Shown here in pieces: positions 1-37,140 of a stretch of 37,140 bases of DNA. Each line of letters starts with the position of its first letter. The stretch's first letter is position 1. Source of the DNA: Bacillota bacterium (GTDB taxonomy: Bacteria > Bacillota_I > Bacilli_A > RF39 > UBA660); contig SVAX01000011.1 in assembly GCA_015059155.1 (NCBI GenBank), positions 1-37,140 of the forward strand, given 5' to 3'. A program made the translations under genes and the position numbers. The notes beneath the pieces were generated by a model, which saw only the letters and a program-made list of their open reading frames with translations, ran no database searches and was not told the origin of the DNA.

Positions 1-310
1 TTTGCATAGATGGTGTTATACATATTGCAAGTTCACCAATTTTATTATTTATTTCTAATAATTCAATATTCCCAATAAACTTTTTTGATTCTTTTTCAAT
101 CATAGAAAATACAATTTTTTTATTATTCAATTTATCTTCAATCCATTTTATTTCTTCATCATATGTAAAAGAACGATTTTTCAAAGAAATAAATTTTGAA
201 ACTTCTGGATTATTTACCATTTTCAAATAATCATCAATTAAATCTTTGTCTATTTTTACAAAATATATATTATCGGATTCAAATATTATTTTATTTTTAA
301 TTATATCCAC
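1..310 (-). CDS. GNAT family N-acetyltransferase, C-terminus cut by window edge
   Basis: This frame is open from a GTG at 310 to the left edge, so about 103 N-terminal residues are visible and the acetyl-CoA binding half is missing. The segment NNPEVSKFISLKNRSFTYDE, then WIEDKL and a strand pair ending FIGNIELLEINNKIGELAI, is the usual start of RimJ/RimL-like GNAT acetyltransferases, which move an acetyl group from acetyl-CoA to an amine. An AGGA about 10 nt upstream supports the GTG start. The only nearby ATG, inside GGATGTGA, is followed at once by a stop. The gene lies just downstream of the yhcG-like gene, with an extended -10 box over that gene's stop codon. The substrate cannot be told. 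Family assignment is fairly secure; the rest is unknown. Confidence 0.7.
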   Translation of the reverse strand, partial: MDIIKNKIIFESDNIYFVKIDKDLIDDYLKMVNNPEVSKFISLKNRSFTYDEEIKWIEDKLNNKKIVFSMIEKESKKFIGNIELLEINNKIGELAICITPSMQ

Positions 311-330
311 AATTATCACATCCTATAATT

Positions 331-339
331 ATTATATCA
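331..339 (-). promoter_or_regulatory. Extended -10 promoter element before the GNAT gene
   Basis: The minus strand reads TGATATAAT, a perfect extended -10 box, overlapping the stop codon of the yhcG-like gene and about 20 nt before the GTG start. No good -35 box is seen, which is tolerable for extended -10 promoters. Confidence 0.5.
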
Positions 340-1221
340 TACTAACTCATACTCTCTAGCAATTATTCTATTATCCGAACAATATTTTATAACATATTCA
401 TTATCTTGTTTACAAATGATAATACCAACAGTATCATTTTCATCAATAGTTTTTATATTCTTATCAATATAATTCATATATGTCATAATTTGACCAGTGT
501 GTTCTTTCTTTAATTCTGTTACTTTTAATTCTACTACTACATAACATTTGTATTTAATGTTATACAAAAGTAAATCAATGTAGTTATATCTACCATCTAT
601 CTTAATTGGATATTCACTTTTAATAAAAGTGAAGCCACTGCCTAATTCATCTAAGAAATTTTCAATATTCTCTAAGATTAATTTTTGTAATACTTTTTCT
701 GAAAATATATTATACTTATCACTAATTCTAATCAAAATAGGATTCTTTACAAAATCGACTACATTAGATCCTACTTTATTTATTAATTTATTTCTTGTAT
801 CTTCTGGTAATCTCTCATATTCATTAGATTTTATTTTATCGCGAAGTTGTCTAACTGATAAATTATTTATTTTTGTTAATTCTATATAATAATTAATTTT
901 ATCAACATTTTCAAAAGATAATAATTCACAATAATGAGACCAAGATAATTGTGCAGACACTGTCTGCATTTTTTCTTTGAACTCATAGAATCTTAGCATT
1001 AACCATAAATTTCTCTTACTATAACCTTTTCCTAAATCGTTTGTTAATCTTTTTGAATACTCATTAATTATACCCTCACCATAATGACTACCAGCTTCAC
1101 TTAATATTTTCCCGACATTATAATATGTATCTAAATCACTTCTATTAATTGAATAGTTTTTAACTTTTCTGTTTATCTCATTATTTATTAATTCGTTTTT
1201 AATCTCATTGTAATAATTCAT
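337..1221 (-). CDS. YhcG/DUF1016 family PDDEXK nuclease
   Basis: The 294-residue protein has the two-part layout of the YhcG (DUF1016) family. The N-terminal helical region (about 1-150) includes GKGYSKRNLWLMLRFYEF and LSWSHYCELL, motifs typical of DUF1016_N. The C-terminal nuclease-like domain (about 170-290) includes DGRYNYIDLLLYN followed by CYVVVELKVTEL, giving the D...ExK core of PD-(D/E)XK enzymes. Members are reported near restriction systems and in mobile elements and are thought to cut or bind nucleic acid. The ATG at 1221 has AAAGGAG just upstream. The gene starts 12 nt after the comEC stop with no terminator between, so it may be the last gene of a comEA-comEC-yhcG transcript. No methylase or restriction partner is in view. 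The family call is firm; the role is unknown. Confidence 0.85.
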   Translation of the reverse strand: MNYYNEIKNELINNEINRKVKNYSINRSDLDTYYNVGKILSEAGSHYGEGIINEYSKRLTNDLGKGYSKRNLWLMLRFYEFKEKMQTVSAQLSWSHYCELLSFENVDKINYYIELTKINNLSVRQLRDKIKSNEYERLPEDTRNKLINKVGSNVVDFVKNPILIRISDKYNIFSEKVLQKLILENIENFLDELGSGFTFIKSEYPIKIDGRYNYIDLLLYNIKYKCYVVVELKVTELKKEHTGQIMTYMNYIDKNIKTIDENDTVGIIICKQDNEYVIKYCSDNRIIAREYELV

Positions 1222-1233
1222 ATTTACTCCTTT

Positions 1234-3270
1234 CTATGGACTACAAGTCTCTATTTTTAATTTATTATTTTTGATCTTAAACATAATACTTCCATCTTGA
1301 TCTGTTCTGTATATTTTTGAATTTTCTAAGTTATCTAAAACTTCTTTATTTGGATGACCATAACGATTATTCTTTCCGACACTAATTACGGAATAATTTG
1401 GATTTATTTCATTTATAAACTCTTTACTACTACTTGTTCTAGATCCATGATGTCCTACTTTAAGTACGTCTATATCTAGTAGATTATATTTATTTAGTAT
1501 TTCTTTTTCAGTAGTTGATGATGCATCTCCCATAAACATAAATCTGTATCCATCGAGTTCTGTATATATAACATTAGAATTGTCATTTTCATTATCATAT
1601 TCTTTAGTTTGTAAAAAATAAAGTTTTTTCTTATCAATATTTAATTCTTTAATACATGAATAATATTTAATCTTCTCTTTATCTAAAACTTTAATTAAAT
1701 CTTTTTCTAAATCATTATATGGACCACAATTAAAAATTACTTTCTCTACCTTAAAATTATTAACTAAATTAATCGCTTCTCCCATATGGTCGTAATCCCC
1801 ATGACTGATTAACAAAAAGTCTATATTTTTTATACCCTCACTTTTTAAATAACTGATAATATCTTTAGAAGTATCATAGTTGTATTTGCCACCAGTATCT
1901 ATTAATATATTACCCTTATTGTATGGTAGATGAATAAATGCACTATCACCTTGTCCTACATCTATAAAAGTTATATACGGATTATTTTTTATATAATTGA
2001 TATTGGTATGTATAAAAAGTACTATTATTATTAAAAATATATATTTATATTTTCTTTTATAAATTTTATATAGTACTAAAGTAATTATTAAATAATATAA
2101 AATTATTATAAATATGTTTACTTTGCTAAATATTATTTCTATTTTAAAATTAGTTACAAATAAAGATAATTTTTCTAATATATTAATCATTAACTCGTAT
2201 ATAAAATCAAGTTTAGGTATTAATAAAACTATTAAAGAAAAAGGAAATATTATTATAGATATTAATGGCACAAACATAACATTATTTAATGTAGTCATGA
2301 TGTTTATACTAAAATAATTATTTATAAGTATTGGTATACTAGATAAAAATGATATTGAAGATGTAACCAAAGTTCTAACTATATAATTTTTATATCTACT
2401 TATTATTTTACTAAAAGCAACCAAGTATAACGATATTATATAGCTAAATTTAAAACCAACATTATAAATATTATAAGGATTAATAATTAGATTAAACATG
2501 AGTATTATTAAAAGTATTTTTGAGGTGGTTAAATTTAGTTTTAACACTTTATTGAGTGATAAAAAAATAAATAAACAAGTTGCTCTTATCACAGAAGGTG
2601 TAAAATTAGTTAAAAACATATAAAAAAGTAAAAATAATATAACAAATAAATAATTAATATATTTCTTTTTTATTTTATTTAATATAGCTAGTGTTATAGA
2701 AGATAGTAAAGTTATATGCATACCGGATACTGAAAATAAATGACTTATTCCATTGATTCTATAAGATTCTAATAGAGTATCATCTATATAACTACTATCC
2801 CCTAAAATAAAAGTATTTAAGTATTCATGTTTTTTTATATTCTTTATTCGATTTATTAAATAAGTTTTCATCTTATAAAATATATTTTTATTCTTTTCTA
2901 TTAAAATAATATTATCTACATTCATATTAAAATGAGTATTTTTACTTAACATATAATTTTTATAATTAAATAAATTAAAATTAGTATTAGAACTTAATTT
3001 ATTTAATGTACCTATTATTTTTACTTTATCTCCTAAATTTATATCTGTTTCATTATAGTAGTAAGCTAATATATTTTCTTTATCTTTTATAGTTAATATA
3101 GTTTTTTCTTCATCTTTTTTTATATTTGTAACAAAACCTATTATTTCTTTAGTATCTATATTATATTTACTAGAAATATTATTTATTTTATGAATTATAG
3201 TAAAAATAGTTAAAATAGATAATATTATTAAAAATATATTAGAGTTTAATATTATCTTTAATTTTCGAAT
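1234..3270 (-). CDS. comEC: ComEC/Rec2 DNA uptake channel, probable ATT start
   Basis: ComEC forms the membrane channel that takes up single-stranded DNA in natural transformation. From the ATT at 3270 the protein is 678 residues. It has an N-terminal hydrophobic segment, then a soluble DUF4131-like region (IIGFVTNI, LGDKVKIIGTL). The Competence core contains GDSSYIDDTLLESYRINGIS and HLFSVSGMH plus many membrane spans. The C-terminal metallo-beta-lactamase-like domain has VGQGDSAFIHLP, LIDTGG, SHGDYDHMGEA, FMGDASS and VGHHGSRTSS. The first ATG (2952) lies about 106 codons into this frame and would remove the DUF4131-like part. No ATG, GTG or TTG occurs between the upstream in-frame stop (3283-3285) and 2952. 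AGGAG at 3284-3280 lies 9 nt before the ATT, inside the end of comEA. The gene identity is firm; the start is inferred. Confidence 0.88.
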   Translation of the reverse strand: MRKLKIILNSNIFLIILSILTIFTIIHKINNISSKYNIDTKEIIGFVTNIKKDEEKTILTIKDKENILAYYYNETDINLGDKVKIIGTLNKLSSNTNFNLFNYKNYMLSKNTHFNMNVDNIILIEKNKNIFYKMKTYLINRIKNIKKHEYLNTFILGDSSYIDDTLLESYRINGISHLFSVSGMHITLLSSITLAILNKIKKKYINYLFVILFLLFYMFLTNFTPSVIRATCLFIFLSLNKVLKLNLTTSKILLIILMFNLIINPYNIYNVGFKFSYIISLYLVAFSKIISRYKNYIVRTLVTSSISFLSSIPILINNYFSINIMTTLNNVMFVPLISIIIFPFSLIVLLIPKLDFIYELMINILEKLSLFVTNFKIEIIFSKVNIFIIILYYLIITLVLYKIYKRKYKYIFLIIIVLFIHTNINYIKNNPYITFIDVGQGDSAFIHLPYNKGNILIDTGGKYNYDTSKDIISYLKSEGIKNIDFLLISHGDYDHMGEAINLVNNFKVEKVIFNCGPYNDLEKDLIKVLDKEKIKYYSCIKELNIDKKKLYFLQTKEYDNENDNSNVIYTELDGYRFMFMGDASSTTEKEILNKYNLLDIDVLKVGHHGSRTSSSKEFINEINPNYSVISVGKNNRYGHPNKEVLDNLENSKIYRTDQDGSIMFKIKNNKLKIETCSP

Positions 3271-3943
3271 ATGCTGATTCTCCTATACCAGATACATTCA
3301 TAATATCTTCTAAATTTTTAAAATCTCCATTTTTTTCTCTATAATCGATTATTGCCTGAGCTTTTGATTCCCCTATACCATTTAGTTTCATTAACTCTTC
3401 TAAAGTACCAGTATTTATAGAAACCAAATTATCAGTTTCATCACTATTTTCTTTTTCTTCTTTAATTCCATTTGTATTTACAGTATCTTCTTGTGTTATA
3501 CAAGTATCATTAATATTATCAGGGCAAATACATTCATACTCTATATATATGATCTCTTTTTCTTCTTCTTTAAACTTTTCTACTTGATCATTAGAATATA
3601 TAATTATTATCATTTCATCTATTATTTTTTTACTTAAATTTATATAATCGGTATTAGCATTATCGATTAGACCTCCTGCTTTTTCGATTACATCTATTAC
3701 CCTTGAATCATTATCCATTTCATAGACACCAGGTTCTTTAACAAATCCTTTTATATCTACTTTTATTTTTTCTTCTACCACTACTACTTCTTCCACTTCT
3801 TCTTTTATTTCTATTGGTTTTATTTCTTCCTTCTTATCTGGTCGTAAAATTGTATAAAAGAAAGAAAAGAATAAAGCAATTATCAAGATCGATAGTATTA
3901 TTAATATTTTATATTTTTCTAAATAGTATTTTATTTTTTTCAT
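3239..3943 (-). CDS. comEA: ComEA competence DNA-binding protein
   Basis: ComEA is a membrane-anchored receptor that binds double-stranded DNA outside the membrane and passes it to ComEC. The 234-residue protein has one N-terminal membrane span (about 12-30), an acidic linker, an SLBB-type domain (about 62-115, VDIKGFVKEPGVYEMDNDSR) and a tandem helix-hairpin-helix domain at the C-terminus (SINTGTLEELMKLNGIGESK and MNVSGIGESAYSKI). A linker of about 50 residues between them contains CICPDNINDTC, unusual for an extracellular linker and able to form a disulfide. The ATG at 3943 follows AGAAAGGAG. Its last codons overlap the proposed comEC start by 32 nt, the usual comEA-comEC order. No ComFA or ComG genes are in the window. 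Confidence 0.93.
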   Translation of the reverse strand: MKKIKYYLEKYKILIILSILIIALFFSFFYTILRPDKKEEIKPIEIKEEVEEVVVVEEKIKVDIKGFVKEPGVYEMDNDSRVIDVIEKAGGLIDNANTDYINLSKKIIDEMIIIIYSNDQVEKFKEEEKEIIYIEYECICPDNINDTCITQEDTVNTNGIKEEKENSDETDNLVSINTGTLEELMKLNGIGESKAQAIIDYREKNGDFKNLEDIMNVSGIGESAYSKIKDNIKL

Positions 3944-4021
3944 AAACTCCTTTCTAAGTGATTTTCCTATATATATTATATTGAAAAAATATTAAATTTC
4001 CTTTTTCTAGTTAAAAATTTT

Positions 4022-4054
4022 TAAAAAAAAATAAGAATTGTTTCCAATTCTTAT
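4022..4054 (-). terminator. Intrinsic terminator of the unknown membrane protein gene
   Basis: A perfect 10-bp hairpin (ATAAGAATTG 4031-4040, CAATTCTTAT 4045-4054) has a 4-nt loop. On the minus strand it is followed by a run of T (A at 4023-4031 on the plus strand). It overlaps the stop codon of the gene that starts at 4758. Confidence 0.9.
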
Positions 4055-4758
4055 AAATTATTTCTAAATTCTTTTAATGCATTCAAGAAATCTTCTTGTT
4101 TTTTTATTTCTTCAGTTAATTCATTGTAATCTTTAGTATTCATAATATCTAAAATGTTTTCATTTTTCTTAACTTTTGGATATTCTAAATTCTCTGTCAT
4201 AACTCCATATATTGGGGATATAAAAGCACTATTTTTAAATTTCTTAGGTTCTTCTTTAACTGAAGAATCGGAAATGTTTTGAATAGCTTCTTTAACCATT
4301 TCAGGTGTTACTGAAGAAGTTTCATCAAGTGTAGATACAACTATAGGTTCTGATGCTTCTTCCATATTTAAACTTTCAACAAAATTTGTATCAGTTTCTT
4401 CATCATCAATTACTTCAATTTTTCCTGATTTTACATTATCAACTAATTCTTGATAGCTAATAATAGCCTTCTCTTCTTGTTCTTCTTCAAACTTTTTAAC
4501 AACATCTTCTGGTTTTAAATCCATATCTTCTTGCATTTTCTTCAAAATATTTTCTAATTCATTAGATTGTGGAGTTTCCTCTATCTTTTCTAATTCTGCC
4601 TCTATTCTTTCAGCTTCAACATAATCATCTTTTATTTTTTTTCTGTTTTTTTGATTTGAAGCTATAATAAACAAGATAGTAGCTATAATAATTAATACAA
4701 TTATAATACAAATATATAAATAAATGTTAGTTAATAAAAAGTTGTAAATTGTATCCAT
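4051..4758 (-). CDS. Unknown single-pass membrane protein with long acidic cytoplasmic tail
   Basis: I do not recognise this 235-residue protein. It starts with a short N-terminus and one long membrane span (about 9-33), then NQKNRKKIK as a positive stop-transfer stretch, suggesting a cytoplasmic tail. The tail is Glu-rich and low in complexity (about 45-175) with likely coiled-coil pieces. It ends in a more ordered region with FKNSAFISPIYGVM and a charged C-terminal helix (EEIKKQEDFLNALKEFRN). The conserved-looking end suggests a peptide that docks to a partner. GGAG 8 nt before the ATG at 4758 fixes the start; a GTG three codons upstream overlaps that site. It lies between cvpA and comEA, with its own promoter and terminator, so it looks monocistronic. 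Confidence 0.75.
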   Translation of the reverse strand: MDTIYNFLLTNIYLYICIIIVLIIIATILFIIASNQKNRKKIKDDYVEAERIEAELEKIEETPQSNELENILKKMQEDMDLKPEDVVKKFEEEQEEKAIISYQELVDNVKSGKIEVIDDEETDTNFVESLNMEEASEPIVVSTLDETSSVTPEMVKEAIQNISDSSVKEEPKKFKNSAFISPIYGVMTENLEYPKVKKNENILDIMNTKDYNELTEEIKKQEDFLNALKEFRNNL

Positions 4759-4782
4759 TATAATCACTCCATACTATTTTTA

Positions 4783-4802
4783 GTGGATAGTCTACCTATC
4801 AC
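4783..4802 (-). promoter_or_regulatory. Imperfect palindrome at the predicted transcript start
   Basis: The minus strand carries GTGATAG (4802-4796), a 5-nt loop and CTATCCAC (4790-4783), a hairpin with one bulged base. It falls at or just after the predicted transcription start of the membrane protein gene. It could be an operator or a stabilising 5' hairpin. Confidence 0.4.
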
Positions 4803-4809
4803 ATTAATT

Positions 4810-4838
4810 ATTTTATCATATCCAAATGTATTTTTCAA
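4810..4838 (-). promoter_or_regulatory. Promoter of the unknown membrane protein gene
   Basis: On the minus strand a -35 box TTGAAA (4838-4833), a 17-bp spacer and a -10 box TAAAAT (4815-4810) with an extended TGA are seen, about 52 nt before the ATG at 4758. Confidence 0.6.
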
Positions 4839-4885
4839 AGCATTTTACTTCATTATTATTATTTTCTTTATTTTTTATTTTATGT

Positions 4886-4937
4886 AAGTGTAAAGTCCTT
4901 TAGTTTTCAACAAAAATTCGTTTACACTTGTTTACAC
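4886..4937. repeat. AAGTGTAAA inverted and direct repeat after cvpA
   Basis: AAGTGTAAA (4886-4894) is inverted at TTTACACTT (4921-4929). A second TTTACACT follows at 4931-4938, reaching the cvpA stop. Read on the minus strand this gives AGTGTAAAC twice in tandem, then the inverse copy 26 nt further on. It could act as a weak cvpA terminator (the flanking DNA is AT-rich but has no clean T run) or as a protein site. Function unknown. Confidence 0.45.
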
Positions 4938-5626
4938 TACTCTATAGTTACTCCTTTTATTTTACCTTTATCTATTAGTTTTTGAGCATTTTCCTCAGTA
5001 ACAATGCCCTTATCAATCATAATATTTAGAGCTTTTTGATTAAATTCTCCAACATTAGTTGTCGTTTCATATTCTTCCTTTAAAGTGATTATTTCATTAA
5101 ACACTTCCATTGTTTCGTCACATATATTATTTAGGATTGGGGTTTTATCTAATATCGTATTGGCTACTTTAGAATCTTTTATAATATCTAAATTAAACAT
5201 TGGTAAACTTAATATATATAAAACTATGAATATATAAATGAGATATTGTACTACTCCAAGTATTGATCCTAAAATTTTAGAAGGTATACCAAGTATTATA
5301 GTGGCTGTTAATATTTTTTCAAATATTTTTGTAAGTGTAAGTAGTATTTTAAATATAATTGTAAGTACAAAAAATACTATAAAAAAGGCAATCACTTCAT
5401 AGACTAATATATTTAATACCGTTATATCTTTAAATATACCACCAAAATTAAAAAATGGTAAATTATTATATAAAAATACACTTATAGGATTTTTTAGTAA
5501 AAAAGATAATATTATAATAACAAATATACCCACTAAAGATACTAATTGCCTTGTAAACCCTCTTTTAAAACCTATTAAAGCTCCAAAACCTAAAAATATT
5601 AAAATTACTATATCAATTATATTCAT
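4937..5626 (-). CDS. cvpA: CvpA family membrane protein
   Basis: The 229-residue protein matches the CvpA (colicin V production) family. It begins MNIIDIVILIFLGFGALIGF followed by KRGFTRQLVSLVG, the family's opening motif of a membrane helix and a Gly/Arg-rich loop, and has four hydrophobic spans in the first 160 residues. The C-terminal 70 residues are soluble and helical (KALNIMIDKGIVTEENAQKL). In Bacilli this gene (yshB) commonly sits by rnhC and zapA; here it is divergent from rnhC across about 90 bp and zapA is absent. The precise role of CvpA in Firmicutes is unsettled, with links to envelope homeostasis. GGAG lies 8 nt before the ATG. Confidence 0.85.
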   Translation of the reverse strand: MNIIDIVILIFLGFGALIGFKRGFTRQLVSLVGIFVIIILSFLLKNPISVFLYNNLPFFNFGGIFKDITVLNILVYEVIAFFIVFFVLTIIFKILLTLTKIFEKILTATIILGIPSKILGSILGVVQYLIYIFIVLYILSLPMFNLDIIKDSKVANTILDKTPILNNICDETMEVFNEIITLKEEYETTTNVGEFNQKALNIMIDKGIVTEENAQKLIDKGKIKGVTIE

Positions 5627-5691
5627 ATCATCATCTCCATTATAATTATATTATAAATATTCACAAAAATAAAGTAATTTGTTGAAAAATG

Positions 5692-5700
5692 TGGTACAAT
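5692..5700 (+). promoter_or_regulatory. Extended -10 promoter of rnhC
   Basis: TGGTACAAT is an extended -10 box ending 15 nt before the rnhC ATG at 5716. It overlaps an upstream in-frame ATG at 5689, so that ATG would not be in the transcript, which favours 5716 as the start. TATAAT-like boxes facing the other way (5640-5660) would serve cvpA. Confidence 0.5.
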
Positions 5701-5715
5701 GTATGTGGTGATGGT

Positions 5716-6678
5716 ATGAATAATAATAAAAATAATGTAATATCATTTGTAGCTAGTCCTAAAACGCAAGAAATGATGACCGAAGAATTAAACTGGTGTA
5801 TGAGAGATAAAACTCCACAATATGCGAAATGGCAAGCTAAAGATGGAGATACTGTTATTACTTTATATGAGTCAGGAAAGGTTGTATTTCAAGGAAAAGA
5901 TGCTGACCTTTCTAGTGATTTTTGGATAACTACTGAAAAAATTAACAGTGGTAAAGTAGATGTAAAAAATTCGAGTGATAAGAAAAAAGAAACTAAAAAA
6001 GAAAAGAATGAATATGTCAATCCTAGAATATATAATTCTTCTAGTATAGGTTCTGATGAAGTTGGTACTGGAGATTACTTTGGACCTATCGTCGTTACTG
6101 CTGCATATGTATCTAAAGATAGTATTTCTTTTTTAGAAGAATTAGGAGTTAAAGATTCAAAGAAATTAACTGATAATGATATTTTAAATATAGTTCCTAA
6201 ATTTATTAAGCAAATACCATATGAATCAATGATACTTTCTAATATAGAATATAATAAATATTATTCAAGTGATATTAACATGAATAAAATAAAAGCACTA
6301 TTACATAATAAAGTTTTATATAAGTTAAGTAATCAAATAAAAGATTATGAATACATAATTGTTGATCAGTTTGCTGAAAGTTATGTATATTTTAATTATT
6401 TAAAAGAAAGTTCTAATGTGGTTAGAAATATTACTTTTTTTACTAAAGGAGAAGATAAACATTTAGCTGTAGCTTGTGCTTCTTTAATTAGTAGATATAT
6501 ATTCATTAAAGAATTTGATAAATTATCAAAGAGTATTGATATGGAACTTCCTAAAGGAGCAAGTAATTTAGTAGATGAGACTGGTAAAAAAATCGTTGAA
6601 AAATATGGATTTGATAAATTAAAAGAAATAGCTAAACTAAATTTTAAAAATACTGAAAAAATAAAGGAAATCATTTGA
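5716..6678 (+). CDS. rnhC: Ribonuclease HIII
   Basis: RNase HIII cuts the RNA strand of RNA-DNA hybrids, removing R-loops and primers. The 320-residue protein has the type III layout. The N-terminal TBP-like substrate-binding domain (about 1-80) includes YAKWQAKDGDTVITLYESGK and VVFQGKDA. A Lys-rich linker (about 85-100) leads to the RNase H core beginning at SIGSDEVGTGDYFGP (catalytic D114, E115). Further acidic residues are in IIVDQFAES, and the GEDKHLAVACASLISRY segment is typical. Length is close to the usual 310-320. GGTGATGG just before the ATG at 5716 and the promoter position set the start. It is the only long gene on the plus strand in the window, and it converges on the phosphodiester glycosidase gene with a shared terminator. 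Confidence 0.95.
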   Translation: MNNNKNNVISFVASPKTQEMMTEELNWCMRDKTPQYAKWQAKDGDTVITLYESGKVVFQGKDADLSSDFWITTEKINSGKVDVKNSSDKKKETKKEKNEYVNPRIYNSSSIGSDEVGTGDYFGPIVVTAAYVSKDSISFLEELGVKDSKKLTDNDILNIVPKFIKQIPYESMILSNIEYNKYYSSDINMNKIKALLHNKVLYKLSNQIKDYEYIIVDQFAESYVYFNYLKESSNVVRNITFFTKGEDKHLAVACASLISRYIFIKEFDKLSKSIDMELPKGASNLVDETGKKIVEKYGFDKLKEIAKLNFKNTEKIKEII

Positions 6679-6688
6679 TTTCCTTTTT
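6663..6688. terminator. Bidirectional terminator between rnhC and the glycosidase gene
   Basis: AAAGGAAATC (6663-6672) pairs with GATTTCCTTT (6677-6686) over a 4-nt loop. T runs follow on both strands (TTTTT at 6684-6688; ATTTTTT on the minus strand). It contains the rnhC stop codon and ends just before the stop of the opposing gene. Confidence 0.85.
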
Positions 6689-6689
6689 G

Positions 6690-7988
6690 CTATTCTACTA
6701 CTACCCAAGCATCAGCAATTGGTCTTGTTTGATGTTCTAAAGCTCCATCTATAGGATCATTAATTGCACAATAAGTGTCATTCCTATAATCATTACAAGG
6801 GGCATTATATTCAATTTGAGCAATAGTCTTAGGCATCACCATTACGCTTGATGTTCCACCATCTAAATTTGCAGCATTAATAGCACCATAATTTTGCATA
6901 ATTTCAGTAAGATCTACCATATTAGCACCTTTTGTTCTTGTGGCATTGGAATCTATTACAAGCAACAATACGATACCATCTGCTCTTTGACCTATTGCAC
7001 TTCTAGCGGCATAACCCCATCCACCATTACCTTTTATAAATGATGGTGTTCCATTAACAATTAAGAATGGTCCCCAACTTATAGCATCTCTTACACCCAT
7101 GTTTATAGCTTCTTGAGCAGTTGTATTCTTTAATAACACTAATACATCTTCATTAGTAAAACCTATTATTCCACCACTTGAACCATATTCACCATTTGTA
7201 ATAATTTTACCATCTTTTATTGTTATACCAGTTGGAGTTCCACCTGCACTATTATGACCTGGATCCGAAAAACCACCGCCGTTTATAGCAACTAATGCAT
7301 TATTAGCTTCTGCCATTTGAGTAACATATTGTCCTCTAGTTCCTAAATACTGAGTAACTGCAATTTTTACTTTAGAAGGATCATAAATAACTGCTAAATA
7401 CCCTTTGCATCCGTTAACTTCTAATTCTATTATTTGGTATTTAATGTCATCTTCTACATCTAATATTTGTTTTTCATATTCATTTTCATATGTATCTTTT
7501 TTATATTTATATTCATGCTTCTCTATTAAAGAAGTATCAGTAGATTCTCCACTTTCTTCAACATAATTACTATTTAAAATTTCATTTATAGTATCTTCAT
7601 TATAGAACCATTTGCAATAATATTGATGATTCATAGTTTGCATAGCTGTAGTTATTAGCCATGTTTTAAATCTATCGTTTGGACCATATAATAAAACTAC
7701 AAAACCTATACATCCTATTATATAAATTGTCATAAATATACTTAATAAAATTTTCTTCCATTTCTTTAATTTATTTTGATTAGATTGTTTATTTTTTATA
7801 AACCATATCATTCCTAATACTAATAAACACATTAATATTCCTATTAAAATACTAATAATTATAAAGAAAGGTAGTCTAATTAAATATTTAGTATTATAAC
7901 CTATTATAAATAATACAAATAATCCTGGTAACAACAATAAACTTGATAATATTAGTTTAAAACCTATTTTTTTCTTTTTTTCATTCAT
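6690..7988 (-). CDS. Membrane-anchored phosphodiester glycosidase (NAGPA domain)
   Basis: The 432-residue protein has three hydrophobic helices in its first 110 residues, then an extracellular C-terminal domain (about 185-430) of the phosphodiester glycosidase/NAGPA-like family (former DUF2233). Typical pieces are NNALVAINGGGFSDPGH, PTGITIKDGKII, MGVRDAISWGPFLIVNG, GYAARSAIGQRADGIVLLLV and NLDGGTSSVMV. The family removes sugars joined through a phosphodiester, and in bacteria is often found with exopolysaccharide or teichoic acid genes. GGAG (8000-7997) lies 8 nt before the ATG at 7988; an ATG six codons upstream overlaps poor context. It follows murC by a short gap, suggesting an envelope role. 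The substrate is not known. Confidence 0.85.
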   Translation of the reverse strand: MNEKKKKIGFKLILSSLLLLPGLFVLFIIGYNTKYLIRLPFFIIISILIGILMCLLVLGMIWFIKNKQSNQNKLKKWKKILLSIFMTIYIIGCIGFVVLLYGPNDRFKTWLITTAMQTMNHQYYCKWFYNEDTINEILNSNYVEESGESTDTSLIEKHEYKYKKDTYENEYEKQILDVEDDIKYQIIELEVNGCKGYLAVIYDPSKVKIAVTQYLGTRGQYVTQMAEANNALVAINGGGFSDPGHNSAGGTPTGITIKDGKIITNGEYGSSGGIIGFTNEDVLVLLKNTTAQEAINMGVRDAISWGPFLIVNGTPSFIKGNGGWGYAARSAIGQRADGIVLLLVIDSNATRTKGANMVDLTEIMQNYGAINAANLDGGTSSVMVMPKTIAQIEYNAPCNDYRNDTYCAINDPIDGALEHQTRPIADAWVVVE

Positions 7989-8007
7989 AAACCATACTCC
8001 AAACATT

Positions 8008-8032
8008 AAGGAAACTATTTACTAGTTTCCTT
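8008..8032 (-). promoter_or_regulatory. Hairpin over the murC stop codon
   Basis: AAGGAAACTA (8008-8017) and TAGTTTCCTT (8023-8032) form a 10-bp perfect stem with a 5-nt loop over the murC stop. On the minus strand no T run follows (AATGTTTGGAG comes next, holding the next gene's ribosome site). It is more likely a processing or translation-control element than a full terminator. Confidence 0.5.
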
Positions 8033-9340
8033 TTCTTCTAATAATTTTTTATATTCTTCTTCTAATAAATAAATTTCTTTACTACTCATAAAAAGTATTA
8101 CTGCATTATCATATTCAATTAATTTTTCTGCCATACCTTGTTCTATATAATCACCATTGTCTAACTTTTCTATAATAGTATAAGCACTTATTCCAGGATA
8201 ATCTTCTGGATTTTCTCTATCATAATTTATATCCATAACATATGCTTTGTCAGCTAAATTTAATGAATTAGCAAACTCATCAGCAAACTCTTCTACTCTA
8301 GAGAAAGTATGAGCTTTAAAAACAGCAATTACTTTTTTATCTGGATATTTTTGTCTAGCAGCTTTTATAGTTACTTTAACTTCAGTTGGATGATGCGCAT
8401 AATCATCTATTAATACATTATTTCCTACAAATGTTTCTTTAAATCTTCTTTCTGCACCTTTAAATGTTTTTAAAGATTTAGCAACCTCTCTAGCATCTAA
8501 TCTTTCATAATGACAAATAGCTATAACAGCAAGAGCATTTAATAACATGTGTTTACCATATAAAGGTAAATCAAAATGTCCATAATATTCGTCTTCTACA
8601 AATACATCAAAACTAGTTCCGTCGTTTCTATATTCTACATCTCTAGCTTGAATATCATTATCTTCATTTAGTCCATAAAAATATATTTGAGGATTAACTT
8701 CTAAACTATGAGTATATGGATCATCTCCACAAGCTATAACCATTTTATCAGCTTTATTAGCAAACTCTTCATAAGCAAGAATCATATCATCCATACTTTT
8801 ATAATAATCTGTGTGATCCATTTCTATATTAGTAATTACTACATATTCAGGATCATATTCTAAGAAATGTCTTCTATATTCACAAGATTCTAGAATGAAT
8901 TTATTGGAATCTCTATCCCCATGTCCTCTACCATCACCTATTATATAATTGCATCCTCCCATATCAGACATAATATGACTTAGCATAGAAGTTGTAGTTG
9001 TTTTACCATGGCAACCAGATATACAAATAGTTTCAAATTTTTTAGTGAGTCTTCCCAACATTTCTTGATATTCATATATTTTTAATCTTCTTGCTTGAGC
9101 TCTGATAAGTTCAGGATGTTCATCCAATTTTAAAGCTGGTGAATATATTACTATTGTTTCATCATCTAATTCATCATTCTTTTCAGAATATATTTTTATA
9201 CCTCTTTCAAGTAATTTATCTTCTGTAAAACGATGTTCTTTAGCATCATCATAACCCACTACTTCATATCCTAAATCTGATAAAAGAAGTGCGAGAGCAC
9301 TCATGCCAGCCCCTTTAATTCCTGCCATATAATATTTCAT
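8015..9340 (-). CDS. murC: UDP-N-acetylmuramate--L-alanine ligase
   Basis: MurC joins L-alanine to UDP-MurNAc using ATP, the first amino acid step of peptidoglycan synthesis in the cytoplasm. The 441-residue protein has the N-terminal Rossmann domain (GIKGAGMSALALLLSDLGY, then VVGYD), the Mur ligase ATP loop GCHGKTTTT (109-117; most MurC have GTHGKTTT) and the MurC signature ESCEYRRHFLEYDPEYVVIT with NIEMDHTDYY. The C-terminal domain begins at FKGAERRFKE with VLIDDYAHHPTEV. Length is normal. GGAAGAG precedes the ATG at 9340. The gene starts 16 nt after tadC with no terminator, so it may be read through from the tad promoter, an unusual position for murC. Confidence 0.96.
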   Translation of the reverse strand: MKYYMAGIKGAGMSALALLLSDLGYEVVGYDDAKEHRFTEDKLLERGIKIYSEKNDELDDETIVIYSPALKLDEHPELIRAQARRLKIYEYQEMLGRLTKKFETICISGCHGKTTTTSMLSHIMSDMGGCNYIIGDGRGHGDRDSNKFILESCEYRRHFLEYDPEYVVITNIEMDHTDYYKSMDDMILAYEEFANKADKMVIACGDDPYTHSLEVNPQIYFYGLNEDNDIQARDVEYRNDGTSFDVFVEDEYYGHFDLPLYGKHMLLNALAVIAICHYERLDAREVAKSLKTFKGAERRFKETFVGNNVLIDDYAHHPTEVKVTIKAARQKYPDKKVIAVFKAHTFSRVEEFADEFANSLNLADKAYVMDINYDRENPEDYPGISAYTIIEKLDNGDYIEQGMAEKLIEYDNAVILFMSSKEIYLLEEEYKKLLEEKETSK

Positions 9341-9356
9341 ATTGTCTCTTCCTTTT

Positions 9357-10055
9357 CTATAATAATTCTATAATAAATGGTCCAAGTATAATAAGTAATA
9401 TAAGAGGTATTATAAATATAACAGATATAATACTTACTTTATTTGGTATTTTATTAATTTGTGATTTTACTTCCATCATTTGTTTTTCTCTTAAATATTC
9501 TACTTGATTATTCATAGTTTCTATAATACTATTTCCAAATATGTTAGTTTGAGTAATATTAAGTAAAATATTGTTAATAGTTTCAGATGGAATTCTCTTC
9601 TTTAAATCTTCTAACGTTTCCATTAAAGATCTACCAAATTTCATTTCCATTAAACTTCTTTTAAACTCATTTGAAAGTTCACTATCTATATTATAACATG
9701 TAATCTCTAAAGAATTTTCTAAATTTCTACCTGATTCTAAAGTTAAAGTTAAAATTTCAAAAAATGTTAAAGCTTCTAAATCTAATTTTTTTATTCTTTT
9801 ATTTATAGGATCAGTTATTAAAAAATAATAAAATAAGTTGTAATATATGATTAATATAAATGGTATTATAAAATACTGTATATTAGAAAATAATATTAAA
9901 ATAATTGTAAGTAATATTGTAGTTATTAATCGTGTATTTAGAAAACTTACTGCATCAAATTTAATTTTTCTATTAGTTCCTAACATATTTATTTTATTTT
10001 GAATATTTTCTATATCTTTTACTCTATAAATCTTTCTAATTATACCACTATTCAT
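9357..10055 (-). CDS. tadC: TadC-like type II secretion F-domain membrane protein
   Basis: This 232-residue protein has a short cytoplasmic N-terminus, two hydrophobic helices (about 47-85), a cytoplasmic T2SSF domain (about 100-200) and a C-terminal span. The helical pieces EILTLTLESGRNLENSLEIT and EMKFGRSLMETLEDLKKRIP are typical of TadC/GspF inner-membrane platform proteins that work with the TadA ATPase. It is shorter than most TadC proteins (about 300), mainly in the N-terminal part. Its ATG overlaps the tadB stop in ATGA, so the two are probably translationally coupled. The ribosome site is AAGGGG. The position after a TadB-like gene supports TadC. Confidence 0.82.
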   Translation of the reverse strand: MNSGIIRKIYRVKDIENIQNKINMLGTNRKIKFDAVSFLNTRLITTILLTIILILFSNIQYFIIPFILIIYYNLFYYFLITDPINKRIKKLDLEALTFFEILTLTLESGRNLENSLEITCYNIDSELSNEFKRSLMEMKFGRSLMETLEDLKKRIPSETINNILLNITQTNIFGNSIIETMNNQVEYLREKQMMEVKSQINKIPNKVSIISVIFIIPLILLIILGPFIIELL

Positions 10056-11551
10056 TTTATACCCCTTACTCTCATAACTTTTCTCACTACAATAATATAT
10101 GTAATATAAATAATAAGCATTATAATTAATAGAATAATTCCTAAAGGATTTTCAAATAATACTTTAAAATAATCTTTATTTATTAAACTAATAAATAATA
10201 CAAAAACTATAGGTACAACAATTAATACATACATAATAAGCTTAGAACTACTTGTTAAAGCTTTAAATTCATTCTCTAATTTTTTTCTATTAAAGATTGT
10301 TTTTTCTATTGAATCAAATACTTTAATAATATTACCACCTGTTTTATTTAAAACAGATAAACTAGATGTTAAATATATAGCTTCACTTAAATTTATTCTA
10401 TCTGCAAATCTCTTAAAAGCAGTTTCTATATCTAGCCCTAAAGAAATCTCCATACTTATTTTACTAAATTCTTTAGCTATAGGTCCATCTAATTCTTTAG
10501 CTACTAAATCTACTGCTTGTGTTATACTCATACCTGCTTTAAAAGCATTATTCATAACTGTTATTGCTTCTAACATATCATTCTCTATTTTCTTTTTATA
10601 CTTAATATATTTATACATATATATTAAATCTAAAGTATAATATCCAAGTATAAAAGGTATTAGCATTTCAAATGGTTTAGCAAGCTCGGCTTGTATAAGT
10701 TTCACTACAATAGCAAACATAACATAAACAAAACCTAATACTATTTTTTTAGAAATAAAATTTATATTATTCTCTTCTATATCAAATGATTCTTTATACT
10801 TATCGTATTTTTTTGCTCTTTTCTTTATAAATTCAGATTTCCCAATAACTTTACTCATTTTATTTATAAAATCCATATATTGATTATATAAATTATCAAA
10901 TAAAGATATAGATTTATTCTTCGAAGAATTAATTGTATACTTAGAAAATCTTTTTTCTAATTTAATACTTCTTATATACTTATTTACAAACATAATTATA
11001 AATAATAAAACTACCACTATTCCTAATTGACCTATTTTAATTATATTAGTATTATCTTGTTTTACTGTTATATAAACAAGTTCCTTAGTTGTATTTCCTG
11101 CTTTATCGCTAACTGTATACTCTAACTTTTTAATACCCTCAACACTAAAATCAAGTGTATCTTTATTAGTAGTTATACTATTTGTTAAATCACCATCTAC
11201 AATGTCACTAGCAGTAATACCATTCATTACATTAAATTCTTCTTTATTAGTAATCTGATAAGTTTTTTCTTGTATATTAATTACAGGAGCTTCTTTATCT
11301 ATTTTATATTCTCCACTAGTTAACACACTACTAACTCCATTATAATCAGTATTAGTTATTTCTATTCTATAAATTCCTGTTTCATTAAAACTTATATCAA
11401 CAGGTGTGTTTGAACTTATAGAAATAGGATTACTATATTCATTATTTTTTATAACTCTATAAGAATAGCTAGTTACTAAAGATGAAGGCGTGTAAGTAAC
11501 AACTACATCTTCATTAGTACTATCTATATAATTTATACTCAACCCCTCCAT
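10052..11551 (-). CDS. tadB: TadB-like platform protein with fused Ig-like/DUF5011-type N-terminus
   Basis: The C-terminal part (about 270-499) is a TadB-type T2SSF membrane protein: two spans near 267-312, then a cytoplasmic domain with MLEAITVMNNAFKAGMSITQ and LSLNKTGG-like text (SVLNKTGGNIIKVFDSIE), and two C-terminal spans. The first 170 residues are not part of the family. They are beta-rich: an Ig-like unit (about 1-84), then a DUF5011-type unit starting DKEAPVINI with ASDIVDGDLTNSI and YTVSDKAGNTTKELVYITV. A membrane span follows (about 173-191). This places the Ig-like part outside the cell only if the N-terminus is translocated, yet no signal peptide is seen. An in-frame TGA lies two codons upstream of the ATG, and AGAGGTG precedes it, so the start is firm. 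Both identities look sound; the fusion is odd. Confidence 0.85.
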   Translation of the reverse strand: MEGLSINYIDSTNEDVVVTYTPSSLVTSYSYRVIKNNEYSNPISISSNTPVDISFNETGIYRIEITNTDYNGVSSVLTSGEYKIDKEAPVINIQEKTYQITNKEEFNVMNGITASDIVDGDLTNSITTNKDTLDFSVEGIKKLEYTVSDKAGNTTKELVYITVKQDNTNIIKIGQLGIVVVLLFIIMFVNKYIRSIKLEKRFSKYTINSSKNKSISLFDNLYNQYMDFINKMSKVIGKSEFIKKRAKKYDKYKESFDIEENNINFISKKIVLGFVYVMFAIVVKLIQAELAKPFEMLIPFILGYYTLDLIYMYKYIKYKKKIENDMLEAITVMNNAFKAGMSITQAVDLVAKELDGPIAKEFSKISMEISLGLDIETAFKRFADRINLSEAIYLTSSLSVLNKTGGNIIKVFDSIEKTIFNRKKLENEFKALTSSSKLIMYVLIVVPIVFVLFISLINKDYFKVLFENPLGIILLIIMLIIYITYIIVVRKVMRVRGIK

Positions 11552-11560
11552 AATTCACCT

Positions 11561-12883
11561 CTATTCAAATATATCTTTTAAATTAGTTATTCCTCTTGAT
11601 TTCAATCTATCATAAGTTTTTAAAGTTGCTTTATTTAAAACAAATTCTCCATTAACTTCGCCTTCTTCTGTAAGACCTGTTTGATTGAAAGCAAATATTT
11701 CATTTAATTTAATTTCGTCTTTTTCAAATCCTACAACTTCACAAATACTAGTAATTTTTCTTTTACCATCTGTAAGTCTTGATATATGTATTACTATATC
11801 AATAGCATTTTCCATATACTCTCTTATAGCTTTAATTGGTATTTCCATTCCCGCCATAAGCATCATAGTCTCTAATCTATTTAAAGCATCTTTAGGACTA
11901 TTAGCATGGAGTGTTGTCATACTACCTTCATGTCCTGTATTCATAGCTTGCATCATATCAAATGCTTCTTTACCACGAACTTCTCCAACTATTATTCGGT
12001 CAGGTCTCATACGAAGAGAATTTATAACTAAATCTCTTATCGTTACTTCTCCGCTACCTTCATAGTTAGTTCCTCTTGTTTCAAGTGAAATTACATGATC
12101 TTGTTCTAGTTTTAATTCTGCTGCGTCTTCAATAGTTATAATACGTTCATCATCTCCTATAAAAGATGACATAACATTAAGTAAAGTAGTTTTACCACTA
12201 CCAGTACCTCCACATACTATAATATTCATTTTACTTTTAACACAAGCTTCAATAAATCTAGCCATATATGGCGTCATTGTTCCATTTCTTAAGAAATCTT
12301 CTATACTAGCAAGTTCTTTCTTAAACTTACGAATTGTTAATACTGGCCCATTTAAACTTAAAGGTTCTATTATCGCATTAAGTCTCGATCCGTCGCTTAA
12401 TCTTGCATCTACCATAGGATTAGAAGTATCAATTGTTCTTCCTATTGGTTGAATTAATCTTTGTATAGTTCTTATTATATGTTCATTATTAATAAAAGAA
12501 ACACTATCGTCTTTTATTAATCTACCATCAAGCTCTATGTAAATTTCATTAGTTCCATTTACCATAATTTCAGTGATACTAGGATCATCTAATAATTCAG
12601 TAATAGGCCCATATCCGTTTATTTCATTATCTATTAAATTATTTATATAACTTCTTTCTATTACACTTAAATCATAGCCTTCTAAAGTTTTATCTATTTC
12701 TTTTCTAACAAAACTAGACATACTTATTTGATTATTAGTATTATTATCTATTAAATTTTGTATTATTTTATTTCTAAGTTCATCTAATAACTTTTTATTA
12801 GTAAATGCTTCATAATCAGGTATATCTCTTAAATTAGTTTCTTCTTCTTTTACATCAAATTCCTCAACAAAAGATTTAGCCAT
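11561..12883 (-). CDS. tadA: TadA/CpaF secretion ATPase
   Basis: TadA is the hexameric cytoplasmic ATPase that powers assembly of Tad-type pili. The 440-residue protein has the CpaF layout: an N-terminal helical region (about 1-90), the [20 protein letters not shown] motif, [12 protein letters not shown], Walker [10 protein letters not shown] (225-233), the Asp box ([13 protein letters not shown]), Walker B with [14 protein letters not shown] (about 292-304) and the His box [11 protein letters not shown]. The length is normal. Its ATG directly follows the tadZ stop and tadB starts 9 nt after its own stop, so it is mid-operon. Homology to conjugation ATPases is possible, but the neighbouring TadB, TadC and TadE proteins settle the assignment. 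Confidence 0.95.
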
Positions 12884-13651
12884 TTAATCCACCTTACTTT
12901 CTTTAAGAATGTCTGAAATTATTAAATTATGTATTTTTAAAGCTTCTCTATGTCTCTTAATTATAGAATCTTCTAAAGTAAGAATCTTACCCTCTATTAT
13001 ATATTTATCTATATTTTTTATATAGAAAGTATAAGGTATTATATAATTAACATTTTTATTAATTATATTTTTAATATCATACTTATTATAATAACTCTTA
13101 TCCCTATTATTAGATTCATTTAGTATAATCTTATAATTATTCTTATTCATATCATTTAATATAGAAACAATAGTTTTCATGTTTTTTAAATTCATAGAAT
13201 CATTATTAATTATATATAAGATTTGATCACTAAAATCTAGAGCAAATAAATTTATATCAGTTAAGATATGATTAGTATCTATTAGTATTACATCAAACTT
13301 CATACTAGCTTTATATAATATTAAATTAAGAATTTTACTACTTATCTTTCTAGCAAACCTAGGATCTTTAGGAGCAGGTAAAACTTTTATATTTTCATTA
13401 TAATTAGTAACATAATCATCTAAATTAGTAAACTTATTATTATTCATATCTTCATATAGATTATAAATATCATTATTATAATCTATATTTAATAAACTAG
13501 CTATATCTCCACTATATAGATCTAAATCTATTATTAAAACTCTTTTGCCTAAGTTTGAGCATACACCAGCTAAATTAAGTAACGTAGTAGTTTTTCCTAC
13601 TCCGCCTTTTACTGATGTAATCGTAAATACTTTTGCCTTATTTAAAGCCAT
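12884..13651 (-). CDS. tadZ: TadZ/CpaE-like ParA-family ATPase
   Basis: The 255-residue protein is a MinD/ParA-type P-loop ATPase. A deviant Walker A (VKGGVGKTTTLLNLAG, about 14-29) is followed by RVLIIDLDLYSGDIASLLN, and FDVILIDTNHILTD gives the second Asp box. CpaE/TadZ proteins place the Tad secretion apparatus in the cell. The usual N-terminal receiver-like domain of CpaE/TadZ is absent here, as in many Gram-positive versions. AAGGGTG precedes the ATG at 13651. It sits between the TadE-like genes and tadA, directly abutting tadA. A general ParA role is the alternative, but the position argues for pilus localisation. Confidence 0.85.
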   Translation of the reverse strand: MALNKAKVFTITSVKGGVGKTTTLLNLAGVCSNLGKRVLIIDLDLYSGDIASLLNIDYNNDIYNLYEDMNNNKFTNLDDYVTNYNENIKVLPAPKDPRFARKISSKILNLILYKASMKFDVILIDTNHILTDINLFALDFSDQILYIINNDSMNLKNMKTIVSILNDMNKNNYKIILNESNNRDKSYYNKYDIKNIINKNVNYIIPYTFYIKNIDKYIIEGKILTLEDSIIKRHREALKIHNLIISDILKESKVD

Positions 13652-13655
13652 ATTA

Positions 13656-14006
13656 TCACCCTTTTATAATCTCTTTAGTCTCTTTATTTCCTTTGTATAT
13701 AATATTAATTTCATTATCATAAATTACATTATATATTCCTTTATACTTTTTACTTACTATTATTTCTACATAATCAGCATCATCTATGATATCTATTTCT
13801 ATATTATCTAAATTTTTTTCTAATAATTTAATAGTTTTTTCTTTATCAATATTATCTAAATAATATTCTAATGCATCATAAGTATTATTACTTATCTTTC
13901 TTTTTTCAATGGATAATAGTCCTAAATCTATTATGAATGTAAATATCAAAAGAAATATTGGAAGTAATATCACAAATATTATAAGAACTTGTCCTTTATT
14001 ATTCAT
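13656..14006 (-). CDS. TadE/TadF-like minor pilin (second copy)
   Basis: A short basic N-terminus (MNNKG) precedes QVLIIFVILLPIFLLIF, a class III prepilin-like hydrophobic segment, followed by a 90-residue beta-rich exported domain; 116 residues in total. This is the shape of TadE/TadF pseudopilins. The Glu usually found five residues after the cleavage Gly is replaced by Ile, whereas the preceding gene keeps it. The ATG overlaps the end of the preceding tadE-like gene by 8 nt, so translation is probably coupled; the ribosome site itself is weak. It is likely exported by the TadABC machinery as a minor subunit. Confidence 0.8.
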   Translation of the reverse strand: MNNKGQVLIIFVILLPIFLLIFTFIIDLGLLSIEKRKISNNTYDALEYYLDNIDKEKTIKLLEKNLDNIEIDIIDDADYVEIIVSKKYKGIYNVIYDNEINIIYKGNKETKEIIKG

Positions 14007-14340
14007 TTTTGTAAATACTCTTTTCTACATTAATATCATAGTTCTTACCAAATATTAAATTTAACATAGGAGATATTATTTTAATTTTTTTATTCAAACT
14101 TATAGTAAATAAATTACCTTCATTTTTATAACTAACTCTTATGTTTTTATCTTTTGAATAACTGTTTATTTCTTCATATTTGTTTTCTTTATACATTTCT
14201 GATATTACATCAGCATTATTTTCTAAAGAATATTTTTTAGAAATAATATTTCCAAAATCTATTGCAGATATTATAAGCAATAAAAATATTGGTAAAATAA
14301 TAACAAATTCTACTAATGCCTGACCTTTATTGTTTTTCAT
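13999..14340 (-). CDS. tadE: TadE-like minor pilin
   Basis: The 113-residue protein starts MKNNKGQALVEFVIILPIFL, a strong TadE signature: a Gly cleavage site followed by QALVE with the Glu at +5 and a hydrophobic helix. About 75 residues of exported domain follow. It is the first gene of the tad cluster, and the helix would insert the pilin in the membrane before processing by a prepilin peptidase, which is not encoded in this window. An ATG six codons upstream has no usable ribosome site; the ATG at 14340 has GAG about 9 nt before it. No Flp major pilin gene is seen before or after it. Confidence 0.85.
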   Translation of the reverse strand: MKNNKGQALVEFVIILPIFLLLIISAIDFGNIISKKYSLENNADVISEMYKENKYEEINSYSKDKNIRVSYKNEGNLFTISLNKKIKIISPMLNLIFGKNYDINVEKSIYKNE

Positions 14341-14366
14341 AATATCACACTCTACCATCCTACATA

Positions 14367-14375
14367 ATTATATCA
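14367..14375 (-). promoter_or_regulatory. Extended -10 promoter of the tad cluster
   Basis: TGATATAAT on the minus strand is a perfect extended -10 box about 27 nt before tadE. The matching -35 position (14395-14390, TATCTT) is poor and lies in the khpA terminator. The 16 bases 14360-14375 are identical to 22330-22345 in front of the histidine kinase gene. Confidence 0.55.
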
Positions 14376-14381
14376 AATTAT

Positions 14382-14412
14382 AAAAAAAAAAGATAGACTT
14401 TTCCTATCTTTT
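14382..14412 (-). terminator. Intrinsic terminator of rpsP-khpA
   Basis: AAAAGATAG (14388-14396) pairs with CTATCTTTT (14404-14412) over a 7-nt loop. On the minus strand it is followed by ten T (A at 14382-14391), 22 nt after the khpA stop. Confidence 0.9.
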
Positions 14413-14434
14413 CTTGATAAAAAATTGTATATTT

Positions 14435-14677
14435 TTATAATGAATCAATATTGATTCTAACTCTACCTAATTTTTTAACATAAGCAGAGGCTTGTACTAT
14501 AGTACGAATTGAATTAGCGATATTTCCACCTTTTCCAATTATTAAACTCATACAATCATTTGGAACTAACACTTGAATAACTGTATCAGTATCAGTTTTT
14601 ATTTCACTAACTCTTATATCTTCTACATTTGGTAATAATTCTTTAACTATATACTCTGTTAAATTAACTAATTCCAT
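14435..14677 (-). CDS. khpA: KhpA, KH-domain RNA-binding protein
   Basis: The 80-residue protein is a single KH domain with the GKGG RNA-binding loop (CMSLIIGKGGNIANSIRTIV), preceded by VLVPND. It matches KhpA (YlqC), which with KhpB binds many RNAs and affects cell division and elongation in Firmicutes. GGAAAGTAAT just before the ATG at 14677 sets the start; an ATG further up lies inside rpsP. It starts 1 nt after the rpsP stop, the conserved rpsP-khpA order in Bacilli, and shares its promoter and terminator. The usual next genes (rimM, trmD) are missing; the tad locus follows instead. Confidence 0.93.
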   Translation of the reverse strand: MELVNLTEYIVKELLPNVEDIRVSEIKTDTDTVIQVLVPNDCMSLIIGKGGNIANSIRTIVQASAYVKKLGRVRINIDSL

Positions 14678-14678
14678 A

Positions 14679-14975
14679 TTACTTTCCAGCCTTTTCGTTT
14701 TTCTTATTAGCCATTTTAGCTTCATGGAATTCTTTTAAAATTCCTTCTTTACTTAAAATATCTCTAACTGTATCAGTAGGAGTAGCACCATTGTTTAACC
14801 ATTTCATAACTAATTCTTTATCAACTTTTACTACTGCTGGATTTTCGATTGGATTATAATATCCTACTTCTTCGATAAATCTACCATCTCTTGGGAATCT
14901 AGAATCAGCTACTACGATACGGTAAAAAGGTCTTTTTTTAGCTCCCATTCTTTTTAATCTCATTTTAACTGCCAT
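14679..14975 (-). CDS. rpsP: 30S ribosomal protein bS16
   Basis: The 98-residue protein is bS16, a small-subunit assembly protein that binds 16S rRNA. It starts [20 protein letters not shown] and continues [20 protein letters not shown] then NP and [16 protein letters not shown]. The C-terminal tail is Lys-rich. A strong ribosome site (GGAGGTGC) and a near-consensus promoter precede it, as expected for a highly expressed gene. It is cotranscribed with khpA. Confidence 0.97.
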
Positions 14976-15000
14976 AAAGCACCTCCATTCACTGTATATA

Positions 15001-15029
15001 ATATTAACAAATTATTGTTTTTTTGTCAA
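15001..15029 (-). promoter_or_regulatory. Near-consensus promoter of rpsP-khpA
   Basis: The minus strand has TTGACA (15029-15024), a 17-bp spacer and TAATAT (15006-15001), 25 nt before the rpsP ATG. This is the best -35 box in the window along with the ABC operon promoter. Confidence 0.8.
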
Positions 15030-15044
15030 CCTTTTTTGGTTAAC
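15025..15044. repeat. Inverted repeat over the rpsP -35 box
   Basis: GTCAACC (15025-15031) and GGTTAAC (15038-15044) form an inverted repeat with one mismatch around six T. It covers the -35 box, a typical operator position, but could be fortuitous. Confidence 0.3.
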
Positions 15045-15063
15045 TTAGATATTTTTTAATTAA

Positions 15064-15085
15064 GAAAAAAAGTACTATAGTACTA
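15064..15085 (-). terminator. Intrinsic terminator of the cotE-like gene
   Basis: AGTAC and GTACT (palindrome 15071-15084 with TATA loop) are followed on the minus strand by seven T (A at 15065-15071). It overlaps the stop codon. Confidence 0.75.
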
Positions 15086-15613
15086 TTTTATAAATTCATC
15101 TGTCACATTATCTATTTCTTCTATATCTTTTTCTGTTAATTCATCGTCTATATCTTCCCATGGTTCTTCATCTTCTTCAATAGCTATTTTTACCTTAGTT
15201 TCTCCTACTACTTCAACTCCTAATTCTTTTTCTATATCAAATGTTATACTTTTTCCATTTATATTTATTCCTAAACAACTAGGTTGTTTAAGTGTTCTAA
15301 CGATTATATCTGTGTCGTTGGAAAGATCGGCACTTTCTTTTAATCTGACATTAAATAAATCATTATATGATATATTTTTATTTACAACTGTAGTTTTAGA
15401 GTCATTATCATATGAATACCATATGTTAACATCATATGATCCACTTACTCCTATTTTTTCATTTGTTTTATATCCTTTAAATTTATGATTTATTACCCAA
15501 CATCCAAGTATTGTTGTTGGAGTATTATCTACATCTATACTATAATTATCTTTAAAATATTTTTTACCTTTACCAATAACAGCTTTAGTAACTATCTCCT
15601 TATATAATGACAT
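15083..15613 (-). CDS. cotE: CotE-like outer spore coat protein
   Basis: The 176-residue protein resembles CotE, the morphogenetic protein that assembles the outer spore coat in Bacillus. Matching segments, in order, are YKEIVTKAVIGKGKKY at the N-terminus, TTILGCWVINHKFKGYK, VSGSYDVNIWYSYDNDSKT, VRTLKQPSCLGINI, ELGVEVVGETKVKI, and a Glu/Asp-rich C-terminus with EEPWEDIDDELTE. Length is close to the B. subtilis protein (about 181). AGGAG 8 nt before the ATG at 15613 sets the start; a TTG five codons upstream overlaps this site. It is flanked by its own terminator and by rpsP on one side and a zinc-ribbon gene on the other. Presence suggests the lineage forms spores or did so; no other spore gene is in the window. 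Confidence 0.85.
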   Translation of the reverse strand: MSLYKEIVTKAVIGKGKKYFKDNYSIDVDNTPTTILGCWVINHKFKGYKTNEKIGVSGSYDVNIWYSYDNDSKTTVVNKNISYNDLFNVRLKESADLSNDTDIIVRTLKQPSCLGININGKSITFDIEKELGVEVVGETKVKIAIEEDEEPWEDIDDELTEKDIEEIDNVTDEFIK

Positions 15614-15661
15614 ATAATCACTCCTCAATTTAATATATGAAAAAAACTAGTAAAAATGCAT

Positions 15662-15688
15662 AAAAAAAAGTAGATTTTTCTACTTTTT
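15662..15688 (-). terminator. Intrinsic terminator of the zinc-ribbon gene
   Basis: AAAAAGTAGA (15665-15674) and TCTACTTTTT (15679-15688) form a 10-bp stem with a TTTT loop, followed on the minus strand by eight T. It overlaps the stop codon. Confidence 0.9.
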
Positions 15689-16910
15689 AATATTCATATA
15701 ATGCGCCATCAAAATTTATATCATAATCATAGTCAAACTCATAATCATAGTCATCTGTTTCAACAGCATTAGAATTCATATAAGTTTCTAAATCCATAGT
15801 TGATGTTATTGCTTCATTTGGTATTTCAACAATCGTACTATTTAATCCAGTAAATTCTAAAGTAAACACAAGTTTAGAAAGACCATCTTCTTCAGTAAGA
15901 TAATCAGACATGTTTAATTCAATTTTAGCTAATTCATCTGAATTATTTATGTAGAAATCTATTTTTATTGTTTCTTCTAATTCTTCAGTCATATCGACTG
16001 TATCATCAATCGTTTCACCACTCATTTCAGCTAATTTAGTTATAATATTTTCTATCAATTTTTGATCAATTACTAGCTGATAATGTTTTAATCCGTCTTT
16101 CTTGCCTATATATAAGAAATGTTTTTTATCTATCAAATCTTCTAAGTTAATATTATTAAATGTTTGTTGTAACTCTGTATTTTGTTCTAAAGTAGATAAA
16201 TCTACACCTAATTCTTTTAAATTTAATGTATAATAAACCCATTTATCCTCTATAGAAGATGTTGAACCTAACATATCGATTAAACTAGATTTAGCATACA
16301 ATGATATATTATCTTTAGAAACTGTACCGTATAATTTTATTTCATCAAAGAACATAGATTTTTCTAACATTAATTCCATATTATATTTATCTTCTTTTTT
16401 CTGAACTTTTGATGAAACATTGATTTCAAATGATTCTCCAGTAGTTGCTGCTAAAGATAATTTACCTTTAACTGTCAAACTATTACTAGCTACTTGATTT
16501 AAATTATTTATAGCTTTTTGTAAAACAGTTATTGAAGCTCCATTTGTTTTAAAAATTGAAACTATGATTATTATAACACCAATCAAAGTAACAAGAATTC
16601 CACTAGTTAATAAAATTAAATTATTGTTTTTCTTATTTGGTGTTTGGCCTTGGTTTGGAATTGGTTGTTCGATTACTTGTTGTGCCTGCAAATTAAGATT
16701 AACAGTTTGTTCTTGAATTGGTGCCATATTAACTATTGGTTGTTCTTGCCCTATTGGTATATTTTTTTCTAAATTAACATTTTGTGAATTAACTTCATTC
16801 ACATTATTAAATGTGTTAACTGTTTGATTTTCTATTTCCATTTGATTTCCACAGTATCCACAAAATTTTGATGTTTCAGCAATATTTGCTCCACATTTTT
16901 TACATATCAT
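15687..16910 (-). CDS. Zinc-ribbon membrane protein with exported domain
   Basis: The 407-residue protein starts with a zinc ribbon (ICKKCGANI ... KFCGYCGNQM, two CxxC pairs) in the cytoplasm. A Gln/Asn-rich linker (about 25-92) and one membrane span (about 97-120) follow. Outside is a domain of about 270 residues rich in beta and amphipathic pieces (LKGKLSLAATTGESFEINV-like text, IDKKHFLYIGKK) with a Tyr/Asp-rich end (DYDYEFDYDYDINFDGALY). The arrangement resembles zinc-ribbon stress or lipoprotein-like Firmicutes proteins of unknown function. The ATG at 16910 has AGAGGAG upstream. It has its own extended -10 promoter and terminator, so it is probably monocistronic. I do not assign a function. 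Confidence 0.75.
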   Translation of the reverse strand: MICKKCGANIAETSKFCGYCGNQMEIENQTVNTFNNVNEVNSQNVNLEKNIPIGQEQPIVNMAPIQEQTVNLNLQAQQVIEQPIPNQGQTPNKKNNNLILLTSGILVTLIGVIIIIVSIFKTNGASITVLQKAINNLNQVASNSLTVKGKLSLAATTGESFEINVSSKVQKKEDKYNMELMLEKSMFFDEIKLYGTVSKDNISLYAKSSLIDMLGSTSSIEDKWVYYTLNLKELGVDLSTLEQNTELQQTFNNINLEDLIDKKHFLYIGKKDGLKHYQLVIDQKLIENIITKLAEMSGETIDDTVDMTEELEETIKIDFYINNSDELAKIELNMSDYLTEEDGLSKLVFTLEFTGLNSTIVEIPNEAITSTMDLETYMNSNAVETDDYDYEFDYDYDINFDGALYEY

Positions 16911-16937
16911 ACTATCTACTCCTCTACTTTCTATTAA

Positions 16938-16946
16938 ATTATATCA
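16938..16946 (-). promoter_or_regulatory. Extended -10 promoter of the zinc-ribbon gene
   Basis: TGATATAAT on the minus strand, 28 nt before the ATG, is a perfect extended -10 box. No clear -35 box is seen. Confidence 0.5.
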
Positions 16947-16954
16947 CAAATACG

Positions 16955-16984
16955 AAAAAAAAGTATATTTTTTTATACTTTTTT
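16955..16984. terminator. Terminator of miaB
   Basis: AAAAGTATA (16959-16967) and TATACTTTT (16974-16982) form a stem with a T6 loop; eight T follow on the minus strand. It overlaps the miaB stop codon. Confidence 0.85.
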
Positions 16985-18401
16985 AATCAATTAATTTACC
17001 ATCCAAACTCCAAGTTTTTACATCTGTTATTTCTACATCTACTATTTTCCCTAAATATTCTTCACTTGCTTCAACATTAACTAATTTCATAGTATCTGTA
17101 TATCCCATAAGTTTACCAGATTTCTCACTAGGCGCTTCTATTAATACTTTAACAATCTTACCCATATATTTTTGATTAGCCTCATTAGCATATTTATTTA
17201 CTACTTCGTTTAATTTATATAATCTATCATTTTTCTCTTCTATAGTTAAATCATTTTTCATTTTAGCTGCTGGAGTCCCAATACGTGGTGAATAAATAAA
17301 CGTAAATGCAGAATCAAATTTACAAGTATTTACTACATCTAACGTATCATTAAAATCTTCTATAGTTTCTCCTGGAAAAGCTACTATTATATCCGTAGTT
17401 ATTGAACAATTTGGAATGTTCTTTTTTATTTTGTTAAATAATTCTAAATATTTTTCCTTTGTATATCTTCTACCCATTAATTTTAATATTCTATCAGAAC
17501 CTGATTGTAACGGTAGATGAATATATGGCATTATATTATCATATTTAGCAATGATATCAATCATTTTATCGTCAAAATCCCATGGATGACTAGTTACAAA
17601 TCTAATTCTTTCTATACCTGTTTTAGCTGTTTCTTCTAATAAATCACTCATAGTATAATTAATGTTTAAGTCTTTGCCATATGCATTAACATTTTGACCA
17701 AGCAAAGTAACTTCTTTATATCCATTATTTACTAAGTCCTTTACTTCATTAATTATATCTACTGGCATTCTACTTCTTTGTTTACCTCGAGTATAAGGCA
17801 CTATACAATAGGTACAAAACTTATCACATCCATATTGAATATTTACCCAAGCTTTATACTTAGAATCTCTTTTAATAGGAATCCCTTCGTATACATCACC
17901 TTCAATACTATATACCTCTATTTCTTGCTTTTTATTATCAATTGACTCTTTAAGTATTTCAGGTAATTTATGAATGTTGTGAGTTCCAAAAACTATATCT
18001 ACCCATCTATATTTACTTTTAATATCATCTACTACACTTTCTTCTTGAGCCATACATCCACATATTCCACATATTACATCAGGTTTACTATGTTTTAAAT
18101 GTTTTACCCTTCCTAAAAAACCAAACATTTTATTATGAGCATTCTCTCTTATCGCACAAGTATTTAAAAGTATTATGTCAGCGTCTTCCATTTCCATAGC
18201 CTCACTGAAACTCATATCTTCTAAAATTGCCTTTATATTCTCACTATCATGCACATTCATTTGACAACCATATGTTTTTAAATAATATTTTTTATTCTTA
18301 CCTATAGTTTTCATATCATGTGGTACTTTATAGTCATCTCTTATTATTTTTATTTCTTTTTTAGTTCTAATTTTTGCTTCTTTTAAATCTGGCAAATTCA
18401 T
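16983..18401 (-). CDS. miaB: MiaB, tRNA 2-methylthiolating radical SAM enzyme
   Basis: MiaB adds a methylthio group to N6-isopentenyl-A37 of tRNAs reading U-starting codons, using SAM and two iron-sulfur clusters. The 472-residue protein has the N-terminal UPF0004 domain with three cluster Cys (KTYGCQMNVHDSE, LLNTCAIRENA, GICGCMAQEE). The radical SAM domain contains CDKFCTYCIVPYTRGKQRSR, and the C-terminal TRAM domain is at the end (about 405-470). GGAAG upstream of ATG 18401 sets the start; the longer frame to 18449 runs through the promoter. The N-terminal extension (about 40 residues before the cluster domain) is usual in Firmicutes MiaB. It is divergent from the small ORF at 18470. Confidence 0.96.
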   Translation of the reverse strand: MNLPDLKEAKIRTKKEIKIIRDDYKVPHDMKTIGKNKKYYLKTYGCQMNVHDSENIKAILEDMSFSEAMEMEDADIILLNTCAIRENAHNKMFGFLGRVKHLKHSKPDVICGICGCMAQEESVVDDIKSKYRWVDIVFGTHNIHKLPEILKESIDNKKQEIEVYSIEGDVYEGIPIKRDSKYKAWVNIQYGCDKFCTYCIVPYTRGKQRSRMPVDIINEVKDLVNNGYKEVTLLGQNVNAYGKDLNINYTMSDLLEETAKTGIERIRFVTSHPWDFDDKMIDIIAKYDNIMPYIHLPLQSGSDRILKLMGRRYTKEKYLELFNKIKKNIPNCSITTDIIVAFPGETIEDFNDTLDVVNTCKFDSAFTFIYSPRIGTPAAKMKNDLTIEEKNDRLYKLNEVVNKYANEANQKYMGKIVKVLIEAPSEKSGKLMGYTDTMKLVNVEASEEYLGKIVDVEITDVKTWSLDGKLID

Positions 18402-18420
18402 AAAATCACTTCCACAAATA

Positions 18421-18449
18421 ATAATAACATAATTAAGTTTTTTAAGCAA
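18421..18449 (-). promoter_or_regulatory. Promoter of miaB
   Basis: On the minus strand TTGCTT (18449-18444), a 17-bp spacer and TATTAT (18426-18421) with an extended TG are seen, 19 nt before the miaB ATG. On the plus strand TATAAT at 18450-18455 may serve the opposite small ORF. Confidence 0.55.
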
Positions 18450-18469
18450 TATAATTTAACTGTGATTAT

Positions 18470-18640
18470 ATGTTTAGCAATAATAAAGCATTAAGAATTG
18501 CCAGATACTTAAATATTGATTTTAGCAAGTTCCCTTTTCAAGATTTTAAAAGAGGTATTAATGTTGAACTAGAACATGGTGTGGAAAATATTAATACTAA
18601 TGTGTCTAATGATTATTTATTAAAAAGTAAATTAAAATAG
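18470..18640 (+). CDS. Truncated DUF5661-like small protein
   Basis: A 56-residue ORF too short for most gene finders. Its text (LNIDFSKFPFQDFKRGINVE, then LEHG, NTNVSNDYLLKSKLK) resembles the first two thirds of DUF5661-type proteins, which usually read F..GMNVELEHG, then a T-N-V-T-N-D piece, and go on into a conserved helix (ALAHL.E) that is missing here. TATAAT at 18450-18455 could drive a nearly leaderless transcript, and no convincing ribosome site is present. It ends inside a strong hairpin. It could be a degraded gene or a real shortened protein; there is no sign of a frameshift in the visible part. The family match is from memory of the motif. Confidence 0.5.
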   Translation: MFSNNKALRIARYLNIDFSKFPFQDFKRGINVELEHGVENINTNVSNDYLLKSKLK

Positions 18641-18666
18641 TATTTTGTAATTCCAAAATACTATTT
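18635..18666. terminator. Bidirectional terminator, 13-bp perfect stem
   Basis: AAATAGTATTTTG (18635-18647) and CAAAATACTATTT (18654-18666) pair perfectly over a 6-nt loop. The minus side continues TTTTAATTTACTTTTT and the plus side TATTATCTTATT, so it may serve both the RhuM-Fic gene and the small ORF. Confidence 0.75.
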
Positions 18667-18672
18667 ATTATC

Positions 18673-19611
18673 TTATTCTAAAAAATTCATAACTAAATCT
18701 ATTATTAAATCTTTCTCTTTAGGATTAGACTCAGCGATTAAAAGAGTTAAAGCAACAAGAGTATTATTATCTATTACTTGTTTATTGTTCTTATATAAAA
18801 TATTATAAAATTGCAAGAAGTAGATAAACAATGTAGCGCCTATTCTTTTATTACCATCTATAAAAACATGGTTTTTAATAATCATATATAAAAAATTACA
18901 AGCCTTTTCTTCTATACTTTTATATACATCTTTTTTATCAAATGTTTGATAAATATCTCCTATTATAGATTCTAACCCTTTATCTCTTTCTAAAGCAAAT
19001 AACTTACTATCATTATTAAATCTTAATTTATTTATTATTTCTATACATTTTTCATAAGTTATCTTTTTATCACTAATATTTCCTTTTACTTTAATAATAT
19101 CTTTATGATCATAATTATCCAGTAAATTCAAAGCTTTAGAATAATCTCCTATTACTTTTAATATTTCTTTAGCTTCATTACCTTCTAATTCATCATCTAT
19201 TCTATTAGCAATATCTATTAACTTAACTGTTTTCTCTAAATATTCCAATCTTTTTTGATTTATTGCATATCCTTTTAGCAAGTATTCTTTTAATATTTTA
19301 TTCGCCCATTTTCTAAAGATAATACCATTTTTAGATTTAACTCTATAACCTACACTAATGATCATATCTAAATTATAATGCTGCACATTATAAATTTTAC
19401 CATCTGTAGCAGTATGCTCAAAAAACGAGCATACTGAATTTTCTTCCAGTTCTTCATCTTTATAAATGTTTTGAATATGTCTAGTTATAGTTTTCCTATC
19501 TTTTCCAAATAAATGTGCTATTTGAGTTTGAGTAAGCCATACTGTGTCATCTTTTATATTTACATCAAGTTTGACATCTTGATTTTCAAATAAAATTATT
19601 TCATTTTTCAT
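18673..19611 (-). CDS. RhuM-Fic fusion protein (Doc-like Fic domain)
   Basis: The 312-residue protein joins two domains. Residues 1-120 are a RhuM-type virulence protein domain (VWLTQTQIAHLFGKDRKTIT, HIQNIYKDEEL, YNLDMIISVGYRVKSKNG, FRKWANKILKEYL), which looks like a DNA-binding helix-turn-helix. Residues about 170-310 are a Fic/Doc domain with HVFIDGNKRIG (248-258). That motif has the NKR of Doc, a phosphotransferase-type toxin, rather than the NGR of AMP-transferring Fic proteins. GGAAGG precedes the ATG, and a good -35/-10 pair lies upstream. No separate antitoxin is adjacent, so the RhuM part may control the Fic part or its own promoter. This pairing of domains is known in other bacteria; the target is not. 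Confidence 0.88.
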   Translation of the reverse strand: MKNEIILFENQDVKLDVNIKDDTVWLTQTQIAHLFGKDRKTITRHIQNIYKDEELEENSVCSFFEHTATDGKIYNVQHYNLDMIISVGYRVKSKNGIIFRKWANKILKEYLLKGYAINQKRLEYLEKTVKLIDIANRIDDELEGNEAKEILKVIGDYSKALNLLDNYDHKDIIKVKGNISDKKITYEKCIEIINKLRFNNDSKLFALERDKGLESIIGDIYQTFDKKDVYKSIEEKACNFLYMIIKNHVFIDGNKRIGATLFIYFLQFYNILYKNNKQVIDNNTLVALTLLIAESNPKEKDLIIDLVMNFLE

Positions 19612-19685
19612 AATTAATACCTTCCTTATCTTTTATTGCCATACAAAAAAACATTACAGTATTAATCATCTTTTATCCCTATATA

Positions 19686-19714
19686 ATTATACCATTTATC
19701 TAGGTTTATGTAAA
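19686..19714 (-). promoter_or_regulatory. Promoter of the RhuM-Fic gene
   Basis: On the minus strand TTTACA (19714-19709), a 17-bp spacer and TATAAT (19691-19686) preceded by TGG are seen. It lies 75 nt before the ATG, leaving a leader of about 65 nt. Confidence 0.7.
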
Positions 19715-19715
19715 C

Positions 19716-19740
19716 AAAAAAACTTAACTGAAAAGTTAAG
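19716..19740 (-). terminator. Intrinsic terminator of the response regulator gene
   Basis: CTTAACT (19723-19729) and AGTTAAG (19734-19740) form a 7-bp stem with a GAAA loop (plus strand) and seven T on the minus strand. It lies just after the stop codon. Confidence 0.9.
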
Positions 19741-20118
19741 CTAATTCTTAAAATTAATTATTTTATTTACCATATTATTTACATTATCTTTAGAAAATGG
19801 TTTATTTAACATATCCACTATATTATATGAAAAAGCTCTTTTAATAGTTTCTTTAGTATCATCACCCGATATTATAACTATTGGATATTTTTTAAATAAA
19901 TTATTATTTTTAAAATAATTAAGTACCATAAATCCATCACTTTCTGGCATATTTAAATCAAGCAACATTCCAACTATATCATACTTTTTATCAGTTATAT
20001 GTTTTATTGCTTCTCTACCATTAGAAGATTTTAAAACTATATATTCATCACTTAATGCTTTTTCTATAATATTTCTAACTATCATAGAATCGTCTGCTAC
20101 TATAATTGCTTTTTCCAT
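19741..20118 (-). CDS. Single-domain response regulator (CheY-like)
   Basis: The 125-residue protein is a stand-alone receiver domain: acidic pair in IIVADDSMIVRN, phospho-acceptor Asp54 in GMLLDLNMPESDG, Ser in VIISGDD, and Lys in LNKPFSK. No output domain follows. It starts 1 nt after the stop of the hybrid kinase; GGAG lies 9 nt before the ATG at 20118, while the ATG three codons earlier has no room for it. It is likely the phosphate acceptor of the kinase's Hpt domain or a regulator acting through protein contact. It lacks any DNA-binding part, so it cannot itself control transcription. Confidence 0.9.
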   Translation of the reverse strand: MEKAIIVADDSMIVRNIIEKALSDEYIVLKSSNGREAIKHITDKKYDIVGMLLDLNMPESDGFMVLNYFKNNNLFKKYPIVIISGDDTKETIKRAFSYNIVDMLNKPFSKDNVNNMVNKIINFKN

Positions 20119-20119
20119 A

Positions 20120-22315
20120 TTACTCATCTCCTAAATATTTTTTTACTACGTTTATTACTCTTTCTACTTCATCCATAAGTTCTGGATGGTGTTCTTTTAT
20201 ATATTTGATATCATTATCTTTTCCTTTTAATTCATGATTTAATGAAAGCTCAGCTAACTTTTTAAATCCTAAATATTTACTATCGCTCTTCATAGCATGG
20301 CTAAGTATTGCATAATTATTAGAGTCCTCATTATCTAAATGTTCTTTCATTTTAGGTATTCTTGTTTCACTCTCAATTAAGAAGTCTTTTAATGTATCAT
20401 TATACATTTCAATATCTCCAAGCAATTCAACACCACTATCTACATCAATATCATTTTCTTTTAAATAATCTATATCTATTTCAATATTTTTTTCTTCTTC
20501 CACCATTTCAACCTTTTCTTTTTTAGTACTTGTTAAAAATTTTGACAACACTTTTTTTAATTCATCATTTTCTATTGGCTTTGATAAATAGCCACTAAAT
20601 CCTACTTCTAAATATTTGTTTTCTCTACCTTGAATAGCATCTGCAGTAAGTGCAATTACAGGAGTATTGAAACCATCTATTTGTTTTAATTTTTTTAATG
20701 TTTCTACTCCACCCATCTTAGGCATCATAATATCTAAAAGTATAATATCAAACTTTTTATTATTCTCTATTTTATTTAGACATTCAAAACCACTTTCACA
20801 AGGAGTTATATCTAAGTTATATTCTTTTAAAATTTTAGTACCAACTTTTATATTTAATTTATTATCATCTACTAATAATACTTTTTTATTATTAAATTTT
20901 AATATTTCTTCTATAACTTCTTCTTTTTTATATAATCCATTTCTTATTTCTTGGGTTAAACAAATAGTAAATGTTGAACCTTCTCCATATTCACTCTGAA
21001 CAACTATTTTACCACCCATCATTTCAACAAGTCTTTTAGTTATAGCAAGGCCTAAACCTGTTCCTTCAGTAGTTGTATTTTTATCCTCATCAAGTCTTTG
21101 AAATTTAGTAAATAATTTATCTATTTGTTCTGTTTTAATACCCCTACCTGTATCTTTTATAGTTATAATCAATTTACATTTATCCTTATTATTTACACAA
21201 CTAACATTAAAATTAATTTCACCTTTTTCAGTATACTTAGCAGCATTAGTTAAAACATTAGTTATAACCTGTTTTACTTTACCACTATCACCATATAATA
21301 CATCTGGTAAATCTACAGCAAAATTAGTTTTAAGTTCAATATCTTTATCACCTATTCTTGGTATTATAAGTTTAACTAAATTATCAAGTATTTCTCTTAA
21401 ATTATATTCAGTATTAACTATTTCCATCTTATCTGCTTCAATCTTACTTATATCAAGTATTCCATTTACTATTTCAAGTAAGTTTTGTGAAGCCATTACT
21501 ATATCTCTAGCATCCTCTTTAGCTTCTTCTAAATTAGTAGCATTTTCTATACATTGACTGAACCCTACTATAGCGTTTAATGGTGTTCTTATTTCATGAC
21601 TCATACTACTTAAGAAATCTGTTTTAGCATGATTTGCTTTTTCTGCTTGATCTTTAGCAAGTTCTAATTGGTTTATTAATTTAACATCTGGATTTTCTAT
21701 TGTGAAGTACATAATCGAAGTAACAACTCCAAGAACAGCATTTATTAATAATAAACTTGGATTGATTTTTTGCACTATAACAATCATGGTAAACAGTGCA
21801 ACAACTAATATAATTGGTAAATATTTTTTTTGCTTTAGGTATTTAAAATTTTTAATTAAAGTAATACCTAAGAATGTAATATAAAGGCCTACTACACCAA
21901 ACACTATATCAACCGCAGGACCATATGTATATTTTGCAGGAGGAACATCATAAAAATAAATTGGAAGTAAATATATCAAAATAAATATAATTGTATTAAC
22001 TACAATAAATACATTAGTTTTTTTGATATGTTGTTTTTCTTCTTTTCTAGTTATTATGAACGTATAAGTTACAAACAAGCTAAACCATACAACCAAACAA
22101 ATCAAGAAAGTTTTTTGTACAAAAACTCCCATAATTGATTCATACTCAAAAAGAGTAATTAATAATTCAACTATACATGATACTATTGTAGTAATTAATA
22201 AATAACCATATATAGCATTTTCTTTTTTCTGAACTTTTTCTTTAACAAAAAATACAACAGAAATAATGATTGTATATATTAAAGCTGATACAGATAAAAA
22301 TATTGTTGAACTCAT
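20120..22315 (-). CDS. Hybrid sensor histidine kinase with receiver and Hpt domains
   Basis: The 731-residue protein has seven hydrophobic spans (about 5-207), a 7TM-type sensor as in many Firmicutes kinases. A HisKA dimerisation domain follows with [18 protein letters not shown] (phospho-His240), then the ATPase with [19 protein letters not shown] and [19 protein letters not shown] receiver domain (478-595) has [10 protein letters not shown], acceptor Asp528 in [12 protein letters not shown] and [10 protein letters not shown]-terminal Hpt domain has phospho-His673 in [13 protein letters not shown] (the more usual text is HALKGSS). AGAGGTG precedes the ATG. A stand-alone receiver gene follows by 1 nt, so a full His-Asp-His-Asp relay is encoded in two genes. 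The input signal is unknown. Confidence 0.93.
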
Positions 22316-22336
22316 AACACACCTCTATTCTACATA

Positions 22337-22365
22337 ATTATATCATTTAGAATTTAAAAAGTAAA
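22337..22365 (-). promoter_or_regulatory. Promoter of the kinase/regulator operon
   Basis: The minus strand has TTTACT (22365-22360), a 17-bp spacer and TATAAT (22342-22337) preceded by TGA. 22330-22345 is identical to the tad promoter region 14360-14375. Confidence 0.65.
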
Positions 22366-22387
22366 TCTTTCTATTTTTATTTATTAT

Positions 22388-22412
22388 AAAAGTCATCAAA
22401 TTTTGATGACTT
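22388..22412 (-). terminator. Terminator of the AMP-binding enzyme gene
   Basis: AAGTCATCA (22390-22398) and TGATGACTT (22404-22412) form a 9-bp stem. It lies 6 nt after the stop codon; the trailing T run is short (TTTTAT). Confidence 0.75.
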
Positions 22413-22418
22413 CACATT

Positions 22419-24209
22419 TTATTTTTTTATATATTTTTTTACTTCTTCATTTGTATTAGAACCAATTAAATCATTACCTATTTGCTCTAATTTTCTAAAA
22501 TCTTGTTTGTTATTTTGAGTATATGGAATTGAATCAATGATTTCAAAATATGATGGTATTTCATAGTTTTTTAAACCTTTTATACATTTTTCTTTTATTT
22601 CTTCCTTAATTTGTTCTTCCTTACCTTTATATTCATCTTTTAATTCTATAAATGACATAGGTACAGAAACATCTTTAGGGTCATTAACTCCAACTGTAAC
22701 ACAATCTTTTACTGCAGGATGAGAACATATAACCTTCTCAATTGTATCAGGTGAAATTTTAAAAGCTGCTTTTATGATAACTCTTCTAATTCTTCCTTTT
22801 AAGAATATATAACCATCTTCATCTATATAACCTAAGTCCCCACTATGTAGCCATGTTTTTCCATCTTCATGAATCTTTTTTATTTCAGATGTAGCTTCTG
22901 GATTGTTTGTGTACTCAACAAAACTTGTTTCTGTATTTACACATATTTCTCCTATTTCCCCATATTTTAATTCTTTACCTGTATTTAAATCTACAGCTAT
23001 GAATTTATTATGTGGTAATGGCACACCTATTGAACCAAATTTATTATGTAAAAATGGATTTACACATTCAGCACCTAAACCTTCGTTATTTCCATATCCA
23101 TTTAATAATGGTACATAACAATTATACTGTTTTAATAAGTTTTCTATTTCAATTAATTCAGATTCTGATATTTTATCTCCACCGGTAACAAATGCTTTTA
23201 CACTTTGTAGTGCTTTAATTTTATCTTCATTATTTTTAGTTTCTATTTGTTCCCTCATATACCTATAATGTAATGGTGCAGCAAAGGAAATATCAAAATT
23301 ACCTAAATTATCATAAACTGTAGTCGCGTCTATAACAGGACATAATTCTGCTCTCATACCATGTGATAATGATAAAAAATAAGATCCAATTAAACCATAA
23401 GCCACAAATGGTGGTACAGTTACTAATAATGAATTTCCTGGATGTAATGGTAAATCAGTATAACTCCATTCTTTAAAAGAATTATTTACTGAGTAATCAG
23501 TATGTATTATTGATTTTGACATACCAGTAGTTCCACTTGATTGTACAATCAATGTTGGTTTGTCTTTCTCATAACTGGCTTCAACAACATTTAAATCCGA
23601 GTTTTTACCTAAATCCATAAATTCTGCAAATGTAATAAACTTTTTATCCTTAGGAACAATAGAACTAGGTTCTTTTAAAGTAGTTATTATATCATAACCA
23701 ATTCTTTTCGGCATTGAAAATGAATCAGATGGTTTGTTAACAATAACTGTGTTAATATCAGTCTCAGATATGATTTTTTCTACATTTTTAATTATCTTAT
23801 CAAAACAAACACAAATTTTACAATCATGAACATTAAAATAATGAATCAATTCTTCTTCACTGCATCTAAGGTCAACCCATTTTGCTACAGCTCCTATTTT
23901 ATTTAATGCTAAGCCAATTTTCCCTACTTCAGGTGTATTAGTAGTCAAAATTGGTACTACATCACCATCTTTAACTCCTAATGAAACAAATGATTTTGCA
24001 ACCCTGTCTGCATCATTAAATAGTTTTTCATAAGATAATCTTTCCCCTAGATAACCAATAGAATCATAATCTAAATTATAAGTGTTAGCATTTTTAATTA
24101 ACTTATAAACAGTTTGATTAACATCAAATTCTCTTAATGGTTTAGACCTATAATATTTTAATTGTGGCATATCTATACTAGGATACCCTGTTATTTTTTT
24201 TTCTTCCAT
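22419..24209 (-). CDS. Acyl-CoA synthetase-like AMP-binding enzyme
   Basis: The 596-residue protein is an ANL-type adenylating enzyme, activating a carboxylic acid with ATP and probably passing it to CoA. Motifs: phosphate loop LIVQSSGTTGMSKSI (about 225), LLNGYGNNEGLG, HSGDLGYIDEDGYIFLKGRI followed by RRVIIKAAFKISP (the hinge), and a C-terminal Lys in YTQNNKQDFRKLE that fits the catalytic Lys of the family. No carrier protein or partner enzyme is adjacent. GGGGGA before ATG 24209 sets the start; an ATG six codons earlier overlaps it. A promoter lies at 24268-24297. The substrate could be an aryl or fatty acid, or a hydroxy acid; nothing in the sequence decides. Confidence 0.9.
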   Translation of the reverse strand: MEEKKITGYPSIDMPQLKYYRSKPLREFDVNQTVYKLIKNANTYNLDYDSIGYLGERLSYEKLFNDADRVAKSFVSLGVKDGDVVPILTTNTPEVGKIGLALNKIGAVAKWVDLRCSEEELIHYFNVHDCKICVCFDKIIKNVEKIISETDINTVIVNKPSDSFSMPKRIGYDIITTLKEPSSIVPKDKKFITFAEFMDLGKNSDLNVVEASYEKDKPTLIVQSSGTTGMSKSIIHTDYSVNNSFKEWSYTDLPLHPGNSLLVTVPPFVAYGLIGSYFLSLSHGMRAELCPVIDATTVYDNLGNFDISFAAPLHYRYMREQIETKNNEDKIKALQSVKAFVTGGDKISESELIEIENLLKQYNCYVPLLNGYGNNEGLGAECVNPFLHNKFGSIGVPLPHNKFIAVDLNTGKELKYGEIGEICVNTETSFVEYTNNPEATSEIKKIHEDGKTWLHSGDLGYIDEDGYIFLKGRIRRVIIKAAFKISPDTIEKVICSHPAVKDCVTVGVNDPKDVSVPMSFIELKDEYKGKEEQIKEEIKEKCIKGLKNYEIPSYFEIIDSIPYTQNNKQDFRKLEQIGNDLIGSNTNEEVKKYIKK

Positions 24210-24267
24210 AATTTTTCCCCCAATCAATTTTTTTACTTTTGTAATACTTTACTTTCATTACAAATAT

Positions 24268-24297
24268 ATTTTAACATATTTCAATTAATGATTTCAA
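24268..24297 (-). promoter_or_regulatory. Promoter of the AMP-binding enzyme gene
   Basis: The minus strand has TTGAAA (24297-24292), an 18-bp spacer and TAAAAT (24273-24268) preceded by TGT. The leader is about 50 nt. Confidence 0.55.
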
Positions 24298-24318
24298 TAA
24301 AAATTATTAAAATACAAC

Positions 24319-24349
24319 AAAAAAAAGATAAACATAAAGTCGTTTATCT
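24319..24349 (-). terminator. Terminator of the PHP gene, after a long 3' region
   Basis: AGATAAAC (24326-24333) and GTTTATCT (24342-24349) form an 8-bp stem with an 8-nt loop, followed by a T run on the minus strand. The 153 nt between this and the PHP stop (24350-24502) hold nothing I can recognise: AT-rich DNA with only a 23-codon ORF lacking a ribosome site. Confidence 0.8.
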
Positions 24350-24502
24350 AAAAGATTAATTAAATATTAATAAAATTCTAAAACATTTAATTATTTTATA
24401 TAATACTTATTTTTACTATTTATTCAATTTATTTTGTTTGAAATAGTCATTTTTGTGTTTAAAAACTAATATACGCATAAAATTCATTATAATTTTTTTA
24501 TT

Positions 24503-25375
24503 TTAAACTCTATACCAGTCATTTATAACATCTTCACTTATATTTATATTATTATAACCTTTACCTATTTCTCTATTCGGTCTCTTTTTACCATGATAAT
24601 CAGTGCCACCGCTTACAAGTAAATTATTCTTTTTAGCATATTCTTCTAATATTTTTGATTCTTCTAAAGTGAATTTAGAGTGATATACTTCTATTCCATC
24701 TATTATATTTTCGCTAACTAGTTTATCTAGATAAACTATGTGATCTTTCAATGGATATGTGAATAAATGAGCTAAAAATACTTTACCACCAGCATTTCTT
24801 ATAGCATCTGATACTTCTTTAGCACTTGGCATTTGATTTGAAAAATCTATATATAACGGAAAATCCATATTACAATTACAACATCTAAAAAAGTAACTTC
24901 GATCATTCCACTCTTTATCAGTAAATAGTACTCTATTTTCTTCATATTTTTTTATTGAAGGTAAAATAATATCTATAGGCCATCCCATACTTTTATCATA
25001 AGTTAAATCATCTACTTTAATTCCATTCTTATGACAAGTTTTCATCATTAATTTAAACTCTTTATCTAAATCCATATAATCAGAATTTTTATTATATGTT
25101 TCTGTGCACCATTTCTCTATTTTTTCTACATCAAAATTATATCCAAGTAATTCTATTTTTGCATTATTAAATATTACATTAAATTCTCCACCTGTTATAA
25201 TTTTTCCAGTATATAACTTAGAATAATCTTTTTCCTTTAATTCTTTATAAGCCTCTACTGTATCATGATCTGTTATTGATAAAATTGTAACATTGTTTTT
25301 TTCTGCTTCTTTAAGTAACTCTTCTAGAGTACTTGCTCCATCTGAATAAGTTGTATGTGTGTGTAAATCTATCAT
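24503..25375 (-). CDS. PHP-domain phosphoesterase
   Basis: The 290-residue protein is a PHP family metal-dependent phosphoesterase, of the small type related to RNase AM/TrpH (YciV). Metal ligands are visible in DLHTHTTYSDG, SITDHDTVEA, HLFTYPLKD and SGGTDYHGKKRPNREIG. An insert with a CNCNMD patch (about 165-175, RCCNCNMDF) is Cys-rich and unusual. The ATG at 25375 has a weak AAGGAGAAA upstream. It stands after lysS but has its own extended -10 box, so it may be a separate unit. The substrate could be 3',5'-nucleoside bisphosphate or RNA 5' ends; the sequence cannot settle this. Confidence 0.88.
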   Translation of the reverse strand: MIDLHTHTTYSDGASTLEELLKEAEKNNVTILSITDHDTVEAYKELKEKDYSKLYTGKIITGGEFNVIFNNAKIELLGYNFDVEKIEKWCTETYNKNSDYMDLDKEFKLMMKTCHKNGIKVDDLTYDKSMGWPIDIILPSIKKYEENRVLFTDKEWNDRSYFFRCCNCNMDFPLYIDFSNQMPSAKEVSDAIRNAGGKVFLAHLFTYPLKDHIVYLDKLVSENIIDGIEVYHSKFTLEESKILEEYAKKNNLLVSGGTDYHGKKRPNREIGKGYNNINISEDVINDWYRV

Positions 25376-25402
25376 GTTTTTCTCCTTTATTTGTTATGAT
25401 TT

Positions 25403-25411
25403 ATTATATCA
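25403..25411 (-). promoter_or_regulatory. Extended -10 box before the PHP gene
   Basis: TGATATAAT on the minus strand, 28 nt before the ATG. No clear -35 box; the -35 region overlaps the lysS terminator. Confidence 0.45.
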
Positions 25412-25420
25412 TATATTTAT

Positions 25421-25446
25421 AAAAAAAGTTAGAAAAACTTCTAACT
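25421..25446 (-). terminator. Intrinsic terminator of lysS
   Basis: AGTTAGAA (25427-25434) and TTCTAACT (25439-25446) pair over a 4-nt loop, followed by seven T on the minus strand. It overlaps the lysS stop. Confidence 0.9.
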
Positions 25447-26917
25447 ATTTATTTTCTGGTCTCATTAATGGGAACATTACTACATCTTTTATATTTTCAC
25501 TATTAGTTAATAATTGTAAAATTCTATCAATTCCCATTCCCCATCCACTTATAGGTGGCATACCATATTCCATAGCTTCAATGTAGTCATAATCCATTGG
25601 CATAGCTTCTTCATCACCACTATCTTTTAAGGCTGCTTGTTCTAGCAATCTTTTTTCTTGTTCTTGTGGATCAACAAGTTCTGAATAAGCATTTATTATT
25701 TCAGCTCCATTTATAACTAATTGGAATCTATCAGTAATATTTGGATTATCATCATTAGCTCTAGCAAGTGGTGATAAACTAATTGGATGCTCTGTTAAGA
25801 ATATAGGCTCTACTATGTTTGGTCTTGCAACTTTCTTGTATAATTGATCTACTAAATTACCATATCCTAAATCTTCAAGTGGAGTATCTGATTCAATTAC
25901 AATATTTTTATTTTTTATTTCTTGTAAAAGACTTTCTTTAGTATTGAATTCATTAATATCTATTCCTGAATATTCTAATATTAATTCTCTAAAAGAAACT
26001 TCTTTCCATTCTCCTGATAAATCAACAACCTTATCTCCAACGTTTATTTCTAATGTACCAAATAATTTTTGAATTATTGTTTGTAACATATTTCTTAAAA
26101 GTACCATGTTATCTTTATAATTTAAATATGCTCCATATCCTTCAATCATTGTAAAATCTTGTAAGTGTGATGTATCCATACCTTCATTTCTAAAACATCT
26201 AGCAATTTCAAATACTTTAGTAAATCCAGCTACTACAGCTCTTTTTAAATAAGTTTCTGGAGCTATTCTTAAATACACATCCATATCAAGTGCGTTATGA
26301 TGTGCGATAAATGGTTTAGCAGTTGCTCCACTAGCTTTCATATTTAAAATAGGAGTTTCTATTTCGATATAACCTAATCCATTTAAATAATTTCTTATTT
26401 CTTGAATAAATCTAGATCTTAATAAAAAGTTTTCTCTTGATTTTTCATTTGTTATTAAATCAACATATCTATTTCTATATATTGTTTCTTGATCTGTTAA
26501 TCCATGGAATTTTTCTGGAAGTGGTTTTAAAGCTTTACCTAAGAAAGTAATTTCATTTGCTCTTATTGTTTTTTCACCAGTATGAGTTGTAAAGATTTCT
26601 CCTTCTACTCCTATAAAATCCCCTAAATCATAATCTGTTTTGAATCTATTATAAGCATCTTCACCTATCATATCCATTTTAATAGAAACTTGTATTCTAC
26701 CTTCAATATCTTGAATTGTAATAAATGACATTTTTCCCATCTTTCTCATTAATACAATTCTTCCAGCAGTTTTTACATTATCTACTCCATCTTCTAATTT
26801 CATAGCATCTTTTATTTCATAATTCTTTTCAAATCTCTCTGGATATGGGTTTGTGTAATTAGATATTTCTTCTAATTTTGAACGTCTTACTAATTCTTGT
26901 TCACTAAAATTTCTCAT
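25445..26917 (-). CDS. lysS: Lysyl-tRNA synthetase, class II
   Basis: LysS charges tRNA-Lys with lysine. The 490-residue protein has the N-terminal OB-fold anticodon-binding domain (about 45-150, AGRIVLMRKMGKMSFITIQD) and a class II catalytic domain. Motif 2 is FEIARCFRNEGMDTSHLQDF and motif 3 is GWGMGIDRILQLLTNS; NAYSELVDPQEQEKR is also diagnostic. AGAGGTG before ATG 26917 sets the start; the frame continues 11 codons upstream without a ribosome site. No T-box or other leader is seen ahead of it. It is a single-gene unit with a terminator. Confidence 0.96.
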   Translation of the reverse strand: MRNFSEQELVRRSKLEEISNYTNPYPERFEKNYEIKDAMKLEDGVDNVKTAGRIVLMRKMGKMSFITIQDIEGRIQVSIKMDMIGEDAYNRFKTDYDLGDFIGVEGEIFTTHTGEKTIRANEITFLGKALKPLPEKFHGLTDQETIYRNRYVDLITNEKSRENFLLRSRFIQEIRNYLNGLGYIEIETPILNMKASGATAKPFIAHHNALDMDVYLRIAPETYLKRAVVAGFTKVFEIARCFRNEGMDTSHLQDFTMIEGYGAYLNYKDNMVLLRNMLQTIIQKLFGTLEINVGDKVVDLSGEWKEVSFRELILEYSGIDINEFNTKESLLQEIKNKNIVIESDTPLEDLGYGNLVDQLYKKVARPNIVEPIFLTEHPISLSPLARANDDNPNITDRFQLVINGAEIINAYSELVDPQEQEKRLLEQAALKDSGDEEAMPMDYDYIEAMEYGMPPISGWGMGIDRILQLLTNSENIKDVVMFPLMRPENK

Positions 26918-26958
26918 TTTTAACACCTCTCGTATGAATATATAATACACTTTAAAAG

Positions 26959-27004
26959 AAAAAAAATCAATAACTTGTTAGTATTTTTAACATTTATTGA
27001 TTTT
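26959..27004 (-). terminator. Terminator after the ackA-unknown gene pair
   Basis: A two-part stem: AATCAATAA (26965-26973) with TTATTGATT (26994-27002), and inner TGTTA (26976-26980) with TAACA (26988-26992). On the minus strand eight T follow. It lies about 45 nt after the stop codon at 27047. Confidence 0.85.
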
Positions 27005-27046
27005 AAATTTTAATTTTAATTACTTTTTAAATAAAATATAATAAAT

Positions 27047-27700
27047 TTATTTTTTTAATATCAATTTAGGAGTATTTGATACTTTGTCAATATCCATTGT
27101 TAAATTGTCAATAGACATTTCTCTAAAAGGAATATCTAAGTTAGACTCTCTAAGTTGTGAAGCAATATCTCCTAAGCAATTGTATTTATCAATTATTTGT
27201 TCGATAGAATAATAATCTGTATATCTTTCTTTACTTTTAATTAAATTAAGTAATCTAATATCAACAGATTTTAATTTATCAACACTTATACTGTTATAAC
27301 ATAGAAATTCATTATCATAATGTTTTGAATTTCTACGAGTACGTATATCATCAGAAATAGTAAAATCTACTTCATTCGAATGAAACGGATTATATTCATC
27401 TTTTTTCATATCTAAGTCAGGTAATCCTACTATAGATAGAGAAACAGAATCGATACCATTAATATGAGATTCAGTATCATCCATTAATTTTAAAATTTCT
27501 TTAGAATATTTTTTTATACCTAATCTATTTAATTCCAATAAAGATAATATTCCATATTTTATTATTAAAGGTGCATCTTTATAATTACTATTATGATGAT
27601 ATTTGTTATTACTAACATTTACTGGTTGAATTTTAAAATCATTTATGGTGTCTCTTATATATTCTAAAATATATTTTTCTTCTAATAAAAGTTTATTCAT
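27047..27700 (-). CDS. Unknown cytoplasmic protein after ackA
   Basis: I do not recognise this 217-residue protein. It has no signal peptide or membrane span. The N-terminal half is helical with a His/Asn patch (NNKYHHNSNYKDAP), and the middle contains NEVDFTISDDIRTRRNSKHY with alternating hydrophobic and charged residues. It has two Cys (FLCYNS, YNCLGD). It starts 22 nt after ackA, has AAGGAGGAG upstream, and no terminator lies between, so it is likely cotranscribed with ackA. Function unknown. Confidence 0.7.
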   Translation of the reverse strand: MNKLLLEEKYILEYIRDTINDFKIQPVNVSNNKYHHNSNYKDAPLIIKYGILSLLELNRLGIKKYSKEILKLMDDTESHINGIDSVSLSIVGLPDLDMKKDEYNPFHSNEVDFTISDDIRTRRNSKHYDNEFLCYNSISVDKLKSVDIRLLNLIKSKERYTDYYSIEQIIDKYNCLGDIASQLRESNLDIPFREMSIDNLTMDIDKVSNTPKLILKK

Positions 27701-27722
27701 TATTCTCCTCCTTTTTACAGTA

Positions 27723-28958
27723 TTATTTTTTTAAAACTTTTTGAATTGTTTTTTCTTTTTTGCTTAATCTAAACGTATCTTTTAAAATCATATATTCCTC
27801 ATTAGTAGGAATAACCATAACCTTTATTCTAGAATCTTCGGTAGTTATAATACCACTTTGATATTTTTTGAATTTAGCAATATTTTCATTTACTTCTTTA
27901 TTTATTTTTATGCCCATTGGTTTTGATATATAATTAATAATATCTTCCCTTATATAAGACATGTTTTCTCCAACGCCAGCTGTAAATATAATTGCATCTA
28001 CATTTCCTTCTAATTCAAAATAATAATGTGCTATAAACTTAACTATTGATTTTTCAAATAAGGTCACTGCAAGTTTAGCTAAATGATCTTTATTTTCTAA
28101 TAAAGCAGTTACATCTCTAAAATCGCTTTCACCACATACCCCTTTTAAACCACTCTCTTTATTTAATAATGTTGTAACTTCTGAAACATTTAAATTTCTT
28201 TCTTTACAAATATATTCAATTATAGAAGGATCTATAGAACCACTACGTGTTCCCATCATAAGTCCATCTAAAGGTGTTAATCCCATTGTGGTATTAAAAC
28301 TCTTACCATTTTTTATTGCTGACATACTAACACCATTACCAATATGACAAATAATTAAATTTACTTCTTCTTTATTAAGATATTCTTGCATTGTTTCTGT
28401 AATATACTTGTGACTTGTACCATGGAAACCGTATTTTCTAACTCCATTTTCCTTATACCAAGAATATGGAACTGGATACATATAATTTTCTTCTGGAATA
28501 GTTTGATGAAATGCACTATCAAATACAGCAATTTGTGGAACAGTAGGTAATAATTTTTGCATTGCATTTATACCTGCTAGGTTACCTTGATGATGAAGTG
28601 GCGCAAATTTACTAAAAAATTCTATATCATTTATAACATCATCTGTTATAACTACTGATTCAGAATATTTTTCTCCACCATGAACTACACGATGTCCTAC
28701 TCCTTTTATTTCATCAATATTACTTATAAAATTATTTATTAATAATTCATTAAGCATAATTTCTACTGCTTTTGTATGGTTCATTATTGTTTCTTTTTTT
28801 TCAATCTTTTTACTGCTAGTTTTTAAAGTATAAAAACTGTCATTATTACCTATTTTTTCAACACAACCATTTACAATTTCTTTATTTCCAGGCATTTCAT
28901 ATAAAGAAAACTTTAAAGATGAACTACCTGCATTTATAACTAAATATTTTTCACACAT
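27723..28958 (-). CDS. ackA: Acetate kinase
   Basis: AckA converts acetyl phosphate and ADP to acetate and ATP, the energy-yielding end of mixed-acid fermentation. The 411-residue protein has VINAGSSSLKFSLYE at the N-terminus, GVGHRVVHGGEKYSESV, VFDSAFHQTIPEENYMYPVP, KYGFHGTSHKYI, ICHIGNGVSMSAIKNGKS, MMGTRSGSIDPSI and IIFTAGVGENMSYIRE. The length is slightly above the common 395-400. GGGGGA precedes the ATG. It is followed by an unknown gene in the same unit; pta is not nearby. Confidence 0.96.
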   Translation of the reverse strand: MCEKYLVINAGSSSLKFSLYEMPGNKEIVNGCVEKIGNNDSFYTLKTSSKKIEKKETIMNHTKAVEIMLNELLINNFISNIDEIKGVGHRVVHGGEKYSESVVITDDVINDIEFFSKFAPLHHQGNLAGINAMQKLLPTVPQIAVFDSAFHQTIPEENYMYPVPYSWYKENGVRKYGFHGTSHKYITETMQEYLNKEEVNLIICHIGNGVSMSAIKNGKSFNTTMGLTPLDGLMMGTRSGSIDPSIIEYICKERNLNVSEVTTLLNKESGLKGVCGESDFRDVTALLENKDHLAKLAVTLFEKSIVKFIAHYYFELEGNVDAIIFTAGVGENMSYIREDIINYISKPMGIKINKEVNENIAKFKKYQSGIITTEDSRIKVMVIPTNEEYMILKDTFRLSKKEKTIQKVLKK

Positions 28959-29026
28959 AAAAATCCCCCATTAAATTGTTTAATATGTTATCACAAATCT
29001 ATTAAAAACGCAAATTTATATGGAAC

Positions 29027-29057
29027 AAAAAAATTTTCTATATACAATAGAAAATTT
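29027..29057 (-). terminator. Terminator of the MazG-like gene unit
   Basis: AAATTTTCTAT (29031-29041) and ATAGAAAATTT (29047-29057) form an 11-bp stem with a 5-nt loop, followed by seven T on the minus strand. Confidence 0.9.
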
Positions 29058-29065
29058 TTTACTAC

Positions 29066-29386
29066 CTATATTACTTTTTCCAAAAATATCTTTTTATCAA
29101 ATGCTCCTCTTTTTTCACTTTTTTTATTAGCAATTCCTATTACTTCTTCTAATGTTTTATTTTCTAATTTAGCAAGTGATTTTATAACCTCTATCATATC
29201 TGCTAATTCTTCTACTCTATCAAGTCCACTCGCTTCAATTACTTCATTATACTCTTCATATAATTTTTTCTCTAATTCTTCTTTATATCTTTGATCATCT
29301 AATATACTAATTATAGGTTTTTCTCCTTTTGATTCTATTATTTCTGGTATATTATCTCTAACTAATTTATTATATACTCTTTCCAT
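29066..29386 (-). CDS. MazG-like nucleotide pyrophosphohydrolase
   Basis: The 106-residue protein fits the all-alpha NTP pyrophosphatase group (MazG/HisE-like). The metal motif is LYEEYNEVIEASGL with the matching EELADMIEVIKSLA (EExxE then ExxD). The opening YNKLVRDNIPEIIES is typical of the small phosphoribosyl-ATP pyrophosphohydrolase-like proteins that remove odd NTPs. It starts 9 nt after the HIT gene with AGGAGG upstream and ends the unit before a terminator. It joins HIT, HAD and NUDIX genes that also act on nucleotides. His biosynthesis is unlikely as no his genes are near. Confidence 0.85.
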   Translation of the reverse strand: MERVYNKLVRDNIPEIIESKGEKPIISILDDQRYKEELEKKLYEEYNEVIEASGLDRVEELADMIEVIKSLAKLENKTLEEVIGIANKKSEKRGAFDKKIFLEKVI

Positions 29387-29395
29387 ATTTTCCTC

Positions 29396-29767
29396 CTAAT
29401 AATCTTTGTTTTTCGGAATTACTCCTCTTACTCCACCACGTGGATTCTTTACATCACCTTTATACCTTGGAATTAAGTGTAGATGAATATGCATAACACT
29501 CTGTCCAGCTGATTCGTTACAATTAAGCCCTATATTATATCCATCTGGGTGATATAAATTATCTAAATCTATTTTTGCTTTTCTAACTAATTCAAATATA
29601 GCATTTTGTTCTTCTATACTCGTATCAAAAAATGTTTCAATATGCCTTTTAGTTATAAATAACATATGTCCTTTATTTACTGGAAATTCATCATAATATG
29701 CGAGCGCTAATTCATTTTCAAATACTGGTGTTTTTTCTTTGAATTTATTACAAAATACACAATCCAT
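29396..29767 (-). CDS. HIT family nucleotide hydrolase
   Basis: The 123-residue protein is a histidine-triad hydrolase acting on nucleoside monophosphate adducts (AMP-lysine, dinucleotides). Triad: SVMHIHLHLIPRYKGD. N-terminal MDCVFCNKF and FITKRHIETF supply the Cys and His that bind zinc in many HIT proteins. GGAGG precedes the ATG. 94 nt separate it from the HAD gene without a clear terminator. It is likely part of the nucleotide-sanitation unit that ends with the MazG-like gene. Confidence 0.93.
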   Translation of the reverse strand: MDCVFCNKFKEKTPVFENELALAYYDEFPVNKGHMLFITKRHIETFFDTSIEEQNAIFELVRKAKIDLDNLYHPDGYNIGLNCNESAGQSVMHIHLHLIPRYKGDVKNPRGGVRGVIPKNKDY

Positions 29768-29861
29768 AACATATCCTCCTTATATAACATAAATAATAAT
29801 TGTTATAAATTAACACATTTAAAACACGTTATTATCTATATTTTTTTCTTAAATAATTATA

Positions 29862-30362
29862 TTATCTCATATATTTCAAATAGTCTAAACTATTAACTTT
29901 AGTATAATTTTTATTAACATTACCCCATCCATCTACATCACAATTATTTTTATTAAAATATATTGGAATGCCACCGTATTGTTTCCAATCATCTAAATTA
30001 TGAATAGTATCATCTATTAATATATTCCCTCTAGGATCTACTACTTCAGATTTTTTTAATGTATATGGAGATAATATTATTTCATTTTTTATTTCTAAGC
30101 TTCTAAGTAATTTTATTTTAGCTACACCCTCATTTTCCATAGAATGAATTTTAGTTAAAATAACAACATCTCTTAATTCCTTTAATATATTAATTGCGTC
30201 GTTTATAATTTCACTTTTCATTAATATTTCATCCCAATTTTTATTTTGAATATATTTTATTTTATCAAATTCATTTTTTATGTTTAAATTTCTATATTCT
30301 TCATCAAATAACCATATTTCTGAATCAAATATTACGCCATCAAAATCTACATATTTTTTCAT
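29862..30362 (-). CDS. HAD-like phosphatase, possibly a 5'-nucleotidase
   Basis: The 166-residue protein has HAD motif I in YVDFDGVIFDSEIW (Asp nucleophile and second Asp), motif II Thr in VVILTKIHS, a Lys in the region AKIKLLR and motif IV in NILIDDTIHNLDDW. The small size and cap-less layout resemble small deoxyribonucleotidase-like HAD proteins. It is followed by the HIT gene and preceded by NUDIX (21 nt apart), so a nucleotide substrate is plausible by context only. The ATG is preceded by AGGAGG. Confidence 0.8.
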   Translation of the reverse strand: MKKYVDFDGVIFDSEIWLFDEEYRNLNIKNEFDKIKYIQNKNWDEILMKSEIINDAINILKELRDVVILTKIHSMENEGVAKIKLLRSLEIKNEIILSPYTLKKSEVVDPRGNILIDDTIHNLDDWKQYGGIPIYFNKNNCDVDGWGNVNKNYTKVNSLDYLKYMR

Positions 30363-30383
30363 AAAACCTCCTGAGTTAATTTA

Positions 30384-30890
30384 TTATAAATTTAAATATT
30401 CTTTCACTACTTCTATTGTATCCCTAACTACATTCTCATTAGAAGAATTTTTTAAACTACTAGTTAATTCTTGTAATACTTTATTCTTATGAATATAAAC
30501 TAATTTAAAATTACCTGCTTTTTCTTCATCAGTTAAACTTGAATTATTTAAATTTATATTTTTATTATATTTAATTAAATAATAATTAGAAATTGATTTT
30601 GTATTGATACCTCTACTAGGATAATCTTTATTCATATAACTTATAGTAAAGAAAGGTTCCCTCTTTTCTAAACAAATATCAATACCAGTTTCTTCCTTTA
30701 TTTCTCTAACGATAGCCTCATCGAATGTTTCGTTTTCTTCTACTCTTCCACCTACAAAAAAATAATTATTACAACTATGAGCAAATAAAATTTCATCATT
30801 AGAATTAATCATAAGTGCTTTAGCTCTTCTAACTACTCTATTGATGTCTTCTTCTTTCAAATTATCATAATTATATAGTATTGTTTTCAT
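30384..30890 (-). CDS. NUDIX hydrolase, perfect Nudix box
   Basis: The 168-residue protein carries a complete Nudix box (GRVEENETFDEAIVREIKEE then TGI, about 48-71), which binds the metal for cleaving nucleoside diphosphate-linked substrates. It begins MKTILYNYDNLKEEDINRVV then RRAKALMIN, a common form in Firmicutes. It starts a unit with its own promoter, followed by HAD, HIT and MazG-like genes. The ATG is preceded by TAGGTGG. The substrate is unknown (oxidised or alarmone nucleotides are possible). Confidence 0.92.
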   Translation of the reverse strand: MKTILYNYDNLKEEDINRVVRRAKALMINSNDEILFAHSCNNYFFVGGRVEENETFDEAIVREIKEETGIDICLEKREPFFTISYMNKDYPSRGINTKSISNYYLIKYNKNINLNNSSLTDEEKAGNFKLVYIHKNKVLQELTSSLKNSSNENVVRDTIEVVKEYLNL

Positions 30891-30913
30891 AATCCACCTA
30901 ATTTCTTAATTAA

Positions 30914-30943
30914 ATTATATCATAATTTTTTTAAATTCTACAA
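30914..30943 (-). promoter_or_regulatory. Promoter of the NUDIX-HAD-HIT-MazG unit
   Basis: The minus strand has TTGTAG (30943-30938), an 18-bp spacer and TATAAT (30919-30914) with TGA in front. 24 nt before the ATG. Confidence 0.5.
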
Positions 30944-30968
30944 AAAAAGAAAAACCTAATGTTTTTCT
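30942..30968 (-). terminator. Intrinsic terminator after the Ham1-type gene
   Basis: AGAAAAAC (30948-30955) and GTTTTTCT (30961-30968) pair over a 5-nt loop, followed by T on the minus strand. It overlaps the stop codon and ends the ABC operon. Confidence 0.85.
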
Positions 30969-31519
30969 TCATTATTTAAGTATTCAGCTAATTTTAAATA
31001 GGCTGTATTATCCCATAAATTCCATCTATCTTCATCTTTAAAATTAGCCATAGTTTTTGTTTGACCTTTTGGAATAAAAATAAAATCCCAACTCCAACCG
31101 TATTCGCCACTTTTTTTAGTATCTATTGTACCTTCTGTTTTAGCTACTATCACAATAGGTTCTTTGCCAAGTTCACAGTAAGCTAAAGCTTCAACAAAAT
31201 AAGCATATCTATCTTCAATACCTTCCATAAGTTTAAGTATTCCATCTTCTCCTAATGTATCATCTACATAATGTGTATATGGTCCAGGAAAACCATTCAA
31301 AGCAGGAATAACTAATCCACTATCATTTTTAAGTACATTAGTTTTTAATTTTTCACTAGCATATTTAGCTGAAAATTTAGCAACTTCTTCCATATTATCT
31401 GCTTGTATTTCTATAGTATCCATTTTTACATTATTAATTTTAAATCCTAATGGTTCAAGAATTTGTTTAGCACTTGCCACTTTAGCCCAATTACCTGTTA
31501 CATATGTTATTTCTTTCAT
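30956..31519 (-). CDS. Ham1/RdgB-type XTP/dITP pyrophosphatase
   Basis: Ham1-type enzymes hydrolyse XTP and dITP to remove deaminated purines. The 187-residue protein has VTGNWAKVASAKQIL, the pocket DSGLVIPALNGFPGPYTHYV, and SGEYGWSWDFIFIPKGQTKT (usual text: GfGYDPiF), with Trp instead of Tyr. It is the last gene of the ABC exporter operon, 13 nt after the NUDIX gene, and TAAAGGAGG precedes the ATG. The sequence is more divergent than typical RdgB; exact base preference cannot be told. Confidence 0.85.
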   Translation of the reverse strand: MKEITYVTGNWAKVASAKQILEPLGFKINNVKMDTIEIQADNMEEVAKFSAKYASEKLKTNVLKNDSGLVIPALNGFPGPYTHYVDDTLGEDGILKLMEGIEDRYAYFVEALAYCELGKEPIVIVAKTEGTIDTKKSGEYGWSWDFIFIPKGQTKTMANFKDEDRWNLWDNTAYLKLAEYLNNEEKH

Positions 31520-31532
31520 ATTACCTCCTTTA

Positions 31533-32030
31533 TTATATTAATTTTTCTTTTTCTAATAAATTTTTAAAAGCAAGAATATTTCCTTTTCTAAATTCATTAC
31601 TTTCTATTAATTCTTTTATCTCATCAATGCTTAGCCATTTAACAAATTCTACCTCGTCTTTTTGTAGAACTAATTCATTAATATTTATATCTTTCTTTAG
31701 ATAATAAGTAGATTGAAAAGCATGTTCCCTTTTTATTGTTTCAATATATTTTATATCTTTAAAATCAATAACTATCCCTAATTCTTCTTGAATCTCTTTT
31801 ACAATCGTTTCATCTGCAGTATAACCTGATGAAACAAGTCCACCTGTAGTAGCCCAAGTATTACCTTTTTGTTTGGATGTTTTTTGTATTAAAAATTTAC
31901 CTTCACTATTTTGTATAAACACTATAACAATCTTTATATATTTGCCATCCTCAGGTTTCATGTCTTTACTTCTTAAAACTTTTTCACCAATTAAATTTTG
32001 ATTTTCATCGTATAAATCTAAATATTCCAT
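31533..32030 (-). CDS. NUDIX hydrolase, altered Nudix box
   Basis: The 165-residue protein starts MEYLDLYDENQNLIGEKVLR, as seen in IDI/YfcD-like Nudix proteins. Its box reads GLVSSGYTADETIVKEIQEE then LGI: the first Glu of GX5E is Tyr and the Arg is Lys, while the REUXEE acidic pair is kept, so metal binding may survive. It starts 4 nt after the permease gene and 13 nt before Ham1, inside the ABC operon. Function may be on nucleotide or isoprenoid-type pyrophosphates. Confidence 0.87.
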   Translation of the reverse strand: MEYLDLYDENQNLIGEKVLRSKDMKPEDGKYIKIVIVFIQNSEGKFLIQKTSKQKGNTWATTGGLVSSGYTADETIVKEIQEELGIVIDFKDIKYIETIKREHAFQSTYYLKKDININELVLQKDEVEFVKWLSIDEIKELIESNEFRKGNILAFKNLLEKEKLI

Positions 32031-32034
32031 ATTA

Positions 32035-32811
32035 TCAACTCCCTACACTAGAATATTTTTCCATACCCTTATAAAATATAATAATACTTGGTATCAAATA
32101 TAAAAGAGTTATTAGTGGACAAATTATAAATAACTTATTTGTCTCTTTTCCTAATATAAATAATAATGGATAATAATTAATAAATCCAAAAGGTACTATT
32201 AGTGTAAAAAACATAACAAAACCTTTCTTAAATATACCTATTGGATATTGTGCCATTTCTCTACAACCATAAGTTAAGACATTTCTAACTTCCAAACCTT
32301 TTATCGTATAAAAACAATAGGCAGCTGTTATAATTAATATACTTAAAAATATGAATATTGAACTAATTATCATAAATATTAAAGTAATAATTTTTTCTAT
32401 ATTCCAAATAACATCTATGTTTATAATAGCTATTACAAGTACTATAATTGATTGTAATAATCTAGACAATTTTATAAAACTAACTTGTTCACAAAAGACT
32501 TGTAATAAAATATTTCTAGGCCTTAAAAGTAACTTATCAAAATTACCTGCTACTATTAAATCATCAAATTGATCTATACCCCTAAAAAATGTTTCACAAA
32601 ATGAAAAACCAAATTGTATTATTCCAAAAGTAAGTAATACTTCATAGAGTGTGAATCCTTTTATATTTGAAAATTTATCAAATAAACAAATGATTGTAAA
32701 ATAATAACCAAAGAATACAAAGAATTGAGATATAAATGACATCATAAAAGATAATTTATATTGTAATTCACTTTTAAAATGAATCTTAAAATATTTAAAA
32801 TATAACCCCAT
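32035..32811 (-). CDS. ABC-2 type permease (COG3694-like)
   Basis: The 258-residue integral membrane protein has about six spans and the text DQFDDLIVAGNFDKLLLRPR typical of the ABC2_membrane_6/COG3694 group that pairs with a COG4586 ATPase and a COG4587 permease. It follows the first permease by 1 nt. Together they form an exporter of unknown substrate; related systems have been linked to drug or antimicrobial resistance and to envelope functions. The ATG at 32811 is preceded by GGAGG. Confidence 0.85.
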   Translation of the reverse strand: MGLYFKYFKIHFKSELQYKLSFMMSFISQFFVFFGYYFTIICLFDKFSNIKGFTLYEVLLTFGIIQFGFSFCETFFRGIDQFDDLIVAGNFDKLLLRPRNILLQVFCEQVSFIKLSRLLQSIIVLVIAIINIDVIWNIEKIITLIFMIISSIFIFLSILIITAAYCFYTIKGLEVRNVLTYGCREMAQYPIGIFKKGFVMFFTLIVPFGFINYYPLLFILGKETNKLFIICPLITLLYLIPSIIIFYKGMEKYSSVGS

Positions 32812-32812
32812 A

Positions 32813-33616
32813 TTAACCTCCTTGTATTACTGCTTTCTTTAATGCTTTTTTAGTAATTAATTTACCTAATATTACTAAAATTATTATCCATATTATTTGT
32901 ATCATAATTCCAATTAAACCTTCGTTAATAGTTATATTTCCAACATATAGTCTAAAAGGAAAATCCGAAATATATCTAAAAGGTAATATATTTGATATAT
33001 TTTGTAAATAATTTGGGAAAAATGGTACTGGTATTACCATTCCTGATAATATATCAGATATTACCATGAATATATTTATAACACCTTTTTCATCTAGAGT
33101 GAATAAGCAAATGACATGGTATAAAAGTACAAGTACAGTCATAAGTATAGTAGCTAACACCATAGTAATGATAGATAATATTAATCTAGGTAAAGTTATG
33201 CTTAAATCTAAGTTATAAGGGCTAGGAAGTATTATAGCAACCAATATTACTGGTAAAAATCTAAGTGCTACATTAGATAATCTTTCTCCAAGTATTTTAC
33301 TTGCCCACATCAAATATAAATCTTGTGGTCTGCATAACTCATAAGCAATATTTCCTGATTTTATAAGATTTATTATTTCCTTATCTTTATACCACAAATT
33401 AACAAGTGCGAATAAACTTTGTCCTAACCAAACATAACTTATTAATTCTTTTAATTCCATAGGTAAATTACCACTACCTGATTCATAGAATGCTACATAT
33501 ATAGAAACATATACAAATCCAAAAAAGAATTGCGTTGATAATCCTGCAAGTGCAGCTGCTCTATATTGAAGTCCCGTTTTAAATTTTAATTTAAAATAAG
33601 TTATATAAGATTTCAT
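32813..33616 (-). CDS. ABC-2 type permease (COG4587-like)
   Basis: The 267-residue protein has six hydrophobic spans and NLIKSGNIAYELCRPQDLYL then MWASKILGERLSN, the marker of DUF990/COG4587 permeases. Its ATG overlaps the ATPase stop in ATGA, so the two are coupled. It forms the first of two permease subunits of the exporter. Substrate unknown. Confidence 0.87.
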   Translation of the reverse strand: MKSYITYFKLKFKTGLQYRAAALAGLSTQFFFGFVYVSIYVAFYESGSGNLPMELKELISYVWLGQSLFALVNLWYKDKEIINLIKSGNIAYELCRPQDLYLMWASKILGERLSNVALRFLPVILVAIILPSPYNLDLSITLPRLILSIITMVLATILMTVLVLLYHVICLFTLDEKGVINIFMVISDILSGMVIPVPFFPNYLQNISNILPFRYISDFPFRLYVGNITINEGLIGIMIQIIWIIILVILGKLITKKALKKAVIQGG

Positions 33617-34593
33617 ATTTTAAAATCCTCATATAATTTAACAATTAATTCATCAATATTACCACTATCTATATCAATATCACTTATAGATATTTTAGAT
33701 GATATTAATTTTATAAATTCATTTATCTCAATTTTCCTTATGTCTATTATAAATTCTATTCCATCATCAATAGTATTTTGTTCTACTACACAATCATTTT
33801 CTAATTTTACTTTATCTTTAGTTATTACTGTTATCTTTCTTAAATAATCATATTTTCTTTTTAATTTAGTAAGTGATCCATCATATAACAATTGTCCTTT
33901 ACCTATTAATATTATTCTTTTTGCGAGTGCTTCTATATCTGCCATATCATGAGTTGTCAGTATTACTGTAACTTTATTTTGCTTATTTATTTTTTTTATA
34001 AATTCTCTAACTATTTTTTTAGAGACTGCATCTAAACCTATTGTAGGTTCATCTAAAAATAATATTTTAGGTCTATGAATTAATGAAGCCGCTATTTCAC
34101 ATTTCATTCTATTACCCAAGCTTAATTGTCTTACTGGAATATTTATTATATCTTTTAAGTTTAATAATTCTATTAATTCATTCAATGTTTTTTGATATTC
34201 ACTATCTTCTAATTTATATATATCTTTTAATAAGTTAAATGAATCAATAGCAGGTATATCCCACCATAATTGACTTCTTTGACCAAACACAACACCTATT
34301 TTAGATACATACTTTTTTCTATCTATCCAAGGTGTCATTTTATCAATTACAACATTACCACTATCAGGAACAAGTATTCCAGATAATATTTTTATCGTAG
34401 TAGATTTACCTGCTCCATTTGGGCCAATATAACCAACTATTTCTCCTTTCTTAATAGAAAACGAAATATCACTAATTGCTTTAATATAATTATATTTTCT
34501 ATTAAAGAAAGTTTTTAAAGCACCAAATTTCCCGTCTGATTTTATAGGTACTTTAAATGTTTTTTTAATATGTTTAACCTCGATGAATGACAT
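33613..34593 (-). CDS. ABC transporter ATPase (COG4586-like)
   Basis: The 326-residue ATPase drives the exporter. Walker A is GYIGPNGAGKSTTIKILSG (about 55-73), the Q-loop VVFGQRSQLWWD, the signature LSLGNRMKCEIAAS (a change from LSGGQ, as in COG4586), Walker B KILFLDEPTIGLD and the His in VILTTHDMADIEAL. A C-terminal extension of about 90 residues follows. AAAGGAG precedes the ATG at 34593, right after the leader element. Homologues pair with COG4587/3694 permeases as here. Confidence 0.93.
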   Translation of the reverse strand: MSFIEVKHIKKTFKVPIKSDGKFGALKTFFNRKYNYIKAISDISFSIKKGEIVGYIGPNGAGKSTTIKILSGILVPDSGNVVIDKMTPWIDRKKYVSKIGVVFGQRSQLWWDIPAIDSFNLLKDIYKLEDSEYQKTLNELIELLNLKDIINIPVRQLSLGNRMKCEIAASLIHRPKILFLDEPTIGLDAVSKKIVREFIKKINKQNKVTVILTTHDMADIEALAKRIILIGKGQLLYDGSLTKLKRKYDYLRKITVITKDKVKLENDCVVEQNTIDDGIEFIIDIRKIEINEFIKLISSKISISDIDIDSGNIDELIVKLYEDFKI

Positions 34594-34618
34594 TTTATCA
34601 ACTCCTTTCCCTAAAGAA

Positions 34619-34639
34619 TCAACAATTTATCATTTCCAA
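34619..34639 (-). CDS. Possible 6-residue leader ORF
   Basis: A TTG at 34639 lies 5 nt after GGGAGG, and the frame Met-Glu-Met-Ile-Asn-Cys stops at TGA (34621-34619). An ATG at 34633 in frame would give only MINC. Whether it is translated is unknown. The good ribosome-site match is the main reason to list it. Confidence 0.25.
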   Translation of the reverse strand: MEMINC

Positions 34640-34661
34640 ATTATCCTCCCTTCATTTAGTT

Positions 34662-34700
34662 TTACATAACGCAAAAAACCACATTTTTAAATGTAGCCAT
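34662..34700 (-). CDS. Possible 12-residue leader peptide MATFKNVVFCVM
   Basis: ATG 34700 to TAA 34662 encodes MATFKNVVFCVM. Its first codons run into the terminator hairpin, so a ribosome moving on it would change the hairpin. No strong ribosome site is seen upstream. Ribosome-based attenuation is inferred only from this layout. Confidence 0.3.
   Translation of the reverse strand: MATFKNVVFCVM
34673..34696 (-). terminator. Leader terminator (attenuator) inside the leader
   Basis: CTACATTT (34696-34689) pairs with AAATGTGG (34686-34679; one G-U pair) with a 2-nt loop, followed by six T (34678-34673) on the minus strand. It lies about 46 nt into the transcript and 80 nt before the ATPase ATG. 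Confidence 0.65.
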
Positions 34701-34748
34701 CTAGTTGTTTTTTAATAAATTGTAGATTCTTTGCAAAACGTCTCTTAA

Positions 34749-34777
34749 AATATATAATAAAAAAAGTATTTTGTCAA
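34749..34777 (-). promoter_or_regulatory. Strong promoter of the ABC/NUDIX/Ham1 operon
   Basis: The minus strand has TTGACA (34777-34772), 17-bp spacer and TATATT (34754-34749). The -35 box lies within AAAAAGTATT (34761-34770) and its inverse AATACTTTTT (34776-34785), a 10-bp palindrome that could be an operator or an extra terminator. Confidence 0.75.
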
Positions 34778-34809
34778 TACTTTTTCTATATGAATGTTAC
34801 ACTAAAAAG

Positions 34810-34836
34810 AAAAAACTAGAATATTTCTAGTTTTTT
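34810..34836 (-). terminator. Terminator of the surface protein gene
   Basis: AAAAAACTAGA (34810-34820) and TCTAGTTTTTT (34826-34836) pair over a 5-nt loop, followed by a short T run on the minus strand. It lies 8 nt after the stop codon. Confidence 0.85.
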
Positions 34837-34843
34837 TAGTTTG

Positions 34844-37140
34844 TTAGCTTTGTAACCATTTTAATATCGGGTAACTGCCACTAACATTAGTATTCCATGC
34901 AGACCAACTTGAATCATAAGTTGATGATGAGTGTAATTCTAAAGTTGTTTTTCCAGTACCTTTATTTAGTTGAGCTGAATAACTAGTTCCAATAGTATCC
35001 TTGTTATAAAACCATGTTGATTTATCCATATTTCCTGATAAACTATCATTCATTGAACCGGTTCCTATTCTTCCATATATAGCACCTGTATATCCGTTGG
35101 CAGATGTTCCCAACCATCCTTTTTTATCGGATTTAAATTTACCAATATATATCAAGTTTGACATAATAATATTTCCTGCAGATCCATTATAGTTACCTAA
35201 AATTCCACCTGAATCTGTAACTAAAGATTCTGCTATTCCTTTAGCTTGTGCTTCAACATCTATATCTGCAAAAACATTTGATATTGTTAACACTCCACCG
35301 CCTATTCCTATAACTCCACCAGTATCAGTTCCTGTTGCTGTTATTTGACTATTTGTTATATTTATTTCATTTACTGTTGTTGTTCCTCCAGCACTTCCAA
35401 TAAGCCCACCAGCAAATGATGTTCCATTTAATATAGCGTTATTTATTGAAATTCTATTAATAATAGTTGTTCCTGAAGTTGAACCAGCTAATGTACCAAT
35501 ATCTTGACTAGTAGAACTATTAATAGTTATATTATTAAATTTTAAATTTTCAACCGTAGCGCCAGATAACTTACTAAAGAAACCAACTTGATTCTCAGCT
35601 ATTTGCGTAATTTTAAGGTTAGATATTATATGTCCATTACCATTAAATGTTCCTTTAAAGTTTTCAGAAATTGGCGTCCATTCTTCATTCAATAAGTCTA
35701 TATCACAATTTAAGTTTACTGTTTTACCACTAAATGTTGTCCCTAAACTTACTAACGATGCAAATCCTTTTAATTCAGCTCTAGAATTTAAATCATTATC
35801 CTTACATAATATATATGATGAGGCTGATTCATCATACCAATCTGTATCTACCTCTAATGCCTCATAATCACCATAAATATTAATACTATTAGCGTTTGTA
35901 ACAATTGGTTTACTAAAATCAAATTTTGAAGTTAAATTACTATCAGAATACCAATCATTAAATTTAAATCCACTTAATTTAATATCATTAAATTCAGGTA
36001 ACATAGTACCATATGGAACTAAAATACTTTCAACAGTTTTTTCTCCATATTTAAAGTTTACTGTAATTAACTTAGTACCAGATTCATAAAAGAAGAAATA
36101 TGTACTTCCACCAACTTTCGCTTTAGTTGTTAAATATAAGGGAGTTCCTACTCCTTCACTCGTTATTCCAAAGTCTTTTACAACCCCAATATTTTTTGTC
36201 ACTATTCTAAAGAACGATGATGCTTCTACTGGGTCAGAAGAACCACTTCCATTTGCATTTGAACCGACCCAAGTCTTACCACCATCTAAAGTTGAAATAT
36301 CAAGACTCATTGATGATAATTCTATTTTATACTTTCCATTATATTGTCTATCTGCTGTTATATATTCATAATTTGTATTTGGAGCTTCAGCATTTTCATT
36401 TAATGTTATTGGCGTATTAGTTACAAATTGTAATGATCTTGTATCAATAACTCCATCTTGTGGTATTTGAATGTTAAATGTATTTATACCCTTCAATATA
36501 ATGCCAGATTGCGGATGTAATTCTGTACAATCTGATGTTGTATATATTTTAAAATTTAATGATTCTAATTTTGGAATAATATTCCATTTTGCATATAAAG
36601 TCATATTAGAGGAAATAGTTGTACTGTCTGTAACTTCTGTTATAAAGCTTTCTTCTTTATACCAGCCTCCAAAAACATATCCTTCTCTTGTTGGAATAAT
36701 ATGAGTGGTTGAAGTATTTTCCCATATTGCATATAAATTTATCACTTTATTATTTTCAATAGTTAAATTAGTAATACTAGCTTTATCCGTATATATTACT
36801 TCTCCATTTGAAGATGTGCTCCAACCTTTAAATATAGCTGATACTGTATTTGTTTGATCTTCAGCACTACTATAATTCATTTTATATGTAATTGTATATT
36901 CCTTATTATAAGAATTTGAGGTTAAATTACTAGACGTTCCATAATAATGAGTACTATTATTCATACTTCCACTTGTACTTGTATTTCCTATATAACTAAT
37001 TTGATATTGATTAGCTGTAAAGATTGCTTCAAAACTTAAGTTTCCTATTGTTCCTTGTTCAATCTTTCCATTTGATTCTTCTCCATTTACTTTCCAGCCT
37101 TTAAATGTATAGCCTTCTTTACTTGGATTATTTAATGTGA
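34844..37140 (-). CDS. Large surface protein with B-repeats and GLUG-like repeats, N-terminus cut by window edge
   Basis: The frame is open from the stop at 34844 to the right edge (about 765 codons), so the N-terminus is missing; the ATG at 36964 is not the true start, because TLNNPSKEGYTFKGWKVNGE lies upstream in frame. InlB-type B-repeats (Listeria-Bacteroides repeat) are seen as EGYTFKGWK, FKGWSTSSNGE and REGYVFGGWYKEE then LYAKWN. A beta-rich middle part of about 230 residues is followed by another GFKFNDWYSDSNL, and then GLUG-type repeats (VGFFSKLSGATVENLKFNNI, GTLAGSTSGTTI, AGGLIGSAGGTT, TGGVIGIGGG). No C-terminal sorting motif or membrane span is seen; it ends LKWLQS. It is likely secreted and adhesive. 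Confidence 0.85.
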   Translation of the reverse strand, partial: TLNNPSKEGYTFKGWKVNGEESNGKIEQGTIGNLSFEAIFTANQYQISYIGNTSTSGSMNNSTHYYGTSSNLTSNSYNKEYTITYKMNYSSAEDQTNTVSAIFKGWSTSSNGEVIYTDKASITNLTIENNKVINLYAIWENTSTTHIIPTREGYVFGGWYKEESFITEVTDSTTISSNMTLYAKWNIIPKLESLNFKIYTTSDCTELHPQSGIILKGINTFNIQIPQDGVIDTRSLQFVTNTPITLNENAEAPNTNYEYITADRQYNGKYKIELSSMSLDISTLDGGKTWVGSNANGSGSSDPVEASSFFRIVTKNIGVVKDFGITSEGVGTPLYLTTKAKVGGSTYFFFYESGTKLITVNFKYGEKTVESILVPYGTMLPEFNDIKLSGFKFNDWYSDSNLTSKFDFSKPIVTNANSINIYGDYEALEVDTDWYDESASSYILCKDNDLNSRAELKGFASLVSLGTTFSGKTVNLNCDIDLLNEEWTPISENFKGTFNGNGHIISNLKITQIAENQVGFFSKLSGATVENLKFNNITINSSTSQDIGTLAGSTSGTTIINRISINNAILNGTSFAGGLIGSAGGTTTVNEINITNSQITATGTDTGGVIGIGGGVLTISNVFADIDVEAQAKGIAESLVTDSGGILGNYNGSAGNIIMSNLIYIGKFKSDKKGWLGTSANGYTGAIYGRIGTGSMNDSLSGNMDKSTWFYNKDTIGTSYSAQLNKGTGKTTLELHSSSTYDSSWSAWNTNVSGSYPILKWLQS

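Follow-up and report, generated by a model that had tools for sequence, protein, structure and literature searches.

HelD returns stalled RNA polymerase to use and shields the enzyme from rifampicin (PMC12802891). In Bacillus subtilis, helD is induced by sub-MIC rifampicin via two convergent promoters, and the resulting helD/pps alarm, which controls helD and, by prediction, transporters, would need no dedicated regulator (PMC12802891). The 5′ region of actinobacterial helD/helR genes carries the rifampicin-associated element (RAE), a palindrome of 19 bp that is presumed to be a factor-binding site (PMC12802891). For Escherichia coli, the passage of PMC6181997 that cites Newman 1982 describes increased readthrough under rifampicin at terminators including the rpoBC attenuator. 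Ribosome-mediated leaders of antibiotic-exporter and ABC-F genes (vmlR and similar) also place a terminator before a resistance-type gene. The MDR-NUDIX RNA motif of Saccharibacteria is located upstream of exporter/NUDIX genes.

Here, we describe a leader RNA from a 37,140-nucleotide stretch of Bacillota DNA (referred to as the window) that has features in common with each of these systems. As in the B. subtilis alarm, the genes concerned are helD and a transporter, and no dedicated regulator would be needed; two convergent promoters interfere there, whereas here a single promoter is followed by a leader terminator. The E. coli rplL-rpoB attenuator likewise is an intrinsic terminator with readthrough that rises under RNA polymerase inhibition, as proposed here for the leader, but in the cited passage of PMC6181997 it is situated inside an operon, whereas the element described here is a 5′ leader with conserved boxes that precedes two unlinked genes. 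The RAE similarly combines a helD 5′ region with a rifampicin response; according to its description it is a palindrome, in contrast to the RNA hairpin and U-tract found here in AT-rich Bacilli. Unlike vmlR-type leaders, no conserved upstream ORF is present. The likeness to the MDR-NUDIX motif is a superficial one of gene company in the window, as the leader has no Rfam match and NUDIX genes are not conserved with it.

Leader and exporter operon in the window

The leader is encoded on the minus strand and runs from approximately 34742 to the start of the exporter ATPase gene at 34593. All pieces listed in a sequence-only reading of this DNA (promoter with a palindrome, hairpin with six T, two short ORFs, a second ribosome-site-like GGGAGG, and inverted arms) are present in the window sequence. 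The promoter comprises a −35 element TTGACA (34777-34772), overlaid by the palindrome AAAGTATTGACAAAATACTTT (34783-34763), and, at a distance of 17 nt, a −10 element TATATT (34754-34749); the transcription start expected from it is G34742. The conserved 5′ box GACGUUUUGCAA (34731-34742, from alignments A1 and A4) is located at this putative start, and the P1 5′ strand GCAAAGAA lies at 34727-34734, with its partner UUUUUUGC at 34678-34671. The terminator hairpin P2 (CUACAUU-UAAA-AAUGUGG, 34696-34679), assigned from pair counts and folding, had a calculated energy of −4 to −7 kcal/mol (−4.0 kcal/mol when folded alone). The U6 tract (34678-34673) and the conserved 3′ box UUUUUUGCGUU (34668-34678, tract included) mark the expected termination point. 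A hairpin directly abutting a U-tract is found after the promoter, between start site and gene, which is a feature of intrinsic-terminator attenuators.

The 12-codon ORF (34700-34662) traverses the hairpin. Further downstream, GGGAGG (34650-34645) precedes the ORF of 4-6 codons, which has a TTG or ATG start and a TGA end (34639/34633-34619). The 5′ arm (34732-34715) overlaps the P1 5′ strand, and the 3′ arm (34630-34613) matches the 18-nt 5′ arm at 17/18 positions; the ribosome site AAAGGAG of the ATPase gene follows at 34608-34602. All these elements are on the minus strand. When folded, the window leader was more stable than its dinucleotide shuffles (z −3.7).

The claim that the leader fits no catalogued RNA class was borne out by Rfam searches: at gathering thresholds, neither the window nor any of 13 homologous loci gave a match, and positions 34400-34900 gave none up to an E value of 5. 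The leader RNA is real, absent from Rfam and lineage-restricted as far as searched.

The genes downstream, all on the minus strand, encode a COG4586-like ABC exporter ATPase (33613-34593, PF00005 with 96.9 bits), ABC-2 permease A (32813-33616, PF06182), ABC-2 permease B (32035-32811, PF06182), a NUDIX protein (31533-32030), and a Ham1-like protein (30956-31519). The only gene set constant across loci was ATPase-permease-permease. The NUDIX and Ham1 genes, initially counted as part of the controlled operon, were present in the nearest relative (L055), with NUDIX1 also found in L057 and L060, and were missing from most other loci. They were considered local passengers of the operon and were rejected as functional partners because they are not conserved with the exporter. 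They belong to a series of genes for nucleotide handling that lies past the exporter (29066-32030, minus strand) and is followed by an acetate kinase gene; it contains two NUDIX genes and encodes the Ham1-like XTP/dITP diphosphatase, a HIT protein, and two proteins for which Pfam gave no match, one MazG-like (threshold 1e-3) and one HAD-like. Just upstream of the leader, a gene for a large surface-type protein with repeat-like segments (34844-37138, minus strand; 764 amino acids, cut by the window end) is followed by an inverted repeat with a T run at 34810-34836.

Conserved core and pairing

ATPase orthologues were collected from 12 of 58 relatives (E ≤ 1e-60) and from 32 of 386 family genomes (E ≤ 1e-105), their upstream regions were read, and the leader was redefined by comparing 76 distinct leaders. 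The comparison upheld a leader with a terminator before the exporter operon: the leader was kept in more than 30 exporter orthologues of many genera, and a terminator preceded the start in 32 of 36 exporter homologues. The conserved element comprises only the first approximately 75 nt of the transcript (34742-34668). Its order is a GAC-N-U(3-6)-GCAA box right after the promoter, a variable middle, the hairpin with a 3′ strand reading AUGUGG(C), UUUUUUGCGUUG, and the ribosome site. The hairpin, the U6 tract, and the flanking boxes were conserved in dozens of leaders, which is beyond chance. The first 13 nt were invariant in all 24 leaders of A4, as were U6 and the following G in both A1 and A4; the length of the U-tract in the 5′ box ranged from 3 to 6. 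The distance from U6 and the following GCGUUG to the gene was approximately 20 nt in the family and approximately 80 nt in the window.

The best sense promoter scored 9.3 of 12 versus 8.0 in shuffles (74 leaders). The RNA probably starts at the GAC box because the end of the −10 element lies 6-7 nt before it in 54 of the 74 leaders. The palindrome over the −35 element, which had been noted as a feature and was considered as an operator, is absent in the relatives L009, L010, and L033 and was discarded. Three exporter orthologues (L046, L047, and L048) have a divergent leader reading GACACAU..AUGUGUUUUUUUG, still with a hairpin and a U-tract approximately 20 nt before the start.

Neither short ORF of the window belongs to the conserved core. 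The nearest relatives (L009, L010, and L012) either lack the 12-codon ORF or have it in a different frame, and it was judged coincidental. The ORF of 4-6 codons is conserved only alongside the arm sequence and looks like a by-product of the arm, since it was lost in L013, L031, and L032, where the arm sequences stayed complementary. In sister genera (L014, L033, L038, and others), which have neither ORF, the position of GGGAGG after the 3′ box is that of the true ATPase ribosome site, and the exporter gene starts there. In the window's genus-level group, an insertion of approximately 50 nt after GGGAGG supplies both a new ribosome site and the 3′ arm; what had been taken for a second ribosome site is thus a relic at the sister genera's real site, displaced by a genus-specific insertion.

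The 18-nt arms had been described as framing the whole element, which applies to the genus-level group and not to the family-wide core. The duplex of the window's own arms was calculated at −19.0 kcal/mol (z −4.4), and the arms paired at −17 to −22 kcal/mol in most genus-level leaders (L031 unscored). Compensatory changes were found in L013 and L032, and in L032 the two arms fit one another far more closely than the 3′ arm of this leader fits most others. Judged from these alignments, the arms were added at the genus level and, beyond chance, have been maintained there through compensatory changes. A mobile element or repeat bounded by the arms was dismissed, as no second copy was detected in the own genome.

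The leaders fall into two groups. The first has a short, local terminator stem, CUACAU/AUGUGG or a variant of it. In the second, the largest set in the pattern scan described below, the 5′ and 3′ strands pair with each other to give one long hairpin, the loop of which contains CCC. Both groups have six U directly after the stem, which is the arrangement of an intrinsic terminator. P1 was paired in 92.3% of cells over 8 pairs in 26 leaders, among which its first pair showed changes from G-C to A-U. In A1, 90.8% of cells were paired and double changes exceeded those in shuffles; an alternative pairing was likewise above shuffles. With regard to a mutually exclusive antiterminator, both pairings thus have support in A1, but the CCC-loop subtype forms one hairpin alone. 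In A4, 95.5% of cells paired, with 20 double-changed cells versus 5.4 ± 1.9 in shuffles. With a tree-based null for the A4 subtype, the top 4 of 2016 column pairs were exactly the four variable neighboring helix pairs (one-set E 0.004 to 0.06). When the tree-based test was applied to the mixed set (38 sequences), no significance was reached across all column pairs, with the P1 closing pair 9-69 ranked second. Homologous leaders thus show covariation between helix columns, and the clearest signal comes from the commonest subtype.

The RNA up to the U-tract was predicted to form weak hairpins (about −6 to −10 kcal/mol) in many leaders, and the ribosome site of the readthrough RNA was mostly free of leader pairing in predicted folds. 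Some single folds hinted that the 5′ U-tract sequesters the ribosome site, but this reading was rejected on the basis of a mean pairing probability with nt 1-10 of 0.05, and in silico mutation or deletion of the 5′ end did not free the ribosome site. As the site is mostly unhidden in these folds, the point of control is most likely termination. By its sequence, the leader is built like an intrinsic-terminator transcription attenuator. The 5′ GACGUUUUU box is the only element both conserved and unpaired, and it does not pair with the ribosome site.

Target genes and possible signal

A covariance model (R1) was run over the 386 family genomes. Besides the exporter, it identified leaders before a gene for a protein of approximately 675 residues, which is HelD as evidenced by NCBIfam HelD_BACSU (514.9 bits versus a cut-off of 419) and PDB 6wvk (E value 7e-103). 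The protein aligned to 6wvk from residue 5, the class I N-terminal arm is present, and WED and the D at Bsu D56 are kept. R1 matches inside ftsE and at unrelated terminators were considered chance in AT-rich DNA. With a refined model (R2), run with laxer filters on 39 genomes chosen as carriers of exporter or helD and with rows assigned by position, 40 matches were obtained: 29 before the exporter, nine before helD, and two by chance. A pattern scan of 85,000 species genomes returned 59 stretches, 46 of them in gut or rumen MAGs of uncultured Bacilli/Firmicutes. Forty-one of these precede the exporter (two assigned by eye from a gene start at the locus end) and five precede helD; the remaining 13 were scattered chance matches in unrelated taxa. 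'Candidatus Aphodocola' (Bacilli incertae sedis) was the sole genus-named taxon among the matches. A class-level search with strict filters gave no further leader match. The leader targets are the exporter and helD, and nothing else as far as searched.

The leader precedes both genes in four genomes (G400, G273, G178, and G281), with almost the same sequence at the two sites in G400. In G021, helD, above the HelD cut-off, is the next gene after permease B (55 nt gap); in G005, a HelD-like gene with 386.1 bits, below the cut-off of 419, follows permease B after approximately 12 nt. A terminator of any sequence was located 8-75 nt before the start in 15 of 29 family helD genes versus 69 of 353 background genes (p 2e-4); about half of the family helD genes lack one. 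Upstream of other helD genes of the family (L165-L168, L173, L183, and L185), a hairpin of different sequence leads into UUUUUU(G)GCGU or a box resembling it, so that the terminator keeps its position before the ribosome site but not its sequence.

The second target changes the meaning of the leader as first read: with the same leader before helD, what is monitored would be RNA polymerase and not the ribosome. We tentatively propose, at somewhat less than an even chance, that the leader is an attenuator in which inhibition of RNA polymerase raises readthrough without the involvement of a ribosome or a ligand. In healthy cells it would terminate most transcripts and keep exporter and helD expression low. 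When RNA polymerase is partly inhibited by rifamycin-like or other compounds, termination would drop, and the exporter and the polymerase-rescuing HelD would be made. The leader terminator could gauge polymerase inhibition because E. coli terminators, in the cited passage of PMC6181997, are read through more under rifampicin. As a slow RifR polymerase terminates more, not less (PMC13236596), the direction of the response rests on that E. coli precedent. In the window's genus, the 5′ arm of the long-range helix overlaps P1, and the helix is expected to form only in readthrough RNA; there it may stabilize the transcript and keep the new ribosome site accessible.

A stricter form of the proposal is rather unlikely, namely that the leader is a self-contained sensor of polymerase stress, independent of ribosome, ligand, and regulator, in which polymerase inhibition itself elicits the HelD rescue motor and a matching exporter. 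If true, it would be a third way, besides the RAE and dual promoters, of reading a rifamycin-type attack. The leader links an orphan exporter family to RNA polymerase protection in uncultured gut Bacilli and offers a small, portable element for direct tests of how cells sense polymerase inhibitors. The attenuator proposal predicts that the exporter removes such inhibitors. If the mechanism holds, intrinsic terminators would serve as gauges of polymerase performance.

A bare terminator does not account for how strongly the GACGUUUUU box, although unpaired, is conserved, which leaves room for a protein-dependent antiterminator or a ligand. A trans-acting RNA-binding protein, or HelD/RNA polymerase itself, that binds the 5′ box and the stem and blocks termination would fit a 13-nt box in A4 that is invariant beyond pairing needs and makes no pairing with the ribosome site. 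We regard it as unlikely, as the conserved three-gene operon has no linked regulator gene and the U-tract in the box is of variable length. An uncatalogued riboswitch, with an antibiotic or stress nucleotide as the ligand that alters how hairpin and U-tract pair, would agree with the two alternative pairings that use the same terminator 3′ strand in some leaders, with the exporter/stress type of the controlled genes, and with the failure of any Rfam class to fit. However, the stretch between the boxes is free to differ in both sequence and length, a single long hairpin makes up the commonest subtype, and the conserved unpaired core is limited to the 5′ box and the CCC-containing loop, which makes such a switch improbable.

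A constitutively leaky terminator or 5′ stabilizer of the mRNA with no regulated input, for which the weak hairpins of many leaders would speak, is similarly improbable given the long conservation of boxes and helix and the occurrence of the leader before two functionally linked stress genes. The convergent dual-promoter rifampicin alarm of B. subtilis helD/pps has similar targets, helD and a transporter (PMC12802891), but the best antisense promoter within +1 to +110 scored 7.8 of 12, not above the 8.05 of shuffles (74 leaders, the set in which the sense promoter exceeded its shuffles), and such an alarm is very improbable here. Least probable is the attenuator of the sequence-only reading, with ribosomes stalling on the 12-codon ORF or that of 4-6 codons: both exist in the window, and in several close relatives the shorter comes with a good match to a ribosome site, but stalling would need a conserved upstream ORF and, given the losses described above, none is conserved.

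A second leader motif in the family

In the same family, a second riboswitch-like leader motif was observed, reading GUGAG..AGCU..AGGG..CCUACACG..CGGAGUCAC followed by a terminator and often arranged in tandem pairs. It precedes genes for a paralogous exporter ATPase, GNAT acetyltransferases, and a nucleotidyltransferase (L019, L020, L022, and L259-L285), and is also found in the own genome (G000:C15:47646-47667, L275). L022 gave no Rfam match up to an E value of 1. The core of the motif had 27 exact matches in 18 of 243 genomes, and the reversed-pattern control had none. On contig C2 of G005 (L059), the HelD-like gene stands in a row with the exporter and with a further, paralogous exporter that carries the second motif.
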